Positions 1-64,000 of a DNA stretch of 64,000 nucleotides are shown one piece after another; positions within the stretch are counted from its first letter, which is position 1; each line of letters begins with the position of its first letter. The stretch is from Acidimicrobiia bacterium (GTDB taxonomy: Bacteria > Actinomycetota > Acidimicrobiia > IMCC26256 > PALSA-610): positions 186,001-250,000 of the forward strand of contig DATBAK010000010.1 of the NCBI GenBank assembly GCA_036271555.1. Reading direction: 5' to 3'. The position numbers and the translations under genes were made by a program. The notes under the pieces were generated by a model, which saw only the letters and a program-made list of their open reading frames with translations, was not told the origin of the DNA and did not search any database.

Positions 1-1
1 G

Positions 2-62
2 CTCGCAAGCTTCGCCCTCCCCGACGCCTCAGTCTCCGGCTCGGGCGGGCCGCGCCGCGACC
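2..62. repeat. Dispersed repeat A, copy 1
   Basis: About 60 bp closely match 20546-20606. The first 30 bases differ at only two positions, then there is a one-base indel, and the GGGCGGGCCGC core is shared. At 20546 the same repeat forms the C-terminal codons of a small membrane protein. Here it lies at the window edge just before a nitrilase-like gene. What it does is unknown. Confidence 0.7.
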
Positions 63-71
63 AGCCCGCTC

Positions 72-608
72 GTGCAGGAACAACGCTCACCGACCGATGC
101 CGCGCCGGCGCCGGCACCGCGCCGGCCGCCGCTGCGCGAGGGCTACGTGCAGGTCGCGATCCTTTCCGACGACGACCTGCTCGACCGGATCGACGGCCAC
201 GGCGTCGACCTCGTCGTCGGCCCGCGCGGTGTGGTGCGCAACGCGCGCGCCGACTTGGCGGTCGCGACGTTCGCCGACGACGAACTCGTCGACCCGCGCC
301 CGGCGCGCGCCGCCGCGCTCGACGGTGTCGAGTGCATCGTGTGGCTCGCGCATCGAGTGCGCACACCACTGGTCGAGGAGATCGCGCGCACGCGCGCGCT
401 GGAGAACCGCGTGTTCGTGCTCGTGTGGCGCGCCGCGACCGACGGAGGACCGCTCGTCGCCGATCCCTCGGGCGCGGTGATCGCACGGGCCGCGGCGGCG
501 CGCTTCGTCGTGCAGACCGCGTGCCTGCGCGCGGCGACCGCGACCAAGGTCATGGCGCCCGGCACCGACGCCTGGGACGCGGTGCTCGCGCTGGGACGCG
601 AACCGTGA
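72..608 (+). CDS. Nitrilase-fold (C-N hydrolase-like) protein, possibly 5' truncated by the window edge
   Basis: The 178-residue product resembles the C-terminal half of carbon-nitrogen hydrolases. It has a stretch like the family's cysteine-loop region, then ARTRALENRVFVLVW and LVADPSGAVIARA, which match the usual A-x-EN-x-v-f-v and iiDP-G-x-v-l-A motifs. Where the catalytic Cys is expected the sequence reads AVATFADDE, so the nucleophile looks absent. Start GTG 72 is weak: the frame is open to the left edge and there is no ribosome site, so the gene may begin outside the window. It is followed at 609-707 by a non-coding stretch with a REP-like repeat. Family assignment is by motif only; enzymatic activity is doubtful. 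Confidence 0.5.
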   Translation: MQEQRSPTDAAPAPAPRRPPLREGYVQVAILSDDDLLDRIDGHGVDLVVGPRGVVRNARADLAVATFADDELVDPRPARAAALDGVECIVWLAHRVRTPLVEEIARTRALENRVFVLVWRAATDGGPLVADPSGAVIARAAAARFVVQTACLRAATATKVMAPGTDAWDAVLALGREP

Positions 609-666
609 CGCGCGCTCCCACCGCCGCGCTCGAGCGGAGCGAGCGGCGCGCCCTCGGCCGTCGCGT

Positions 667-707
667 GAGGCGTCAGGAGCGGCGCGCGCAGCGAGCGCGA
701 CCAGAAA
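667..707 (-). repeat. REP-like 3' repeat, zwf copy
   Basis: Read on the zwf strand, the sequence TTTCTGGTCGCGCTCGC starts straight after the zwf stop codon and runs to TCCTGACGCCTCA. Equivalent copies follow the stops of marP, prcA, gcvT and ggt. It may form a hairpin or act in 3' end formation, but the sequence alone does not show which. Confidence 0.65.
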
Positions 708-2198
708 TCAGCCGTTGCGCCAGGTGTCGCCGACGCCCAGGATCGCGTCGGCCGCGGCGGGGCCCCAGGTGCCGGCGGGATAGCGGCGCACCGGGATCAA
801 CCCGTCGGCGATGCCGTCGAGCACGGGCTGCACGAGCTGCCACGCGGCGTCGACCTCGTCTTCGCGGATGAACAGCGTCGCGTCGCCGACCATCACGTCG
901 AGCAGCAGCCGTTCGTACGCCTCGGGTGCGGCCTCGGTGAAACCGGAGCGGAAGTTGAAGTCGAGCCCGACCGTGCGCACCGACCACGTCGATCCCGGCA
1001 CTTTTGCCCCGAACTCGAGCCGCACACCTTCGTCGGGCTGGATGCGCAGCACCATCGTGTTCGGCTCGACCGACTCGACCGCGCGCGCCGGGAGCGGCGA
1101 GTGCGGCACCGGCTTGAACTGCAGCACCACCTCGGTCGTGCGCTGCGCGAGGCGCTTGCCGGTGCGCAGGTAGAAGGGCACGCCTTCCCAGCGCCAGTTG
1201 TCGATCTCGAAGCGCAGCGCGACGTACGTCTCGGTCTGGCTGTCGGCGGCGACGCCCTCTTCGTCGCGGTAGCCGACGACCGCCTCGGCCTCCACCGTGC
1301 CCGCGGTGTACTGCCCGCGCACGACGGCCGACCCGACCTCGCCGGCCGACAACGGCTTCACCGCGCGCAGCACCTTCACCTTCTCGTCGCGCACTGGATT
1401 CGCGGCGAACGACGCCGGTGCCTCCATCGCGATCAGCGACAGCACCTGCATGCAATGGTTCTGCACGATGTCGCGCAGCGCGCCCGCGCCCTCGTAGAAC
1501 GAGCCGCGGTGCTCGACACCGAGCGGCTCCGCCACCGTGATCTGCACGTGGTCGACGTAGCGGCGGTTCCAGACCGGCTCGAAGATCGCGTTCGCGAAGC
1601 GCAGGGCGAGGATGTTCTGGACCGTCTCCTTGCCGAGGTAGTGGTCGATGCGGAACACCTGGTGTTCGTCGAAGCACCCGTGCAGGAGGTTGTTCAGGTC
1701 GCGCGCGCTGGCGAGATCGTGACCGAAGGGCTTCTCGATCACGATGCGGCTGAAGCCGCCTTCGCTCTCGACCGCGAGCCCGGAGTCGCCGAGACCGGTG
1801 ATCGCAGCCTCGAACAGCTGCGGCACCGTCGAGAGGTAGAAGATCCGCCGGCCACCGAGGTTGAGCTTCTCGTCGAGCTCGTCGAGCACGGTTCCGAGCC
1901 GCTTGAACGTGCCGGGATCGTCGAAGCTGCCGGCGACATAGCGGCACTCGAACTCGCGCTGGTCGAGCGGGTCGGCGGCGTCGGGATGCACCTTCCGCAC
2001 CGCGTCGAGGACGTTCGCGCGGAAATCGTCGTCGTCGTACTCGGTGCGCGCGATGCCGACGAGCGCGAAGCGCGCCGGCAGCTGGCCACGCGCCGCGAGC
2101 GACCCGACCGCGGGATAGAGCTTGCGGTGGGCGAGGTCGCCGCTCGCACCCATCACGACGAGCACGACACCGGGGGGTATGCGGGGCTCGGCGGCCAT
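708..2198 (-). CDS. zwf: Glucose-6-phosphate 1-dehydrogenase
   Basis: Oxidises glucose-6-phosphate to 6-phosphogluconolactone with NADP, the first step of the oxidative pentose-phosphate pathway, in the cytoplasm. The 496-residue protein has the nucleotide-binding motif GASGDLA near residues 17-23 and the signature RIDHYLGKE at about 183-191, with the substrate-binding His and the catalytic region. An in-frame ATG at 2255 would add 19 residues. ATG 2198 is preferred because a TATCCT box ends 7 nt before it, fitting a leaderless transcript. It is transcribed away from mug, whose start lies about 55 bp upstream. It sits close to tkt and tal, with which it shares the pathway. Confidence 0.96.
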
Positions 2199-2205
2199 CG
2201 ACGCC

Positions 2206-2211
2206 AGGATA
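2206..2211 (-). promoter_or_regulatory. -10 box of zwf (leaderless)
   Basis: TATCCT on the minus strand, 7 nt before ATG 2198. At that distance transcription would begin at or next to the start codon. Confidence 0.55.
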
Positions 2212-2253
2212 GGAGCCGTGGCGCGCGCCCCTTCACCGTTCTCGTTGCCGCTC

Positions 2254-2913
2254 ATGCTCGTGAGGCGCTACCGCGCGACGGTGGTGGGCGAAACGACCGT
2301 GCTGCGCGTCACGCGATCGTGGGACCCCGAGCACCTGGCTGCGGTCGTGCTCGGCGGCGGATTCTCGTGTGATGCCGTCGAGGCCGGCGACGACTCGTGG
2401 CGCGTGCAGGCGACCCGGCAGCGGACGCTGCCCGACACCGTCGGCCCGGGCCTGCGCGCCCTGCTCGTCGGACTCAATCCGAGCCTCTACTCGGCCGATG
2501 CCGGGGTCGGCTTCGCGCGGCCGGGCAACCGGTTCTGGCCCGCCGCGCTCGCCGCGGGTCTCGTCACGCGCGATCGCGATCCTCTCGACGCGCTCTGCGC
2601 ACACGGTGTCGGCATGACCGATCTCGTGAAGCGCGCGACCGCACGCGCCGACGAGCTCTCCGACGACGAGTTCCGCGCCGGCGCGGCGCGCGTCCGCGCG
2701 CTCGTCGAATGGCTCACACCCGCGTCGGTGTGCTTCGTCGGACTCTCGGGCTACCGGATCGCGGTCGACCGGCGCGCGGTCGCGGGCTGGCAGCGCGAGC
2801 GTTTCGGTGGCGCGGCGACCTACGTGATGCCGAATCCGAGTGGTCTCAACGCGCACGCGCCACCCGCGGTGCTTGCCGAGCACCTACGGGTGTTCGGCCT
2901 CGGCCTGCACTGA
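2254..2913 (+). CDS. mug: Mug/TDG-type uracil-DNA glycosylase
   Basis: Predicted to remove uracil or thymine from G:U and G:T mismatches in DNA. The motif [20 protein letters not shown] followed by NRFWP matches the family's G-I-N-P-G...G-N-x-F-W active-site loop, and [10 protein letters not shown] matches the conserved C-terminal M-P-x-x-S loop. The core begins about 70 residues in; the N-terminal extension ([11 protein letters not shown]) is unassigned. Total length is 219 residues. ATG 2254 is the first clear start, though GTG 2218 in the same frame is possible. It lies on the opposite strand to its neighbours, divergent from zwf, and its last 30 bp overlap the end of the DUF427 gene tail to tail. 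Confidence 0.85.
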
Positions 2914-3303
2914 CCAGGGCGTCGTCGGCTTCGTGATCGCCGCGCCGTCGACCGCGATCTCGTCGACCTTCTCGTCGAAGAAGCACACGAGCTCGGTGAT
3001 GTCCTCGCGACCGGCAAGCGGGTGCGGGTAGCTCCACGCCACGTCGGTGACCGCGCCGCCGTTCACCTTCGCCGACCAGTACACCGCGTCGCCCTTGAAC
3101 GGGCAGTGACTCGTCGTCTCGGTCGGCACGAGCTTGTCCATCGCGATGTCGGTACGCGGGATGTAGAGCCGGTCGGGGAGGCCGGTCTCGTGCAGGACCC
3201 GTGCGTTCGTGCTGTCGGCCACCGTCTCGCCGTGCACCGTGACCGTGACCCGCGCCGAGACCGGGTCGGTCGTGATGACGTGACCCTCGGCTGCGCCACT
3301 CAT
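2884..3303 (-). CDS. DUF427 family protein
   Basis: A 139-residue cytoplasmic protein of the DUF427 family, a small beta-rich fold with no firmly established function. Diagnostic motifs are LYIPRTDI, SHCPFKGDAVYWS and VAWSYPHPL, close to the family's Y-f-P-x-x-d, T-x-C-P-y-K-G-x-a-x-y and W-x-Y-x-x-P elements. The start ATG 3303 overlaps the tal stop by 4 bp (ATGA), so translation is likely coupled to transaldolase. The 3' end overlaps mug on the other strand by 30 bp. A metabolic link to the pentose-phosphate genes is suggested only by position. Confidence 0.88.
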   Translation of the reverse strand: MSGAAEGHVITTDPVSARVTVTVHGETVADSTNARVLHETGLPDRLYIPRTDIAMDKLVPTETTSHCPFKGDAVYWSAKVNGGAVTDVAWSYPHPLAGREDITELVCFFDEKVDEIAVDGAAITKPTTPWSVQAEAEHP

Positions 3304-4397
3304 GACTGCGCCAGCTCGCGCGCCTTCTTCGTCAGCGTGTCGAGCGCGTCGTGGAAGCTGGCGGAGAAGGAGGCGACGCCTTCGCGCTCGAGCGTGTCGG
3401 TGACGTCGTCGAAGTCGACACCCGCGCTCGCGAGCGCGTCGATGGTCGCCTGCGCGTCGTCGACGCCCTCGGTGACCGTGCCCGCCCGTAGGCCCTCGTG
3501 GTCCTGCAGCGCGTCGATCGACGCCTGGGCAAGCGTGTTGACGGTGTGCGGGCCGATGAGCTCGTCGACGTAGAGCGTGGGGGAGTAGGCAGGGTTCTTC
3601 GTCGACGTCGATGCCCACAGCGGACGTTGCACTCGCGCGCCCTTCGCGGCGAGCGCGTCCCAGCGCTTCCCGCTGAACGTCTGCTCGAAGAGCCGGTACG
3701 CGAGCTTCGCGTTCGCGACCGCGGCCTTGCCCCGCAGCTCGTGCCCTTCCGGCAGCCGGCGGTCGGTCTCGGTGTCGACGCGGCTCACGAAGAACGACGC
3801 CACGCTGTTCACCTTCGAGAGGTCGCCGCCCTTCGCCGCGAGCTGTTCGAGACCCGCGAGGTACGCCTCGATCACTTCGCCGTGGCGCTTCAGGGCAAAG
3901 ATCAAGGTGACGTTCACGTTGATGCCGGCCGCGATCGTCTCGGTGATCCCGGGCAGGCACTCACGCGTGCCGGGGATCTTGATCATCACGTTCGGGCGGT
4001 CGACGCGCGAGAAGAGCTCGGCCGCCTGCGTCACCGTGTCCTTGGCGTTGTGCGCGTAATCCGGGTCGACCTCGACCGACACGAAGCCATCGGCACCGTC
4101 GTTCGCGTCGTAGACCGGCCGCAGCAGATCCGCGGCGTCGCGGATGTCGGTGGTGACGAGCTCCCAGTACGAATCCTTCGCCTCGGTGCCGGACTTCGCC
4201 AGCTTCGCGAGCTGCGCGTCGTAGTCGTCGCCCGCGGCGAGCGCCTTCTCGTAGATCGTCGGGTTCGACGTGACGCCACGGATGCCGTCGCGCTCCATCA
4301 GCAGCTTCAGGCCGCCGGTGGCGTACGCGCGGGTGAGGTTGTCGTACCAGGGGCTCTGCCCGAACTCGGGCAGCTTCGCGATGGAACTGTGCTTCAT
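3300..4397 (-). CDS. tal: Transaldolase
   Basis: Transfers dihydroxyacetone between sedoheptulose-7-phosphate and glyceraldehyde-3-phosphate in the non-oxidative pentose-phosphate pathway. The 365-residue product has GVTSNPTIYEKA near residues 41-52 and the Schiff-base Lys at about 140 in VMIKIPGT; length and motifs fit the actinobacterial TalB-like group. ATG 4397 is supported by GGGAGG 10 nt upstream. This ribosome site lies inside the 86-bp repeat that separates tal from tkt, and the start overlaps the stop of the repeat's mini-ORF (ATGA). The next gene, DUF427, is in turn coupled by ATGA. Confident on all points except how the repeat affects expression. Confidence 0.97.
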   Translation of the reverse strand: MKHSSIAKLPEFGQSPWYDNLTRAYATGGLKLLMERDGIRGVTSNPTIYEKALAAGDDYDAQLAKLAKSGTEAKDSYWELVTTDIRDAADLLRPVYDANDGADGFVSVEVDPDYAHNAKDTVTQAAELFSRVDRPNVMIKIPGTRECLPGITETIAAGINVNVTLIFALKRHGEVIEAYLAGLEQLAAKGGDLSKVNSVASFFVSRVDTETDRRLPEGHELRGKAAVANAKLAYRLFEQTFSGKRWDALAAKGARVQRPLWASTSTKNPAYSPTLYVDELIGPHTVNTLAQASIDALQDHEGLRAGTVTEGVDDAQATIDALASAGVDFDDVTDTLEREGVASFSASFHDALDTLTKKARELAQS

Positions 4398-4483
4398 GCG
4401 GCTACGACCTCCCGCGCTCGATCCTGACGGTGAGCGGTCTCGCGTCGCCGGCCGCGCCTGCGGTCTGCGCCTGGCTGCTTCAT
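4398..4483 (-). repeat. 86-bp ATGA cassette repeat, copy 2 (tal-proximal)
   Basis: Read on the minus strand, a 29-codon mini-ORF runs from ATG 4483 to a TGA at 4396-4394, and that TGA overlaps the tal ATG (ATGA). Its own ATG overlaps the stop of the mini-ORF in copy 1. Between the two ATGs there are exactly 86 bp. It differs from copy 1 by about two bases over the shared 80. The distal end holds GGGAGG 10 nt before the tal start. The predicted peptide is rich in Arg (ADRRRGRRRETAHRQ) and may or may not be functional. Confidence 0.85.
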
Positions 4484-4564
4484 GCGGCTACGACCTCCCG
4501 CGCTCGATCCTGACGGTGAGCGGTCTCGCGTCGCTGACCGCGCCTGCGGTCTGCGCCTGGCTGA
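4484..4564 (-). repeat. 86-bp ATGA cassette repeat, copy 1 (tkt-proximal)
   Basis: Tandem copy of the repeat at 4398-4483. Its mini-ORF of 32 codons runs from ATG 4578, which overlaps the tkt stop as ATGA, to the TGA at 4482-4480, which overlaps the ATG of copy 2. The whole tkt to tal gap is therefore a chain of three stop/start overlaps. The first six codons (MSPTNQ) lie outside the repeat and look like the original tkt flank. Confidence 0.85.
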
Positions 4565-4574
4565 TTGGTGGGAC

Positions 4575-6599
4575 TCATGCAGGGACGTCCTCGTTCGGCA
4601 TGGGGGGCGGGGGGTCTGCGAGACCGAGGAGCGCGCGGGCGCGGTCGGCGACGTACTCGGGTGTGAAGCCGAACCGTTCGAGCACGACATCGCCAGGAGC
4701 CGACGCGCCGAAGCGGTCGATCGACACGACTTCGTCGGCGTAGCGCGACCAGCCGAACGACGAGGCCGCCTCGACCGCGAGCGTCGGCGCGCCGGGCGGC
4801 AGCACCTCGGCGCGTGCATCGGCGGGCTGCGCCTCGAAGAGATCCCACGACGGCATCGACACGAGCCGCACCGACAGTCCTTCGTCGAGCAGCGCGCGCC
4901 GTGCGCGTGCGCACACCTCGACCTCGGAACCGGTGCCGACGAGCACGAGGTCGAGCTTCTTCGCGTCGGGCTCGTCGGCGAGCACGTACGCGCCCCTCGC
5001 CACGCCCGCCTCGGCGCGCTCCGCGGTGCCCTCGACGATCGACACCGACTGTCGCGAGAGGATCATCGCGGTCGGGCCGGCGCCGTCGATGTGGGCACGC
5101 CACGCCTGCGCGACCTCGTTCGCGTCGGCGGGACGGATCACGCGCAGTTGCGGGATCGCGCGGATCGCCGCGAGCTGCTCGACCGGTTGGTGGGTCGGGC
5201 CGTCGGGACCGACTCCGATCGAGTCGTGCGTCCACACGAACGCGACCTTGGCCTGCTGGATCGCGGCGAGGCGCGCGGCGGGCCGCATGTAGTCGGAGAA
5301 GACGAAGAACGTGCCACCGAACGGGATCGTGCCCGACACGGCCATGCCGTTCATGACCGAACCCATCGCGTGCTCGCGCACGCCGAAGTGGATGAGCCGG
5401 CCGCTGAGATCGCCGGTCGTCATCGCGGTCGTGCTCTTCACGAGCGTGCCGGTGTTGCCGGAGAGGTCGGCGCCACCGCCGACGAGCCCGGGCACGACGT
5501 CGTAGATCTCGGTGAGCACCTTGCCGCTCGCGGCGCGGGTTGCGATCGACTCACCGGGCTGCCAGGTCGGCAGCTTCGCGGCCCAGCCGTCGAGCCCGCG
5601 GCCCGTGAGGCACGCCTCGTACTCCGTCGCGCGCTCGGGGTTCGTGGTGCTCCACGCCTTCACGCGGTCGCGCCATTCGTCACGGTGCACGAGACCGCGC
5701 CGGCCCGCGGCGCGGTACAGCTCGATCACGTCGTCGGGCGCGTAGAAGTCTTCGGCCGGGAGCCCGAGGATCTCCTTCACCTTCGCGACCTCGTCGGCGC
5801 CGAGCGCGTTCCCGTGCGCGAACTCGCTGTCGGTGTACTTCGGCGACGGCCAGCCGATGTGGCTGCGCAGCACGACGAGCGTCGGCCGATCCGCTTCCGC
5901 CATTCCCGCGCGCAGTCCGCCCTCGAGCGCGTCGCAGTCGTTGGCGGCTTCGCCGAGCTGCACGACGTGCCAGCCGTACGCCTCGAAGCGCTTGGGCACG
6001 TCGTCGGTGTACGCGAGCTCGGTCGGGCCGTCGATCGTGATGTGGTTGTCGTCGTAGACGTACACGATCCGGCCGAGTCCGAGGTGGCCCGCGAGCGATG
6101 CGGACTCGTGGCTGATGCCCTCTTCGAGGTCGCCGTCGCTGCAGATCGCGAACACGTGGTGATTGCTGACCTCGGGTCCGAAGCGCTGGCGCAGGTGCTG
6201 CTCCGCGATCGCCATGCCGATGCCGTTCGCGAAGCCCTGCCCGAGCGGGCCCGTCGTGACCTCGACCCCGCGCGTGTGCAGGCGCTCGGGGTGGCCGGGT
6301 GTGCGCGAACCCCACTGGCGGAAGTTGCGGAGGTCGTCGAGCTCGAGGCCGTAACCACAGAGGTACAACATCGAGTACAGGAGCATCGACGCGTGGCCCG
6401 CGGACAGGACGAAGTGGTCGCGGTCCGGCCAGTCCGGGTCGCTCGCCGCGTAGGTCATGACGCGGGTGAAGAGCACGTGCGCGAGCGGCGCGAGCGCCAT
6501 CGGCGTCCCCGGGTGCCCGTTCTCGGCGCGCTGCACCGCGTCCATCGAGAGCCCGCGGATGACGTTGATCGCCCGCTGTTCCAGGTCGGCATCGGTCAC
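4575..6599 (-). CDS. tkt: Transketolase
   Basis: Thiamine-diphosphate enzyme moving two-carbon units between sugar phosphates in the pentose-phosphate pathway. The 674-residue protein shows the TPP/Mg motif from CSDGDLEEG to YDDNHITIDG in the N-terminal domain, the pyrimidine-domain glutamate in HFGVREHAMG, and SIGVGPDGPTHQPVEQL. It starts at GTG 6599 behind a purine-rich GAGGAAAGGG about 10 nt upstream. The FIST gene ends 65 bp upstream on the same strand. The stop overlaps the first mini-ORF of the 86-bp repeat array, so tal lies in the same operon. Confidence 0.97.
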   Translation of the reverse strand: MTDADLEQRAINVIRGLSMDAVQRAENGHPGTPMALAPLAHVLFTRVMTYAASDPDWPDRDHFVLSAGHASMLLYSMLYLCGYGLELDDLRNFRQWGSRTPGHPERLHTRGVEVTTGPLGQGFANGIGMAIAEQHLRQRFGPEVSNHHVFAICSDGDLEEGISHESASLAGHLGLGRIVYVYDDNHITIDGPTELAYTDDVPKRFEAYGWHVVQLGEAANDCDALEGGLRAGMAEADRPTLVVLRSHIGWPSPKYTDSEFAHGNALGADEVAKVKEILGLPAEDFYAPDDVIELYRAAGRRGLVHRDEWRDRVKAWSTTNPERATEYEACLTGRGLDGWAAKLPTWQPGESIATRAASGKVLTEIYDVVPGLVGGGADLSGNTGTLVKSTTAMTTGDLSGRLIHFGVREHAMGSVMNGMAVSGTIPFGGTFFVFSDYMRPAARLAAIQQAKVAFVWTHDSIGVGPDGPTHQPVEQLAAIRAIPQLRVIRPADANEVAQAWRAHIDGAGPTAMILSRQSVSIVEGTAERAEAGVARGAYVLADEPDAKKLDLVLVGTGSEVEVCARARRALLDEGLSVRLVSMPSWDLFEAQPADARAEVLPPGAPTLAVEAASSFGWSRYADEVVSIDRFGASAPGDVVLERFGFTPEYVADRARALLGLADPPPPMPNEDVPA

Positions 6600-6664
6600 T
6601 GAATGGCCCTTTCCTCGACCGGTCCCACACTAAACGCGCCTCGCGTGCGCGACGGACCCTCGGC

Positions 6665-7810
6665 TCAGTCGAACAGCGCGAGGCTGGCGGTGAAGCTGTG
6701 CAGGAAGTTGCGGCCGCCGACGGGGCCGATCTCGCCCGCGCAGAACGCGCCCGCGAGGGCCATTGGTCCCAGCTGCTCCTCGACGACGCCGGTGTCGTGA
6801 TCCGGGCTTCCGAACATCCGCCGACCGCGCCCGGTACACGTGAACAGCAGGCCGGCACCCGCGCAACGACTGCCCAGCGCAGCGACGAGGTCGTCGGTCG
6901 CGGAATCGGAATCGCGCACGTGGAACTGCAGCACCTGGCCGACGCCCACGTCGTCGCCGATGGTGAGCGCGCCGCTGCGTTGGTCCGCGGCGAGCACCGC
7001 GCGCACGAGGAAGTCGCCGCGCTCGAACTCGGTCTTGTGCTCGTCGACGACCACTCCGACGTGCAGTCCCTGCGCGAGCAGCTCGCGATCGCGGTCGTCG
7101 GCGCGCGCGACGAGCTCCTCGAGCCGCGCGATCGCGCGCTGCCCACCGAGCTCGTGCACGACGTTGCCCTCGGCCTTCGTCACGGTGAAGGGGCTGCCGA
7201 CCGGCCGGCAGCCCTGCGACACGATCGTGCGCACACCAATCGCGGGCGACAGCACGACACCGACCGCGCCGCCGGGCACGACACGGTCGTCGAGGACGAG
7301 ACGGTTGCCGCCCGGCATCGCGCCGGCCGATGCGAGACCGCCGATCACGTGCACGCCCGGGAGTAGCTCGTTGCACTGGTCGAGCAGCTCGACGACGGGA
7401 AACGTGAACGGATCGGCCAGGAACAGCACCGTCGACCCGGCCTCGAGGTCGCCGGGCCAGCCTTCGACGCGCACCGCGTCGCCCTCGCGCCGGACGTCGA
7501 GCGAGAAACCGCTCGCCCGGCCGCCGCCCCAGTTCGCGGCCCACACCGTGATCCCGGGCTCGTCCTCGATCTCGCGCGCACCGCCGGCCACTGCGACCGC
7601 CGTTGCACCGACGAGCACGTCGGGCTCGAGGATGGCGCGCAGGCCCGACGCGATGTCGGCGAACGCGGGGACGTGGTGGCGCGACACGAAGCACACGACG
7701 AGATCGGGCCGCTCGCCCTCGAGCTGGTCGAGGATCTCGCCCGCGACCGCACCGACCGCTTCGAACGCCACGGGGTGCACCGACAACGCGGCCGCGTAGC
7801 GGGAGGTCAC
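6665..7810 (-). CDS. FIST domain sensor-like protein
   Basis: The 381-residue product has FIST_N (about residues 30-220) followed by FIST_C (about 225-370), a pair found in signal-transduction proteins thought to bind small ligands such as amino acids. Visible family features include IGGLASAG, SQGCRPVG near residue 210, and GCAGAGLLFTCTGRG in FIST_C. No transmembrane segment or output domain is present, so it is cytoplasmic and stand-alone. GTG 7810 lies 13 nt after the stop of the upstream 127-residue protein; tkt follows. Its place ahead of tkt hints at sensing linked to carbon metabolism, but this is inference. Confidence 0.85.
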   Translation of the reverse strand: MTSRYAAALSVHPVAFEAVGAVAGEILDQLEGERPDLVVCFVSRHHVPAFADIASGLRAILEPDVLVGATAVAVAGGAREIEDEPGITVWAANWGGGRASGFSLDVRREGDAVRVEGWPGDLEAGSTVLFLADPFTFPVVELLDQCNELLPGVHVIGGLASAGAMPGGNRLVLDDRVVPGGAVGVVLSPAIGVRTIVSQGCRPVGSPFTVTKAEGNVVHELGGQRAIARLEELVARADDRDRELLAQGLHVGVVVDEHKTEFERGDFLVRAVLAADQRSGALTIGDDVGVGQVLQFHVRDSDSATDDLVAALGSRCAGAGLLFTCTGRGRRMFGSPDHDTGVVEEQLGPMALAGAFCAGEIGPVGGRNFLHSFTASLALFD

Positions 7811-7823
7811 GGTGCGCTCCGGG

Positions 7824-8207
7824 CTACGCGATCACCGTGAGGGGCACGACGACCGACGAGCCGCTCTCCGCGATCGTGCAGTGCGCCTCGATGGTGCTCG
7901 GCGATTCGTACTCGAGCTCGCCCTTCACGAGCCGGTAGCCGAACTTCCCCGGCTCGACCTCGAACGGCTGCACGTTGCGCCCGACCTCGACGCCGGCCTC
8001 GTTGACGAATCGCGTCTCGAGCGTGCCCGATCCGCTCGCCGCGTCCTTCGGCACTCGCACGAGCACGACGAGGTGCGGCGCGAGGTGCGCGGGGAACTCG
8101 GTGGCGCGGGTCGAGAAGAACGCGCCCGTGATGTCGATGCGCGTCGACGGACCCTCGACCTGACGGAACTGGATGTTCTCCACGAACAGTGCGGCGACGA
8201 TCTCCAT
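7824..8207 (-). CDS. Conserved hypothetical protein, beta-rich
   Basis: A 127-residue protein that I do not recognise with confidence. It alternates short hydrophobic and polar segments (LVVLVRVPKDA, LETRFVNEAG, VVVPLTVIA), suggesting an all-beta fold, and has no Cys cluster, signal peptide or membrane helix. It is the first gene of the FIST-tkt-tal operon. Start ATG 8207 follows a TAAGTT box with a 6-nt gap, so the transcript is probably leaderless. Function unknown. Confidence 0.75.
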   Translation of the reverse strand: MEIVAALFVENIQFRQVEGPSTRIDITGAFFSTRATEFPAHLAPHLVVLVRVPKDAASGSGTLETRFVNEAGVEVGRNVQPFEVEPGKFGYRLVKGELEYESPSTIEAHCTIAESGSSVVVPLTVIA

Positions 8208-8213
8208 GCGTCG

Positions 8214-8219
8214 AACTTA
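8214..8219 (-). promoter_or_regulatory. -10 box of the FIST-tkt-tal operon (leaderless)
   Basis: TAAGTT on the minus strand, 6 nt before ATG 8207. No convincing -35 box is seen. Confidence 0.5.
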
Positions 8220-8330
8220 TTCGCTCGCGCCGGCGCCGGCTCCCCTCCGGGTCGCCGACTCGTACGCTCGTTGGCGCGTCTCGACGCCCGCTCCGCTCCC
8301 GCCGTCGGCCGCTCGGGGCCGTGAGGCGCC

Positions 8331-9434
8331 TCAGAGCTCGACGCGCCGGCCCTCGATCCAGACCGCCCGGACCTGGAGCGTCTCGCGGTCGAGGGCCACG
8401 AAGTCGGCGCGCCGGCCGGGTTCGAGGCGTCCCCGGTCGGCAAGGCCCAGTACCTCGCAGGGGATCGTCGCCGCCATCTCCACCGCCCGGGCGAGCGGCA
8501 CGCCCAGCCCGACGACGTTGCGCACGGCCACGTCCATCGGCGCGACCGCGCCCGCGAGCGTGCCGTCGGCGAGCCGGGCTGCGCCGTCGCGCTCCGACCA
8601 TTCGAGCGAACCGCCGACGGCGACCGCGTCGGTCACGATCGCGACCGAGCGCTTCGCCGCGATCGCGACACGCAGTGCCGCGGGGTGCACGTGCACGAGG
8701 TCGGCGATGACCGACGGCGTGAGGCGCGGGTCGTCGAGCGCCGCGCCTGCCACTCCCGGCTCACGGTGATGCAACGGACCCATCCCGTTGAAAAGGTGCG
8801 TCACGAGGCGCGCGCCGGCGTCGGCTGCGGCGCGCGCCTCGTCGTACGTCGCGGTGCTGTGCCCGATCGCGACCACGACGCCCGCGTCGTGCAGCATTCG
8901 AGTCGCGCGCAATCCCTCGTCGGCCTCGGGTGCGAGCGTCACCACGCGGACGACTCCGGGCAAGGTGTCGAGCACACCCCGCAGCCACGGCTCGTCGACC
9001 GGACGCAGGTGCTCGAGCACGTGCGCGCCGGGCGCGCCGCCGAGGAACGGGCCCTCGAGGTGCACTCCGACGACGGCCGTCTCGTGCTCACGCGTGGCGT
9101 TGCGCAACGTCGCGGCGATCGTCAGCGGCTCGACGTACGAGGCGAGCGGTGCCGATACGAGCGTCGGGCAGCACGCCGTCACACCGTGGCGCGCCTGCAC
9201 GCGCAGCGCGGCGCGCCACCCGTCGACGTCGGCGCGTGCGAAGTCGACCGCGCCGACGCCGTTGATCTGGACGTCGACGAAGCCCGGTACGAGCACCGCG
9301 CCGTCGACGCTGTCGGCACCCACACGCGGCCCCGCACCGACCGCGGTGATGACGCCGTCTTCGTGCTCGACCCACGCGGGCGAGTCGACCGCGAGCCCGT
9401 CGGCGACGATGCCCGCGCCCGCGACGACGGTCAT
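8331..9434 (-). CDS. nagA: N-acetylglucosamine-6-phosphate deacetylase
   Basis: Deacetylates GlcNAc-6-phosphate to glucosamine-6-phosphate in amino-sugar recycling. This amidohydrolase-fold protein of 367 residues has HLEGPFLGG, IGHSTATYDEA, THLFNGMGPLHHREPG and the catalytic Asp in IVTDAVAVGG. ATG 9434 overlaps the stop of the upstream glycosyltransferase by 4 bp (ATGA). It is the last gene of an operon with a GH84 glycosidase and a GT2, so the operon probably handles GlcNAc-containing material. No N-terminal export signal is present; it acts in the cytoplasm. Confidence 0.95.
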   Translation of the reverse strand: MTVVAGAGIVADGLAVDSPAWVEHEDGVITAVGAGPRVGADSVDGAVLVPGFVDVQINGVGAVDFARADVDGWRAALRVQARHGVTACCPTLVSAPLASYVEPLTIAATLRNATREHETAVVGVHLEGPFLGGAPGAHVLEHLRPVDEPWLRGVLDTLPGVVRVVTLAPEADEGLRATRMLHDAGVVVAIGHSTATYDEARAAADAGARLVTHLFNGMGPLHHREPGVAGAALDDPRLTPSVIADLVHVHPAALRVAIAAKRSVAIVTDAVAVGGSLEWSERDGAARLADGTLAGAVAPMDVAVRNVVGLGVPLARAVEMAATIPCEVLGLADRGRLEPGRRADFVALDRETLQVRAVWIEGRRVEL

Positions 9435-10186
9435 TCGCGACGCGACGTCCGCAGCACGAACCAGAGGCGGGCGAGCCCGAACAGCGTGCGGGGGATGCGG
9501 CGCGCGACCGGCGTGCGCGCGGGCCGCAGCTCCTCGACGTCGACCGGGATCTCGGCGACCGCGAGACCGGCTCGCTCGGCGCGCAGGATGAGCTCGGTGT
9601 CGAAGAGGTCGCGCCCGAAGCGACAGCGCGCGACGACGGGCAGCAACGGCGCGCGCCGCAACGCCTTCATGCCGTGCGTGTCGCTCACCGTGAGACCGAA
9701 GCCGACGCGCAGCATGGTCGAGAACGTCGCGGTCACCATGCGCCGGGTCCAACTCCGGCGGTCCTCGGCGCCCGGCGCGCGCTTCGAGCCGACGACGATC
9801 GTCGCCGGCGAGTCCGCGTCGCGCAGCCGGGCCAACGCCTGCTGAACGAACGCGACGTCGTAGTAGTCGCAGTCGAAGTTCACGACGACCTCGCCGAGCG
9901 CGGAGAGCAAGCCGGCGCGCAACGCTTCGCCGTAGTCGGCGGTCGCGAGGTGGATCACGCGCACCTCGGGCTCGTCGGCTGCGACCTTGCCGGCGCGCTC
10001 CTCCGTGTCGTCGGTCGACCCGTTCTCGACGACGACGACCTCGAAGCGCTCGCCGGAGCCGCGCATCCCGCCGAGCACCGTCGCGAGCGACTGCTCGATG
10101 ATCGTCGCCTCGTTGTACGCGGGCATGACGACACTGATCGCGATCGGCAACGCCTCGCCGTCGTCCGCCGCCGGCTGATCGCTCAC
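9431..10186 (-). CDS. GT2 family glycosyltransferase, dolichyl-phosphate mannosyltransferase-like
   Basis: A 251-residue GT-A fold protein: SVVMPAYNEATII begins the nucleotide-sugar site, then VVVENGSTDDT, and NFDCDYYD supplies the metal-binding D-x-D. Length and the lack of long C-terminal membrane helices fit the soluble DPM1/polyprenyl-phosphate glycosyltransferase group. Donor and acceptor cannot be read from sequence. GTG 10186 overlaps the GH84 stop (GTGA), and its own stop overlaps nagA (ATGA). The two tight overlaps mark a three-gene operon. Confidence 0.88.
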   Translation of the reverse strand: MSDQPAADDGEALPIAISVVMPAYNEATIIEQSLATVLGGMRGSGERFEVVVVENGSTDDTEERAGKVAADEPEVRVIHLATADYGEALRAGLLSALGEVVVNFDCDYYDVAFVQQALARLRDADSPATIVVGSKRAPGAEDRRSWTRRMVTATFSTMLRVGFGLTVSDTHGMKALRRAPLLPVVARCRFGRDLFDTELILRAERAGLAVAEIPVDVEELRPARTPVARRIPRTLFGLARLWFVLRTSRRE

Positions 10187-11787
10187 GGCAGACGCCGATC
10201 GCGCATCGGGAGCTCTTCGCCGGGACGCACGCGCGTCACGAGGCGCCCCGACCGCAGCAGCGCCATCGCGCCGCGCCCGTCGAAGGTCCCGTCCGCCGCG
10301 ACCGCCCGCTCGTTCCCGTCGACCATCACCCGTACCGTCTCGTCGGCTGCTTCCCGCCAGCGCTCGTACTCCCGGAGCGCGATGCGGGACAACCAGTCGA
10401 CCACGTTCGCGTCCTCCCACAGCGTCATGCCGACGTCGACGGCGGGACGGCCGTCCTCGGTCTGCACCACCGCGGGATAGATCACGAACCGCGGGCCGAA
10501 CACCACCTCGCGATTGGCCCGAGCGCCGGACCACGCGAACACGAGCCCGAACACGAGCTGGAGCAGGGCCTCCGCGTCGGGCGCCGCGGCGCGACCGGTG
10601 CCGTCGGCCTCGATGACGCCGACCGGCCGGGTGCCCTGGAGCAATCGCACCGCCGCGAGCGCGGCCGCGACCTCACGACCGCCGGCGGCTACCCACGCCG
10701 CGACCTCCTCGGCGAGCGCGTCGGTCGCCGGCCAGTCGGTCAGCGCCGCCTTTGTTGCCCGCAGCGCGGCGCTCAACGCACGCGCCGCGCTCGCCCAGCC
10801 CGGGCCCTCGGCCTCCTCGTCGAGCGCGGTCACCAGCGTCGCGAGCTCGAGCGCAGCGGGTGCACGCAGCGGCCCGTCGGCGCAGGCGTGCGCGAGGACC
10901 CGCAACGAGTCGTGCCGATCACCGCCGACGGCCGCGATCGCCGCCTCCCATCCCGCGTCGGCATCGCACGCATCGGGATCGCACAGGAACGCCATCGCGC
11001 TCGCGAGCGCGACCAGAGAGGCGTGCGGCTGCGTCATCGGGTTGAGCAGCACGCCGCCGAGCCGGTCCGCGAGCGCAGGCGCGCGCCCTTCGTACGGGCC
11101 GAGGTGCAGCCGCGCGCTCATCGTCCCGTCGTTGACCGGATAGTTGTCCCAGAGGATGACCGCGTGCGGCGCGACGGCCGCGGTCCACGCAGCGGCGTCG
11201 GCCTCGGTGATCGTGGGGGAGCACACGGTCGGACCGGTCCAGAGCAACGACACGGCGTCGGGCACGCCGGCCGCGAGCTCGCCGAGATAGGGCGACGGGC
11301 GCGTGCCGACGTACTCGGTCGGACACACCGTCAGCTGCGCGGCCGCGCGGCGATCGCGCAACCAGCCGTACAACCATGTCGTGAGCGCAGCCTGGCGCGG
11401 CGCGAGGTCGGGAGCGAGCGGAATGTCGTCGAGCGCGAGCACGACCCACTCGACGCCCGCGTCGAGCAGCGGCGAGAGCTTCGCTTCGAGCTGCTCGCGA
11501 TCCGACGGCGACTCGTAGTCGATATCGAGGCCGGGCGAGATCGCGAACCCGAACTGCACGCCGAGCGCGCGCGCGAACGACGCGAGCTCGCCGAGCGCGC
11601 GCTGCTCGTCGTAGGGATACGGCTCGCGCCAGCGCGCGCGATGGAACGGATCGTCCTTCGGCGCGTACACGTACGCGTTCATCCCTCGCGGCGCGAGGAA
11701 CGAAAGGACTTCACGGCGTGCCTCGTGCGTCCACGGAGGGCCGTAGAAGCCCTCGACGATTCCGCGCAGGCGGAAGTCACGGGGCAC
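10183..11787 (-). CDS. GH84-type beta-N-acetylglucosaminidase
   Basis: A 534-residue protein of the O-GlcNAcase/hyaluronidase-like GH84 family. RGIVEGFYGPPW at residues 8-19 is the family's opening signature, MNAYVYAPKDDP lies at 36-47, and the catalytic aspartate pair is in VLALDDIPL at about 120-121, consistent with substrate-assisted catalysis. No signal peptide is visible, so the enzyme seems cytoplasmic and may cleave imported GlcNAc conjugates. Start GTG 11787 sits 6 nt after a TAGCCT box. It heads the GH84-GT2-nagA operon and diverges from the acyl-CoA synthetase gene. Confidence 0.9.
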   Translation of the reverse strand: MPRDFRLRGIVEGFYGPPWTHEARREVLSFLAPRGMNAYVYAPKDDPFHRARWREPYPYDEQRALGELASFARALGVQFGFAISPGLDIDYESPSDREQLEAKLSPLLDAGVEWVVLALDDIPLAPDLAPRQAALTTWLYGWLRDRRAAAQLTVCPTEYVGTRPSPYLGELAAGVPDAVSLLWTGPTVCSPTITEADAAAWTAAVAPHAVILWDNYPVNDGTMSARLHLGPYEGRAPALADRLGGVLLNPMTQPHASLVALASAMAFLCDPDACDADAGWEAAIAAVGGDRHDSLRVLAHACADGPLRAPAALELATLVTALDEEAEGPGWASAARALSAALRATKAALTDWPATDALAEEVAAWVAAGGREVAAALAAVRLLQGTRPVGVIEADGTGRAAAPDAEALLQLVFGLVFAWSGARANREVVFGPRFVIYPAVVQTEDGRPAVDVGMTLWEDANVVDWLSRIALREYERWREAADETVRVMVDGNERAVAADGTFDGRGAMALLRSGRLVTRVRPGEELPMRDRRLP

Positions 11788-11793
11788 GGCGGT

Positions 11794-11799
11794 AGGCTA
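11794..11799 (-). promoter_or_regulatory. -10 box of the GH84-GT2-nagA operon (leaderless)
   Basis: TAGCCT on the minus strand, 6 nt before GTG 11787, inside the 39-bp gap between two divergent genes. Confidence 0.5.
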
Positions 11800-11826
11800 C
11801 CGGCCGCCTCCAGGGGGGTTGATCGA

Positions 11827-13383
11827 ATGAACGCCGCGCCCGACGTGCTCGCGGTCCATGCCGAGAACCAGGGCGACGCGGTCGCGGTGATCGTCGACGG
11901 CAGCGGTGGTGCACGCGCGTCGACGACGACGTTCGCGGCGCTGAACGCGATGGTGAACCGGCTCGCGAACGGTCTGCTCGCACGCGGCGCGCAGCGCGGT
12001 CAACGGCTCGTCTGGTGCGGCCCGAACTCGCTCGAGGTGATCGCGACGATCCACGCGGCGCGCAAGCTCGGGCTCGTCGCGGTGCCGCTGTCGTATCGCT
12101 TCAACGCGGAGGAGATGGCCTACGTCATCGACAACTCCGACGCGACGCTCGTCGTCGCCGACGCGGAGTTCGCGCCGCTCGCGGCGTCGGTGCGCGGCGA
12201 GCTCGGCAAAGTCCGCCATTTCGTGAGCTTCGGCGGCCCGACTCCCGAGGGCTTCGAAGACTGGGACGCGGTGCTCGCGGGGCAATCCGACGCCGAGCCG
12301 CCGCCGGTCGCCGCGTCCGAAGCCGGCGCGCAGATGATCTACACGTCGGGCACGACCGGAAAGCCGAAGGGCGCGTTGCGCACGTCGACCGACCGCGCGC
12401 TCGTGTTCGCGCTCCTCGCGGAGCTGAACCTGCTGCACGAGCACGCTGTCCACCTCACGACCGGCCCGCTGTACCACTCGGGCCCGCTCGCCTTCGCGTC
12501 GCTCTCGCACACCCTCGGCGCGCCGATCGTCGTGCTCCGCAAGTTCGATCCCGTCGCGTGGATCCGCCTCGTACGCGAGCACCGCGTCACGAACACCTTC
12601 TCCGCGCCCACACAGGTGAAGCGCATCGTGAGCCTTCCGGCCGAAGAGCTCGCGAAGGCCGACATGAGCAGCATGATCACGCTCATCGCGAACGCGGCGC
12701 CGGTGCCGTACGCGTTGAAGGAGGAAGTCTTCGAGAAGCTCGGCACGACGTTCCTCTTCGAGGTGTACGGCTCCACCGAGCTCGGCGTCGACACCGTGCT
12801 GAAGCCCGAGGATCAGCTTCGCAAGCCGGGTTCGTGCGGCAAGCCCTACGGCGGCATCGAGCTGCGTGCGGTGCGCGACGACGGCACGAACTGCGACCTC
12901 GGCGAGCCCGGCGAGCTCTTCGTCCGCACCACTCTCGCGATGGACGGCTACCACCGCACCGCCGAGCAGCTCACCGAGATCGCGGGCAGTGAGTGGAAGT
13001 CGGTCGGCGACATCGCGTACCTCGACGACGAAGGGTTCGTCTACATCTGCGACCGCAAGAAGGACATGATCATCTCGGGCGGCGTGAACATCTATCCCGC
13101 CGAGATCGAGGCCGTGCTCTACGGCCACCCGTACGTGCTCGACGTCGCGGTGTTCGGCATCCCCGACGACGAATGGGGCGAGCGCGTGCACGCGATCGTG
13201 CAGGCGAAGGCGGGCACGACGATCGACCTCGAGGAGCTGCGCGCGTTCGCGGAGGAACGACTCGGTGGCTACAAACGTCCGCGCGCGTACGAGCTGCGCG
13301 ACTCGCTGCCCCGCACCGATTCCGGCAAGCTGCTCAAGCGCGTGCTGCGCGACGAGTACTGGCAGGGCCGCAGCAAGGTCTGA
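11827..13383 (+). CDS. Acyl-CoA synthetase (AMP-forming)
   Basis: Activates a carboxylic acid, probably a fatty acid, to its CoA thioester through an acyl-AMP. The 518-residue protein has the P-loop-like MIYTSGTTGKPKGA, the YGSTE motif, GDIAYLDDEGFVYICDRKKD, SGGVNIYPAEIE, and the C-terminal catalytic Lys in PRTDSGKLLKR. It starts at ATG 11827 behind a run of six G 9 nt upstream. It is monocistronic: the GH84 operon diverges upstream, and an inverted repeat lies just after the stop. Substrate chain length cannot be told from sequence. Confidence 0.93.
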   Translation: MNAAPDVLAVHAENQGDAVAVIVDGSGGARASTTTFAALNAMVNRLANGLLARGAQRGQRLVWCGPNSLEVIATIHAARKLGLVAVPLSYRFNAEEMAYVIDNSDATLVVADAEFAPLAASVRGELGKVRHFVSFGGPTPEGFEDWDAVLAGQSDAEPPPVAASEAGAQMIYTSGTTGKPKGALRTSTDRALVFALLAELNLLHEHAVHLTTGPLYHSGPLAFASLSHTLGAPIVVLRKFDPVAWIRLVREHRVTNTFSAPTQVKRIVSLPAEELAKADMSSMITLIANAAPVPYALKEEVFEKLGTTFLFEVYGSTELGVDTVLKPEDQLRKPGSCGKPYGGIELRAVRDDGTNCDLGEPGELFVRTTLAMDGYHRTAEQLTEIAGSEWKSVGDIAYLDDEGFVYICDRKKDMIISGGVNIYPAEIEAVLYGHPYVLDVAVFGIPDDEWGERVHAIVQAKAGTTIDLEELRAFAEERLGGYKRPRAYELRDSLPRTDSGKLLKRVLRDEYWQGRSKV

Positions 13384-13402
13384 GCAGTCAGGAGGAACGG
13401 CC

Positions 13403-13455
13403 CGCACCTTGCGACAATCGATGTCCCGTTCGGGCACTCACGGTCGCAAAGTGCG
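13403..13455 (+). terminator. Long inverted repeat after acyl-CoA synthetase, possible terminator
   Basis: Arms at 13403-13415 and 13443-13455 pair over 13 bp with one mismatch. The 27-nt loop contains a second small hairpin, CCCG-TT-CGGG. No T-run follows, so intrinsic termination is uncertain; a protein-binding or structured RNA role is also possible. The rest of 13384-13523 shows nothing recognisable. Confidence 0.4.
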
Positions 13456-13523
13456 ACGGGTCGACGAGATGACCGCGGTCACCGGCCGGCTCGGATCCGT
13501 CGGCATCTTCGTGTGCCTCGGCA

Positions 13524-13760
13524 TCACCGCGACTTCGAGCGTCGGGGCCACCGGTTTCCCACGAGCCAGAGCAGCAGACCCACGCCGGCGACGATGAATC
13601 CAGGGGCGAACCGGCCGGGATGCGTCGGCTCGGAGTACACGCCGACCATGAACCCCGCGAGCAATATGCCGAGCACGAAGATCGCCGCGCCGAGCTTCTC
13701 CGTCACGTTCCGCGGTCGTCGCGGCGGAGCCGCTCCCCGGCCTCTCGCCGTCGTAGGCAT
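13524..13760 (-). CDS. Small membrane protein with two helices
   Basis: A 78-residue product with a basic N-terminus (TTARGRGAAPPRRPRN), a first membrane helix (LGAAIFVLGILLAGFMVGVY) and a second one (FIVAGVGLLLWLVGNRW) ending in a basic tail. ATG 13760 was chosen because longer starts (13778, 13913) add unlikely sequence or run into the methyltransferase gene. No family is recognised and the function is unknown. It converges with the acyl-CoA synthetase gene. Confidence 0.6.
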   Translation of the reverse strand: MPTTARGRGAAPPRRPRNVTEKLGAAIFVLGILLAGFMVGVYSEPTHPGRFAPGFIVAGVGLLLWLVGNRWPRRSKSR

Positions 13761-13884
13761 GCCGCCCAGTCTGACCATGGTTATCGAATCGTCAATCTGA
13801 CGCGTCGCGCCGAGCGGCAGCAGCGTGTGCCTTCCACTCATCGGGTCTGGACTGGAGTGTTCGACGAAGCGCCGCGGACAGCCG

Positions 13885-14583
13885 TCAGGTACGGATGAGC
13901 CCGAGCTGAACACGAGGTCCGTAGCCGTCCCAGTTCTCAGTCAGCCGCTGCTCCTTCACGACGAAGCCGATACGCCGAAGAGTGTCGACGAGGCATGGCA
14001 GCGTCAGCCAGAAAGACGCGTCGGACAAGCCGGACAGCGTGTCGGTGTCGGTGTGTCGCGTCGGTTGATCCGGTTGCTCGGCATACCAGCAGCCGACGTA
14101 GCCCTCGAACGTCGCGTCCTCGGTCGCGCTGACCTGCGTGTCGAGAAAGAATTGGTCGGTGACCTTGCCGACCTCCTCGAGGAGGTGCCATGGCCGCATG
14201 AGGTGGTAGAGCAAGCCGCCACAGAACACGGCGTCGAAGGCGCCGAAAGGATCGAGCAGCGCGCGTTCGAGATCGGCCTGCCGGAACTCGATGTTCCCGC
14301 GACCGAGAAGCTCCGCTGCGAGCTTGGCGCGTGCGATGTTGCCGGCACGCGCTTCGACGCCGACGAGACGCTCAACGAAGCCGGGCGCAGCGAGCTGCAC
14401 GGAATGGCCGCCTTCGAGCGATCCGAGCTCCAGAATCGTCGCTGGTCGCGCGAACCACGCGTAGAAGAGCGCGACGCGAGCGTCGTCATCGTAGGAAGCG
14501 TCGCCGCCATAGTGCTTCCCATCGACCGTGAACCGCGTGTACCACGGTCGCAACGCGTCGAAGCGCTCCTGAATGTCACCCAC
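13885..14583 (-). CDS. SAM-dependent methyltransferase
   Basis: A 232-residue class I methyltransferase. Motif I is ILELGSLEGGHS near residue 50, then VGVEARAGNIARAK (motif post-I) and FDAVFCGGLLYHLMRPWHLLEEV (motifs II/III). The substrate is unknown. The start is GTG 14583, 6 nt after a TATTGT box, so probably leaderless. It reads away from the DUF222-HNH gene. The 14596-14893 gap upstream holds no gene. Confidence 0.82.
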   Translation of the reverse strand: MGDIQERFDALRPWYTRFTVDGKHYGGDASYDDDARVALFYAWFARPATILELGSLEGGHSVQLAAPGFVERLVGVEARAGNIARAKLAAELLGRGNIEFRQADLERALLDPFGAFDAVFCGGLLYHLMRPWHLLEEVGKVTDQFFLDTQVSATEDATFEGYVGCWYAEQPDQPTRHTDTDTLSGLSDASFWLTLPCLVDTLRRIGFVVKEQRLTENWDGYGPRVQLGLIRT

Positions 14584-14589
14584 GACGCG

Positions 14590-14595
14590 ACAATA
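14590..14595 (-). promoter_or_regulatory. -10 box of the methyltransferase gene (leaderless)
   Basis: TATTGT on the minus strand, 6 nt before GTG 14583. Confidence 0.5.
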
Positions 14596-14893
14596 CCGAC
14601 CGCGATTACCCGCATCGTCGATGACGCTCCGAGCGGCAGATCGGTGGGGTCCACGACGTGTCTCGAAGCCGCGCCGCGCCGAGGTCGGCGGTACGGAACA
14701 CCGACAGGGACGCCTCCTGACGCAGCGAGCAGCTGGTCGTCAGTGGTGACGACGCCGACCTGTTAAGGCTATGCACCCGACCGTTCAGTGGGAGGCGCGC
14801 TGCAGCTCGCCGATCGAGAGCCGGGCCAGCGGGGACTTCGAACCGAGCGCGATGCGCGAGGCCACATCGAGCCGATAAACATTGAGGTTTTAC
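14596..14893. other. Intergenic stretch with no recognised gene
   Basis: About 300 bp between the divergent methyltransferase and DUF222-HNH genes. No reading frame here has convincing protein features, and I see no tRNA or hairpin of note. It could be decayed sequence, since DUF222-HNH genes often lie in variable regions, but that is a guess. Confidence 0.4.
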
Positions 14894-14922
14894 TTGCCGC
14901 ACGAACGTGTGTTCGGTATGAT
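14894..14922 (+). promoter_or_regulatory. Promoter of the DUF222-HNH gene, leaderless
   Basis: -35 TTGCCG (14894-14899), a 17-bp spacer and -10 TATGAT (14917-14922). The start codon GTG 14929 begins 6 nt after the -10 box, so the transcript should start at or next to the codon. This is the most consensus-like promoter in the window. Confidence 0.75.
14902..14915. promoter_or_regulatory. LexA (SOS) box
   Basis: The perfect 14-bp palindrome-like site CGAACGTGTGTTCG matches the actinobacterial/Gram-positive LexA consensus (CGAAC-N4-GTTCG). It fills the spacer between the -35 and -10 boxes, where a bound repressor would block polymerase. Confidence 0.8.
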
Positions 14923-14928
14923 GAGGGA

Positions 14929-16110
14929 GTGTTGCAGGGCCTGACTTCCGCAGTCGATCTCGTCGTCGATGCCGAGCTCGAAGAGCTGTGCGACGCCGCA
15001 GTTCGCGACGAGTTCGTCGGGTTGTGCCGCGAGTTGGATCGATTGGAGCATCGTCGGGCGCAGCTGCTGGCGGTGATCCATCGGCGGGGGATACCGGATG
15101 CGGTGGGCGCCGTCTCGACGCCGATGTGGGCGCAGCACCAGACCGGCCTGCCTGCGCGCGATGCGCGCGACGCGTTGAACGCGAGCCTGGCCTGCGAGTC
15201 GCTGCGCTTGACCGGGAAGGCGTGGGCACAGGGCGAGATGTCCGCGCACGCGGCGCGTGCGATCTGTCGCGCCGTACCCGCAGGGCATGAGGGCGCGTAT
15301 CTCGAGATCGAGGAGACCCTCGTCGACTTCGCGGCGACGAACGACTGGCGCAGCTTGAACGCGTCGATCGCGTACGCGCGTCGATGCGCCGACGCGTTGG
15401 ATGATCGCGAGCCGTCCGATCTGAACGGGCTGCGTCACTCCAAGGTCGGCGACCGGTGGGTCACGAACGGCGACCTCGACGATCTCGCCGGCACGACCGT
15501 CGACGACGCGCTGCGTTCTGCGACCGACGAGCCGACCGCGGGCGATCTCCGCTCGCCGGTGAAGCTGCGCGCCGACGGGCTCGTGCGCATCGCGCGCTTC
15601 TGGCTCGATCACAAGGATCTGCCGGTCGAAGGCGGCGAGCGACCGCACGTGAGCATCGTCGAGACGTGGGACACGATCCGCGCCGGATTGCCGAGCGCGA
15701 GCGGGATCGGCCCGTCGCTGAGTCCGGCCGATCTCGCCGCGCTGCTGTGCGACGCGCGGATCGAGCGGATCATCACCGATCCGAAGTGCCGCCCGCTCGA
15801 CATCGGCCGGTTGGCGCACAATCCGACGAAAGCGATGCGACGGGCGGTGACCGCGCGGGATCGCTGCTGCCGGTTCCCCGGGTGTGACCGGAGACCGAGC
15901 TGGTCCGACCTGCATCACGTGCGCGCGTGGATGGAAGGCGGCGAGACGAAGGTCGCGAACCTCGTGCTGCTGTGTCCGTACCACCATCACCTGATCCACC
16001 GAAGAGGGTGGCGGACCACCTTCGACGGGGTGACGTTCACAGTGTTCAAACCCGACGGCGAGATCTTGGGCGCCACCCGGAACGCCGGCATCGCACGCGC
16101 TCGGAACTGA
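14929..16110 (+). CDS. DUF222 and HNH endonuclease domain protein (13E12 repeat family type)
   Basis: A 393-residue protein with an N-terminal DUF222 region (about 20-250) and a C-terminal HNH nuclease motif: CCRFPGCDRRPSWSDLHHV, then NLVLLCPYHHHLIHRRGW. The two Cys-x4-Cys-type pairs and the His cluster fit a zinc-supported HNH fold. The mycobacterial relatives (13E12 family) are known to be LexA-controlled, which matches the box seen here. Start GTG 14929 is set by the promoter; the upstream extension to 14788 crosses the promoter and is rejected. Target DNA and biological role are unknown. Confidence 0.88.
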   Translation: MLQGLTSAVDLVVDAELEELCDAAVRDEFVGLCRELDRLEHRRAQLLAVIHRRGIPDAVGAVSTPMWAQHQTGLPARDARDALNASLACESLRLTGKAWAQGEMSAHAARAICRAVPAGHEGAYLEIEETLVDFAATNDWRSLNASIAYARRCADALDDREPSDLNGLRHSKVGDRWVTNGDLDDLAGTTVDDALRSATDEPTAGDLRSPVKLRADGLVRIARFWLDHKDLPVEGGERPHVSIVETWDTIRAGLPSASGIGPSLSPADLAALLCDARIERIITDPKCRPLDIGRLAHNPTKAMRRAVTARDRCCRFPGCDRRPSWSDLHHVRAWMEGGETKVANLVLLCPYHHHLIHRRGWRTTFDGVTFTVFKPDGEILGATRNAGIARARN

Positions 16111-16137
16111 TGGTCGGCCGATACGCTCCGCGACTCG

Positions 16138-18312
16138 ATGCCCACGCTCTCTGAAAGTGCATCCAAGGCCCTGATCGCGCGCGCCGGCGTGCCGGTGCTC
16201 GACGAGCGCACCGCACCCGATGTCGACGGCGCGGTCGTGGCGGCCGACGCGATCGGCTATCCGGTCGTCGCCAAGCTCTGCGGCGACACGATCGCGCACA
16301 AGACCGAGCGCGGGCTCGTGCGGCTCGGGCTCGCGGACGCGACCGCGGTGCGCACGGCGGCGACGGAGCTGCTCGCGGCGGCGCGTCCCGACGACGGTCC
16401 GGTCGAGGTGCTCGTCGCACCGATGGTGCGGGCAACGCGCGAGCTCATCGCCGGGCTCCTGCGCGACCCCCAGTTCGGGCCGTGCGTGATGCTCGGAGTC
16501 GGCGGCGTGCTCGCGGAGGCGATCGGCGACGTCGTGTTCCGGCTCACACCCATCACGTTGCGCGACGCGCACGACATGATCGACGACCTCGCGACGCAGA
16601 AGCTGCTCGAGCGGTTCCGCGGCGAGCCCGCGGTCGATCGCGACGCGCTCGCGCGCGTGCTCGTCGGTCTGTCGAAGGTCGTCGACGAGCGGCCCGACAT
16701 CGTGTCCGTCGACGTGAACCCGATCCTCGTCGCCGACGGGATGCCCGTCGCGGTCGACGCGCTCGTCGAGATCGGCGGCCCGGCCGGGCCTGCGGCCGGC
16801 CCCGGCGACGCGACGCCGAGCCGACCGCGACCGAGCGACGAGGAGTTCCGCGCGCTGTTCGAGCCGCGCGGCGTGATCGTCGCCGGCGCGTCGTCGCATC
16901 CCGGCAAGTTCGGCTTCGTCGCGCTGCACAACGTCCTCGCGTCGGGATATCGAGGCGCGGTCGCGGCGACGAATCTCGACGGCGGCACCGTGCTCGGCAT
17001 CCACACCGTCAGGAGCGTCGACGACCTGCCGGCCGACACGTACGACCTCGCCGTCGTGTGCACGCCCGCGGGCGCGAATCCCGAGTTGTTGCGCGCGTGC
17101 GCGCGCCGCGGCGTACGCGCCGCGTTCGTCACGTCCGCGGGCTATCGCGAAGCCGGGGCCGACGGACGGGCCGCGGAGGACGAGCTCGTCGCGCTCGCCG
17201 ACGAGCTCGGCATCCTCCTCGCGGGCCCGAACGGCCAGGGTGTGGTGTCGACACCCGCGTCGTTGTGCGCACAGATCGTCGCGCCCTATCCGCCGCGGGG
17301 CTCGATCGGCGTCGCGAGCCAGTCGGGCAACTTCGTGTCGTCGTTCCTCAACTACGCGCGTTTCACGGGCGTCGGCATCAGTCGCGCGGTATCGGCCGGC
17401 AACGCGGCCGCGGTCTCGGTCGCCGACTATCTCGACTTCTACGCCGACGATCCCGACACGAACGTCGGTCTCGCGTACCTCGAAGGCGTCGGCGACGGGC
17501 GCGCGCTCTTCGAACGGCTCCGTTCGATCGCGCAACGGCAGCCGCTCGTCGTGCTCAAGGGCGGCACCACCGCGGGCGGCTCGCGCGCGGCCGCGTCGCA
17601 CACCGGCTCCCTCGCGACCGACACCGCGGTGTTCGACGGCGCGTGCCGCCAAGCCGGCATCACGCGCGCGGCGACGGTTGAAGAGGCGTTCGAAGCCGCG
17701 GCGACGTTCGCGACGCAACCCCGACCGCGCGGTCCGCGCACGATCGTCATCACGACCGCGGGCGGCTGGGGTGTCGTGACCGCCGACGCGATCTCCCGCT
17801 CCGCGCTCGAGCTCGTCGCGCTGCCGGACGATCTGCGCGACGCGATCGACGGCAAGCTCCCGCCCCGCTGGAGCCGCAACAATCCGATCGACCTCGCGGG
17901 CGGCGAGACGCGCGACACGATCCCCGAGGTGCTCGCGCTGGTCGCCGAGCACGACGCGGTCGACGCGATCATCTATCTCGGGCTCGGCATCCAGTCGAAC
18001 CAGGCGCGGCTGCTGCGCGAGGGCGGCTTCTTCCCCGACCACGGTCTCGAACGCATCGTCGCTTATCACGAGCGCCAGGACGCGCGCTTCGCCGCCGCGG
18101 CGGCCGAGATCTCGAGCACGACCGGCAAGCCGATCCTCACCGCGACGGAGCTCGCGATCGCGGACCCGGAGAACGCGGGTCCCGCGGCCGTGCGCGCGAG
18201 CGGTCGCGTCGCGTACGCGTCGGCCGACCGCGCCGTCCGCGCGCTCGAGCTGCTCTGGCTCGACGCGCGGTTCCGAGCGCGTCATTCCGACACTGCCGGA
18301 GTCACACACTGA
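16138..18312 (+). CDS. ADP-forming acetyl-CoA synthetase family protein (fused beta and alpha domains)
   Basis: A 724-residue protein of the ADP-forming acyl-CoA synthetase (ACD) family, interconverting acyl-CoA and acid with ATP formation. Residues about 10-220 are an ATP-grasp beta domain (YPVVAKLCGDTIAHKTERG, SVDVNPILV). Residues about 235-700 are the CoA-binding and ligase alpha part, with VIVAGASSHPGKFG, SQSGNFVSS and the phospho-His loop ASHTGSLA. The beta-first order is a known permutation. It starts at ATG 16138, with a TACGCT box 10 nt upstream. The stop overlaps the proposed dacB CTG start. Confidence 0.9.
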   Translation: MPTLSESASKALIARAGVPVLDERTAPDVDGAVVAADAIGYPVVAKLCGDTIAHKTERGLVRLGLADATAVRTAATELLAAARPDDGPVEVLVAPMVRATRELIAGLLRDPQFGPCVMLGVGGVLAEAIGDVVFRLTPITLRDAHDMIDDLATQKLLERFRGEPAVDRDALARVLVGLSKVVDERPDIVSVDVNPILVADGMPVAVDALVEIGGPAGPAAGPGDATPSRPRPSDEEFRALFEPRGVIVAGASSHPGKFGFVALHNVLASGYRGAVAATNLDGGTVLGIHTVRSVDDLPADTYDLAVVCTPAGANPELLRACARRGVRAAFVTSAGYREAGADGRAAEDELVALADELGILLAGPNGQGVVSTPASLCAQIVAPYPPRGSIGVASQSGNFVSSFLNYARFTGVGISRAVSAGNAAAVSVADYLDFYADDPDTNVGLAYLEGVGDGRALFERLRSIAQRQPLVVLKGGTTAGGSRAAASHTGSLATDTAVFDGACRQAGITRAATVEEAFEAAATFATQPRPRGPRTIVITTAGGWGVVTADAISRSALELVALPDDLRDAIDGKLPPRWSRNNPIDLAGGETRDTIPEVLALVAEHDAVDAIIYLGLGIQSNQARLLREGGFFPDHGLERIVAYHERQDARFAAAAAEISSTTGKPILTATELAIADPENAGPAAVRASGRVAYASADRAVRALELLWLDARFRARHSDTAGVTH

Positions 18313-19760
18313 TCCCGGGCGAACCGGGCGGGCGCCACGGTCGCCATCTCGCGCAGCGTTACCGCCGGCTGCGGCGCACCTTCACCGCGACGGGAACACT
18401 GCTCATCGCCCTCGCGATCGCGCTCGCGGTCTCGGTCGTCTCGTCGGCGCACCGATCGTCGGCCGCGACCGGCGGAATCCAGTCGCAGCCGATCGCGACG
18501 CCGCTCTGGTCGCCGCGCCGCATCCCCGTCGCCATCGAGACCGCAGCCGTCGGTCAGCGCTTCTCCGGGGTCATCGCCGGGTTCGCGGCGCCCGGCCGCT
18601 GCGTCGCGGTCGACGGCCCCGGCGGGTCGCTTGCACGCGTCGCGCCCGCGCTCGCCCTCGCGCCCGCGTCGACCGAGAAGCTCCTCACCGGCGCGGCCGC
18701 GCTCGCGGTTCTCGGCGCGAACCACACCTTCACGACCGAGATCACGACGACCGCGCGCGTCTCCGACGGCGTCGTGCACGGCGACGTCTACCTGGTCGGC
18801 GGCGGCGACCCGGTGCTGGCGACTCCGGCGCGCCGCGCGCAGCTCGGCGCGACACCGCAGACCGCGTCCGCGCCGACGACCGACCTCGACGACCTCGCGT
18901 CCGCGCTCGCGCGTGCGGGCGTGCACCAGGTCGACGGCGCGATCGTCGCCGACGACGGCCGCTTCGACACGGTGCGTTACCTCCCGTCGCTGAAGCCGAG
19001 CGAGCGTTCCGACATCGGTCCGCTCGGCGCGCTGACCGTCGACGAAGGTCGCGCCGAGAACGGCGCACCCGCCGACGATCCCGCGCTGCTCACGGCCAAC
19101 GCGCTCGACCCGCTCCTCGCCTCGCACGACGTCACCGTCGACGGCTCCACGACGCGTGGCTCCCAACCGCCGGCCGCGCACGTGCTCGCACGCGTGCAAT
19201 CACCCCGCCTCGACAAGATCGTCGAGAACATGCTCACGGTCAGCGACAACTACACCGCCGAGATGCTCGTGCGCTCGGTCGGTGTCGCAGTCGGGCACGA
19301 GGGCACCACGAGCACGGGTCTGCGCGCCGTGGTCGCGACGCTGCAGCGACTCGGCGTCCCGACCGCGGGGGTGCAACTCGTCGACGGCTCCGGTCTCTCG
19401 CCGAACGATCGCGTCACGTGTCCGGCGCTGCTCGCCGCGGTGAACCTCGGCGCGCGGCCCGCAACCCGCGCGCTGCGCGACGGGCTGCCAATCGCGGCAC
19501 AGACGGGCACGCTCGCGGCGCGCTTCCTCGGCGATCCACTCGCCGGAAAGCTGCGCGCGAAGACCGGACACATCGACGGCGTCGTCGGCCTCGCGGGCGT
19601 CGTGCCGACCGCTGACGGCCCGCTGACGTTCGCGTTCATCGCCAACGGCGATTTCTCGACTGCGGGCGGCGATTCGCTCCAGGACGATGTCGCGCACCTG
19701 GTCGCGAGCTATCCGGTGGTGCCCGATCCTGCTGCGCTCGTCCCTGCGCCCCTAGCCTGA
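18309..19760 (+). CDS. dacB: D-alanyl-D-alanine carboxypeptidase/endopeptidase (PBP4 type) with a probable CTG start
   Basis: Trims or cleaves peptidoglycan peptides outside the membrane. All three penicillin-binding motifs are present: S-T-E-K at about 121-124, S-D-N at 312-314 and K-T-G at 418-420. A basic N-terminus plus TFTATGTLLIALAIALAVSV forms a membrane anchor or signal at about 24-43. The anchor and the catalytic serine lie upstream of the first GTG (18774), and no ATG, GTG or TTG occurs in frame before it. CTG 18309 overlaps the previous stop (CTGA) and has GGAG 7 nt upstream, giving 483 residues, normal for the family. The start is inferred; the protein assignment is strong. Confidence 0.85.
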   Translation: MIPGEPGGRHGRHLAQRYRRLRRTFTATGTLLIALAIALAVSVVSSAHRSSAATGGIQSQPIATPLWSPRRIPVAIETAAVGQRFSGVIAGFAAPGRCVAVDGPGGSLARVAPALALAPASTEKLLTGAAALAVLGANHTFTTEITTTARVSDGVVHGDVYLVGGGDPVLATPARRAQLGATPQTASAPTTDLDDLASALARAGVHQVDGAIVADDGRFDTVRYLPSLKPSERSDIGPLGALTVDEGRAENGAPADDPALLTANALDPLLASHDVTVDGSTTRGSQPPAAHVLARVQSPRLDKIVENMLTVSDNYTAEMLVRSVGVAVGHEGTTSTGLRAVVATLQRLGVPTAGVQLVDGSGLSPNDRVTCPALLAAVNLGARPATRALRDGLPIAAQTGTLAARFLGDPLAGKLRAKTGHIDGVVGLAGVVPTADGPLTFAFIANGDFSTAGGDSLQDDVAHLVASYPVVPDPAALVPAPLA

Positions 19761-19798
19761 CCGCGCGAGACTGCTCCGCCAGACCGACGGGAGACCGT

Positions 19799-20110
19799 GT
19801 GCCCGACAAGAGCGCGCAAGAGCAGATCCGCGAGCTGCGGGAACTGCTGATCGCGTACTTCAAGCAGGAGACGATCGAGCCGCTCAAGGGTCTCGCGCGC
19901 TACGTCGGATTCGGTCTGATCGGCGCGATGCTCATCGGCACCGGCGTGTGCTTCCTCGCGATCGGTGGCTTGCGCGCGCTCCAGACCGAGACCGGCACGA
20001 CGTTCCGCGGCAACTGGTCGTGGGCGCCGTACGGCATCACGATCGCCGGACTGTTGTTCATCGCCGGCGCCGCCCTCACGAGGGCCCGCAGTCAGGGGAG
20101 CTCACGATGA
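19799..20110 (+). CDS. Small membrane protein, holin-X/phage-holin-family-like
   Basis: A 103-residue protein: an N-terminal amphipathic helix (QEQIRELRELLIAYFKQET), then membrane helices GFGLIGAMLIGTGVCFLAIGG and YGITIAGLLFIAGAAL. The pattern resembles the actinobacterial holin-X (superfamily III) proteins, which are usually housekeeping membrane proteins rather than phage lysis factors. GTG 19799 follows ACGGGAGACC. It is coupled by ATGA to the next small gene. Confidence 0.65.
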   Translation: MPDKSAQEQIRELRELLIAYFKQETIEPLKGLARYVGFGLIGAMLIGTGVCFLAIGGLRALQTETGTTFRGNWSWAPYGITIAGLLFIAGAALTRARSQGSSR

Positions 20111-20343
20111 GCCGCAACGACACGCCCACGACGAACGGTCACACGCACCACATCACGCGCGCCGATCTCGAGGCGAAGCTGCGCGACATCACCGGCGACG
20201 TCGGCGAGACCGTCGAGGCCGCACGTGGCATCGGGGTCGCGGTCGCGTCCGGTGTCGGCGTGCTGCTCGTCGTCGGCGCGTACTGGTTCGGTCGCCGCAA
20301 GGGTCGCAAGCGCAAGACCGTGCTCGAGATCCGCAGGATCTGA
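20107..20343 (+). CDS. Small single-helix membrane protein
   Basis: A 78-residue product with a polar N-terminus containing THHITRADLEAKLRDITGDV, a glycine-rich membrane helix (GIGVAVASGVGVLLVVGAYW) and a strongly basic tail (GRRKGRKRK), so the C-terminus likely faces the cytoplasm. Start ATG 20107 overlaps the preceding stop (ATGA). Function unknown; the tight coupling suggests it works with its neighbours. Confidence 0.65.
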   Translation: MSRNDTPTTNGHTHHITRADLEAKLRDITGDVGETVEAARGIGVAVASGVGVLLVVGAYWFGRRKGRKRKTVLEIRRI

Positions 20344-20346
20344 CGC

Positions 20347-20580
20347 GTGGACGCGCTGCTCCGTCGTCTCATCCGTACCGGCTTCCGCCGCGGCATGTCG
20401 GGCTCGCAGGCCTGGCTCGTGCTCGCGGCGTCGGCGCTCGGCGTCCGCCTGCTCCGCAAGCTCGCGAACCCGGAGCCCGAGCTCGTGTATCGCACCGAGG
20501 TGCACACCGGCGACCGCTTCCAAATCTCGGCATCCCCTGGTCGGCCTCGCAAGCTTCACCCTCCTCGACGCCTCACGTGA
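20347..20580 (+). CDS. Small protein whose C-terminus is encoded by repeat A
   Basis: A 77-residue product from GTG 20347, four bases after the previous stop. The body (RRLIRTGFRRGMSGSQAWLVLAA...) contains a short hydrophobic stretch and then YRTEVHTGDRFQI. The last 13 or so residues (PRKLHPPRRLT) come from the dispersed repeat at 20546-20606, also found at the window start. The original C-terminus may have been replaced by insertion of the repeat. Function unknown. Confidence 0.55.
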   Translation: MDALLRRLIRTGFRRGMSGSQAWLVLAASALGVRLLRKLANPEPELVYRTEVHTGDRFQISASPGRPRKLHPPRRLT

Positions 20581-20606
20581 TGGCGCGGGCGGGCCGCACA
20601 GCGACC
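20546..20606. repeat. Dispersed repeat A, copy 2
   Basis: Matches 2-62. The copy starts inside the preceding small gene, supplies its final codons and stop, and continues into the intergenic region. The remainder to 20673 has no recognised feature. Confidence 0.7.
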
Positions 20607-20673
20607 CGCCCATTGTGGTGCTTCGCCACATCCTCGATCCGGTCCGCGCTGAGGCGTTCGCAAGCGGCCCTAT

Positions 20674-20679
20674 TACCCT
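20674..20679 (+). promoter_or_regulatory. -10 box of the sulfur-carrier/ttuA/trmI operon (leaderless)
   Basis: TACCCT, 7 nt before ATG 20687. Confidence 0.5.
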
Positions 20680-20686
20680 CTGGCGG

Positions 20687-20887
20687 ATGAAGGTGCTGTT
20701 GCGCAATCCGCGTCGAGAGCTCGAGATCGACGGCGCGACGACGGTTCACGCGTTGCTCAACCGGCTCGACGTCGTCGCGGAGTCCGTGTTGGTCATCCGC
20801 AACGACGAGCTCGTGACGCGCGACGCGCGCCTCGAGCCCACCGACGTCGTCGAGATCCGTCCGGTCGTGTCGGGTGGTTCCGAGTGA
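20687..20887 (+). CDS. MoaD/ThiS-like sulfur carrier (TtuB-like), with residues after the di-glycine
   Basis: A 66-residue beta-grasp protein: MKVLLRNPRRELEIDG..TVHALLNRLDV..VLVIRNDELV...DVVEIRPVVSGGSE matches the ThiS/MoaD pattern, including the short strand-turn-strand start and the late D-x-V-E-I strand. Carriers of this type normally end in Gly-Gly, which is adenylated and thiocarboxylated. Here Ser-Glu follows the pair, so maturation by a protease may be needed, or the protein differs in use. It is coupled by GTGA to a TtuA-like thiolase, making tRNA 2-thiolation the likely pathway. Confidence 0.78.
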   Translation: MKVLLRNPRRELEIDGATTVHALLNRLDVVAESVLVIRNDELVTRDARLEPTDVVEIRPVVSGGSE

Positions 20888-21804
20888 AGTGCCGGCGCTG
20901 TCGCGAGCCCGCGGTGATCGACGTACGTCGCCACAACGCGGGCTTCTGTCGCGACTGCTTCCTGCGGCATTGCCGCGAGCAGGTGCGCAGGGCCATCGAC
21001 GAGTACGACATGCTCGAACCGGGGGAGCGGGTGCTCGTCGCGGTGTCGGGCGGCAAGGACTCGCTCGCCGCGTGGGACCTCCTGCGCGACCTCGGCTACG
21101 AAGCCGACGGCCTCTACCTCGGGCTCGGCATCGGCGAGTACAGCGACTCGTCACTCGCTTTCGCGCGCGACTTCGCGACGCAGATCGGCGGCCGTCTGCG
21201 CGAGGTCGACCTGCGCGACGACTACGGCTTCGACATCCCCGGCGGCGCGAAGGTCGCGCACCGCGCGCCGTGCGGCGCGTGCGGGTTGTCGAAACGCCAC
21301 CTCTTCAACACCGCCGCGATCGAAGGCGAGTACGCCGCGGTCGCGACCGGTCACAACCTCGACGACGAAGCCGCGGTGCTGCTCGGCAACGTGCTCCGCT
21401 GGGACGACGAGTACCTCGCGCGCCAGTTCCCGGTGCTGCCCGCCGCGCCCGGCTTCGCGCGCAAGATCAAACCGCTCGTGCGGCTCGGCGAGCGCGAGAC
21501 CGCCGCGTACTGCGTCCTGCGCGGCATCGACTACATCGTCGAGGAATGCCCGATGGCTGCGGGCAATCGTCACCTCGGTTACAAGGACGTGTTGAACGCG
21601 CTCGAGGAACGGTCGCCGGGCACGAAGGCCGCGTTCCTCAACGGCTTCCTCGACCGCGCGCACGGACGCTTCGACGACGTCGAGATCCAACAGGAGCGCG
21701 CGGAGCTGCGACCGTGCACGCGCTGCGGTTCGCCGACGCCGGGCGAGCTGTGCGCGTTCTGCCGCTTGCAGGAGCGGGCGCGCGCCGCCGCCGATCCGGC
21801 ATGA
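20884..21804 (+). CDS. ttuA: TtuA/Ncs6-type tRNA 2-thiolation enzyme
   Basis: Adenylates a tRNA uridine (or cytidine) and replaces oxygen with sulfur delivered by a ubiquitin-like carrier. The 306-residue protein has an N-terminal zinc finger (CRRC...FCRDC), the PP-loop SGGKDS, the CGACG and EECPMA cysteines that hold the iron-sulfur cluster in TtuA, and a C-terminal zinc finger (CTRCGSPTPGELCAFC). It starts at GTG 20884 overlapping the carrier stop and ends in an ATGA overlap with trmI. The operon therefore combines two tRNA-modification activities. The exact tRNA position is inferred from the family. Confidence 0.88.
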   Translation: MKCRRCREPAVIDVRRHNAGFCRDCFLRHCREQVRRAIDEYDMLEPGERVLVAVSGGKDSLAAWDLLRDLGYEADGLYLGLGIGEYSDSSLAFARDFATQIGGRLREVDLRDDYGFDIPGGAKVAHRAPCGACGLSKRHLFNTAAIEGEYAAVATGHNLDDEAAVLLGNVLRWDDEYLARQFPVLPAAPGFARKIKPLVRLGERETAAYCVLRGIDYIVEECPMAAGNRHLGYKDVLNALEERSPGTKAAFLNGFLDRAHGRFDDVEIQQERAELRPCTRCGSPTPGELCAFCRLQERARAAADPA

Positions 21805-22661
21805 CGAGCCACGTGTTCGCCGCGGGCGACCGCGTGCTCCTCGTCGACTCGAAGAAGCGACGGCACCTCATCACGCTCGTCGACGGTGGCTCGTTCCACA
21901 CGCACGCGGGCATCCTCGCCCACGACGACCTCATCGGCGCGCCCGACGGCACGACCGTGCGCACCACGCGCGGCCAGCGGCTCGTCGCCGTGCGGCCGAC
22001 GCTCGCGGAGTTCGTCCTCGAGATGCCGCGCGGTGCGCAGGTCATCTATCCCAAGGACCTCGGACCGATCCTCGTCTCGGCCGACATCTTCCCGGGCGCG
22101 CGCGTCCTCGAATCGGGCGTCGGTTCCGGCGCGCTGACGACGGCACTGCTGCGCGCCATCGGTCCGACGGGCAGCGTCGTCGGCTACGAGCTGCGCGACG
22201 ACTTCGCCGCGAAGGCGCAGCGCAACGTCGAGACGTTCCTCGGCCCCGACCTGCCACTGTCGGTCGAGGTGCGCGACGTCTACGACGGCATCGAGGTCAG
22301 CGACCTCGATCGCATCCTGCTCGACCTCCCCGAACCATGGCGGGTCGTGAAGCACGCAGCCGGCGCGCTCGCGAGCGGCGGCATCCTGCTCTCGTACCTG
22401 CCGACGATCGGTCAGGTCGCGCGGCTGCGCGAAGAGATGGCCGAGTCGCCGTTCGGCATGGTCGAGACGTTCGAGGTGCTGCACCGCGGCTGGCACGTCG
22501 AGGGCCAGTCGGTGCGGCCCGACCACCGGATGGTCGCGCACACGGGCTTCATCACCCACGGGCGGCTGCTGGCCCCTGCAGACGGTGCCGCCGCAAGCGA
22601 ATCGACCAGTGCGCGCGCCGACGCCGCCGCCGCGCATGCGGATGCGAACCTAGAGACGTGA
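21801..22661 (+). CDS. trmI: tRNA (adenine-58-N1)-methyltransferase
   Basis: Methylates A58 in the T-loop of tRNA using SAM. The 286-residue protein has the TrmI N-terminal beta domain (HAGILAHDDLIGA, YPKDLGPIL), the SAM loop VLESGVGSGALTTALL and the catalytic region LDRILLDLPEPW. The C-terminal 25 residues are Ala-rich and probably disordered. In mycobacteria trmI also sits just upstream of the proteasome ATPase, and the same order is kept here apart from two inserted genes. Its ATG overlaps the ttuA stop, and its stop overlaps the protease GTG. Confidence 0.93.
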   Translation: MTSHVFAAGDRVLLVDSKKRRHLITLVDGGSFHTHAGILAHDDLIGAPDGTTVRTTRGQRLVAVRPTLAEFVLEMPRGAQVIYPKDLGPILVSADIFPGARVLESGVGSGALTTALLRAIGPTGSVVGYELRDDFAAKAQRNVETFLGPDLPLSVEVRDVYDGIEVSDLDRILLDLPEPWRVVKHAAGALASGGILLSYLPTIGQVARLREEMAESPFGMVETFEVLHRGWHVEGQSVRPDHRMVAHTGFITHGRLLAPADGAAASESTSARADAAAAHADANLET

Positions 22662-23815
22662 ACCCGCTCGACGTCGTGGTCGTCGTCGCGTTGCTCGCGG
22701 CGACGATCGGCGGCTACCAGCTCGGGTTCGCCGCGCGCCTGCTCGCATGGCTCGGCGTCGCAGTCGGTCTCTTCCTCGGTGCGCAGTTCGTCGCGCGCGT
22801 CGTCACCGCGTTCGGCGGCGACCAGCCCGACGGGCGCGTCACGATCGCCGCGTTGTTCCTGCTGCTGACCGCGAGCGCGGGCCAAGGCCTCGGCTTGATG
22901 ATCTCGCGGCTCGTGCCGCGCGAAGCGCGCCCGCGCGCGCGGTGGGACAAGGTCGCGGGCGCGGGACTCGGCGGCGTGGGCGTGCTCGTGCTCGTGTGGT
23001 TGCTGACCCCGTCGCTCATCGTGACGAGCGGTTGGCCGGCGCGCGCGGCGCGCAGCTCCGCGGTCGTGCGTTGGATCCACGACGTCACGCCGAAACCCCC
23101 CTCGCGCTTCGCCGCACTCGGCCGCGCGGTCGCCGACGCGCCGTACCCCTCCGCGCTCGGACCGTTCGCAACGCCGCAGAACCCAGGCCCGGTGCCCCAG
23201 TCGACCATGCCCGCCGCGATCAACGCGCGCGTCGAGCCGTCGACGGTGGAGGTCGAGGGGGAGGCGTGCGGCCGGATCCAAGAGGGGAGCGGCTGGGTCG
23301 CGCAGAGCGGCCTCGTCGTGACGAACGCGCACGTCGTCGCGGGCGAGCAGCGCACGAGCGTGCTCACGATCGACGGGTCCGCGCGGCGCGCGACGGTCGT
23401 CGCGTTCGATCCCGACGCCGACGTCGCGGTGCTGTCGGTTCCGGAGTTCGACGCGTCGCCGTTGCCGATCGCGTCGCCCACCGTCGGGACGGTCGGCGCG
23501 GTGTACGGCCACCCGCGCGGTGGCGCGCTCCAGGTGATCCCCGCGCGCATCGCGCAGGACATCGTCGCGGTCGGCACCGACATCTACCGGACGTCGAACA
23601 CCCGCCGGCACGTGCTCGTGCTCGCGACGTCGCTGCAACCCGGCGACTCCGGCGGCGCGCTCGTCGACCGCAACGGCCGCGTCGTCGGCATGGCGTTCGC
23701 GACCGATCCGGGCGAGCCGCACACCGGCTACGCGCTCACGAGCCAAGAGGTGAAGGCCGTCCTCGCGGCGCGCTCCACCCACGCCGTCGACACCGGCGGC
23801 TGCCTCGTCGACTGA
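22658..23815 (+). CDS. MarP-like membrane serine protease (CvpA plus trypsin-like domain)
   Basis: A 385-residue protein. About 120 N-terminal residues form several CvpA/colicin-V-like membrane helices; residues about 190-380 are a chymotrypsin-fold protease outside the membrane. The triad is visible: His225 in TNAHVVAG, Asp255 in DPDADVAVL and Ser331 in QPGDSGGALV. The arrangement matches mycobacterial MarP, needed for acid and oxidative-stress tolerance; that role here is inferred. GTG 22658 overlaps the trmI stop. A hairpin terminator and a REP-like repeat lie downstream. Confidence 0.92.
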   Translation: MNPLDVVVVVALLAATIGGYQLGFAARLLAWLGVAVGLFLGAQFVARVVTAFGGDQPDGRVTIAALFLLLTASAGQGLGLMISRLVPREARPRARWDKVAGAGLGGVGVLVLVWLLTPSLIVTSGWPARAARSSAVVRWIHDVTPKPPSRFAALGRAVADAPYPSALGPFATPQNPGPVPQSTMPAAINARVEPSTVEVEGEACGRIQEGSGWVAQSGLVVTNAHVVAGEQRTSVLTIDGSARRATVVAFDPDADVAVLSVPEFDASPLPIASPTVGTVGAVYGHPRGGALQVIPARIAQDIVAVGTDIYRTSNTRRHVLVLATSLQPGDSGGALVDRNGRVVGMAFATDPGEPHTGYALTSQEVKAVLAARSTHAVDTGGCLVD

Positions 23816-23816
23816 G

Positions 23817-23859
23817 TTTCCTGGTCGCGCCTGCCCTCGCTCGCCGCTCCTGACGCCTC
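23817..23859 (+). repeat. REP-like 3' repeat, marP copy
   Basis: TTTCCTGGTCGCG begins one base after the protease stop and runs to GCTCCTGACGCCTCG, the same order as behind zwf, gcvT and ggt. Confidence 0.65.
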
Positions 23860-23882
23860 GGCCCCGGAACGCGAAACGCGAA

Positions 23883-23909
23883 ACGACCCCCGCACGCGGC
23901 GGGGGTCGT
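23883..23909. terminator. Bidirectional hairpin terminator
   Basis: Arms ACGACCCCCGC and its complement pair over 11 bp with a 5-nt loop. It lies between the convergent protease and ferredoxin genes. There is no T-run, but stem strength and position favour termination in both directions. Confidence 0.75.
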
Positions 23910-23932
23910 GTCATAGGGCCGGGGCGGAGCGG

Positions 23933-24169
23933 CTACTCGGCCTCGATGAAGATGCACTCGCCGGGGCACTCCTCGGCAGATTCGACCACGGCGTCGAGCA
24001 TGTTGTCCGGGAAGGCTGCGAGCCCATCGGCGCCGCCCGGCTCGGAGAAGACCTTGTCGCCTTCCTTCACGTAGGCGAGGCCGTCGTCGAGCAGGGTGAA
24101 GACGGCGGGTGCGATCTCCTCGCAGAGCCCGTCCCCGGTGCACAGATCCTGGTCGATCCAGACCTTCAT
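23933..24169 (-). CDS. Ferredoxin (3Fe-4S or 4Fe-4S type)
   Basis: A 78-residue acidic electron carrier: MKVWIDQDLCTGDGLCEEIAP at the start supplies two cysteines and ECPGECIFIE at the end supplies two more. The C-x5-C spacing with a Gly/Asp in place of one Cys is typical of actinobacterial 3Fe-4S ferredoxins that serve cytochrome P450s and other oxygenases. The partner is not in this window. The gene diverges from the proteasome ATPase, sharing a 210-bp regulatory region with an inverted repeat. Confidence 0.9.
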   Translation of the reverse strand: MKVWIDQDLCTGDGLCEEIAPAVFTLLDDGLAYVKEGDKVFSEPGGADGLAAFPDNMLDAVVESAEECPGECIFIEAE

Positions 24170-24245
24170 CGGTCCATCCTCACTTTGCCGTTCACAGGTC
24201 GATAGAACTGGGAGAACAAGGACGCCGCGGCGTCGGTCCCCGGAA

Positions 24246-24269
24246 TTTATCACAGACGATCGTGACAAA
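24246..24269. promoter_or_regulatory. Operator-like inverted repeat between ferredoxin and arc
   Basis: TTTATCAC, an 8-bp centre, then GTGACAAA: seven of eight positions are symmetric. It lies in an unusually AT-rich patch and is flanked by outer arms CCCGGAA (24239-24245) and TTCCGGG (24276-24282). The protein that binds it is unknown. Confidence 0.5.
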
Positions 24270-24379
24270 TCCAGCTTCCGGGAAACCCCGCCTGGCAGAA
24301 CGCTTGCAGAAGGTATCGGACGCGGTCGGGACCAGTTGAACCCGGCGCTAGGGTCGCCGCACAAGAGGAGGTGGTTGCG

Positions 24380-26137
24380 ATGGCTGCAGAGCACGAGCGC
24401 CGTCTCGGCGAGTACGAGGCCCAGGTCGCGGCCCTCCAAGAGGCGATGAAATCGCTCGAGGAAGAGGTGATCGTCCTCAGGCGCCGCCTGCAGGACGCGC
24501 CCAAGCGCGTGCGGACCCTCGAGGAGCGCCTCCTCGAGACGAAAGGTCAGCTCGCGCAGGCGGTCTCGCAGAACGAGCGCCTCTCGGCGACGCTCCGCGA
24601 AGCGCGAGAGCACATCGCGACCCTGCGCGAAGAGGTCGACAAGCTCACGATGCCGCCGAACGCGTACGGCACGTTCCTCGGCGCCAACGACGACAACACC
24701 GTCGACATCTTCACGGCGGGCCGCAAGATGCGCGTCGCGGTCCACCCCGAGCTCGACCTCGAAGGCATCGAGAAGGGCCAGGAAGTCGTCCTCAACGAGT
24801 CGCTCAACGTCGTGCTCGCGCGCGGCGGCGACGGCAGCGGCGAGGTCGTCGTGTTCAAGGACCGGCTCGAGGACGGCCGGCGCGCGCTCGTGGTCGGTCG
24901 GGCCGACGAGGAGCGCGTCTGCGAGCTCTCCGACGCGCTGATCGGAGAGAAGATCCGCGCCGGTGATCACGTGCTGATGGACGCGCGTTCCGGGATGCTC
25001 GTCGAGAAGCTCCCGCGTCCCGAGGTCGAGGAGCTCATTCTCGAAGAGGTCCCCGACATCTCCTACGACGACGTCGGCGGTCTCGACGACCAGATCGAGA
25101 TGATCAAGGACGCGGTCGAGCTCCCGTACCTCTACAGCGACCTCTTCCAGGAGCACGACCTCCAGCCGCCGAAGGGCATCCTGTTGTACGGGCCTCCGGG
25201 CTGTGGCAAGACGCTCATCGCGAAGGCGGTCGCCAACTCGCTCGCCCACCGCGTGTCCGAGAAGACGGGCAACGCGAAGACGCGCTCGTACTTCCTCAAC
25301 ATCAAGGGCCCGGAGCTCCTGAACAAGTACGTCGGCGAGACCGAGCGCCAGATCCGGCTCATCTTCCAGCGGGCGCGTGAGAAGTCCGAGGAAGGCGTGC
25401 CCGTCATCGTGTTCTTCGACGAGATGGACTCGTTGTTCCGCACGCGCGGTACCGGCATCTCCTCCGACATCGAGTCGACGATCGTGCCGCAGCTGCTCGC
25501 GGAGATCGACGGCGTCGAGAGCCTGAAGAACGTCATCGTCATCGGTGCGTCGAACCGCGAGGACCTCATCGATCCCGCGATCCTGCGTCCCGGCCGGCTC
25601 GACGTGAAGATCAAGATCGAGCGGCCCGACGCGGAGTCGGCGCGCGCGATCTTCACCCAGTACCTGCGCACCGACCTCCCGATCTCCGCCGACGAGACGA
25701 AGATGGCGGGCGGCGACACGCCACGCGCGGTCGCGCTGATGATCGCGAGCGCGGTCGAGGCGATGTACGCGACGGGCGACGAGAACAAGTTCCTCGAGGT
25801 CACCTACCAGAACGGCGACAAGGAAGTCCTGTTCTTCAAGGACTTCTCGTCGGGCGCCATGATCGAGAACATCGTGCGCCGCGCGAAGAAGCTCTCGATC
25901 AAGCGCACGATCGCGGGCGGCACGCGCGGCATCGGCACGCAGGACCTGCTCGATTCGATCAAGCAGGAGTTCCGCGAGCACGAGGACCTGCCGAACACCA
26001 CGAACCCCGACGACTGGGCGAAGATCTCCGGCAAGAAGGGCGAGCGGATCGTCTACGTGCGCACGATCATGGCCAAGGACGACGAAGCCCGCGGCGGCCG
26101 ACAGATCGAGCGCATCACGACCGGTCAGTACCTGTAG
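24380..26137 (+). CDS. arc: Proteasome-associated AAA+ ATPase ARC/Mpa
   Basis: Hexameric unfoldase that binds Pup through its coiled coil and feeds pupylated proteins into the 20S proteasome. The 585-residue protein has a coiled coil at about 1-90, OB-fold domains at about 95-230, Walker A GPPGCGKT at 271-278 and Walker [10 protein letters not shown] at 342-350. It ends in GQYL, the C-terminal motif (penultimate Tyr) that docks into the proteasome alpha ring. ATG 24380 was chosen over GTG 24371 because AGAGGAGG lies 7 nt before it. TAGGGT (24349-24354) may be its -10 box. Confidence 0.97.
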
Positions 26138-26177
26138 CAACCTGTAGCAGCGGCCGAGGCACACCCGCGCGCGGCAG

Positions 26178-26183
26178 TACGCT
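26178..26183 (+). promoter_or_regulatory. -10 box of dop (leaderless)
   Basis: TACGCT, 6 nt before GTG 26190. If used, dop-pup-prcBA can be expressed apart from arc. Confidence 0.5.
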
Positions 26184-26189
26184 GGCGCG

Positions 26190-27677
26190 GTGGCGGTTCC
26201 GAAGATCTGCGGGATCGAGACCGAGTACGGCGTCGCGTTGCGCGGCGCGGCCGATCCGAACCCCGTGCTCGCATCGTCGTTCTTGATCAACGGGTACGTC
26301 GAGCAGCGTCGGATCGGCTGGGACTTCGACGACGAGACGCCCGGCCGCGATGCTCGCGGCTACGCCCGCGACGGCGCGCAGCCACCCGAGATCGAGACGC
26401 ACCTCGTGAACGCGGTGCTCACGAACGGCGCCCGCTACTACGTCGACCACGCGCACCCCGAGTACTCCACACCCGAGTGCGCGAACGCGCTCGAGCTCGT
26501 GATGGCCGACAAGGCGGGGGAGCGCGTGCTCGCGCGCTCGATGACCGCGGCCCGCCACCTGCTGCCGGCGGGGCAGGAGATCGTCGTCTACAAGAACAAC
26601 TCCGACGGCAAGGGCAACTCGTACGGCTGCCACGAGAACTACCTCGTCGATCGCACTGCGCCGTTCGCGGTGCTCGTGCGCAACCTCATCCCGTGGTTCG
26701 TCACGCGTCAGGTGTTCACCGGCGCGGGGAAGGTCGGCCGCGAGAACGGCGCCGACCCCGTCGACTTCCAGATCAGCCAGCGCGCCGACTTCTTCGAGGA
26801 AGAGGTCGGGCTCGAGACCACGCTGAAGCGCCCGATCGTCAACACGCGCGACGAGCCGCACGCGGACCCGCAGAAGTATCGCCGGCTGCACGTGATCGTC
26901 GGCGACGCGAACCTCTGCGAGGTCGCGACGTTCCTCAAGGTCGGCACGACCGCGATCGTCCTCGCGATGATCGAGGACGGGTTCGTCGACAAGGACCTCA
27001 CGATTCTCGGACCCGTCCCCGCGATGCGCGCGGTGTCGCACGACCCGACGTGTCGCGCGCTCGTCGAGCTCGCCGACGGCGGTCGTTGCACGGCCATCGA
27101 GTTGCAGTGGGAGTTCCTGCGGCTGGCGCGCAAGTACGCCGACGACGTCGGGCTCGAGCAGTGCGGCGGTGACGCGCTCGGCGGTCAGGTGCTCGATCGG
27201 TGGGAGGCGACGCTGAGCGCGCTCGAGCGCGATCCCGCGTTGCTCGACGGTCAGCTCGACTGGGTCACGAAGCAGCAGTTGCTGCGCGCGTACGCAGCGC
27301 GCGACGACCTGCACTGGGACGATCCGAAGCTGAGCCTGCTCGATCTGCAGTACCACGACGTACGTCCCGAACGGTCGCTGTACGAACGCCTCGTGCGCGC
27401 AGGGAAGATCGAACGCCTGGTCACGGAGTCGGAAGTGATCGCGGCGATGGCCGATCCGCCGGCGACGACCCGGGCGTACTTCCGCGGCACCTGCCTGCGA
27501 CGGTGGCCCGATTCGGTCGTCGCCGCGAACTGGGACAGCCTCATCCTCGACGTAGGCTCCGATCCGCTCCGGAGGATCCCCATGATGGAGCCCACGCGTG
27601 GTACGAAAGAGCACGTCGAGAAATTGTTCGCCGAATGCGCGCTGCCTGCCGATCTAATAGCACGGCTGGCGTCGTAG
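26190..27677 (+). CDS. dop: Pup deamidase/depupylase
   Basis: Converts the C-terminal Gln of Pup to Glu and also removes Pup from substrates. The 495-residue protein belongs to the carboxylate-amine ligase fold shared with PafA. The ATP-site glutamates are in GIETEYG (Glu10, Glu12), and the essential Asp86 is in YYVDHAHPEYSTPEC. The extra segment WDFDDETPGRDARGY (about 44-58) is the Dop-loop that separates Dop from PafA. GTG 26190 is 52 bp after the arc stop. Pup follows after 10 bp, and Pup ends in Gln here, so Dop is needed. Confidence 0.97.
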   Translation: MAVPKICGIETEYGVALRGAADPNPVLASSFLINGYVEQRRIGWDFDDETPGRDARGYARDGAQPPEIETHLVNAVLTNGARYYVDHAHPEYSTPECANALELVMADKAGERVLARSMTAARHLLPAGQEIVVYKNNSDGKGNSYGCHENYLVDRTAPFAVLVRNLIPWFVTRQVFTGAGKVGRENGADPVDFQISQRADFFEEEVGLETTLKRPIVNTRDEPHADPQKYRRLHVIVGDANLCEVATFLKVGTTAIVLAMIEDGFVDKDLTILGPVPAMRAVSHDPTCRALVELADGGRCTAIELQWEFLRLARKYADDVGLEQCGGDALGGQVLDRWEATLSALERDPALLDGQLDWVTKQQLLRAYAARDDLHWDDPKLSLLDLQYHDVRPERSLYERLVRAGKIERLVTESEVIAAMADPPATTRAYFRGTCLRRWPDSVVAANWDSLILDVGSDPLRRIPMMEPTRGTKEHVEKLFAECALPADLIARLAS

Positions 27678-27687
27678 GAGGACGGAG

Positions 27688-27885
27688 ATGCCCGAACGGA
27701 AGCGCGAGCAGAAGCCTGCGCCGAAGGAACGCGAGCAGCAGATCGAAGAGGTCGCGCCCGCGGACTCGGAGAAAGCCGAGAAGCTCAAGGGCGACATCGA
27801 CGACCTGCTCGACGAGATCGATTCGGTCCTCGAGGACAACGCCGAGGACTTCGTGCGCAACTACGTGCAGAAGGGTGGGCAGTAG
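27688..27885 (+). CDS. pup: Prokaryotic ubiquitin-like protein Pup
   Basis: Small disordered tag (65 residues) attached to lysines of proteins bound for the proteasome. The middle region (EKAEKLKGDIDDLLDEIDSV) is the helix that binds the ARC coiled coil. The C-terminus is VQKGGQ, so it is made in the Gln form and must be deamidated by Dop before PafA can ligate it. ATG 27688 is preceded by GGAGGACGGAG. It lies between dop and prcB, the standard actinobacterial order. Confidence 0.97.
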   Translation: MPERKREQKPAPKEREQQIEEVAPADSEKAEKLKGDIDDLLDEIDSVLEDNAEDFVRNYVQKGGQ

Positions 27886-27917
27886 TCCGCGTTGGTTCTG
27901 CTGACGCGAACCCAGCC

Positions 27918-28754
27918 ATGACCGAGCCTTCACCGCTGTCGTTCTTCGGTCCGGGGCTCGATCCCGGTCCTTCCTTCGTCGAGCTGATCCGTCAGGTGCG
28001 CCCCTCGATCCTTCCGGGTGGCGAGCTCGACGGCGCAGTGCGCGACGCCACACCGTTCCTCGCGAGCGAAGTGCCACACGGCACGACCGTGCTCGCGATC
28101 CGCTACGCGAGCGGAGTCGTCATGGCCGGCGACCGGCGCGCGACCGCGGGCTACACGATCGCGAACCGTCGCATCGAGAAGGTGTTTCCGGCCGACGATC
28201 TGTCGGGCGTCGCGATCGCGGGTGCTGCGGGTCCGGCCGTCGAGCTGGTGAAGCTCTTCCAGGTCCAGCTCGAGCACTACGAGAAGGTGCAGGGCGACAC
28301 GCTGACCCTCGACGGCAAGGCGAATCAGCTCGCGCAGCTCGTGCGCGCGAACTTGCCCGCCGCGATGCAGGGCTTCGTCGTCGTGCCGCTGTTCGCGGGC
28401 TACGACGATCGCCGCGCGCTCGGTCGCGTGTTCAGCTACGACGTCACCGGCGGTCGCTACGAAGAAGCCGACTTCCAGTCGCAAGGTTCGGGCAGCGTGC
28501 ACGCGCGCAACTGGATCAAGGCTGCGTGGCGCGAAGGCATGACGGCCGACGAGGCGACCACGCTCGCGATCCGCTCGCTCTTCGCCGCGGCCGACGAGGA
28601 CGTCGCCACCGGCGGACCCGACCTCGTCCGTCGCATCTTCCCGACGATCGCCCGCATCGACGGCGACGGCTACCAGGAGCTCGACGAGGCGACGATCGAG
28701 TCCCTCGCCCAGCAGGCCTTGGTCGGGCCCGAGCGGGGAGGCGACGGCACATGA
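27918..28754 (+). CDS. prcB: Proteasome beta subunit
   Basis: Catalytic subunit of the 20S proteasome. The 278-residue precursor has a propeptide of about 55 residues that is cleaved before Thr56 in PHGTTVLAIRY; the exposed Thr is the nucleophile. MAGDRRATAG carries the Asp and Lys/Arg region of the active site, and GSGSVHARNW is also typical. ATG 27918 lies 32 bp after pup. The stop overlaps the prcA start by ATGA, consistent with equal production of the two rings. Confidence 0.97.
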   Translation: MTEPSPLSFFGPGLDPGPSFVELIRQVRPSILPGGELDGAVRDATPFLASEVPHGTTVLAIRYASGVVMAGDRRATAGYTIANRRIEKVFPADDLSGVAIAGAAGPAVELVKLFQVQLEHYEKVQGDTLTLDGKANQLAQLVRANLPAAMQGFVVVPLFAGYDDRRALGRVFSYDVTGGRYEEADFQSQGSGSVHARNWIKAAWREGMTADEATTLAIRSLFAAADEDVATGGPDLVRRIFPTIARIDGDGYQELDEATIESLAQQALVGPERGGDGT

Positions 28755-29434
28755 CCATGCCGTTCTACGTCTCGCCCGAGCAGGTGATGAAGGACCGAGC
28801 GGACTACGCCCGGAAGGGCATCGCGCGCGGCCGCAGCCTGGTCGCACTGCAATGCGACGCCGGCGTGCTCATCGTCGCCGACAACGCGCAGCGCACGCTG
28901 TCGAAGGTCAGCGAGATCTACGACCGCATCGCATTCGCCGCGGTCGGCAAGTACAACGAGTTCCAACTCCTGCGGGTCGCGGGTGTGCGCCACGCCGACC
29001 TCAAGGGCTACTCGTACTCACGCGAGGACGTATCGGCGAAGGAGCTCGCGAACGCCTACGCGCAGACGCTCGGGCAGATCTTCACGCACGAGATGAAGCC
29101 GTACGAGGTCGAGTTGCTCGTCGCCGAGGTCGGGGAGGATCCCGAACACGACGCGATGTATCACGTGCTCTACGACGGCGTCGTCCTCGACGAGCGCGAT
29201 CACGCGGTGCTCGGCGGCAATGCAGAGTCGATCAGCGACGCGTTGAACAACGAGTTCCAGGCGGGCATGAGCCTCACGGCCGCACTGCAGCTCGGCGCGC
29301 GCGTGCTCGCACCGGACGGCGACCCGCTCGGTTCCGAGCAGCTCGAGGTCGCGCTGCTCGACCGGTCGCGTCGACGCCGCCGCGCCTTCCGCCGTCTCCG
29401 CAACGGCGAGCTCGAGAGCCTGCTGACTTCGTGA
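28751..29434 (+). CDS. prcA: Proteasome alpha subunit
   Basis: Forms the outer rings of the 20S proteasome and its gated pore. The 227-residue protein opens with FYVSPEQVMKDRADYARKGIARGRS, the alpha-type N-terminal gate and helix H0, and lacks the Thr propeptide. The C-terminus is rich in Arg then ends in ELESLLTS. ATG 28751 overlaps the prcB stop; longer frames to 28526 are rejected because they read through prcB. Confidence 0.96.
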   Translation: MTMPFYVSPEQVMKDRADYARKGIARGRSLVALQCDAGVLIVADNAQRTLSKVSEIYDRIAFAAVGKYNEFQLLRVAGVRHADLKGYSYSREDVSAKELANAYAQTLGQIFTHEMKPYEVELLVAEVGEDPEHDAMYHVLYDGVVLDERDHAVLGGNAESISDALNNEFQAGMSLTAALQLGARVLAPDGDPLGSEQLEVALLDRSRRRRRAFRRLRNGELESLLTS

Positions 29435-29521
29435 TGGTCGCGCTCGCTCCGCTCGCCGCTCCATGACGCGGGATGGGAGCGAGCGAGGTCGCCTGCTCGC
29501 TTCGCTCGCGGCTCGACGGCG
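29435..29521 (+). repeat. REP-like 3' repeat, prcA copy (extended form)
   Basis: Begins directly after the prcA stop with TGGTCGCGCTCGC, continues through CCATGACGCGGGATGGGAG and ends in CTCGCTTCGCTCGCGG. The extended half recurs at 31369 (inverted) and 43721. Confidence 0.65.
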
Positions 29522-29857
29522 CTAGAAGACGGTCAGGCCGCGTGCGATCGTGAAGACGATCGCGACGAGCATGACCGCGGCGACGATCACGCGCGGCGAC
29601 GGCCAGCGCTGCACGCGTGGCGGCTCGTCGTCGAGCGTGTTCTCGACCTCGGTGACGAGCATCACGTAGCTCGCCTCCTCGACCTGGTCCTCGGGCACGT
29701 AGACGTCGACCCGACCCATGTCGCCGACGTTGAAGGAGTACGGCCCGTTCAGCGCGCCGCGGAGCTCGACGTCGAAACCCTCGTCGAGGAGGCGGGCGGC
29801 GAGCACGTGGGCACCGAACGCGCCGTTCACGGTCGTCAGCCGGGTCATCGCCTCCAC
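29522..29857 (-). CDS. Small protein with DUF2007-like domain and C-terminal membrane helix
   Basis: A 111-residue product. Residues 5-80 (LTTVNGAFGAHVLAARLLDEGFDVELRG, YVPEDQVEEASYVML) resemble the DUF2007/signal-transducing ferredoxin-like fold; a tail helix (VIVAAVMLVAIVFTIARGL) anchors it in the membrane. GTG 29857 is chosen because TACAAT lies 6 nt upstream; ATG 29848, with GGAGG before it, is an alternative. It sits on the opposite strand between prcA and pafA and diverges from pafA. Its role is unknown. Confidence 0.7.
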   Translation of the reverse strand: MEAMTRLTTVNGAFGAHVLAARLLDEGFDVELRGALNGPYSFNVGDMGRVDVYVPEDQVEEASYVMLVTEVENTLDDEPPRVQRWPSPRVIVAAVMLVAIVFTIARGLTVF

Positions 29858-29863
29858 GACCAA

Positions 29864-29869
29864 ATTGTA
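29864..29869 (-). promoter_or_regulatory. -10 box of the DUF2007-like gene (leaderless)
   Basis: TACAAT on the minus strand, 6 nt before GTG 29857. Confidence 0.5.
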
Positions 29870-29909
29870 GGAAGCGCGCACCCCGCACGGTATTGCGCTC
29901 CCGAGTCCG

Positions 29910-30000
29910 TACACTCGCCCGCAAGGATACGAAGCGAACGAAGCCGACGAAGCGAGCCGCAGATGAGCGGAAGTAGCGCAGCGGAAGCGAAGCCATAGGC
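29910..30000 (+). promoter_or_regulatory. pafA promoter and GAAGC-rich leader with a short upstream ORF
   Basis: A possible -10 box TACACT (29910-29915) precedes an 80-nt purine-rich leader in which GAAGC-like pentamers recur. Inside it, ATG 29963 opens an 11-codon ORF ([11 protein letters not shown]) whose TAG ends at 29998, two bases before the pafA GTG. Translation of the small ORF could affect pafA, but no experiment-like evidence exists in sequence. Confidence 0.4.
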
Positions 30001-31359
30001 GTGGAGAAGCGGATCTTCGGCCTCGAGAACGAGTATGGCGTCACGTGCACGTTGCGCGGCCAACGCCGGCTCAGCCCCGACGAGGTGGCGCGCTACCTGT
30101 TCCGCCGGGTCGTGTCGTGGGGTCGCTCGAGCAACGTGTTCCTCGAGAACGGCGCACGCCTCTACCTCGACGTCGGGAGCCATCCCGAGTACGCCACTCC
30201 GGAGTGCGACTCGATCCACGACCTCGTCGTCCACGACAAGGCGGGCGAGCGCATCCTCGAGAGCCTCGTGCAGAGCGCCGAGCAGCGCCTGCGTGAGGAA
30301 GGCATCCGCGGTGAGGTCTACCTCTTCAAGAACAACACCGATTCCGCGGGCAACTCGTACGGCTGCCACGAGAACTACCTCGTCGAGCGGGACGGTGACT
30401 TCTCGAAGTTCACCGACGTGCTCATCCCGTTCCTCGTGAGCCGCCAGGTCTACGCGGGTGCGGGGAAGGTGCTGCAGACGGCGCGCGGTGCGATGTTCTG
30501 CATCGCGCAGCGCGCGGAGCACATCTGGGAGGGCGTGTCGTCGGCGACGACGCGTTCCCGCCCGATCATCAACACGCGCGACGAGCCGCACGCGGATGCG
30601 GAGCGCTTCCGCCGCCTGCACGTGATCGTCGGCGACTCGAACATGAGCGAGTACTCGACGTTCCTCAAGACCGGCGCGACGTCGATCATGCTGCGCATGC
30701 TCGAGGAGGACGGCGCGCCGTGGCGCGACCTCACGCTCGAGAACCCCATCCGAGCGATCCGCGACATCAGCCACGACATCACCTGCCGCCGGCGCGTGCG
30801 CCTCGCGAACGGGCGCGAGCTCTCGGCCGTCGACATCCAGTCCGAGTACCTCACGCGCGCGCAGCGGTTCGCGAAGCGCCGCGGTCTGCCGCCGCTCGAG
30901 CAGCGCGCGCTCGAGATGTGGGAGCACGTGATGACCCATCTCGAGGACGATCCGTTCAAGCTGAACCGCGAGGTCGACTGGGTCATCAAGCACGAGCTCA
31001 TCGAGGCGTTTCGCGCGCGGCACGACCTGCCGCTGACGCACCCGCGCGTCGCCCTCATCGATCTCTCGTACCACGACGTCTCGCAGGAGCGGTCGCTCTA
31101 TTACATCCTCGAGCACCGCGGCACGGTCGACCGCATGGTCACCGACGAGGAGATCGCCGAAGCCGTCACCACTCCGCCCCAGACGACGCGTGCCCGCCTG
31201 CGCGGCGCGTTCATCCGCCGCGCGAAGGAGCGCAAACGCGACTACACGGTCGACTGGGTCCACTTGAAGCTCAACGATCAGGCGCAGCGCACGGTGCTGT
31301 GCAAGGACCCCTTCAAGTCTCGCGACGATCGCGTCGAGCGCCTCATCGCGAGTCTGTAG
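30001..31359 (+). CDS. pafA: Pup-protein ligase
   Basis: Joins the deamidated Pup C-terminal glutamate to substrate lysines using ATP. The 452-residue protein has Glu9 in FGLENEYG, Asp57 in [16 protein letters not shown] and a C-terminal ligase domain ending near ERLIASL. It is a paralogue of Dop without the Dop-loop. GTG 30001 is given by homology to the usual N-terminus. It is separated from prcA by a gene on the other strand and has its own leader. Confidence 0.97.
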
Positions 31360-31368
31360 ATGAACCGA

Positions 31369-31457
31369 GACCGGCCGAGCCCGCGAGCGAAGCGAGCAGG
31401 GAGGCCACGTTCGCTCCCATCCCGCGTCACGGAGCGGCGAGCGCGGCGAGCGCGACC
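31369..31457 (-). repeat. REP-like repeat, inverted copy between pafA and DUF3866
   Basis: The reverse complement reads GGTCGCGCTCGCCGCGCTCG, then GCTCCGTGACGCGGGATGGG and ends in CTCGCTTCGCTCGCGGG. It has the extended form of the prcA copy but lies in the opposite orientation relative to pafA. Confidence 0.65.
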
Positions 31458-31463
31458 GTAGAG

Positions 31464-32555
31464 ATGCCGAGCTTCCACAGCGCGACGGTGGTCTCGATCA
31501 TCGCGGCCCGGGACGGGCTGCAGCGCGTGCTCGTGACGATCGACGGCGACGGGGCGGCCGAACCCGAGCGCGCGTACGTGCTCACGAAGGTGACCGGCGA
31601 CGTCTCGGTGGGGGATCGGGTGATCCTGAACACGACCGCGGTCGAGCTCGGGCTCGGCACCGGCGGCTGGCACGTCGTGCACTGGAACCTCGAGCGCACG
31701 AGCTGGCACGAAGCGGGCGCCGGGCACGTGTTGAAGGCGCGCTACACGAGCATCCAGACCGACGTCGGCAGCACCGAGGAGCACGACGCGCGGCTCGCCG
31801 ACGTCGAATCGATCGACGGCATGCCCGTCGTCGTCGCCGCGCTGCACAGCCAGCTGCCCGCGATCGCGGTCGCGCTGCGCGCGAGCCGTCCCGATCTTCG
31901 GGTCGCGTACGTGATGACCGACGCCGCGGGTCTGCCGCTCGTGATCTCCGATCTCGTCGCTTCACTCGTCGCGCGCGGGCTGCTCGCGGCGACGATCACC
32001 GCGGGCCACGCCTTCGGCGGCGATTACGAAGCGGTGTCGACCTTCTCGGCGCTCGCGATCGCACGCCACGTCGTCGACGCCGACGTGGCGGTCGTCGTCA
32101 TGGGCCCCGGCATCGTCGGCACCGACACCCGCCTCGGCTTCTCCGGCATCGAGCTCGGCTCCGTCCTCGACGCAGTGCACGGGCTCGGCGGGCTGCCGGT
32201 CGCGAGCCTGCGCGCGTCGCTCGCCGACGCGCGCGAGCGCCATCGCGGCGTGTCGCACCACACGCTCACCGCGTTGACGACGGGTTGCCGCTCACGCGTG
32301 CTCGTCGCGCTGCCGGCGGTGGGTGGGGGCGCGGAAGCCCGGCTGCGCAGCGATCTCGCGGCCGCGGGTGTCGACGCGCGCCACGAGATCGTCCCGGTTG
32401 CACCGCCCGACGTGCTCGCGTTGTTCGCGCAACACGGTCTCGACGTGCTCTCGATGGGGCGGCCGGCCGCGGTCGATCCGATCCTCTTCCAGTGCGCCGC
32501 CGCCGCGGGCGCGCTCGCCGCGCAACGGGCGCCGCGGCGCGTGAGCACCGCATGA
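31464..32555 (+). CDS. DUF3866 family protein
   Basis: A 363-residue protein of DUF3866, a family found almost only in Actinobacteria and Firmicutes-type genomes without known function. Motifs include VGDRVILNTTAVELGLGTGGWHVV, HVLKARYT, VVVMGPGIVGTDTRLGFSG and MGRPAAVDP at the end. No membrane segment is present. ATG 31464 is the first start after the repeat. Its stop overlaps the mini-ORF of the third 86-bp cassette (ATGA), which joins it to pafB. Confidence 0.88.
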   Translation: MPSFHSATVVSIIAARDGLQRVLVTIDGDGAAEPERAYVLTKVTGDVSVGDRVILNTTAVELGLGTGGWHVVHWNLERTSWHEAGAGHVLKARYTSIQTDVGSTEEHDARLADVESIDGMPVVVAALHSQLPAIAVALRASRPDLRVAYVMTDAAGLPLVISDLVASLVARGLLAATITAGHAFGGDYEAVSTFSALAIARHVVDADVAVVVMGPGIVGTDTRLGFSGIELGSVLDAVHGLGGLPVASLRASLADARERHRGVSHHTLTALTTGCRSRVLVALPAVGGGAEARLRSDLAAAGVDARHEIVPVAPPDVLALFAQHGLDVLSMGRPAAVDPILFQCAAAAGALAAQRAPRRVSTA

Positions 32556-32637
32556 AGGGCCGGGCGCAGACCGCAGGCGCGGTCGGTCCCGACGCGACGG
32601 CGCCCCGTCTGGATCGAGCGCCGAAGGTCGGAGCCGC
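32552..32637 (+). repeat. 86-bp ATGA cassette repeat, DUF3866-pafB copy
   Basis: A mini-ORF of 29 codons runs from ATG 32552 (overlapping the DUF3866 stop) to TGA 32639-32641 (overlapping the pafB ATG). The spacing between ATGs is 86 bp, identical to the tal copy. Shared blocks are GGCGCAGACCGCAGGCGCGG, GGATCGAGCGC and AGCCGCATGA. The first block is shifted by one base, so the peptide differs although length and openness are kept. GGAG lies 5 nt before the pafB start. Confidence 0.82.
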
Positions 32638-33552
32638 ATGAACGCAGGCCCGAGTCGGGTCGAGCGCATCCTGAACCTGCTCGCCTGCCTCCTCGACACC
32701 GCCCGCCCGTTGACGCGCGACGAGCTCGTCGAGCAGGTCACCGGCTATCCACCCGAGCCGGTCGCGTACCGGCGCGCGTTCGAGCGTGACAAGGAGACGC
32801 TGCGCGCGATGGGCGTACCGCTCGTCGTCGTCAACCTGCCGAGCGGCGAGCAGGGCTACCGCGTCCCGCCGGACGAGTACTTCCTGCCCGACCTCGACCT
32901 GACCGATGAGGAGACGGCCGCGCTGCACGTGGCCGTGAGCGCGGTGCTGCTCGGCAACCGCGCCGGTCAGGGCGCGCTCATGAAGCTCGGCGGCGCGACC
33001 GACGAAGCGAGCGCGCCGATCGGCACGCTGCCGCTCGAGCCCGCGCTGCCGCTGTTGTTCGAGGCGTTCCGCCGCCACTGCCCGGTGACGTTCGAGTACC
33101 GCGGCGACACCCGCACGGTCGAGCCCTGGGGGCTCGCGGCCCGACGCGGGCACTGGTATCTCGTCGGCCACGACCGCACACGCGGCGCGATGCGCACGTT
33201 CCGCGCCGACCGGCTCGGCGACGACATCAGCGTCGGCGAGCCGGAGTCGTTCGTCGTCCCCGACGACTTCTCGCCCGACCAGTCGCTCGACAACGAGCCC
33301 TGGCAGTACGGCGACGACGCGCCCGTGACCGCGCGCGTGCTCGTCGACGCCGGTCACGCCGACGACGTGGTCGCGCGCGCCGATCGCGTCGTCGAGACGC
33401 GCGCCGACGGCTCGGTCGTCGTCGAGCTCGAGGTCGTCAATGTGCCCGCGTTCCGGTCGTTCGTCCTCGGGCTCCTCGACCACGGCGAGGTGCTCGAGCC
33501 GGAAGCGCTGCGCGCCGACCTCCTCGCGTACCTCGGCGAGTTCGCGACATGA
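32638..33552 (+). CDS. pafB: WYL-domain transcription regulator PafB
   Basis: One half of the PafBC activator that controls the mycobacterial LexA-independent DNA-damage response. The 304-residue protein has an N-terminal winged helix (RVERILNLLACLLDTARPLTRDELVEQV) and a WYL sensor domain (about 145-230: FEYRGDTRTVEPWGLAARRGHWYLVGHDRTRGAMRTFRADR), plus a WCX tail. ATG 32638 lies in an ATGA overlap with the repeat mini-ORF. pafC follows by another ATGA overlap. Confidence 0.93.
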   Translation: MNAGPSRVERILNLLACLLDTARPLTRDELVEQVTGYPPEPVAYRRAFERDKETLRAMGVPLVVVNLPSGEQGYRVPPDEYFLPDLDLTDEETAALHVAVSAVLLGNRAGQGALMKLGGATDEASAPIGTLPLEPALPLLFEAFRRHCPVTFEYRGDTRTVEPWGLAARRGHWYLVGHDRTRGAMRTFRADRLGDDISVGEPESFVVPDDFSPDQSLDNEPWQYGDDAPVTARVLVDAGHADDVVARADRVVETRADGSVVVELEVVNVPAFRSFVLGLLDHGEVLEPEALRADLLAYLGEFAT

Positions 33553-34481
33553 GCCGCCCGATCGCCGAGCACGAGCTCTCGCGCATCCTCGCCCTCGTCC
33601 CGTGGATCGTCGCCCACCCGGGCACCGCGAAGACCGAGGTCGCGCAGCGCTTCGGCATCTCGATCGAGGATCTCGAGTCCGACCTCGACCTCGTGCTGAT
33701 GATCGGCATCCCGCCGTACTCGCCAGCCGAGTACATCGACGTCGACGCCGAGGGCGACGCGGTGACGATCCGCCTCGCCGACTACTTCCGGCGCCCCCTG
33801 CGGCTCGACCCGGCCGAGGGTCTCGCGTTGCTGGCAGCCGGACGAGCCCTCCTCGCGGTGCCGGGCTCCGACCCGACCGGTCCCCTCGCGACCGCGCTCA
33901 CGAAGCTCGAGGCCGCGCTCGACCTCCCCGACCTCGTCGTGTCGATCGACGCGCCCGCGTTCCTCGACGACGTGCGCGCGGCCGCCGACCACGACGAGCG
34001 CATCGAGATCGACTACTGGTCGGCCGGCCGCGACGAGCTCACGACCCGCCGCATCGACCCGCTCACCGTGTTCTTCGCGCTCGGGGCGTGGTACGTCGAC
34101 GCGTGGTGCCATCGCGCCGACGCCGAGCGGCTCTTCCGCGTCGACCGCATCCGTGCGGTGCGGCCGACGGGGGAGCGGTTCGAACCGAACGGGCCGGGAC
34201 TCTCGCCCGTCGACGTGTACCGACCGCGCGCCGACGATCCGCGCGTGACGTTGTCGCTGCCCGCGACGGCGCAGTGGGTCGCGGAGAGCTACCCGGCCGA
34301 GCTCGTCGAGGAGACCGACGACGGCCGGATCCGCATCCGGCTCGCCGTGAGCGAGCCCGCGTGGCTCGCGCGTCTGCTGCTCCAGGTCGGTCCCGACGCC
34401 CGCGTCGAAGAACCCGAAGCGCTGCGCGCCGTCGCACAGGATGCGGCCGCGCGCGTCGCGGCTCGCTATCGCGCGACGTGA
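33549..34481 (+). CDS. pafC: WYL-domain transcription regulator PafC
   Basis: Second half of PafBC, 310 residues. The N-terminal HTH is ELSRILALVPWIVAHPGTAKTEVAQRFG; the WYL region is IEIDYWSAGRDELTTRRIDP...FFALGAWYVDAWCHRADAERLFRVDR. Partner genes pafB and pafC are expected to form a heterodimer, or a fused protein in some species. ATG 33549 overlaps pafB. The stop overlaps a GTG (34478) that could be an extended lepB start. Confidence 0.92.
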   Translation: MSRPIAEHELSRILALVPWIVAHPGTAKTEVAQRFGISIEDLESDLDLVLMIGIPPYSPAEYIDVDAEGDAVTIRLADYFRRPLRLDPAEGLALLAAGRALLAVPGSDPTGPLATALTKLEAALDLPDLVVSIDAPAFLDDVRAAADHDERIEIDYWSAGRDELTTRRIDPLTVFFALGAWYVDAWCHRADAERLFRVDRIRAVRPTGERFEPNGPGLSPVDVYRPRADDPRVTLSLPATAQWVAESYPAELVEETDDGRIRIRLAVSEPAWLARLLLQVGPDARVEEPEALRAVAQDAAARVAARYRAT

Positions 34482-34555
34482 TCTCGACCGCAGGCCGGGC
34501 ATCCCGGCCCGCAGCGAGTCCGACCAGAGGGCGCGGACGTGGGAGGATGGGCGCC

Positions 34556-35164
34556 GTGACGAGCACCCCGGAAGCCGAGGTCCCCGCCGACGACGGCGAC
34601 GTCCTCCCGAGCTCCGAGGTCTCGAAGTCCCGGCGCCGCTCGAACGGGGCTCGGCAGGCGATCGAGTGGGGAGTCCTGATCGTCGGCGCGCTCGTGATCG
34701 CGCTGCTCATCAAGACGTTCCTGTTCCAGGCCTTCTACATCCCGTCGGCGTCGATGGAACCGACGCTGAAGGTCCACGACCGCGTGCTCGTGAACAAGCT
34801 GAGCTACCACCTGCACGGCGTGCACCGCGGCGACATCATCGTGTTCAAGGCGCCCCCCGAGGAGCGCACCGCGCAGATCAAGGACCTCGTGAAGCGGGTC
34901 ATCGGTTTGCCCGGCGACGTGATCGAAGCGCGCGACAGCCACATCTACATCGACGACCACCTGCTGAGCGAGCCGTACCTGCCCAAGGGCACGATCACCG
35001 ACGACTTACCGAAGCAGACGGTGCCGGCGAACAGCTACTTCATGATGGGCGACAACCGGAGCGCGTCGTCGGACTCACGCGTGTTCGGCCCGATCAAGAA
35101 ATCCGCGATCATCGGGCGCGCCTTCGTCCGAATGTGGCCGCTCACGCGCCTGGGATTCCTGTAG
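34556..35164 (+). CDS. lepB: Signal peptidase I
   Basis: Removes signal peptides of exported proteins. The 202-residue protein has a short polar N-terminus, one membrane helix (VLIVGALVIALLIKTFLFQAF), the catalytic Ser66 in IPSASMEPTL, general-base Lys113 in LVKRVIGLPGD, and MGDNRSASSDSR. Start GTG 34556 is 9 nt after GGGAGG; ATG 34547 or GTG 34478 (in a GTGA overlap with pafC) are alternatives and add only disordered residues. Its last 23 bp overlap the convergent phosphodiesterase gene. Confidence 0.94.
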   Translation: MTSTPEAEVPADDGDVLPSSEVSKSRRRSNGARQAIEWGVLIVGALVIALLIKTFLFQAFYIPSASMEPTLKVHDRVLVNKLSYHLHGVHRGDIIVFKAPPEERTAQIKDLVKRVIGLPGDVIEARDSHIYIDDHLLSEPYLPKGTITDDLPKQTVPANSYFMMGDNRSASSDSRVFGPIKKSAIIGRAFVRMWPLTRLGFL

Positions 35165-35867
35165 CGCCGTCGTCGGCGACCCACTCGCCGACGGTCGCGA
35201 CCATGCGGTCGGGACGATCGCAGTAGAGGCCGTCGACCTGCATCCGCAGTACCTCGCGCAGGTGGCGCACCTCCTGCACATCCCACGCGAACGCGCGCAC
35301 GCCGAAACGGTGGAAGAGCGCGACGAGCCCGCCGGTCCAGTCGGTGTGGTGCATGTTCATCGCGTCGATGCCGAGGGTGCTCAGCTCGTATGCGTGCCGT
35401 TCGAGGTGCGTGCGGATGTGGTCGCGCCGCTCGGAGTGCACGAGCTTGGCGTTCGTGCGGGGCCGGAGTGCGCCGAGCAGACCGACGTCGGGTGAGCACA
35501 GCCAGAGCCGCTCGAGCGCACCGACCCGCTCGGCCACCGCGAGCATCTCGTCGATGACGGAGTCGTCCTTGACGTCGATCGAGAACTCGAAATCGGTGCC
35601 GAGCTCCGCGTAGACGTCGGCGAGCCGGGGCACGCCGAAATCGGCGAGCTCGGCCGCCGTGGACCCGGGCACCTTCCGGCGGCGGAGACCCCGTCCCACC
35701 GCGCCGTCGTGCACGAGGACCGCCTCACCGTCGGCCGAGCGCCAGGCGTCGCTCTCGAGGCCCGACACCCCCGCCGCGAGGGCCCGCCGGAAGGCCGGCA
35801 CCGTGTTCTCGGGCTCCTCCAGCCGGGCGCCACGGTGCGCGAACGTGATCGGCTCCAAGGCCGTCAT
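35142..35867 (-). CDS. Glycerophosphodiester phosphodiesterase family protein
   Basis: Hydrolyses glycerophosphodiesters to glycerol-3-phosphate and alcohol. The 241-residue TIM-barrel protein has the catalytic HRGARLEEPENT at residues 11-22 with His/Arg and Glu, the metal-binding ESDAW (about 39-43) and HDGAVGRGL. No signal peptide is seen, suggesting a cytoplasmic enzyme. ATG 35867 has GGGAGG directly before it (no spacing), so TTG 35858 may be the real start. It overlaps lepB by 23 bp at the 3' ends. Confidence 0.9.
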   Translation of the reverse strand: MTALEPITFAHRGARLEEPENTVPAFRRALAAGVSGLESDAWRSADGEAVLVHDGAVGRGLRRRKVPGSTAAELADFGVPRLADVYAELGTDFEFSIDVKDDSVIDEMLAVAERVGALERLWLCSPDVGLLGALRPRTNAKLVHSERRDHIRTHLERHAYELSTLGIDAMNMHHTDWTGGLVALFHRFGVRAFAWDVQEVRHLREVLRMQVDGLYCDRPDRMVATVGEWVADDGATGIPGA

Positions 35868-35995
35868 CCTCCCACGCCCCGTGAACCACCCGCCGGGCGT
35901 TGGGATCCCGGCGCCTCAAGGCGACCCGTCACCCTGCCGATTGAAGAGCACATCCCCGGGGACGGGCGAGCAGCACGAGGCGCGGAGGCGACACG

Positions 35996-36340
35996 GTGAC
36001 CACGATCAGAGCGAACTGCCCGGCGTGTGGGGACATCCAGCTCACCGCGGCCGAGCTGACGGTGCGAGTCTGCGCCGACGACGACCGTGGTTCGTACTGG
36101 TTCTGCTGCCCCGAGTGTGAGCAGCCCGTCACCAAGGACGCGAGCCCGCGCATCATCGAGCTGCTCGTCTCGAGCGGCGTCCGCAAGCAGGTGTGGCGGA
36201 TGCCGGCCGAGGTGCGCGAGCCGCATTACTGCGGCGACCCGCTCACGCCCGACGACCTCCTCGACTTTCACCTGCTCCTCGAGCGCGACGACTGGTTGTC
36301 GAACCTCGAGCAGACGCTGCGGGGCTCGATCGATCGCTAG
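35996..36340 (+). CDS. Small zinc-ribbon protein
   Basis: A 114-residue protein with two Cys pairs, CPACG near the start and CCPEC around residue 38, likely binding zinc. The rest (RIIELLVSSGVRKQVWRMPAEV, DDLLDFHLLLERDDW) is helical and acidic. GTG 35996 follows GGAGGCGACACG, a good ribosome site. No family with a known role is recognised. It may be a regulator or structural zinc protein. Confidence 0.75.
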   Translation: MTTIRANCPACGDIQLTAAELTVRVCADDDRGSYWFCCPECEQPVTKDASPRIIELLVSSGVRKQVWRMPAEVREPHYCGDPLTPDDLLDFHLLLERDDWLSNLEQTLRGSIDR

Positions 36341-36383
36341 GTCCGAGCGGGCCCGGCACCGCAGGTGCCGAGCGCGTGAGACG

Positions 36384-36389
36384 TAGGCT
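36384..36389 (+). promoter_or_regulatory. -10 box of the 75-residue membrane protein gene (leaderless)
   Basis: TAGGCT, 8 nt before ATG 36398. Confidence 0.45.
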
Positions 36390-36397
36390 CCACTCCG

Positions 36398-36625
36398 ATG
36401 TGGTCCATCGGAGGCGCGGCGCTGACGGCGGTTCTGCTGTGTGCGGCCGCGGTGATCATGGCGATGCGACGGGCGCGCCGGGAGATCGGCCTCGCGCTGG
36501 AGTCGTTCGACGCGCTCCGGCACGAGGTCGCGGACGCGATCGACGGCGCGACGCGCGATGCGGGTCGGGCGCAGGCGACCCGGCAGGTGCTCCTGCGACA
36601 CGGCAACGCGGCGACGCCCCGGTAG
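36398..36625 (+). CDS. Small N-terminally anchored membrane protein
   Basis: A 75-residue product with a membrane helix at the very start (GGAALTAVLLCAAAVIMAM) followed by a charged helix (RRARREIGLALESFDALRHEV) on the cytoplasmic side. It lies directly before tatA, 40 bp away. The layout resembles small scaffolds near secretion genes, but no homology is recognised. Confidence 0.65.
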   Translation: MWSIGGAALTAVLLCAAAVIMAMRRARREIGLALESFDALRHEVADAIDGATRDAGRAQATRQVLLRHGNAATPR

Positions 36626-36665
36626 CATCGACACCGCGACGCAGGCCTACGGCGAAAGGAACCCG

Positions 36666-37064
36666 ATGAGTCTCGGCCCCGCCGAGATCCTTGTGGTCCT
36701 GGTTCTCGCGCTGATCGTCTTCGGTCCGAAGAAGCTCCCGGAGGTCGGGCGCCAGATCGGCGGGGCGCTGCGCGAGCTGCGCAAGATGCAGGCGTCGGTC
36801 GAGGCCGAGGTTCGCTCGGTCATCGACGACCACGTCGGGCCGACCGCGACCATGCAGCCCAATCCGCAACCGCCGCTCGGCGAGCCCATCGCTCCGATCG
36901 CCGAGCTCGCCGAGCCTTCGCTCGACCTTCCGATCGAGGCCGTGAGCCGACCGAGCGAGCCCGTGCCGCCGCCCGCGCCCGACGTCCAACCACCCGCCCC
37001 GCCTCCGGTCGCCGACCGCGAGCCGTCCGACATCGATCGCCTGTCGGGCGGGTCCTTCAGCTAG
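36666..37064 (+). CDS. tatA: Sec-independent translocase subunit TatA/TatB
   Basis: Builds the protein-conducting part of the Tat system. The 132-residue protein has the short TatA/B membrane helix (GPAEILVVLVLALIVFGPKKLPEVG), an amphipathic helix (GRQIGGALRELRKMQASVEAEV) and a long proline-rich tail. The N-terminal GPAEI and FGPKKLPE fit TatA; the tail length resembles TatB, so the single copy may serve both roles. A ribosome site AAAGGA precedes ATG 36666, and tatC follows after 24 bp. Confidence 0.92.
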   Translation: MSLGPAEILVVLVLALIVFGPKKLPEVGRQIGGALRELRKMQASVEAEVRSVIDDHVGPTATMQPNPQPPLGEPIAPIAELAEPSLDLPIEAVSRPSEPVPPPAPDVQPPAPPPVADREPSDIDRLSGGSFS

Positions 37065-37088
37065 CGCCGAGACACCAGGCAGCCGACC

Positions 37089-37847
37089 GTGGCGGACGAA
37101 CCCGAGGCGGACGCGTCCGCCGGACGCATGACGCTCGTCGAGCACCTGACCGAGCTGCGGAAGCGGCTCGTCATCTCGGTGATCGCGATCGTCGTCGGCG
37201 CGACGATCGCCTTCCTCGTCTACAACCGGATCCTGCACGTGCTGCAGCACCCGTACGCCCAGGTCACGCGCAACCACAACGGGTGTGGGCACAAGGGCTG
37301 CAACCTCATCGTCACCGACCCGCTCGCGCCGTTCATCGTGCGGCTCAAGGTCTCGAGCTACGGCGGGCTCGTGATCGCGCTGCCCGTGGTGCTGTGGCAG
37401 GTCTGGCGCTTCATCACGCCGGGGCTCAATCCCAACGAGAAGAAGTACGCGATCCCGTTCATCCTGTCGTCGATCCTGCTCTTCGTCATGGGTGGCGCGG
37501 TCGCGTGGCTCACGTTCCCGAAGGCGCTGAGCTTCCTCGTGTCCATTGGCGGCGGCTCCCTCACACCGTTCTTCACGGCCGACAAGTACCTCACGTTCAT
37601 CTCGTTGATGATCATCGCCTTCGGCCTGTCGTTCGAGTTCCCCGTGGTGCTCGTGTTCCTGATGATCGCCCGGGTCCTGAAGACCAGCACGCTGCGCAAG
37701 TACCGTCGGCACGCGGCCGTGGGGATCACCGCATTCGCCGCGATCATCACGCCGAGTCAGGATCCCTACTCGCTCTTCTTCATGGCCGCACCCATGTACC
37801 TCTTCTACGAGGGCTCGATCATCATCGGAAGGATGTTGAAGCGATGA
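37089..37847 (+). CDS. tatC: Sec-independent translocase subunit TatC
   Basis: Recognises twin-arginine signal peptides. The 252-residue protein has six membrane helices and the conserved N-terminal cytoplasmic motif MTLVEHLTELRKRL (about 14-27), PGLNPNEKKY, FGLSFEFPVVL and ITPSQDPYSLF. A Cys-rich insert (NGCGHKGCN) lies in the first periplasmic loop, where many TatC lack cysteines. Start GTG 37089. It is coupled by ATGA to the next membrane protein. Confidence 0.95.
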   Translation: MADEPEADASAGRMTLVEHLTELRKRLVISVIAIVVGATIAFLVYNRILHVLQHPYAQVTRNHNGCGHKGCNLIVTDPLAPFIVRLKVSSYGGLVIALPVVLWQVWRFITPGLNPNEKKYAIPFILSSILLFVMGGAVAWLTFPKALSFLVSIGGGSLTPFFTADKYLTFISLMIIAFGLSFEFPVVLVFLMIARVLKTSTLRKYRRHAAVGITAFAAIITPSQDPYSLFFMAAPMYLFYEGSIIIGRMLKR

Positions 37848-38365
37848 GCAGCCCCGGCGCCCGTCAACGTCGACGTCGCGACCAGTACCAGGCGCCGCGC
37901 ACGCGCCGCGAGCTCACGATCGCGGTCGGTGTCGCCGCGGGGATCGTCGTCGGCACCGCGATCATGGTCTGGCTGCTGCGGCCGGGCGGGATGGCCGACC
38001 GCCAACCACGCTCGTCGTGGGTCATCGGCCTCGCGCTCCTCGCGGCGATCGTCGCGGTGTGGCTCGTCGTGTCGAACGCCGACCGCCGCGACCTCAACGC
38101 GCCGGTGTGGATCGGGGGATCACTCGCAGGGATCCTCGTGCTGGCGATCGTCATCGGCCTCGTATGGCCGCACGGGCTGCTGCGCCACACACCCACGCCG
38201 ATCACCGCGCCGCCGACCCAGACGACGCAACCGACGTCGTCCACGACACCGACCGCGAGCACGACCGCGCCGACGGGCAGCACCGCCACGCCGGGCGCGT
38301 CGACGACGCAACCGACTGCGACCACCACGGCCACGACGACGGCACCGACCAGCTCGAGCCCGTGA
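37844..38365 (+). CDS. Membrane protein with Thr/Pro-rich tail
   Basis: A 173-residue product: basic N-terminus (RQRRRRDQYQAPRTRRE), three membrane helices (IAVGVAAGIVVGTAIMVWLL, WVIGLALLAAIVAVWLVV, WIGGSLAGILVLAIVIGLVW) and a 60-residue Thr/Ser/Pro/Ala-rich tail that may be outside the cell and glycosylated. ATG 37844 overlaps tatC, and the stop overlaps the helicase GTG. Function unknown. Confidence 0.7.
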   Translation: MSSPGARQRRRRDQYQAPRTRRELTIAVGVAAGIVVGTAIMVWLLRPGGMADRQPRSSWVIGLALLAAIVAVWLVVSNADRRDLNAPVWIGGSLAGILVLAIVIGLVWPHGLLRHTPTPITAPPTQTTQPTSSTTPTASTTAPTGSTATPGASTTQPTATTTATTTAPTSSSP

Positions 38366-40998
38366 GCGGGGCCGCCCGGGCGGAGTTCGAGGCCCGACGC
38401 CCGTTCCCGCTGGACGACTTCCAGCGCCGGGCCCTCGATGCGCTCGACGCGGGTCGCTCGGTGCTGGTCGCCGCGCCGACGGGTTCGGGCAAGACGCTGG
38501 TCGCGGAGTACGCGGTCGCCCTCGCGCTCGCGTCGGGGCAAAAGGTCTTCTACACGACGCCGCTCAAGGCGCTGTCGAACCAGAAGTTCGGCGACTTCGC
38601 CCGCGAGCTCGGCGCGGACCAGGTCGGCCTGCTCACGGGGGACAACTCGATCAACGGCGAGGCGCCGGTCGTCGTGATGACGACCGAGGTGCTGCGCAAC
38701 ATGATCTACGCGCGCTCGCCGACGCTCGACGGCCTCCGCTACGTCGTGCTCGACGAGGTGCACTACCTCCAGAACCGCTACCGCGGCGCGGTGTGGGAAG
38801 AGGTGATCATCCACCTGCCCGGCGCCGTCGACCTCGTGTGTCTCTCCGCGACCGTGTCGAACGCCGAGGAGGTCGCCGACTGGATCGGCACCGTGCGCGG
38901 TGACACCGCCGCGATCATCGAGGAGACCCGGCCGGTCGAGCTCCAACACCTCTACGCCGTGGGCGACCGCGCCGGCGACGCGATGCTGCTCCTGCCCACG
39001 TTCGTCGAAGGTCCCGACGGCGAGCTGCGCCCGAATCCCGAGGCCTCGCGACTCGACCAGAGCGGATCGCGCGGTCCGCGTCCGGCGGGGCGCCGCCGCG
39101 GTCGGCTCGCGACACCGTGGCGCGAGGAAGTCGTCGACCGCCTCGCCGATGAGCGGATGCTGCCCGCCATCGTGTTCGTGTTCAGCCGCGCCGGCTGCGA
39201 CGCCGCGGTCGAGCAGTGCGTCGCATCGGGCCTGCGCCTCACGACGAGCGAGGAGGCGCGCGCGCTCCAACACATCGCGGAGGCGCACACGGCCGAGCTC
39301 TCGGCCGACGACCTCGACGCGCTCGAGTACGACGCGTGGCTCGGCGGGCTGCTCGCGGGCTTCGCCGCGCACCACGCGGGCATGGTCCCGCCGATGAAGG
39401 AGGCGGTCGAGGAGGGCTTCGCGGCCGGGCTCGTGAAGGTCGTGTTCGCGACCGAGACACTCTCGCTCGGCATCAACATGCCCGCGCGCTCGGTGGTGAT
39501 CGAGAAGCTCTCGAAGTTCACGGGCGAGCACCACGAGTTCCTCACGCCCGGCGAGTACACCCAGCTCGCAGGGCGCGCCGGCCGGCGGGGCATCGACGAC
39601 GTCGGCTTCGTCGTCGTGCTCTGGAACCCGTTCGTGACGTTCGATCAGGTCGCGGGGCTCGCGAGCCGGCGCACCTACGCGCTCGCGTCGTCGTTCCGGC
39701 CGACGTACAACATGGCCGTCAACCTGGTGCGGCGCTATCCGCCGGACCAGGCCCGGCACCTCCTGAACCTCTCGTTCGCGCAGTACCACGCCGACCGCGA
39801 CGTCGTGACCCTCGAACGGCTGCTCGAGCACAACCGTGAGCTGCTCGCGCGCCAGCAAACCGCGGCGCGCACCGACCGGGGCGACGTCGACGAGTACCGC
39901 GCGATCGCGGGCGAGCTCGAGGCCGCGCGCCGGACGGCGAAGGCCGCCCGCCCGGCCCGCCTCGAGGCCCTGCGCCCCGGCGACGTCGTCATGTCACCCC
40001 GGCGCGGTGGACGGGTCGTCGTGCTGAAGCAGGATCGCGGGCGGGGCGGCAATCGCGTGCTCGCGCTCACCGCCGGGCGCGACCTCGTGCGGCTCGGCCC
40101 GGAGGACTTCCACGAGAAGGTTCGCCGGGTTGCGACGATCGAGCTCCCGAGGCCGTTCCGGCCGCACGATCAGCGCTTTCAACGGGTCGCCGCCGATGCG
40201 CTGCGTCGCCTGCCCGAGGTCGAGGAGGAAGACGACCGTCACGACGCGACGCGCGAGCGGGTGGAGGAGCTCGAGCGCGCGCTCGCCGCGCACCCACTCG
40301 CGGACGCGCCCGACCGCACGCGGGTGTTGCGGGCTGCGTACGCGGCGGATCGGCTCGAGAAGGAGATCGCGCGCCAGGAGCGTCGGGTCGCGGGTCGGAC
40401 CGAGAGCCTCGCCCGGCAGCTCGACCGCGTGCTCACGGTGCTCGAGGCGTGGGGGTACGTCGAGGGCTGGACGCTCACGAGCGCGGGCGAGCTCCTCGCC
40501 CGGCTCTACACCGAGACCGACCTCGTCGTCGCGGAGGCGCTCCGCGAGGGATTGCTCGACGGGCTCGACGCCGGCGAGCTCGCGGGCCTCACGTCGTGCT
40601 TCACGTACGAGCGACGGGGGCCCGACGCCGACACGATCCAGCCCCCGGCGCACTGGCCGAGCCCGCGGGTCGCGCAGCGCTCGCGGGCTATCGAGAAGGT
40701 CTGGCGCGACCTGATGCTCTCCGAACGCGACGGTCGGCTGCCGGAGACCCGCCAGCCCGATCCCGGGCTCGTGCCCAACGTCACCGGGTGGGCGCGGGGC
40801 GACGCGCTCGCGACCGTGCTCGAGGACGGGGAGCTCACGGGTGGCGACTTCGTGCGCAACGTGAAGCAGTGCATCGACCTGCTCCGTCAGATCGGCGACG
40901 TCGCCCCCGACCCCGCGACCGCCGCGACCGCGCGCGCGGCGGCCGACGCGTGCTCACGCGGCGTCGTCGCGGCGTCGAGCGCCGTGCACGTGCCGTGA
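38362..40998 (+). CDS. helY: Ski2/HelY-like DEVH-box RNA helicase
   Basis: ATP-dependent RNA helicase of the Ski2/Mtr4 superfamily, probably in RNA turnover. The 878-residue protein has Walker A APTGSGKT (38-45), DEVH in VVLDEVHYLQ, SAT in CLSATVSN, GINMPAR and the QLAGRAGRRGIDD motif VI; the C-terminal third holds the Ski2-type helical domain and SH3-like loop. It starts at GTG 38362 (GTGA overlap). In mycobacteria helY also follows tatA-tatC near pafBC, so the order is conserved. Confidence 0.94.
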   Translation: MSGAARAEFEARRPFPLDDFQRRALDALDAGRSVLVAAPTGSGKTLVAEYAVALALASGQKVFYTTPLKALSNQKFGDFARELGADQVGLLTGDNSINGEAPVVVMTTEVLRNMIYARSPTLDGLRYVVLDEVHYLQNRYRGAVWEEVIIHLPGAVDLVCLSATVSNAEEVADWIGTVRGDTAAIIEETRPVELQHLYAVGDRAGDAMLLLPTFVEGPDGELRPNPEASRLDQSGSRGPRPAGRRRGRLATPWREEVVDRLADERMLPAIVFVFSRAGCDAAVEQCVASGLRLTTSEEARALQHIAEAHTAELSADDLDALEYDAWLGGLLAGFAAHHAGMVPPMKEAVEEGFAAGLVKVVFATETLSLGINMPARSVVIEKLSKFTGEHHEFLTPGEYTQLAGRAGRRGIDDVGFVVVLWNPFVTFDQVAGLASRRTYALASSFRPTYNMAVNLVRRYPPDQARHLLNLSFAQYHADRDVVTLERLLEHNRELLARQQTAARTDRGDVDEYRAIAGELEAARRTAKAARPARLEALRPGDVVMSPRRGGRVVVLKQDRGRGGNRVLALTAGRDLVRLGPEDFHEKVRRVATIELPRPFRPHDQRFQRVAADALRRLPEVEEEDDRHDATRERVEELERALAAHPLADAPDRTRVLRAAYAADRLEKEIARQERRVAGRTESLARQLDRVLTVLEAWGYVEGWTLTSAGELLARLYTETDLVVAEALREGLLDGLDAGELAGLTSCFTYERRGPDADTIQPPAHWPSPRVAQRSRAIEKVWRDLMLSERDGRLPETRQPDPGLVPNVTGWARGDALATVLEDGELTGGDFVRNVKQCIDLLRQIGDVAPDPATAATARAAADACSRGVVAASSAVHVP

Positions 40999-41015
40999 AC
41001 CCGTGAGGCCCAGCG

Positions 41016-41037
41016 AGGCGCAGACCGCAGCCGCATG
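41016..41037 (+). repeat. Shortened derivative of the 86-bp ATGA cassette
   Basis: AGGCGCAGACCGCAG (left end of the cassette) is joined directly to CCGCATG (right end), the last three bases being the start of the next gene. The middle of the element is missing. It lies between the helicase stop and ATG 41035. Confidence 0.6.
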
Positions 41038-41697
41038 GGCATAGCGCCGGGCGAGGAGTGGGGCGAGCCGTGCGCGGACGCGCCCGCGCTGACCGTCGAG
41101 GGCGACGACGGCGACCTCGCGAGCGCGGTCCGTGACGCGCCGATCGGCGCGCTCGTCCGGTTCGTCCCCGCTGCGACGAGTGACCTGGCGCGCGCGCTCG
41201 GGCTGCGCGCGGGCGCCGAGCCGCGCGGCGTCGCGCTGCCGCTCGACGCACTCGACCTCGGAGACGGCACGCTCGCGGTGAACGCGATCGTGCTCGGCGT
41301 GCCACCGGACCGCTTGACTGCACTCGGACGCGCGCGGCCGCTCACGCTCGCGCTCGACGGCCACGACGCCGACGCCGCGGTGAGCCGCGCGACGACGATC
41401 GTGGTGGCGAACGGGCAGTGGCTTCGCGGATGCGATCTCGTGCCGCGTGGCCATCCCGGCGACGGCCGGGCCGAGGTGCAGGCGTACCGGCTGCGACCCG
41501 GCGAGCGCGCCGCGATGCGGTCCCGATTGTCGACCGGTACCCACCTGCCCCATTCGCGCATCGTCACGCGTACCGCCCGCGCGGTCACCGTCCGTACGCC
41601 CAGACCGTGGCCGTTCGAGGTCGACGGAAGGCTGCGCGAGCCGGTGACCGAGCTGCACGCGACCGTGGTCCCGGCGCGCTTTCGCCTCTTGGTTTGA
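41035..41697 (+). CDS. YegS/diacylglycerol kinase-like C-terminal domain protein
   Basis: A 220-residue protein matching the C-terminal part of lipid kinases: ATSDLARALGL aligns with the family's G-T-x-N-D-x-A-R element, then LPLDALDLGDGTLAVNAIVLG, VVANGQWLRGCDLVPRGHPGDG and PWPFEVDGR. The N-terminal half with the catalytic G-G-D-G-T loop is absent, so ordinary kinase activity is unlikely. ATG 41035 lies at the end of the shortened cassette. It could be a lipid-binding remnant or a specialised protein. Confidence 0.7.
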   Translation: MGIAPGEEWGEPCADAPALTVEGDDGDLASAVRDAPIGALVRFVPAATSDLARALGLRAGAEPRGVALPLDALDLGDGTLAVNAIVLGVPPDRLTALGRARPLTLALDGHDADAAVSRATTIVVANGQWLRGCDLVPRGHPGDGRAEVQAYRLRPGERAAMRSRLSTGTHLPHSRIVTRTARAVTVRTPRPWPFEVDGRLREPVTELHATVVPARFRLLV

Positions 41698-41735
41698 GGC
41701 GCGCACCATCGCGCGTTTCCGCGACCTCGCGCCGG

Positions 41736-41741
41736 TACCAT
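41736..41741 (+). promoter_or_regulatory. -10 box of the ThyX-like gene (near-leaderless)
   Basis: TACCAT, 9 nt before ATG 41751. Confidence 0.4.
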
Positions 41742-41750
41742 CGGCGACCC

Positions 41751-43355
41751 ATGCTGTATGTGCCGGAGCAGTTCAGCGAGGACGAGATCGTCAAGCTCCG
41801 GCCCTACTTCACGAACCTCGACCAGCCGGTCTTCGCGCTCACGAACCTGCCCGAGGTCGTGAAGGGGGCGCTGTTCGCGCGCTACTCGCGTTCGGACAAG
41901 AGTCTGCGTCGCCTCTTCCTCGACGAGTTCGTCGCCGACCTCGATCTGAGCGGCGACCTCACCGTCGACGCCAGCGTCGGTCTCAAGCGCGCCGAGCAGC
42001 TCTACGACCGCGTGTTCCTCGAATACGGCGACGACTCCGTCGCGCAGCTCGGTGGCGTGCACCTCGCGTGCGAGCAGGCGTCGAACCTCCTCACGAAGGT
42101 GCTCGAACGCGGCCGGCTCATGGCCTACCTCGAGCAGTCGACGCGCTACATCCCGTACGATTCGCGCCTCGGCGGCCGCTATCGCTACTTCCGCGACCCG
42201 CAGGTCTGCGAGTCGCGCTTCGGCACCCGTTACGTCGGCGACATGGACGCACTGTTCGACATCTACCGCGACCTGCTGCCGTCGATGATGGACTGGGCCC
42301 GCGCCCGCTATCCGAAGGACGCGGGCGACTCCGACTTCGTCTACAAGCAGACGATCCGCGCCAAAGCGTGCGACTCCGTCCGCGGTGTGCTGCCCGCGGC
42401 GACGATCTCGAACGTCGGCATCTACGGCACCGGGCAGGCGTATGAGGCGCTGCTCATGAGGATGCGTGCGCACCCGCTGCCCGAGGCGCACGAATACGCG
42501 GCGATGATGCTCGAAGAGCTGCGCAAGGTCATCCCGTCGTTCCTCACCCGCGTCGACCGGCCCGAACGCGGCGGCGAGTGGATCGATTACCTCCAGTCGA
42601 CGCGTACTCGCACCGAGTCGGTCGTCGAGCAGATCTTCGCCGACGTCGAGCCCGAGCCCGCAGCCGAAGTGACGCTCGGTGACTTCGATCCCGACGGCGA
42701 GGACAAGGTGCTCGCCGCCATCTGCTACTCGTACTCGTCGCTGCCCGAAGCCCAGTTGCTGGAACGGGTGCGGCGCATGGGTGTCGACGAGCGCGCCGCG
42801 CTGATCACCGCGTACGTGGGGGAGCGGCACAATCGCCGGCACCGGCCCGGGCGCGCGTTCGAACGCACTGCGTACCGATTCGACGTGCTCGGCGACTACG
42901 GCGCGTTCCGCGACCTGCAACGCCATCGCATGTTGACGATCGAGTGGCAGTCGCTCACACCGAACCACGGCTACGAGATTCCGGAATCGGTGCGCGAAGC
43001 GGGACAAGACGCGCGCTTCGAAGAAGGACTGGAGCGATCGTCGGCCCTGTACGACACGCTCGTCGACTGGTTCCCGCACCAGGCCCCGTACGCGGTGTCG
43101 CTCGCGTACCGCATGCGCTACTCGATGCAGATGAACGCTCGTGAGGCGATGCACGTGCTCGAGCTGCGCAGCTCGCCGCAGGGTCATCCGGCGTACCGAC
43201 GCATCGCGCAGGAGATGCACCGACTCATCGAAGTGCAAGCCGGCCATCGCGCGATCGCGAAGGCGATGCGACACGTCGATCATCAGACGTACGAGCTCGA
43301 ACGACTCGCGTCGGAACGCGCCGCGGAAGCGAAACGTACGGCCGCGCGTCACTGA
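41751..43355 (+). CDS. Duplicated ThyX-like (FAD-dependent thymidylate synthase family) protein
   Basis: A 534-residue protein of two ThyX-like halves, about twice the usual ThyX length of roughly 220-250. The first half has HLACEQASNLLTKVLERGRL followed by EQSTRYIPYD; the second has FRDLQRHRMLTIEWQSLTPN and RMRYSMQMNAREAMHVLELRSS. Canonical ThyX uses RHR-x7-S-x-R in one motif; here RHR and STRY lie in different halves, each half losing part of it. It is probably an alternative thymidylate synthase-like or flavin-binding protein. No other thyA or thyX is in the window. Confidence 0.8.
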   Translation: MLYVPEQFSEDEIVKLRPYFTNLDQPVFALTNLPEVVKGALFARYSRSDKSLRRLFLDEFVADLDLSGDLTVDASVGLKRAEQLYDRVFLEYGDDSVAQLGGVHLACEQASNLLTKVLERGRLMAYLEQSTRYIPYDSRLGGRYRYFRDPQVCESRFGTRYVGDMDALFDIYRDLLPSMMDWARARYPKDAGDSDFVYKQTIRAKACDSVRGVLPAATISNVGIYGTGQAYEALLMRMRAHPLPEAHEYAAMMLEELRKVIPSFLTRVDRPERGGEWIDYLQSTRTRTESVVEQIFADVEPEPAAEVTLGDFDPDGEDKVLAAICYSYSSLPEAQLLERVRRMGVDERAALITAYVGERHNRRHRPGRAFERTAYRFDVLGDYGAFRDLQRHRMLTIEWQSLTPNHGYEIPESVREAGQDARFEEGLERSSALYDTLVDWFPHQAPYAVSLAYRMRYSMQMNAREAMHVLELRSSPQGHPAYRRIAQEMHRLIEVQAGHRAIAKAMRHVDHQTYELERLASERAAEAKRTAARH

Positions 43356-43369
43356 TCGCGTTCTTGTTC

Positions 43370-43401
43370 GCGCGTGTCTCGACGCGCGCGACGTCACGCG
43401 C
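43370..43401 (+). terminator. Hairpin after the ThyX-like gene
   Basis: GCGCGTG and CACGCGC can pair over 7 bp with an 18-nt GC-rich loop, 15 bp after the stop. A poly-A-containing stretch (TTGAAAAAAGTTG) follows. Possible terminator. Confidence 0.45.
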
Positions 43402-43490
43402 GCGCAAGGTTGAAAAAAGTTGTTGGTTTCGCGGATGTTCTTGACCTGCAGCGACGCGCGTCGCCGCTGGTCACACGCGCGTGCTTCGGC

Positions 43491-43715
43491 TTGACACGAA
43501 CGCTGCGGTTTGGCCGAATACGCATCGCCCCTGCAGCGCCGCTGCCGGAGACACGTCATCCGGTGGGATGCGACAGGTGCGTCGTGACCAGAGGGCTGGG
43601 CGAAGGGGCGAAAGGCGCCGTCCAGGAGGCGCGGTCGAAAACGCTGCGATAACCCGTCTGCGAATCGCAGGCCGGGCCACCCAGCGGTCCGGCTGCGACC
43701 TCCTGGACGGAGCCG
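43491..43715 (+). ncRNA. Candidate structured non-coding RNA with promoter
   Basis: The 630-bp gap 43356-43989 holds no credible gene but has RNA-like features. A perfect -35 box TTGACA (43491-43496) is followed at 19 bp by GAATAC. Downstream, CCGTCCAGGAGG (43618-43629) and CCTCCTGGACGG (43699-43710) form a perfect 12-bp stem enclosing CTGCGAT/ATCGCAG (43644-43650 with 43664-43670) and a CCGG...CCGG hairpin. It does not match RNase P, tmRNA, SRP, 6S or common riboswitch consensus that I can recall. The true ends and strand are not settled. Confidence 0.45.
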
Positions 43716-43720
43716 TGTTC

Positions 43721-43802
43721 TCGTTCGCACTCGCTGCGCTCGTCGCTCCGTGACGCGGGATGGGAGGGCACAAGGTCGCCCTGCTCGCTTTGCCCGCGGG
43801 CG
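43721..43802 (+). repeat. REP-like repeat, extended form, between ncRNA candidate and DUF4193
   Basis: CACTCGCTGCGCTCGTCGCT then CCGTGACGCGGGATGGGAG, and CTGCTCGCTTTGCCCGCGGG. It matches the prcA copy with scattered changes. Confidence 0.6.
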
Positions 43803-43873
43803 GTTCCACTCGCGCGCGTTCGTGGCTTTTGACGCGCCGTCGCGAACGACTCAGATCCACGGAAGGCCGGCGT

Positions 43874-43879
43874 TATACT
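43874..43879 (+). promoter_or_regulatory. -10 box of DUF4193-lnt operon
   Basis: TATACT, about 110 nt before ATG 43990. Unlike most genes here, it would give a long GC-rich 5' leader with several possible hairpins. Confidence 0.4.
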
Positions 43880-43989
43880 CCCGCGCCTCGCTGGGGCCCA
43901 GGGCCGCCGGAATACGCCGGGAGGCGTACCCGTTGGCCGCCCGGCATCGCCCCGGCGCCAGCCCGGGTGCACGCGTTCGGAAGGCCTGG

Positions 43990-44469
43990 ATGAGCGACGA
44001 CGAGTTCGACGAGCCCGAGATCGATGAGGAAGACGTCGAGGACGACGACATCATCGACGACGACGACCTCGCCGACGAGGACATCGACGACGACGACGAC
44101 GTCATCGGCGAAGAAGCCGACGACGCCGCCGCGATCCCCGACGACCCTGCCGCGATCGTCGAGGTGCCGGTTGCCACTCCCGTCGTCGAGGAGGGCGACG
44201 AGGAGGACGACGAGGTCGTCGACCTCGACGAGGAGCTGCACCCCGACGACGTCGAGGAGGCGCTCGACGTCGTGCTGCGCGAGCGCACCGCGGCGGCCGG
44301 GCTCGAAGACGAAGAGGACGAGGAAGTGGAGCCCGACGATCGGGGCGAAGGGGGGACCAAGATCGTTCCCCGCCGCCCGGGTGAGTTCCTCTGCTCGAGC
44401 TGCTTCCTCGTGCTGCCTCGCAACCAGCTCGCCGACGAGAAGCGTCTGCTCTGTCGAGACTGCGTGTGA
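43990..44469 (+). CDS. DUF4193 family protein with a long acidic N-terminus
   Basis: A 159-residue protein. The last 35 residues (KIVPRRPGEFLCSSCFLVLPRNQLADEK...CRDC) are the DUF4193 zinc ribbon, conserved in Actinobacteria. The first 120 residues are mostly Asp and Glu (for example DDDDLADEDIDDDDDVIGEE), longer and more acidic than I recall for mycobacterial members. It might mimic nucleic acid or contact polymerase, but this is inference. It is coupled to lnt by GTGA. Confidence 0.85.
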   Translation: MSDDEFDEPEIDEEDVEDDDIIDDDDLADEDIDDDDDVIGEEADDAAAIPDDPAAIVEVPVATPVVEEGDEEDDEVVDLDEELHPDDVEEALDVVLRERTAAAGLEDEEDEEVEPDDRGEGGTKIVPRRPGEFLCSSCFLVLPRNQLADEKRLLCRDCV

Positions 44470-45998
44470 CCGACCGGCGGTCGCGGCGCTTCGCCGCGGC
44501 CGTGGCCTCGGGTGTGCTGCTCGCACTGTCCCGGCCGCCGCTCGACCTCGGTCTGCTCGCCCTCGTCGCGCTCGTCCCGCTGTTCTGGGCGTGGCGCGAT
44601 GTCCCACCTCGTCTCGCCGCGCTCCTCGGCTTCGTCGCGGGATGCACGTACTACGTCATCCTCGTGTCCTGGACGTGGTACTTCGGTGCCGTCGCGATCG
44701 TGCCGCTCGTCGTGATCCTCGCTTCGTTCTGGGTCGCGGTCGGCGCGTCCGTCGCGCGCTTCACGAGCCGGGGACTGCGCAACCCCGTGCTGCTGGCCGC
44801 GATCTGGGTACTCGCCGAGGCGCTCGTCGCCCGGTGGCCTTTCGGCGGCTTCTCCTGGGGTGAGGTCGGCTACGCGCTGCACGACTTCGCGCCGGCGCGG
44901 TCGGTCGCCGCGCTGGGCGGGCTCCCGCTCGTGTCGTTCGTCGTCGTCGCGCTCAATGCCGCGATGGTGGAGCTGCTCGCACCGCGGATGCACGTCGACC
45001 CGTCCGTCGCACGGCCCGCGCGCGCGGTCGCGGCCGCGACGATCGTGGGAGTGGTCGTCGTCACGGGCGGCGCGAGCGCGTTCGCGCTGCGACCCATCGC
45101 GACGGGACACCTCCGCGTCGCGATCCTGCAGGGCAACGATCTCGACCGCGATCTCACGAAGCGCGAGCTCGATGATCGCTACCTCCCGCGCAGCCACTTC
45201 CAGCTCGCGTCTCGGCTCACCGGTCACTACGACCTCGTCGTGTTCCCCGAGTCGAGCCTCGACGCCGACCCACGCAAGAGCCCGTACCTCTCGTCGAACC
45301 TCGTCGCGACCGCGACGCGACTCCACTCGGCCGTGCTCGCCAACGCGATCGCGGACGCGCCCGACGGTCGCGCGCTGAACCTCAACCTCCTCTATGGCCC
45401 CGACGGCCGGCTCGAGTCGACGTACGCGAAGCGCCACCTCGTGCCGTTCGGGGAGTACGTCCCGTTCCGTGACGAGCTGCGCTTCATCCATGAGATCCAG
45501 CAGCAGATCCCACGCGACTTCGCGCCCGGCGACCGACCGGGACTCGCGACCGTCGCCGGTCATCGCATCGCCGAGGTCATCTGCTTCGAGAGCGCCTTCG
45601 GCTACGAGGTCCGGCCGCTCGTGAAGGACGGCGCCCAGCTGATCGTCGTGTCGACGAACAACCGCTCGTACCGGACGTCGGCGAACTCGGCGCAACACGT
45701 CGCCATCGGCCAGATGCGCGCGGCCGAGACCGGGCGACCGGTCGTGCAGGCCGCGATCTCCGGCATCAGCGCGTTCATCGACGCGCACGGCAACGTCCAC
45801 GACCCGACCCACCTCTTCCAGCGCACGACCGACGTGGCGACCGTGACGACGACGCGCGGCGAGACGCCGTATGTCCGATTCGGGGAGTGGGTACTGCTCG
45901 CGAGCATCATCGGCGTCGCCCTCGCGTCCGTGCGGGCCGCCATCGGCCGGCGGCGCGCCGGACCCGTAGACTCCGCGCCGGTGGAGGCACGCGCATGA
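44466..45998 (+). CDS. lnt: Apolipoprotein N-acyltransferase
   Basis: Adds the third acyl chain to bacterial lipoproteins. The 510-residue protein has several N-terminal membrane helices and a nitrilase-fold domain outside the membrane with the expected triad: Glu in VVFPESSLD, Lys in TYAKRHLVPFGEY and Cys in EVICFESAFG. A C-terminal helix (WVLLASIIGVALASV) completes the fold. GTG 44466 overlaps the DUF4193 stop. No lgt or lsp is in the window. Confidence 0.93.
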   Translation: MTDRRSRRFAAAVASGVLLALSRPPLDLGLLALVALVPLFWAWRDVPPRLAALLGFVAGCTYYVILVSWTWYFGAVAIVPLVVILASFWVAVGASVARFTSRGLRNPVLLAAIWVLAEALVARWPFGGFSWGEVGYALHDFAPARSVAALGGLPLVSFVVVALNAAMVELLAPRMHVDPSVARPARAVAAATIVGVVVVTGGASAFALRPIATGHLRVAILQGNDLDRDLTKRELDDRYLPRSHFQLASRLTGHYDLVVFPESSLDADPRKSPYLSSNLVATATRLHSAVLANAIADAPDGRALNLNLLYGPDGRLESTYAKRHLVPFGEYVPFRDELRFIHEIQQQIPRDFAPGDRPGLATVAGHRIAEVICFESAFGYEVRPLVKDGAQLIVVSTNNRSYRTSANSAQHVAIGQMRAAETGRPVVQAAISGISAFIDAHGNVHDPTHLFQRTTDVATVTTTRGETPYVRFGEWVLLASIIGVALASVRAAIGRRRAGPVDSAPVEARA

Positions 45999-46576
45999 CC
46001 ACGCCCGAGCACCTGGAACCGCCCTCCGGGTCGAGCACCGATCCGATCGCGCGTGCGCTCGAGCTCGCGATCTACGCGCCCATCGGGGTCACCGCGCTCG
46101 CGGTCGAGATGGCGCCCGACCTGCTGCGCATGGTCGTTGCGCGCGGGCGGGCCGAGGTCGAGGTCCGCCACGAGCAGGTGGAGCAGCGGGTCCAACACGC
46201 CAAGGGCGCGGGACAGGTCGCGATCGCGTTCGGTCTGCCGATGCTCCGCCGCAAGGTCGAGGAGCGACTCGCGTCGATGCGCCCGTCGTCACCACCGGCC
46301 GCGCGAGCCGAGCAGGAGGCGCGCCCGGCGCCTCGCGTGGTGTCGATCACGCCCGAGCCCGCCGCGCCGACCGCGTCGGTCGCGCCGGCGAGCGAGAACG
46401 GCCGCGGCGACTCCGACACCCTCGCCATTCCCGGCTACGACGCGCTGTCGGCGTCGCAGGTCGTGGAGCGGCTCGCAGGACTGAGCCGCGACGAGCTCAC
46501 CGCGGTGCGTGAGTACGAGACCGGGCACCGCCGCCGGCGCACGATCCTGGGCAAAATCGAACAGCTCTCCGCGTAG
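45995..46576 (+). CDS. Conserved hypothetical protein with a C-terminal helical motif
   Basis: A 193-residue protein. The first half (ALELAIYAPIGVTALAVEMAPDLL, coiled RAEVEVRHEQVEQRVQHAK) may associate with the membrane; a Pro/Ala linker follows; the end (PGYDALSASQVVERLAGLSRD...REYETGHRRRRTILGKIEQL) is a compact helical motif found in many actinobacterial proteins. ATG 45995 overlaps lnt. Function unknown. Confidence 0.7.
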   Translation: MTTPEHLEPPSGSSTDPIARALELAIYAPIGVTALAVEMAPDLLRMVVARGRAEVEVRHEQVEQRVQHAKGAGQVAIAFGLPMLRRKVEERLASMRPSSPPAARAEQEARPAPRVVSITPEPAAPTASVAPASENGRGDSDTLAIPGYDALSASQVVERLAGLSRDELTAVREYETGHRRRRTILGKIEQLSA

Positions 46577-46589
46577 GTATTCGCCACCG

Positions 46590-47084
46590 GTGGAAAGCGC
46601 ACGCGTCGCGACCGACGATGACCTCGAGCAGATCGTGCTCCTCGCGCGCCGAGGCGTCGCCGAGCTGACACCGATGCGCGGCGGCGCGACCTGGGCCGCG
46701 CGCGACGCGCGGCCCGAGCCGCTCGACGAGGCGTTCGCGGCGTTGCTCGAGCGCGACGACGTGAGCGTCGTCGTCGGCACGATCGACGACGTGGTCATCG
46801 GCTTCGGTGTCGGCCGCGTCGAGCGGCTGCGCGACGGCCGCGACCACGGCGTGGTCGACGAGCTCTTCGTCGAGCCCGACGCCCGGTCGGTCGGGGTGGG
46901 GGAGGCCGTCGTCGAGCAGCTCCTGGTCTTCTTCGCGGAGCGGGGCTGTTCCGGGGCCGATGCCCTGGCGCTGCCCGGTAACCGGGCGACCAAGAACTTC
47001 TTCGAGCAACAGGGCTTCGTCGCCCGCGCGATCGTGATGCACAAGCGGCTCTCGGATGCCGATACCGAGAGTGGACCTCCATGA
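46590..47084 (+). CDS. GNAT family N-acetyltransferase
   Basis: A 164-residue acetyltransferase. VVDELFVEPDARSVGVGEAVVEQLLVFFAERG contains the acetyl-CoA binding R/Q-x-x-G-x-G/A segment (with SVGVG in place of the usual RGxG), and LPGNRATKNFFEQQGFVARAIVMHKRL is the typical GNAT C-terminus. GTG 46590 is 13 nt after the previous stop. The substrate (protein, small amine or antibiotic) is not known. Confidence 0.82.
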   Translation: MESARVATDDDLEQIVLLARRGVAELTPMRGGATWAARDARPEPLDEAFAALLERDDVSVVVGTIDDVVIGFGVGRVERLRDGRDHGVVDELFVEPDARSVGVGEAVVEQLLVFFAERGCSGADALALPGNRATKNFFEQQGFVARAIVMHKRLSDADTESGPP

Positions 47085-47109
47085 ACCCGCCGAACCCGCC
47101 GAGGTGCGA

Positions 47110-48900
47110 ATGACTGCAACCGATCTCACCGCCGAGGACGTCGCGTGGGACCTCGAGACGTTGCTCCCCGCCGCGGGTGACGCGGGCGTCGACGCGCTGC
47201 TCGCCGAGGCCGACGAGGTGACGACACGGGCCGCGAAGTTCCGCGGCCGCATCGCCGACTGCAGCACCGACGAGATCGTCGACCTCGTCGCGCTGCTCGC
47301 GTCGCTGCAAGATCTCGTCGGGCGCGCCGGCAACTACGCGAGCCTGCGGTTCTCGACCGACACGGCCGATCCTGCGCGCGGCGCGCTCATGATGCGCGTC
47401 GAGGAACGCGCAACCGCGATGAGCACGCAACTCGTGTTCTTCGAGCTCGAGTGGGCCGCGCTCGACGACGCCGCGGTCGACGCGCACCTCGCCGACCCGC
47501 GCCTCGAGTACGCGCGCCACCACCTGCGCTCCGTTCGCCGCTACCGCCCGCACCTGCTGAGCGAGCCCGAGGAGGTCGTGCTCACCGAGAAGACGGTGAC
47601 GGGCACGAGCGCGTGGGTGCGGCTGTTCGAGGAGCTCGACTCCGCGATCACGGTCGAGCTCGACGGCGAATCGCAGCCCCTCGAAGCCGGGCTCTCTCGA
47701 CTCGGCTCACCCGATCCCGATGTGCGGCGGACCGCGGCCGAAGCCGTGACCGCGGGGCTCGCTCCGGGCCTGCGCACCCGCGCCTACGTGTTCAACACGT
47801 TGCTCGCCGACAAGGCGATCGACGACCGGATGCGCAAGTTCCCGTCGTGGATCGCGGGGCGCAACCTCGCGAACGAGGCGAGCGACGAGTCGGTCGCGGC
47901 ACTCGTCACCGCGGTGCAAGGTCGGTATTCGATCCCGCAACGCTGGTACCGGCTGAAGGCCCGGCTGCTCGGTGTCGATCGTGTCCGCGATTACGACCGC
48001 ATGGCCTCGATCGCGTCGTCGGAGGCACAGTTCGGCTTCGGTGACGCGCGTGAGCTCGTGCTCGACTCGTACGCGTCGTTCTCGCCCGACCTCGCCGACA
48101 TCGCGCGCAAGTTCTTCGACGAGCAGTGGATCGACGCGCCGGTGCGACCGGGCAAGCGCGGGGGAGCGTTCTGCGCGTACACCGTCCCGTCGCACCACCC
48201 GTACGTGCTCTTGAACTGGACCGCGCGCCGCCGCGACGTGCTCACGCTCGCGCACGAGCTGGGCCACGGCCTGCACGCGTACCTCGCGCGCCCGCAGGGC
48301 GTGTTCCACCAGAGCACGCCGCTCACGCTGGCGGAGACCGCATCGGTGTTCGGTGAGACCGTCACGTTCGGCCGGCTGCTCTCCGCGACGACCGATCCCG
48401 CAGAGCGCCTCGCGCTGCTCGCCGAGAACCTCGAAGGTCAGATCGCGACCGTGTTCCGCCAGGTCGCGATGAACCGGTTCGAGGACGCGGTGCACAACGC
48501 GCGTCGCGACTCGGGTGAGCTCGCGGTCGACGACTTCAACGAGCACTGGATCGCGACCCAGTCGGCGATGCTCGGCGACTCGGTCGAGCTCACCGAGGGC
48601 TACCGCACGTGGTGGTCGTACATCCCGCACTTCATCGCGACGCCGGGCTACGTGTACGCCTACGCGTACGGCCAGCTGCTCGCGCTGGCTGTGTACGCGC
48701 AGTACGAGGAGCGGGGCTCGGAGTTCGTGCCGCGGTACCTCGAGCTGCTCACGGCCGGCGGCTCGATGGCGCCCGAGGACCTCGGCACGATCGTCGGCGT
48801 CGACCTCTCGGACCCCGCGTTCTGGGACGGCGGTCTCGACATCGTCGAGCGCCAGCTGGCCCTCACCGAGGCGGCGGCCGCGGAGACCGGGCGGCTGTAG
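47110..48900 (+). CDS. pepF: M3 family oligoendopeptidase (PepF-like)
   Basis: Zinc metallopeptidase that cuts short peptides in the cytoplasm. The 596-residue protein has the HExxH motif in TLAHELGHGLHAY, with a further Glu downstream in TLAETASVFGET, and the C-terminal YVYAYAYGQLLAL characteristic of the family. ATG 47110 is chosen because GAGG lies 7 nt upstream; the frame from 47056 overlaps the GNAT gene. Confidence 0.94.
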   Translation: MTATDLTAEDVAWDLETLLPAAGDAGVDALLAEADEVTTRAAKFRGRIADCSTDEIVDLVALLASLQDLVGRAGNYASLRFSTDTADPARGALMMRVEERATAMSTQLVFFELEWAALDDAAVDAHLADPRLEYARHHLRSVRRYRPHLLSEPEEVVLTEKTVTGTSAWVRLFEELDSAITVELDGESQPLEAGLSRLGSPDPDVRRTAAEAVTAGLAPGLRTRAYVFNTLLADKAIDDRMRKFPSWIAGRNLANEASDESVAALVTAVQGRYSIPQRWYRLKARLLGVDRVRDYDRMASIASSEAQFGFGDARELVLDSYASFSPDLADIARKFFDEQWIDAPVRPGKRGGAFCAYTVPSHHPYVLLNWTARRRDVLTLAHELGHGLHAYLARPQGVFHQSTPLTLAETASVFGETVTFGRLLSATTDPAERLALLAENLEGQIATVFRQVAMNRFEDAVHNARRDSGELAVDDFNEHWIATQSAMLGDSVELTEGYRTWWSYIPHFIATPGYVYAYAYGQLLALAVYAQYEERGSEFVPRYLELLTAGGSMAPEDLGTIVGVDLSDPAFWDGGLDIVERQLALTEAAAAETGRL

Positions 48901-48970
48901 GCGCCATCCCTGCGGCTCCACATCGGCCACGGGAGACAACACCATCCACGTGCGTTGACGGGGGCCTCGC

Positions 48971-48976
48971 TACCGT
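48971..48976 (+). promoter_or_regulatory. -10 box of the zinc-finger gene (leaderless)
   Basis: TACCGT, 8 nt before GTG 48985. Confidence 0.4.
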
Positions 48977-48984
48977 TGCTTGGC

Positions 48985-49344
48985 GTGTCCCAGGCGTGCG
49001 AGCCGGGGGAGCGCTCGACGACTGCGGCGAGCGGATCCCCGTGCCGTTGGTGCGGCCGACCCTTGCCGCCCGCGGCGACTCGTGGACGGCCGCGGCAGTA
49101 CTGCCGGCAGAGCTGCCGGCAGCGCCACTACGAAGCCCGCCAGCGCGCGGTCGAGCTGGGCCTCGGCGAGGACGAGCTCGTGCTCGCGCGCGCCGAGCTC
49201 GACGTACTGCGCGACCGGATCTACGTGCTCGAGTGCGCGGTCGGCGACGTCGAGCGTGACCTCGCCGCGGGGCTCGACCCGGTCGAGGTGCGTGAAGCGT
49301 TGTCGTGGCTGCTCGACGCGGCGCGCCCGCTCGTCCACGTGTGA
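48985..49344 (+). CDS. Small zinc-finger protein, actinobacterial type
   Basis: A 119-residue product with CRWCGRPLPP, then RGRPRQYCRQSCRQRHYEARQ: two Cys pairs in a basic setting, common in actinobacterial proteins and likely zinc-binding. The C-terminal part is a helical acidic segment (DELVLARAELDVLRDRIYVLE, AVGDVERDL). GTG 48985 is chosen for the -10 box distance and because the motif begins soon after. Function unknown; DNA binding is possible. Confidence 0.7.
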   Translation: MSQACEPGERSTTAASGSPCRWCGRPLPPAATRGRPRQYCRQSCRQRHYEARQRAVELGLGEDELVLARAELDVLRDRIYVLECAVGDVERDLAAGLDPVEVREALSWLLDAARPLVHV

Positions 49345-49369
49345 TTCCGGGACGCCCGGCCACGCTGGC

Positions 49370-49375
49370 TAGCGT
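49370..49375 (+). promoter_or_regulatory. -10 box of the 97-residue protein gene (leaderless)
   Basis: TAGCGT, 6 nt before ATG 49382. Confidence 0.45.
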
Positions 49376-49381
49376 GCCGGC

Positions 49382-49675
49382 ATGAGCAGCATGGGCGACC
49401 TTGGTCGCGAGATCAACGAGATGCGCGACCACCCGAAAGCGGCGCCCGCGAACAACGAGCTCGAACAGCTCGAGGCGCGCTTGCACGAGTTCTTCGACTG
49501 GGCGCGTGGACGTGAGCACCCCGAGATCCGTGAGAAGTTCAAGGATGCGTTCTCCGCCGAGCCGCTCCACGACGACGTCGTCGACGCGCTGACGAGCGGG
49601 CGCGGCGCCGAGGTGCGCGCCGACCTGCCGGTGCCGCCTCCGGAGCCTTCCGAGTCGCCCGACGCCAACAGCTGA
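49382..49675 (+). CDS. Conserved hypothetical protein
   Basis: A 97-residue soluble acidic protein: GDLGREINEMRDHPKAA, a helix LEQLEARLHEFFDWARGREHP and a Pro-rich tail (VPPPEPSESPDANS). No motif is recognised, and no Cys or membrane segment is present. It stands alone with its own probable leaderless promoter. Confidence 0.65.
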   Translation: MSSMGDLGREINEMRDHPKAAPANNELEQLEARLHEFFDWARGREHPEIREKFKDAFSAEPLHDDVVDALTSGRGAEVRADLPVPPPEPSESPDANS

Positions 49676-49738
49676 CCCGCGATCGAGACCGCTCACCCTG
49701 ACGCGGAGTCACTCTCCGTTGTATTCTCTCCGCTGAGA

Positions 49739-50359
49739 GTGGCACGGGAGGCCGCTCCACGGCACGGCGGGTCAGGCGGCATGGTCGGGGCGGACCGGTT
49801 CGACGAATCGGCAGGGGAGCGCGGCACGGTGACGTCGCTGCCGGACGACTCGTACTGGTCGAACATCGACTATCCCGAGCCGCGGCCTCGTCCGCCCGCG
49901 GCGGTCGGCTCGGTGGCGCGTGACCGGGGGAGCATCCGCCGTCGATTGAGCGCCGGGTTCGTCGCCGCGTTGCTCGTCGTCGCCGGCGGTGCCTACGCCG
50001 TCGGGCGCGCCAACGGCCACGCACCCGTACCGGGGTTGCATCGCCAGGTCGAAGCGCAGCGCTCCGAGCTCGAGCGGCGCGCCGCGACGATCGCGACCCA
50101 GGCGCGCGAGCTCACAGCCGACGAGGCTCGGCTGCGCGCTCTCCGCGCGCAGGCTTCGCACTCAGCCGCAATCCAGACCGCGTGCCAACACGCGATCAGC
50201 GTTGCGAATCGCGCGTTCGGCACCGAATCCGACGCGCTGCACGCGCTTGCCGCGACCGACTTCGCGGCCGCGAAATCGCTGACCGACCTCTTCGGCACCG
50301 AGCTCGACGAGTTCGCCGGCGCGCGCTCCACCTGTCTCGGCTCGACGACCGCGGTCTGA
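49739..50359 (+). CDS. Membrane-anchored coiled-coil protein
   Basis: A 206-residue product with a cytoplasmic Pro-rich N-terminus, a membrane helix at about 70-92 (LSAGFVAALLVVAGGAYAVG) and an extracytoplasmic coiled coil (LHRQVEAQRSELERRAATIATQARELTADE). GTG 49739 is the first start, with TATTCT 11 nt upstream; ATG 49781 or GTG 49829 are also possible. It may relate to the ECF system that follows. Function unknown. Confidence 0.6.
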   Translation: MAREAAPRHGGSGGMVGADRFDESAGERGTVTSLPDDSYWSNIDYPEPRPRPPAAVGSVARDRGSIRRRLSAGFVAALLVVAGGAYAVGRANGHAPVPGLHRQVEAQRSELERRAATIATQARELTADEARLRALRAQASHSAAIQTACQHAISVANRAFGTESDALHALAATDFAAAKSLTDLFGTELDEFAGARSTCLGSTTAV

Positions 50360-50478
50360 CGCACGTCGACTCGGCGCGTCGCGGCGGGCAGACTTCCCCG
50401 TCGTGGGCAGGCGTGCCTGATCGCCCGAATCGGGGCCGAGACGTACCGGAATCGGCACGCTCGGGCGAGTGACTCGCA

Positions 50479-51003
50479 GTGAAGTCCGAGGGAACAGTGG
50501 GGCGCGAGGAGGTCGCCGACTTCAGCGCGTTCTTCGCGGCCGAGTACCGGACCGTCGTCGGTCTGGCCTTCGTGCTCTGCGGGCGACTCGACGCGGCCGA
50601 GGACCTCGCGCAGGACGCGTTCGCGGCGGCATTCCACGACTGGAACCGCATCGCCCGCTACGACGACCCCGGCGCGTGGGTGCGCCGCGTCGTCGCGAAC
50701 CGGGCGGTGTCACTGCGACGGCGCCGATCGTCGGAGGGCCGGCTCGTGGAACGGCTCGCGTCGCTCGCGCCGGGCGCGGCCGCGGAACCACCCCTCATTG
50801 ATCCCGAGCTCGGGCGCGCGATCCGCTCGCTGTCGCGCCGGCAGGCGCAGATCGTCGCGCTCGTCTACTTCGAGGACCTCAGCGTCGCGCGGAGCGCCGA
50901 GATCCTCGGGTGCAGCGAAGAGACCAGCCGCACCCATCTCCGGCGCGCGCGAGCTGCACTCGCACGGCGGCTCGGTATGCGTCAGGAGGAGGAGCCGGCA
51001 TGA
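50479..51003 (+). CDS. ECF-type RNA polymerase sigma factor
   Basis: A 174-residue sigma-70 family regulator with only sigma2 (AFFAAEYRTVVGLAFVLCGR, DLAQDAFAAAFHDWNRI) and sigma4 (RAIRSLSRRQAQIVALVYFEDLS, HTH AEILGCSEETSRTHLRRARAAL). It is of the SigE/SigM-like ECF class. GTG 50479; the stop overlaps a membrane protein that probably controls it. Target promoters are not evident here. Confidence 0.9.
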   Translation: MKSEGTVGREEVADFSAFFAAEYRTVVGLAFVLCGRLDAAEDLAQDAFAAAFHDWNRIARYDDPGAWVRRVVANRAVSLRRRRSSEGRLVERLASLAPGAAAEPPLIDPELGRAIRSLSRRQAQIVALVYFEDLSVARSAEILGCSEETSRTHLRRARAALARRLGMRQEEEPA

Positions 51004-52202
51004 ACGAGCTCGACGACCACCTGCATCACGAGTTCGCGGCGCTGCGCGAGCGTGTCGCGCAGCTGCCGCTGCCGCTGCCCGCATTCGACGACCGGCGATC
51101 CGCGCGTCGCCGCGTGCCGCTTCCGGTCGCGACCGTCGTGGCGTTCGCGGTCGTGCTCGCCATCGTGCTCGCGACGATCACGATCACGAACTCGTCGACG
51201 CACGCGCCGACCGCGACGACGCCGACGACCGCCGCGCCGGCACCGGCGCGACCGCCCGTTGCCGGCTTCCTCACGCTGCCGTTCCCGAACGACAAGCACA
51301 CCATCGACGTGTGGAACTGGGCCGGGCAGCACATCGCGACGGTGCACCCGCAGGGCATCGCCGACTGCTGCACGACGGTGTTCCTTTCGCCCGACGGGAC
51401 GCGCATCCTCGTGCTCGGCGTCTCGGACTCGGCGATGAAGCAGGGACAGATCCTGGACCTCCGCGGGCGCGTGCTCGCGCAGGGCGACTTCGAAGGCGTG
51501 TGGGCCGACGACAGCCGCCACCTCTGCGACATGCAGCCGCACGCGGGCACGCACGGCCTCTACAACGGGAAGACCCACCTCGTGCTCTTCGATCCCGGGC
51601 ACGGCAGCCGTACCGTCGCCGCCGTCGGCTTCGCCGGGTCACACGGAGGACCGGAGATCCTCGGCTGCAGCGTCACGAGCGAGAACGCGTTCGTGATGAA
51701 CGTCGAGATGGCGTTCCTCACCGGGCCCGTGATCCAGGTTCGACTCACGACCGGGCACACGTCGACCGCGGCGTGGTCGCCGGCGAACGGCGACGCGCGG
51801 CCGGTCGCGTTGTCGGGAAGTGGTCGGTACGCACTCGAGTTCGGCGCCGGGCCCGCGGGCCAGGTGGTCGACACGACGACGGGTCGCACCGTGGCGACGG
51901 TGGCGGGCCAGCCGCAGAGCGTCTCCTGGGACGGTCACCTCGTGGTATCGACACTCGAGACCGGCGACCTCGTCGTCACCGACTGGCGAACCCACCGTGT
52001 CGTGTGGCGCAGCGGCCACCACACCGGCGCACCCGAGATGTTCGCCGACGCCGCGGTGCGCGTGCGTCCGCACTCCGACGATCTCGCGGTCGACGTGCGC
52101 GAGCTCGCCGGGCAGCCCGACGGGTCGGGAGCGCTCTGGCTCGTCACGCCGGACGCACCGCCGCGACGCATCGCCGCGCCAGTCGTCGAAGGGATCGGCT
52201 GA
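51000..52202 (+). CDS. Membrane protein with extracellular propeller-like domain, probable anti-sigma factor
   Basis: A 400-residue protein coupled to the sigma gene by ATGA. The cytoplasmic part is short (MNELDDHLHHEFAALRERV), followed by one membrane helix (VATVVAFAVVLAIVLATITI), a Thr/Pro linker and a 300-residue beta-rich region with repeats typical of WD40/PD40-like propellers (TTVFLSPDGTRILVLG, AWSPANGDARPVAL). A sensor outside and sigma-binding inside is the usual pattern. No canonical zinc anti-sigma motif (H-x3-C-x2-C) is visible, so the role rests on context. Confidence 0.75.
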   Translation: MNELDDHLHHEFAALRERVAQLPLPLPAFDDRRSARRRVPLPVATVVAFAVVLAIVLATITITNSSTHAPTATTPTTAAPAPARPPVAGFLTLPFPNDKHTIDVWNWAGQHIATVHPQGIADCCTTVFLSPDGTRILVLGVSDSAMKQGQILDLRGRVLAQGDFEGVWADDSRHLCDMQPHAGTHGLYNGKTHLVLFDPGHGSRTVAAVGFAGSHGGPEILGCSVTSENAFVMNVEMAFLTGPVIQVRLTTGHTSTAAWSPANGDARPVALSGSGRYALEFGAGPAGQVVDTTTGRTVATVAGQPQSVSWDGHLVVSTLETGDLVVTDWRTHRVVWRSGHHTGAPEMFADAAVRVRPHSDDLAVDVRELAGQPDGSGALWLVTPDAPPRRIAAPVVEGIG

Positions 52203-52208
52203 CCACCG

Positions 52209-52916
52209 TCACTGCAGTTGCGCGAGGTCGCGCCGTGCGTAGCGGTTGTGATGGAACTCCTCTTCGAAGACCGTGAAGAGGCACTCGCGCACGGGGTTGG
52301 GCCCGTTCTCGAGCACGACGACCTCGCGGTCGAGCTCACCCGAGTCGAGCCGGTCGACGTAGTCGCGCAGCTTGCCGGCGCGGTCGGCGCGCACCGCGAG
52401 CACCTCGGCGAAGGTCGGGTCCGAGGCGAGGTCGAGCCCGGGAAAATCGAAGTCGAGCGAGCCGGTGTTCGGGAGGCCCATCGGATCGAAGGGCTCGCCG
52501 AGGATCGGCGCGGTGAACCACTTGTCGATCGCCATGACGAGGTGCCGCAGGGTTTGCACGAACGAGAACTCGCCGGCGACCGACTCGTGCAGCTTCGGCT
52601 CCGGGAGTGCGCGCGCGGTCGCCATCGTCGTCGACCACGCGGCGTCGAGGGCATCGAGCGCGCGGCGCATGCCTGCGGGATCGTCGGGTCGCAGCATCGC
52701 CCGCAGCGGATACCAGGCGTCGTGCTCGTTGACGAAGTCGGTGACGTCGACACCGTTGATCGTCACGCGCTCGACGAGCGCGTCGATGTCGACGTCGACG
52801 AGCCACGCGTGCGACACCCGCACGCCGGTGAGGTTCACGTCGCGGAGCGTCGACCGGCTCAGGTCGGCGCCCCAGAAGACCGACTCGGTGAGGTCGCCTT
52901 CGAAGTCCTCGGGCAT
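52209..52916 (-). CDS. DinB/pentapeptide-repeat family protein
   Basis: A 235-residue protein with a few pentapeptide-like repeats near the start (ADLSRSTLRDVNLTGVRV) and a DinB four-helix region (SFVQTLRHLVMAIDKWFTAPI, FTVFEEEFHHNRYARRDL). The late His residues are where DinB proteins bind metal. DinB-fold enzymes often handle small thiols. ATG 52916 has GAGGAGG 6 nt before it; longer frames are rejected. It converges with the anti-sigma gene with 6 bp between stops. Confidence 0.8.
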   Translation of the reverse strand: MPEDFEGDLTESVFWGADLSRSTLRDVNLTGVRVSHAWLVDVDIDALVERVTINGVDVTDFVNEHDAWYPLRAMLRPDDPAGMRRALDALDAAWSTTMATARALPEPKLHESVAGEFSFVQTLRHLVMAIDKWFTAPILGEPFDPMGLPNTGSLDFDFPGLDLASDPTFAEVLAVRADRAGKLRDYVDRLDSGELDREVVVLENGPNPVRECLFTVFEEEFHHNRYARRDLAQLQ

Positions 52917-53077
52917 CACGGTCCTCCTCGTCGTTGTGCGGTCCAGCATCGCAGCCCAGCACGCGGCGCCGTTTCCCGGCGGCCTTCTCCCCGGCCGCCG
53001 ATAATCCTCGTTATGTAAACTGCTCTGGGTTTGGCTCCGGGTGCACCGGCACGGATGCCGCGAGCCGCACCGGTCTC

Positions 53078-53083
53078 TACGAT
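53078..53083 (+). promoter_or_regulatory. -10 box of the hydrolase gene (leaderless)
   Basis: TACGAT, 8 nt before GTG 53092. Confidence 0.5.
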
Positions 53084-53091
53084 CCCCTGCG

Positions 53092-53922
53092 GTGAGCACG
53101 GCGGAATGGCGCAGAGCACGCATCGAGCACGACGGTGAAGTCCTCTACTACGAGGTGACCGGCGCACCCGACGCCCGCACGGTCGTGTTGACGCACGGCG
53201 CCGGCGGCACGCACGCATCCTGGTTCCAACAGGTTCCGGCGCTTGCGGCGGCCGGCTATCGCGTCGTCACGTGGGACAGCCGCGGCTTCGGTAACTCGAC
53301 GTGCACGAACGGCACGTTGGGCGCCGACGGGGCGGCCGCCGACATCACGCGCATCCTCGACGAGATCGGTGTCGACCGCGTCGATCTCGTCGGTCAGTCG
53401 ATGGGCGGCTGGTGGGTCAGCGCGTTCACGATCGCCCACCCCGACCGCGTCCATACGCTCACGCTCGCCAACACCATCGGCGGTCTGTACACGCGCGAGC
53501 TGCACGATCACTTTCGTCACGTGACACAAACGCTGCCGGCCGGACCACCGACGATCGGATCGCACGCGGCGGTGAGCACGAGTCTCGTCGCGCGCGATCC
53601 CGCGCTTGCGTTCCTCTACCAACAGCTCGACTCGTTCCACGAGCCGCCGTTGATCGCGGTCGCACGCGCGCTCACCGGTTGGGAAGTGACGCACGAGCAG
53701 ATGAACGCGACCGGTGTGCCCGTGCTCGTCATCACCTCCCCCGAGGATCAGCTGTTCCCCGCCGGGCTCGTGCGCGACGGCGCGCGGCGACTGCGCGATG
53801 CGCGCGTCGTCGAGATCGACGGCGCGGGTCATTCGTCGTACTTCGAACGCGCGACGGAGTTCAACGCGGCGCTGCTCGCCTTCCTCGGCGCGCACCTTTT
53901 CCACAACCCGTCCACAGGTTGA
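53092..53922 (+). CDS. Alpha/beta hydrolase
   Basis: A 276-residue hydrolase: oxyanion region THGAGGTHASW, nucleophile Ser in VGQSMGGWW, Asp in TSPEDQLFP and His in GAGHSSYF. The order and length fit the haloalkane dehalogenase/epoxide hydrolase-like group. The substrate is unknown. GTG 53092 is set by the -10 box. It is monocistronic and diverges from the DinB gene. Confidence 0.9.
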   Translation: MSTAEWRRARIEHDGEVLYYEVTGAPDARTVVLTHGAGGTHASWFQQVPALAAAGYRVVTWDSRGFGNSTCTNGTLGADGAAADITRILDEIGVDRVDLVGQSMGGWWVSAFTIAHPDRVHTLTLANTIGGLYTRELHDHFRHVTQTLPAGPPTIGSHAAVSTSLVARDPALAFLYQQLDSFHEPPLIAVARALTGWEVTHEQMNATGVPVLVITSPEDQLFPAGLVRDGARRLRDARVVEIDGAGHSSYFERATEFNAALLAFLGAHLFHNPSTG

Positions 53923-53985
53923 TCCTGCTTACGATCCACAACCTCTTCGTCGTACGGTGACCTCCCCCGACGAACGGAGCGCGCG

Positions 53986-54201
53986 ATGGTCTTCGAGATC
54001 GTCACCACCGACGGAACGATCGAACGGGTCGACGGCGCCGACGCCTACGAGCTCGAAGGCCCGTTGACGACCTTCTTCACGACGAACAGCGGCATCCACC
54101 GGCTGTCGAGCTGGAGCGAACGCGTCGCGAGCTACCGCACCGACCGCGTTCTCGCCGTGCGGACGGTACCGGCCGTGCCCTTGGTACCGGCCGAGTCCTG
54201 A
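53986..54201 (+). CDS. Small hypothetical protein
   Basis: A 71-residue protein (MVFEIVTTDGTIERVDGADAYELEGPLT...) with a beta-hairpin-like start and RLSSWSERVASYRTDRVLAVR. Such proteins are common beside unrelated actinobacterial genes. ATG 53986 follows GGAGCGCGCG. No family or function is recognised. Confidence 0.6.
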   Translation: MVFEIVTTDGTIERVDGADAYELEGPLTTFFTTNSGIHRLSSWSERVASYRTDRVLAVRTVPAVPLVPAES

Positions 54202-54269
54202 GCGACGACGGACTCGGAGCTCTGGCCGGAACGGGCGGTTCGCGTTGCGGGCGGCCCGACTTCTCGCGT

Positions 54270-54309
54270 GAGGCGTGAGGAGCGGCGAGCGCGCGAGCGC
54301 GACCAGAAA
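54270..54309 (-). repeat. REP-like 3' repeat, gcvT copy
   Basis: On the gcvT strand, TTTCTGGTCGCGCTCGCGCG follows two bases after the stop and leads to GCTCCTCACGCCTCACGCG. The gap 54202-54311 otherwise shows nothing. Confidence 0.65.
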
Positions 54310-54311
54310 GC

Positions 54312-55400
54312 TCAGCGGCGAACGAACGGAGTCTCGACGACGGTCGCGTCGAGCGTGCGTCCGCGCACCGACAACTCGACGCGCGTCCCGATCTCGACAT
54401 CGGGCCTCAGGAGTCCGAGCGCGATGCCGTGCCCGAGGGTCGGCGAGAAGTTGCCACTCGTCACCGTGCCCACCGCCTCCCCACCGCGCAGCACCTCCGC
54501 ACCCTCGCGCGGGGGCTGCCGGCCCGTCGTCGCCATGCCCCGCAGCACGCGCGCGACACCTCGATCGCGTTCGGCTTCGAGCGCGGCGCGGCCGCGGAAG
54601 TCGCCCTTGTCGAACCGCACGACCCACCGCAGCCCGGCCTGCAACGGCGTGATGCCGGGACCGAGATCATGGCCGTGCAGCGGCAGCGCGGCCTCGAGCC
54701 GCAGGGTGTCGCGCGCACCGAGTCCTGCGGGCACGACGCCGGCGCCGAGCAGCGCATCCCAGAGTGCGGGCGCGTGCTCCGCGGGAACCTGGATCTCGAC
54801 GCCGTCCTCGCCGGTGTAACCGGTTCCCGCGGCGACGCACCCGACGCCGTTCCAGATGAACGGCGCGACGTGAAACCGCTCCACCGCCGCCGCGTCGGGC
54901 GCGATCGGCGCGAGCAACGCGCGCGCTTGCGGGCCCTGGATCGCGAGCACCGCGCGGCCGCCGGTGACATCGTCGACCGTGTCGTCGGCCGCGCCGAACT
55001 GCGCGATCGCATCATGCAGCGCGGCGGCGAGCGGCGCGGTGTTCGACGCGTTCGGCATCACGAGCAGCTCCGTCGGCTCCAGCCACCACACGATGAGGTC
55101 GTCGACGACGTGCGCATCGCGTTCGTCGAGCAGATGCGTGTACTGCGCGCGACCCGGTGCGATGCGACCGAGGTCGTTGGTCAGCGCCCACTGGAGCGCA
55201 TCGACCACTCCCCCGCCCGCGCACCGCAGCGTTCCGAGGTGCGAGACGTCGAAGACGACCGCGCGCTCGCGACACGCGCGGTGCTCCTCGAGCACGCCCG
55301 CGTACTGGAGTGGCATGTCCCACCCGCCGAACGCGGCGAAGCGTGCTCCGAGGGCGCGGTGGGCCGCGTCGAGTGGGCTGTGCCGGAGTGCTTGGTCCAA
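54312..55400 (-). CDS. gcvT: Aminomethyltransferase (glycine cleavage T-protein)
   Basis: Transfers the aminomethyl group from the H-protein to tetrahydrofolate, releasing ammonia. The 362-residue protein has FAAFGGWDMPLQYAG near the start, DVSHLGTLRCAG, TGYTGEDGVEI and RDTLRLEAALPLHGHD, all T-protein hallmarks. Start TTG 55400 is 8 nt after TAAGTT. gcvH is 3.6 kb away in the same direction; gcvP is not in the window. Confidence 0.95.
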   Translation of the reverse strand: MDQALRHSPLDAAHRALGARFAAFGGWDMPLQYAGVLEEHRACRERAVVFDVSHLGTLRCAGGGVVDALQWALTNDLGRIAPGRAQYTHLLDERDAHVVDDLIVWWLEPTELLVMPNASNTAPLAAALHDAIAQFGAADDTVDDVTGGRAVLAIQGPQARALLAPIAPDAAAVERFHVAPFIWNGVGCVAAGTGYTGEDGVEIQVPAEHAPALWDALLGAGVVPAGLGARDTLRLEAALPLHGHDLGPGITPLQAGLRWVVRFDKGDFRGRAALEAERDRGVARVLRGMATTGRQPPREGAEVLRGGEAVGTVTSGNFSPTLGHGIALGLLRPDVEIGTRVELSVRGRTLDATVVETPFVRR

Positions 55401-55408
55401 GACGGCGG

Positions 55409-55414
55409 AACTTA
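55409..55414 (-). promoter_or_regulatory. -10 box of gcvT (leaderless)
   Basis: TAAGTT on the minus strand, 8 nt before TTG 55400; it overlaps the stop codon of the upstream gene. Confidence 0.45.
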
Positions 55415-55849
55415 GGCGCTCTCGGCCGACGGCTGCTCGAAGGGTCGCGGGTCGGGACCGAACCGCAGCGCGGTACCCGCGCCGACCCCCGCGATCGCGA
55501 GCTGCGACGGCGGTTCGAGCCCGTACTTCACGAGCAGGTCGAGGTAGTCACGCTGGTAGAGGACGCGCACGTTGACGCCGTAGAGCTCCTGCACGAGCCG
55601 CGCCTTGCGGTTCTTCTTCGTGACGAGCTTCTGGTTGAGCGTCGTGATCTCGATGAAGAGGTCGTACGCGGGAAGGTAGAAGTCGGGGGTGAACGCCTGC
55701 ACCGGGTTGCCGTCGCGGTCGGTCGCGAGCACGAACGTGCGCGGCTCGTAATCCCATGTGATCGCGTAGAAGTCGAGCAGCTTCGCGAACTGTCGCTCCG
55801 AGTTGTGCGCGAAGCGAACCTGTTCGTGCGGGAGCGGCGCGTCGTCGAT
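55412..55849 (-). CDS. PD-(D/E)xK nuclease-like protein with a non-standard start
   Basis: A 145-residue product. SERQFAKLLDFYAITWDYEPRT, FTPDFYLPAYDLFIEITTLNQK and KNRKARLVQELYG match the restriction-endonuclease-like fold (PD, then E-I-T where E-x-K is usual, with Lys further on). No ATG, GTG or TTG precedes the conserved start in frame except deep inside the merR gene. ATC 55849, 8 nt after AGGGGAG, is the best candidate. It may be a nuclease with a shifted Lys or an inactive relative. Confidence 0.6.
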   Translation of the reverse strand: MDDAPLPHEQVRFAHNSERQFAKLLDFYAITWDYEPRTFVLATDRDGNPVQAFTPDFYLPAYDLFIEITTLNQKLVTKKNRKARLVQELYGVNVRVLYQRDYLDLLVKYGLEPPSQLAIAGVGAGTALRFGPDPRPFEQPSAESA

Positions 55850-55853
55850 TGCG

Positions 55854-56363
55854 CTATCTCCCCTGGACCGCGTGCCGTGCCGGCGCGTCGGATAACGACA
55901 GCTGTGGTTGCTGCGGCTCGGCGACGCGCGGCGCGAGCGCAAGGATCTCCGCGTCGAGCGCGTCGACGACACGCGCGAGCGGCACGATGTTCAGCACGCC
56001 CTGACCCCGGCGCACGAGGTCGACGATCTGCTCGCCGTCGAACGCGAGCACCGAACGGCTGCCGTCGAGCACGAGGCTCGCCGACGCGAGGTCTTCTCCG
56101 AGGTGCTCGCGCAGGTAGTCGATCGCCTTGCGCGCGGTCTGCAACGAGACGCCCGCGTCGAGGAGGCTCTTCACGACCTTCAACTCGACGAGGTCGCGGT
56201 AGGTGTAGAGGCGCTGGGTGCCGCTCCCCTTCGCGTCGTGGAGCGACGGCCGCACGAGGTCGGTCCGGGCCCAGTAGTCGAGCTGCCGGTAAGTGATGCC
56301 CACCACCGCACACACCTGCGGGCCCCGGAACCCTTCGGGATGCTCGGTCTGGCTCATGTCCAT
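55854..56363 (-). CDS. MerR family regulator (second of the garA locus)
   Basis: A 169-residue regulator with an N-terminal MerR winged helix (GFRGPQVCAVVGITYRQLDYWARTDLVRPS, QRLYTYRDLVELKVVKSLLDAG). Position corresponds to Rv1830 in the mycobacterial gcvH-garA locus. GTG 56375 or ATG 56357 are also possible starts, the latter being 7 nt after TAACCC. The C-terminal part has no Cys cluster, so the signal is not metal. 56376-56535 has no gene. Confidence 0.88.
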   Translation of the reverse strand: MDMSQTEHPEGFRGPQVCAVVGITYRQLDYWARTDLVRPSLHDAKGSGTQRLYTYRDLVELKVVKSLLDAGVSLQTARKAIDYLREHLGEDLASASLVLDGSRSVLAFDGEQIVDLVRRGQGVLNIVPLARVVDALDAEILALAPRVAEPQQPQLSLSDAPARHAVQGR

Positions 56364-56535
56364 CGGGTTACGCACCGTTCGCCGGCGGCACCGGAGACCG
56401 GGCCGAGCGCGGACGAGGGCGACTCACACCCTCGTAACTACAGCGGTGACGGTAAACACCGGCCCTCTCGACGTCAACGTCAAGCTGCGGTCGAGGGTGC
56501 TCGACCACTGATCGAGGGTTATGCCGGGAACGGCG

Positions 56536-57036
56536 TCATTGTGCGAAATCCTCGGGCCGAACGTGCTCGATGAATTCGCGAAATTCCTCGACCTGCTCCT
56601 CTTCCTCGAGGGCGTCCTCGTCCTGATCGAACAGGACTCCGGCCTCGTCGAGGACCGCTTCGTCGGCGAAGATCGGCACCGTGCCCTGGTAGCGGACGGC
56701 CAGGGCAATGGCGTCGGAGGGACGGCTGTCGACCAGGGTGCGCTCACCGCCACGGTCGAGCGAGAGCTTGGCGTAGAAGGTGCCGTCGTGGAGCTCGGTG
56801 ATCTCGACCCGCTCGAGCGTGACCTGCTGCTCGTCGAGGACCTGCTTGAACAGGTCGTGAGTCATCGGCCGCGGCGTGTCCATGTTCTGGAGCGCGTAGA
56901 CGATCGCGGTCGCCTCGGGCGTGCCGATGAAGATCGGCAGGTAACGCTGACCTTCGTCCTCACGAAGGAGCACGATGGGCTGCGGCGGGTTCGTTCCCAC
57001 CTCGACACGCACCCCGACGAGCGAAAGTCGGATCAC
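56536..57036 (-). CDS. Bifunctional nuclease family protein (DUF151)
   Basis: A 166-residue protein of the BFN/DUF151 family, described as a DNase/RNase in plants and structurally in Thermotoga. Motifs are RLSLVGVRVEVGT, YLPIFIGTPEATAI, RPMTHDLFKQVL and SRPSDAIALAVR. The C-terminus is strongly acidic (DEDALEEEEQVEEF). GTG 57036 is preceded by GGAGG. The mycobacterial orthologue Rv1829 sits at the same place between two merR genes; here hpt is inserted next to it. Confidence 0.9.
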   Translation of the reverse strand: MIRLSLVGVRVEVGTNPPQPIVLLREDEGQRYLPIFIGTPEATAIVYALQNMDTPRPMTHDLFKQVLDEQQVTLERVEITELHDGTFYAKLSLDRGGERTLVDSRPSDAIALAVRYQGTVPIFADEAVLDEAGVLFDQDEDALEEEEQVEEFREFIEHVRPEDFAQ

Positions 57037-57075
57037 GGCACCCTCCGCATCGGCCAGCAAGACCCTACCACCGGG

Positions 57076-57666
57076 TCACGCGCCGTTATCCCCGTCACGA
57101 CGGCGTATCGACGCCGAGTAGAGGTCCTCCACGTACACGTCGGGCCGGCGCCGAACCTCGTCCCGATCACCCACGGCGACGAAGGGAAGATTGCGGTACA
57201 GGTCGCGATAGTGCAGGCCGTAGCCGAGCACGAACGCATCCTCGAGCCGCACACCGCGGTAGCGCACGGTCTCGGGCACGATGCGCCGCGACTCGCGATC
57301 GAGCAGCGCGCACGCGTCGAGCCGGCGGGGATCGCGCGCGCGGAGCTGCGTCGAGAGGTACGCCAGCGTGAGACCGGTATCGACGAGGTCCTCGACGATC
57401 ACGACGTCGCGACCCGCGATGTCCATCTGCACGTCCTGAGTGATGCGCACGCGTCCGGAATCGGGCGCGAAGCGGGAGATGCTGATGAAGTCGACGGCGA
57501 CCGGGATGTCGGGGATCGCGCGCACGAGGTCGGCGAGGAACAGCAGCGCACCCTTGAGCACGCCGATGAGCACGACGCCTTCGGGATGATCGGACGCGAT
57601 CTCCTGCCCGATGCGCGTCAGCACCGCGCGCAGGTCGTCCGGGTCGAGCAGGATCGAGCGCGACAC
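57076..57666 (-). CDS. hpt: Hypoxanthine phosphoribosyltransferase
   Basis: Converts hypoxanthine or guanine to the nucleotide with PRPP. The 196-residue protein has the PRPP-binding motif VVIVEDLVDTGLTL, ISRFAPDSGRVRI and VLGYGLHYRDLYRNLP. Start GTG 57666 lies 28 bp after the upstream merR stop. The gene is an insertion relative to the mycobacterial order garA-merR-DUF151-merR. Confidence 0.93.
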   Translation of the reverse strand: MSRSILLDPDDLRAVLTRIGQEIASDHPEGVVLIGVLKGALLFLADLVRAIPDIPVAVDFISISRFAPDSGRVRITQDVQMDIAGRDVVIVEDLVDTGLTLAYLSTQLRARDPRRLDACALLDRESRRIVPETVRYRGVRLEDAFVLGYGLHYRDLYRNLPFVAVGDRDEVRRRPDVYVEDLYSASIRRRDGDNGA

Positions 57667-57694
57667 GGTCAAGCGACGGAGACGGTCGCGCGCG

Positions 57695-58495
57695 TCAGGG
57701 TCCGAACGAGCGGCGGACGTGCTGCTGCAACAGCGCCGCGCGCAGCTGGCGGCCGAGACCCGCGAGCTCGCCGATCGCTTCGATCTCGCGCGCGCGTGCA
57801 TCGGGATTGCGCTGGCGACGGTATTGCAGCAACACCTGCTCGAAGAGGTTCGCCTCGCGCTCGACGAACGCGTAGTACATGCGGAGGTGGCGAGGCTCGA
57901 TGCCGAACTTGAGGAACTGCTGCGCGACACGCGCGATTGCGAGCGCGTCCTCGTCGAAGAGCGCGCGGTCCCCCGTCGTGACCGACGCCTTCAGGAACCC
58001 GTACGACTCCAGCTCCGCGAGCCCGGCATCGTCGAGGCCCGCAAGGTGCGCGAGCTCGGCCCGGGTGAGGATCGCGTCACCGTTGTCGGCGAGGAACGGT
58101 TCGTCGCCATCGTCGGCGAGCGAGTCGGCGACGTCGTCGGCCTCACGGCGCACCGGACGGTCGTGCGCGCTCGCGAACAGCGCGTTCACCGCTTCGGTCG
58201 CCTCGGCCTTCGACTCCGGCGTCTCCTCGAACCCGCCGCTGCGGTCCATGTCCTCGAGCCGGTCCTTGATGACCTTCAGCGGCAAGAAGTGCTCGCGTTG
58301 CTCGCGCAGGATCCAGCGCAGGCGCTCGACGTCGTTCGCGTAGAACTTCCGGTAGCCCGACGGTGTGCGCTCGGGGTCGACGAGACCCTGGCTCTCGAGG
58401 AACCGGATCTTCGAGATCGTGACCTCGGGGAACTCGTCGCGCAGCTGGTTCAGCACGTCGCCGATCGAGACGTGCGCGCGCGCCATCGTGCTCAC
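57695..58495 (-). CDS. ftsR: MerR family regulator, FtsR-like
   Basis: A 266-residue MerR-type protein: HVSIGDVLNQLRDEFPEVTISKIRFLESQGLVDPERTPSGYRKF and DVERLRWILREQREHFLPLKVI form the DNA-binding domain. It matches Rv1828/FtsR, a regulator of ftsZ in corynebacteria, by position and size. The C-terminal part (about 120-250) is a separate helical domain. GTG 58495 overlaps the garA stop (GTGA). Cell-division targets are not in the window. Confidence 0.88.
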   Translation of the reverse strand: MSTMARAHVSIGDVLNQLRDEFPEVTISKIRFLESQGLVDPERTPSGYRKFYANDVERLRWILREQREHFLPLKVIKDRLEDMDRSGGFEETPESKAEATEAVNALFASAHDRPVRREADDVADSLADDGDEPFLADNGDAILTRAELAHLAGLDDAGLAELESYGFLKASVTTGDRALFDEDALAIARVAQQFLKFGIEPRHLRMYYAFVEREANLFEQVLLQYRRQRNPDARAREIEAIGELAGLGRQLRAALLQQHVRRSFGP

Positions 58496-58956
58496 CGGGT
58501 CTCACCGACGAGGAAGCTGAGACGGAAGCGACCGATCTGCAGCTCGTCGCCGGTCTTGATCTTGGTCCGGTCGACCCGCTCGCGGTTCACGTACGTGCCG
58601 TTCAGCGAGCCCGCGTCGCGCACGGTGAAGCCCTCGGCGTCGCGATCGATCACTGCGTGCCGACGCGAGACGGTGATGTCGTCGAGGAAGATGTCGGAAT
58701 CGGGATGCCGGCCCGCCGTGGTGCTCTCGGACTCGATGCGGTAGGAGCTGCCCGCGACCGGGCCGTCGCGGAGCACGAGCAGCCCGACGCCGGGCGGGAG
58801 CTCTTCGAGGTACTTGGCGAGATCCTCCTCGACGTCGGCGGCCTCGACGGCGCTCAACGTGAGGGTGGTCTCTTCGGGCGCGACCAGCGGCGCGCCGCAC
58901 GAGGAGCAGAAGTTCGCACCCTCGGGATTGGGATGCCCGCAGCGGCCGCAGATCAC
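58492..58956 (-). CDS. garA: FHA-domain protein GarA, with an N-terminal zinc ribbon
   Basis: Phosphorylation-controlled regulator of glutamate and 2-oxoglutarate metabolism in mycobacteria. The 154-residue protein has an N-terminal zinc ribbon (CGRCGHPNPEGANFCSSCG), an EETTLTL segment matching GarA's phosphorylated Thr motif, and an FHA domain (TAGRHPDSDIFLDDITVSRRHA, GSLNGTYVN). The zinc ribbon is an addition relative to mycobacterial GarA. GTG 58956 is chosen because TAGCCT lies 7 nt upstream and Cys3 starts the ribbon. Confidence 0.9.
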   Translation of the reverse strand: MICGRCGHPNPEGANFCSSCGAPLVAPEETTLTLSAVEAADVEEDLAKYLEELPPGVGLLVLRDGPVAGSSYRIESESTTAGRHPDSDIFLDDITVSRRHAVIDRDAEGFTVRDAGSLNGTYVNRERVDRTKIKTGDELQIGRFRLSFLVGETR

Positions 58957-58963
58957 AGTGGCG

Positions 58964-58969
58964 AGGCTA
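58964..58969 (-). promoter_or_regulatory. -10 box of garA operon (leaderless)
   Basis: TAGCCT on the minus strand, 7 nt before GTG 58956. Confidence 0.5.
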
Positions 58970-59040
58970 CCGACGCCCGTGAGCAGCGGCAACGCCCGAT
59001 CGAAGCCTCCAGTTGAGGTTCACACCCGGGCGGTTCGAGG

Positions 59041-59421
59041 TCACGCCTCGACGAGCGCGCGGTAGGCGGCGGCGTCCATGAGCGTGTCGAGGTCACCGGG
59101 GTCGGAGAGCTCGAGGCGGAAGATCCATCCGTCGCCGTAGGGCTCCGCGTTCACGAGCTCCGGCGTGTTCACGAGCGCCTCGTTCACCGCGGTCACGGTC
59201 CCGGCGACCGGTGCGTAGATGTCCGAGACCGACTTCGTCGACTCGACCTCCGCGCAGGTCTGGTCGCGCGCCAACGTCTCGCCGACGTCGGGCAGCTGGA
59301 CGTACACGATGTCGCCGAGCGAGTCCTGGGCGAAGCTCGTGATGCCGACGACGGCGCTCGTGCCGTCGACGCGCACCCACTCGTGCTCCTTCGAGTACTT
59401 CAGATCGTCCGGGAAGTTCAC
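59041..59421 (-). CDS. gcvH: Glycine cleavage H-protein
   Basis: Lipoyl carrier of the glycine cleavage system. The 126-residue protein has YSKEHEWVRVDG near the start and the lipoylated Lys in AEVESTKSVSDIYAP. Start GTG 59421 is set by TAACTT at a 7-nt distance; TTG 59430 would lie inside the -10 box and is rejected. gcvT is downstream in the same direction, with the garA cluster between. Confidence 0.95.
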   Translation of the reverse strand: MNFPDDLKYSKEHEWVRVDGTSAVVGITSFAQDSLGDIVYVQLPDVGETLARDQTCAEVESTKSVSDIYAPVAGTVTAVNEALVNTPELVNAEPYGDGWIFRLELSDPGDLDTLMDAAAYRALVEA

Positions 59422-59428
59422 GGCGGGC

Positions 59429-59434
59429 AAGTTA
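59429..59434 (-). promoter_or_regulatory. -10 box of gcvH (leaderless)
   Basis: TAACTT on the minus strand, 7 nt before GTG 59421. Confidence 0.5.
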
Positions 59435-59441
59435 GTCGCGT

Positions 59442-59476
59442 GACCGGCCGAGCCCGCGAGCGGAGCGAGCGACCGG
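59442..59476. repeat. REP-like repeat fragment after the guanylyltransferase gene
   Basis: GACCGGCCGAGCCCGCGAGC and the following GGAGCGAGCG match the outer part of the copy at 31369. It lies five bases after the stop of the gene at 59482. Confidence 0.5.
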
Positions 59477-59481
59477 AAGCG

Positions 59482-61974
59482 CTACCTCGCGATCTCGGCG
59501 ATGCGGCCGGCCTGCACGGCGACGAGGCGACGGGCCTCGCGCTCGGTGTCGCTCTCGGCCCACACGTGCGTGATCGGCAGCTCGGGATCGGGCAGCACGA
59601 GCACCCAGCCCTCGGGCCGGATGATCTTCACGCCGTCGACGAGCAGCATGTCCTCGCCCTTCGAGCGCTCGACGATCTCGCGCATCACCGCACCCTTGGC
59701 GTCCCACGACGTCGGCACGGTCTCGTGGACGACGAAGCTCGGCGGGATCGCGCCCACGACCTCGGAGAGCGTCTCCTCGGCACCCGCGAGCAGGTCGAGG
59801 AGATGGAGCAATGTCGCGATGGCGTCGTGGGCGGGGATCACGTCGGGCCAGATGAACCCGCCGTCGGGGGACGCGGCAAAGTCGACCTCGCCGCTGCCCG
59901 CGATCTCCATGAGGTGCGCGGCCGAGAGCTTCGTCCAGACGATCGACGCGCCGTGCTGCTCGGCGAGCCGCTCGGCCTCGCGACTGACCGAGACCGGGAG
60001 CGCGAGGCGTGCGTTCTTCTTGGTGCGACACACCAGGCTCACGAGCGCGAGCAGCACGCGGTCCGACGGCAGCACCTCGCCGCGGTCGTCGATGAAGGTC
60101 GCGGTCTCGCCGTCGGCGTCGAACACCACGCCGAGGTCGCTCCCCGACGAGCGCACGAGATGCGCGAGGCGCTCCGTCCTCGGGCCGTGCTCCTCGGCGG
60201 CCTCCGCCGCATACGCCGTGCTCGCGTACGGGTTCACGGACAGGACCTCGGCGCCGATCTTCGCGAGCACGTTCGGCATGACCGACGCGGTCGCGCCGAA
60301 CGAGTAGTCGAGCACGACCTTGAAGTGGCGCGCGACGACCGCGTCGATGTTCACGCTGTCGACGAGCGCGCCCGTGTAGTACTCCATCGCACGCGGCGGG
60401 AAGACGATCTCGCCGATGTCGCCCGCGAACGCACGGCGGAAGTCTTCGCGGTAGTGCAACCGCTCGACCTTGCGCTGCGTGCCCTCGTCGATGTCGGCGC
60501 CGTGCGAGTCGAAGAAGCGGATCTCGACCGAGTCGGGATCGCCCACCGCGAGGCGGACGGTCATGCCGCCCTGTGCGCGTTCGGTGCGGACCTGGAAGCG
60601 CGTGAGGGGCACGGTCGCGAGCTCGAGGTCCATCACGTGGACCGAGGAGAGGTTGAGGCCGGCCATGATCGCCCGCTTCAACGCGCGCGCCGTGCGGCTC
60701 GTGTCGCGGCTGATCGTGACCATCGAGCCCTTCGGCAGCGACGTGCCGTACGCGAGGGCGAGGCGCACCGCGACCTCGGACGTGATGTCGACGTTCGCAA
60801 GCCCGCGCACGCCACGGCGTCCGAACAGGGTGCGCGCGCCGCGCGTCTCCCACACGATCGACGACGTGACCGCGGCGCCGGCCTCGACGCTCTTGAACGG
60901 ATAGATCTTCACGTTCGGGTTGACGGTCGCGCCCTCGCCGACGAAGCAGTCGTTGCCGATGACGACACCCTCGTCGAGGTAGACGTTGCTGCGCAGGTCG
61001 CTCGCGCGCCCGACGACCGCACCGCGCACGCGCGACGACTCGCCGACGTAGACGTGGTCGTGCACAACGGTGCGCTCGATGCTCGCGTTCGCCTTCACCA
61101 CGACGTCGCCACCGAGCACGGTGTAGGGCCGCAGCTCCGCGCCGGCCTCGACGCGCGTGTTGTCGCCGATGAGGACCGGGCCTTCGACGCGCGCGTCGGG
61201 CGAGATGTCGGACCCTTCCCCCGCCCACACGCCGTCGCGCAGCTTGAACCCGGGGATCTCGAGGTCCACGCGCTCCGAGAGCACGTCCTCGTGCGCGGCG
61301 CGGTATGCCTCGAGCGTGCCGACGTCCTCCCAATAGCCGTCGACCACGGTGCCGAGCAGCGGCAAACCCTGCTCGAGCACGGCGGGGAAGACGTCGCCCG
61401 AGAAGTCGACGACCTCGTCGGGCGGGATGAAGTCGAACACGCGCGGGTCGAGCACGTAGATGCCGGTGTTGATCGTGTCGGAGAAGACCTGGCCCCACGT
61501 CGGCTTCTCGAGGAAGCGCTCGATCGTGCCGTCTTCGTTCGTGATGACGATGCCGAACTCGACGGGGTTGGGAACCCGCTTCAACGCGATGGTCGCGAAC
61601 GCATCGCGCTCCATGTGCGCCTTGACCACCGCGGCGAGATCGATATCGGTGATGACGTCGCCCGCGATGACGAGGAACGGCTCGTCGAGCTCTTCCCGCG
61701 CGTTGCGCACGGAGCCCGCGGTGCCGAGCGGCGAGTCTTCGGTCGCGTAGCGCATGCGCACTCCGAACTCGGCGCCGTCTCCGAAGTAGTTGCGGATCTG
61801 GTTGGCGAGGAAGGCGACGGTGACGACGATGTCGTCGAAACCGTGCTCCGCGAGCAATCGGACGACGTGCCGCATCATCGGCACGTTGGCGATCGGCAGC
61901 ATCGGCTTCGGTTGGTTGCTCGTCAGCGGCCGCAGGCGGGTGCCTTCGCCGCCGGCGAGGATGACTGCCTTCAT
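59482..61974 (-). CDS. Mannose-1-phosphate guanylyltransferase-like protein fused to a degenerate phosphohexomutase domain
   Basis: An 830-residue fusion. Residues 1-235 are a nucleotidyltransferase (AVILAGGEGTRLRPLT, KPMLPIANVPM, FLVIAGDVITD); about 255-370 are left-handed beta-helix repeats; about 380-830 are phosphohexomutase-like. In the last part SRDTSRTARALKRAIMAGL is present, but where the phosphoserine T-A-S-H-N-P is expected it reads RLAVGDPDSVE, so mutase activity is probably lost. It likely makes GDP-mannose or a related NDP-sugar. ATG 61974 has GGAGGGAGG 8 nt upstream. Confidence 0.88.
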   Translation of the reverse strand: MKAVILAGGEGTRLRPLTSNQPKPMLPIANVPMMRHVVRLLAEHGFDDIVVTVAFLANQIRNYFGDGAEFGVRMRYATEDSPLGTAGSVRNAREELDEPFLVIAGDVITDIDLAAVVKAHMERDAFATIALKRVPNPVEFGIVITNEDGTIERFLEKPTWGQVFSDTINTGIYVLDPRVFDFIPPDEVVDFSGDVFPAVLEQGLPLLGTVVDGYWEDVGTLEAYRAAHEDVLSERVDLEIPGFKLRDGVWAGEGSDISPDARVEGPVLIGDNTRVEAGAELRPYTVLGGDVVVKANASIERTVVHDHVYVGESSRVRGAVVGRASDLRSNVYLDEGVVIGNDCFVGEGATVNPNVKIYPFKSVEAGAAVTSSIVWETRGARTLFGRRGVRGLANVDITSEVAVRLALAYGTSLPKGSMVTISRDTSRTARALKRAIMAGLNLSSVHVMDLELATVPLTRFQVRTERAQGGMTVRLAVGDPDSVEIRFFDSHGADIDEGTQRKVERLHYREDFRRAFAGDIGEIVFPPRAMEYYTGALVDSVNIDAVVARHFKVVLDYSFGATASVMPNVLAKIGAEVLSVNPYASTAYAAEAAEEHGPRTERLAHLVRSSGSDLGVVFDADGETATFIDDRGEVLPSDRVLLALVSLVCRTKKNARLALPVSVSREAERLAEQHGASIVWTKLSAAHLMEIAGSGEVDFAASPDGGFIWPDVIPAHDAIATLLHLLDLLAGAEETLSEVVGAIPPSFVVHETVPTSWDAKGAVMREIVERSKGEDMLLVDGVKIIRPEGWVLVLPDPELPITHVWAESDTEREARRLVAVQAGRIAEIAR

Positions 61975-62008
61975 GTGATCGCCTCCCTCCTTCGTCGCGC
62001 CGGCCGCA

Positions 62009-62644
62009 TCAGGTCGCGACCTTCGCCAGGCGCGCCGAACGCCCGTCGCGCAGCGCGAGCCTCGCGGCGGGCACGTACTTCGCGGCCGCGTAGTACCCGA
62101 GGGCGGTACCCGGGACACCGAAGCCCCAACCGCCGACGAGCAGCACCGCGTGCCAGAACCCGTCGACGTGCGCCGCGAGCAACAGCATCGGCAACGAGAA
62201 CATCACCGCGAGCGTTCCGGCCTTGCCGACCCACAACACGTCGATGCGGCGCGCGCCGGCCGCCGCGAGCGCAAGCGTCGCCGCGGCGACGACCGCTTCG
62301 CGCACGAGCACGATGACGACGAAGATCTTCACGATGCCGGGCATGTCGACCGCGAGGATCGCGACCGTCGCCGCGAGCAGCATGAGCCGGTCCGCGGTCG
62401 GGTCGAGCACCTTGCCGAGCTCGCTCCCCTGGTGCAGGTGACGCGCGAGATACCCGTCGACCCAGTCGGTCGCGCCGAGCGCCGCGAGCAACCACGCCGC
62501 GATCGCGAAGTGGTCGGTGCCGACCACCAACCAGAGGAAGAGCGGCACGCAGAGGAGCCGGACGAACGTGACGACGTTCGGAATCGTGAGGACCCTCGAC
62601 GATCCGGGGCTGAGGCGCTCCGGCTCGGACGCGGAGTCGGGCAT
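62009..62644 (-). CDS. pgsA: CDP-alcohol phosphatidyltransferase
   Basis: Integral membrane enzyme joining a CDP-lipid to an alcohol, probably making phosphatidylglycerophosphate. The 211-residue protein has the complete catalytic motif D-x2-D-G-x2-A-R-x8-G-x3-D-x3-D in DWVDGYLARHLHQGSELGKV followed by LDPTADR, and several membrane helices. The alcohol substrate is not certain. ATG 62644 is 7 nt after TACGCT. It lies 34 bp upstream of the guanylyltransferase gene and may share its transcript. Confidence 0.9.
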   Translation of the reverse strand: MPDSASEPERLSPGSSRVLTIPNVVTFVRLLCVPLFLWLVVGTDHFAIAAWLLAALGATDWVDGYLARHLHQGSELGKVLDPTADRLMLLAATVAILAVDMPGIVKIFVVIVLVREAVVAAATLALAAAGARRIDVLWVGKAGTLAVMFSLPMLLLAAHVDGFWHAVLLVGGWGFGVPGTALGYYAAAKYVPAARLALRDGRSARLAKVAT

Positions 62645-62651
62645 GGGGCGC

Positions 62652-62657
62652 AGCGTA
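62652..62657 (-). promoter_or_regulatory. -10 box of pgsA (leaderless)
   Basis: TACGCT on the minus strand, 7 nt before ATG 62644. Confidence 0.5.
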
Positions 62658-62707
62658 GTAACCGCGCGAGCGGTCGGGTCGCTTCGCGGACCGGCCGACC
62701 TGGGGCT

Positions 62708-62746
62708 GAGGCGTCAGGAGCGCCGGGCGCAGCGCGCGCCCAGAAA
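62708..62746 (-). repeat. REP-like 3' repeat, ggt copy
   Basis: On the ggt strand, TTTCTGGGCGCGCGCTGCGC starts two bases after the stop and continues to GCTCCTGACGCCTCAG. Confidence 0.6.
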
Positions 62747-62748
62747 GG

Positions 62749-64000
62749 TCAGAGGCCGAGAACTGCGCCCTCGGCACGAGGGTCGGTGGCGGCGACGTAG
62801 CCGCCCGGGATGAGCTCGATCGCGTGAGCGTGACCCATGGTGTCGTCATAGTCACGGACCGAACGCAGGTCGTGGCCGCGACGACCGAGGTCGTCGACCC
62901 AGTCGGCGTCGAACCGGGGCTCGATCGCCACCCGCCACCAGTCGGGATCGACCATCCAACGGGGGGCGCTGATCGCGGCCTGCGGGTCGGCGCCGTCGAC
63001 GACGATGCGCGTGAGCACCTGCGCGTGGGTCTGGATCTGCCCCTGCCCACCCATGCTCCCGAACACCAGCCACGGCTTGCCGTCGCGCAGGCTGAGCGTC
63101 GGGACGAGCGTGTGCATCGGCAGCTTGCGCGGCGCGATCACGTTCGCGCGTGCGCGATCGAGCGAGAACGACGCGCCGCGGTTCTGGAGATTGATGCCCC
63201 AGTCGGTGACGTGCACGCCCGAACCGATCGCGGAGAAGTTCGACTGGATCAGGCTCACGAGCAGGCCGTCGGCATCGGACGCGCACATGTACGCGGTGCC
63301 GCCATCGGGACCGGGCTGGCGCGGCAGGGTCGCGGCACGCCGCGGATCGATCTCACCGCGGCGCTTCGCGGTCCATTCGTCGGAGAGGAGCGACGCGGGG
63401 TCGATCGTCATCGCGTCGGGATCGGTCACGAACTCGTCGCGATCGACGAGCGCGAGCTTCACGGCCTCGATGATGAGGTGCTGACGGTCGGCACCGTCGA
63501 CGCCGAGGTCGCAGCCGTCGAGGATGCGCAGCGTTTCGAGGGCGTTGACGCCCTGCGTCGGTGGCGGGAGCTCGTAGACGTCGACGCCGCGAAAGTCGAC
63601 GTGCAACGGATCGACCCACGCGCTCTGGTGCGCGGCGACGTCGTCGGCGGTCATGAGTCCACCGTGCGCCTGCAACGTCTCCGCGATCGCGGCCCCGATC
63701 GGACCGCCGTAGTACGCCGCGGGGCCGTCGTCGCGCAGCGCCGCGATCGTGCGCGCGAGGGCGGGCTGCACGAGCGTTCCGTTCTCCTCCGCGGCGCGAT
63801 AGCAGGCGTGGAAGGCATCGAACGTGCCCGTGAAGCGAGGCTCACGACCGAAGTACTCGTACATCGCGTGACAGCCGGCGAACGTGTTCGCGCCGCGACG
63901 CGTGAGCGGGAAGCCTTCGGCCGCGTAGCGCAGCGCGGGCTCGCACAGCTGCGCGAACGGGCGCGTGCCGAAGCGCTCGAGCAGGTCGAACCATCCGTGG
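62749..64000 (-). CDS. ggt: Gamma-glutamyltransferase, 5' end outside the window
   Basis: Transfers or hydrolyses gamma-glutamyl groups, for example from glutathione or mycothiol-related compounds; usually secreted and self-cleaved. The 417 residues present include the mid-part (HGWFDLLERFGTRPFAQLC at the edge), the catalytic Thr in PDGGTAYMCASDADG where cleavage would occur, and GSMGGQGQIQTHAQVL in the small subunit. The frame stays open to position 64000, so the N-terminus with any signal peptide lies outside. GNxxT-type context and length fit the family. Confidence 0.92.
   Translation of the reverse strand, partial: HGWFDLLERFGTRPFAQLCEPALRYAAEGFPLTRRGANTFAGCHAMYEYFGREPRFTGTFDAFHACYRAAEENGTLVQPALARTIAALRDDGPAAYYGGPIGAAIAETLQAHGGLMTADDVAAHQSAWVDPLHVDFRGVDVYELPPPTQGVNALETLRILDGCDLGVDGADRQHLIIEAVKLALVDRDEFVTDPDAMTIDPASLLSDEWTAKRRGEIDPRRAATLPRQPGPDGGTAYMCASDADGLLVSLIQSNFSAIGSGVHVTDWGINLQNRGASFSLDRARANVIAPRKLPMHTLVPTLSLRDGKPWLVFGSMGGQGQIQTHAQVLTRIVVDGADPQAAISAPRWMVDPDWWRVAIEPRFDADWVDDLGRRGHDLRSVRDYDDTMGHAHAIELIPGGYVAATDPRAEGAVLGL

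Follow-up and report, generated by a model that had tools for sequence, protein, structure and literature searches.

The junction between a DUF3866 gene and a pafB-like gene in the window, the 64,000-nt stretch of DNA that was analyzed, carries one copy of a short, dispersed repeat. In our reading, to which we assign a probability of roughly 0.74, this repeat is a mobile element that occupies NTGA overlaps of co-directional genes and is made transparent to translation by a small ORF, a hairpin, and a Shine-Dalgarno region.

The copy at the DUF3866-pafB junction (window positions 32552-32641) has ATGA at both ends and 86 nt from ATG to ATG, in agreement with the original prediction. Its small ORF comprises 29 codons and a stop and reads MKGRAQTAGAVGPDATAPRLDRAPKVGAA*. 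Upstream, the DUF3866 frame (PF12982), open for 500 codons to the edge of the locus, terminates at the TGA at 32553-32555, which belongs to the first ATGA. The second ATGA holds the ATG at 32638, with which the downstream gene for a WYL-domain regulator (PafB-like; PF13280, PF25583) starts. The features of this copy, and the positions of two further copies in the window, are given in Table 1. The junction of the PafB-like gene with the next gene, at 33549-33552, is a plain ATGA overlap without an element, a site of this type that is unoccupied.

Table 1. Features of the element copy at the DUF3866-pafB junction and of the tkt-tal copies, in window coordinates.
Feature	Position	Strand	Basis
Whole element copy, ATGA to ATGA, with a 29-codon small ORF and its stop	32552-32641	+	~60 genomic copies matched by BLAST and covariance model; open frame
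5' ATGA: DUF3866 stop TGA overlapping small-ORF ATG	32552-32555	+	Sequence; DUF3866 Pfam
Helix 1, 5' strand GGC	32563-32565	+	Pairs with 32633-32635; RNAalifold and pair counts
Helix 2, 5' strand GACC	32569-32572	+	Pairs with 32626-32629; covarying GACC:GGTC, GATC:GATC, GAGC:GCTC, GCCC:GGGC
Helix 3, 5' strand GGCGC	32576-32580	+	Pairs with 32618-32622; one position with four Watson-Crick pair types
Loop region of variable, non-conserved sequence, in frame	32585-32610	+	Per-site divergence averaging ~0.5 (arms, ~0.05-0.17)
Helix 3, 3' strand GCGCC	32618-32622	+	RNAalifold, covariation
Purine block GAAGG resembling a Shine-Dalgarno sequence, overlapping helix 2 in part; most copies have GGAGG	32623-32627	+	Anti-SD pairing energies; copy alignment A1
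Helix 2, 3' strand GGTC	32626-32629	+	RNAalifold, covariation
Helix 1, 3' strand GCC	32633-32635	+	RNAalifold, covariation
3' ATGA: small-ORF stop overlapping pafB start; A element-borne	32638-32641	+	A in 54/55 copies although 5' base varies
WYL/WCX-domain transcription regulator (PafB-like), downstream gene	32638-33552	+	Pfam
tkt-tal copy adjoining tal, 5' arm frame-shifted	4394-4483	-	BLAST, alignment, open frame
tkt-tal copy adjoining tkt; tandem with tal-side copy, ATGA shared	4480-4568	-	BLAST, covariance model

Two details of the original prediction changed on inspection. The main block does differ by a one-base shift between the pafB copy and the tkt-tal copies, with compensation in the middle of the element (78 versus 79 nt from the block to the end), but the shifted copies are those at tkt-tal and the pafB copy is the canonical one. 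Similarly, the GGAG proposed as the ribosome site of pafB is present at 32630-32633, but its spacing to the ATG is 4 nt and it falls at one of the most variable positions of the element (position 80 of the copy). A purine block that is better conserved, GGAGG/GAAGG, lies approximately 10 nt 5' of the ATG.

The copy, first counted as the third of its kind, is one of about 60 in the genome. BLAST against the window's own genome returned 45 matches (E 4e-41 to 4e-7), and a covariance model built from 45 copies returned 62 at E <= 1e-3. The repeat is thus far beyond chance, and as the copies share ancestry, their number is not a number of independent events. In large model surveys of metagenome-assembled genomes, run at lowered sensitivity and with rough E-values, eight other genomes of the order contained relatives of the element (E <= 1e-3): 17 copies in G008, 12 in G005, 11 in G010, four in G009, two in G029, and one each in G002, G007, and G018. 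At the same threshold, the model found none in the remaining 49 genomes of the order, and in the class and phylum samples nothing outside the order was among the matches listed. An exact-pattern scan of named genomes yielded matches only in the uncultured Actinomycetota MAGs BP_119, BP_122, RYN_51, and RYN_52, plus one chance match in Rhodopseudomonas (L080), which involved the 3' end only. No viral contig matched the element, and a covariance-model search of Rfam gave no relevant match even at E 5. Tandem arrays occur at C41, C10 (tkt-tal), C62, and C83, and others are found in G005, G008, and G010.

Some copies depart from the common form. Three in G000 (L125, L126, and L128, on C34, C5, and C33) make up a subfamily of 102-105 nt with approximately 12 extra nucleotides (CCGGGCC..CGGCACAGG) in the 3' arm, in frame. 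Three others (L051, L093, and L141, in G008, G007, and G005, respectively) lie approximately 4 kb 5' of pafB, apparently at one shared junction; their loops are unrelated and their arms are kept. The window also contains other inverted repeats of 58-80 bp and 85-88% complementarity (31379-31458/43722-43801 and 29436-29493/31400-31457), which are unrelated to the element and may represent a second repeat family. Finally, two 200-nt stretches 3.7 kb apart (26778-26977 and 30508-30707) are 74% identical and are probably paralogous genes.

The location of the copies is highly regular. In the window's genome, a long upstream ORF ends with its TGA stop at the 5' end of 48 of the 58 distinct copies; at the 3' end of 54, either a long downstream ORF or a further tandem copy begins. 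Most lie at a junction of co-directional genes, with the upstream TGA overlapping the start of the small ORF and the downstream ATG overlapping the small-ORF stop. In 55 copies, the 5' TGA was preceded by A 35 times, by G 16 times, by C three times, and by T once, a few sites thus being CTGA. The base before the 3' TGA was A in 54 of 55. This near-constancy, against the varied 5' base, indicates that the element itself brings the A of the new ATG. Named partly by Pfam domain, the downstream genes are unrelated to one another, and some have housekeeping roles: they encode NuoD, IlvH, MurG-type and Era-type proteins, transaldolase (Tal), cytochrome c assembly proteins, aminotransferases, ABC permeases, dehydrogenases, and others. 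PafB is therefore not special. The proposal that the element supplies the ribosome site of a DNA-damage regulator holds with respect to the strong Shine-Dalgarno region, but pafB is one of many unrelated downstream genes.

Comparison with relatives revealed the empty sites. At nuoC-nuoD, most relatives, from several genera, have a sequence close to ...GACCCGAGCCCGCGATGA... with an uninterrupted ATGA overlap; the filled site in the window's genome reads ...GATCCGAGGCCGCGATGA[GCAGTCAGGCGC...GGAGCCGCATGA]GTAACGAG. Similarly, ilvB-ilvH is a plain GATGA overlap in five relatives and is filled in the window's genome, and tkt-tal is a plain ATGA overlap in G005. These uninterrupted overlaps show that the element is an insertion into a pre-existing ATGA. 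At DUF3866-pafB, relatives without the element show no empty ATGA: a TAG or TAA stop is followed at a short distance by a separate start, so the empty-site argument rests on the other junctions. A target-site duplication beyond the TGA was apparent over all copies and was weak without the tandem copies (position 5, P 0.02). A search for candidate enzymes that covered Y1 tyrosine transposases only (PF01797) found none in the copy-bearing genomes G000, G005, G008, G009, and G010.

What is conserved at the sequence level is a hairpin, which the original prediction had missed. Using a plain MAFFT alignment made without structure, RNAalifold predicted 12 pairs in three helices (GGC:GCC, GACC:GGTC, and GGCGC:GCGCC) with two 3x3 internal loops. 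In alignment A1, both-side changes occurred in eight pairs of the tested structure (0/500 shuffles), and slid controls collapsed. In 106 distinct copies, aligned by fitting to the model, nine of the 12 pairs had both-side changes, 94.8% of cells were paired, and both sides had changed in 77 cells (0/500 shuffles); one pair occurs as GC, CG, AU, and UA. The mismatches comprised 41 G-U versus 15 A-C (P = 0.0007), an excess that is expected if the sense strand, and thus RNA, folds. Single-sequence folding energies of this GC-rich sequence were not clearly lower than those of shuffles (z +0.5 to -1.3), and an alternative fold is possible for the window copy with its flanks. The case for the hairpin therefore rests on covariation, by which the predicted structure is conserved in the element. 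Two other structures were considered and rejected: a local 5'-side hairpin, GACCG/CGGTC, had no covariation, and an H-type pseudoknot was replaced by the nested hairpin, which RNAalifold found independently.

The Shine-Dalgarno block sits in the 3' arm of this hairpin. For starts behind the element, the median anti-SD pairing energy was -9.0 kcal/mol, as compared to -3.2 kcal/mol at 19 overlap candidates in the window (P = 4e-5), a mechanically chosen control set that includes two element-preceded starts and may hold spurious ORFs. At random positions, the value was -2.2 kcal/mol.

These data bear on whether the repeat is instead a purely selfish, MITE-like DNA element, with an inverted repeat that serves as a recombinase or transposase substrate and an open frame that persists only because insertions that were out of frame or carried a stop would be polar and were lost. 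Such an element would account for the many unrelated target genes, the tandem arrays and empty sites, the imperfect terminal inverted repeats, and the patchy distribution within the order. We nevertheless consider it unlikely: compensatory changes in individual dispersed copies, together with the preference for sense-strand G-U over A-C, suggest selection on the transcribed strand, even if single-stranded DNA of the sense strand could in principle also give G-T tolerance, and the strong Shine-Dalgarno region adds to the case against it. The overlap of a conserved, covarying RNA structure with the Shine-Dalgarno region would also suit a riboswitch-like cis-regulatory RNA that senses a metabolite or protein and controls a regulon, but we regard this as highly improbable given the lack of an Rfam match, flanking genes that form no evident pathway, a location at junctions of coupled genes and not at the 5' ends of operons, and the occurrence of tandem arrays and lineage-specific insertions.

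The small ORF is subject to a constraint on its frame. Counted from NTGA through the 3' TGA, 71 of 83 copies have a length that is a multiple of three and no internal stop. Since 12/83 copies have the wrong length modulo 3, and the 5' TGA is missing from some, an intact frame is not an absolute requirement; the constraint on length modulo 3 is strong, not absolute. Among the length variants (not 90 nt) in the window's genome, 13 of 19 are in frame (P = 0.002). Lengths range from 75 to 120 nt, 84 being typical of the sister genus g7. Absolute length, which had been thought to be fixed, is thus not kept, and length modulo 3 is.

The encoded peptide behaves differently. The arms of the canonical copies contain seven synonymous versus 83 non-synonymous changes (expected synonymous share, 0.30), with non-synonymous substitutions at approximately five times their expected frequency, and their third codon positions vary less than the second. 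Moreover, different copies use different frames for the 5' arm; all three occur, each of them open. Based on these three observations, no peptide appears to be selected on the small ORF. The alignment of copies thus bears out the view that coupling and an open frame are kept rather than a peptide: the frame is mostly maintained and the amino acids vary. A real family of 29-residue proteins spread by duplication (consensus MSSQAQTAGAV...RPDRAPEVGAA) is accordingly disfavored, and has very little probability in our estimation, since a shared peptide is recognizable among canonical-frame copies but is set against the ~5-fold non-synonymous excess, second codon positions that vary more than the third, and several copies that use the other two 5'-arm frames (e.g., MKQPGADRRRG... 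and MRARRRPQARS...).

For a mobile repeat that is transparent to translation, we infer the following course of events, including the mechanism of transposition, the re-initiation, the opening of the hairpin by ribosomes, and the net effect on expression. The element would insert at an NTGA stop/start overlap of co-directional, presumably co-transcribed genes and leave the upstream TGA intact. The short open frame would start on the target's own (A/G)TG, and the element-borne ATG(A) at its end would become the new start of the downstream gene. In the mRNA, the folded element would be a long hairpin with imperfect pairing and with the Shine-Dalgarno region in its 3' arm. A ribosome finishing the upstream gene would re-initiate on the small ORF, and translation of the latter would melt the hairpin. 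Upon termination at the overlapping ATGA, the exposed, strong Shine-Dalgarno region would favor initiation of the downstream gene. Because the ribosome would be forwarded through the element, the insertion would be transparent to translation and tolerated in coupled junctions. What would need to be kept is the hairpin together with an uninterrupted frame, and not the peptide. A review of coupling (PMC12548453) covers two general models, RNA unfolding and re-initiation; the anatomy of the element is compatible with both. A further reading, which is possible but doubtful, treats the element as a domesticated yet mobile RNA device. It would then be a bicistronic leader gated by a hairpin, scattered by the lineage over dozens of operons, and would actively reset the ratio at which coupled genes are translated. 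In that case, the stronger Shine-Dalgarno region and the replacement of GTG starts by ATG would mean that transposition rewires protein stoichiometry.

By analogy, the element resembles a MIRU at work outside mycobacteria. MIRUs (Supply et al. 1997) appear to be mobile and insert at start codons, and the MIRU ORF is coupled at -4 nt (PMC12548453); the units are 77 and 53 bp (PMC4213456). Both types are short (about 50-100 bp) repeats dispersed over many operon junctions, the element having 86 bp and ~60 copies. In both, a small ORF overlaps the two flanking ORFs at DTGA (-4 nt), apart from the element's few CTGA sites. Both insert at stop/start sites, mobility of the element being evident from the empty nuoC-nuoD, ilvB-ilvH, and tkt-tal sites. 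Tandem copies occur in the element family as well, and the unit plus 4 is divisible by 3 in each (77 and 53 bp for MIRU; 86 and 80 bp for the element). However, the host of the element belongs to another actinobacterial lineage, the matches in the class and phylum samples are confined to one order, the unit lengths differ, and a covarying hairpin that encloses the Shine-Dalgarno region is shown for the element. We do not file the element as a MIRU because its host is non-mycobacterial and MIRUs were compared by description, not by sequence. Searches of the openly accessible literature turned up no non-mycobacterial equivalent of MIRUs and no earlier description of the element in this host group.

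Rickettsia palindromic elements (RPEs) are palindromic mobile repeats that keep an open frame in unrelated genes (PMC10969869). The element is likewise palindromic, mobile, and open-framed, but an RPE is located within a gene and adds a conserved peptide to the encoded protein, whereas the copies described here carry no conserved peptide and, because they lie between genes, are not RPEs. REP/RAYT and IS200/IS605-derived elements are small hairpin repeats present in many copies at specific short target sequences. The element shares these properties; in contrast, it lies in coupled gene junctions and no Y1 transposase was found in the copy-bearing genomes of the family, and because this test (PF01797) was negative, we do not class it with REP/RAYT. 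Finally, in the bicistronic design leaders of synthetic biology, a short leader ORF, an internal Shine-Dalgarno sequence, and an overlapping stop/start drive the next gene. The element has the same three parts, but these leaders are engineered, immobile, and placed at the start of expression cassettes. Bicistronic design leaders are cited in PMC12548453.

The way of life of MIRUs, as mobile repeats in stop/start overlaps with translation passing through them, would thus also exist outside mycobacteria. The many divergent copies make old proposals testable: a frame kept without a peptide, a selected hairpin around the Shine-Dalgarno region, and a target seen from empty sites. The ~60 copies also provide a natural library of bicistronic leaders for dissecting translational coupling. 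For annotation, they carry a warning: dozens of possible small proteins per genome in this group appear not to be selected as proteins.
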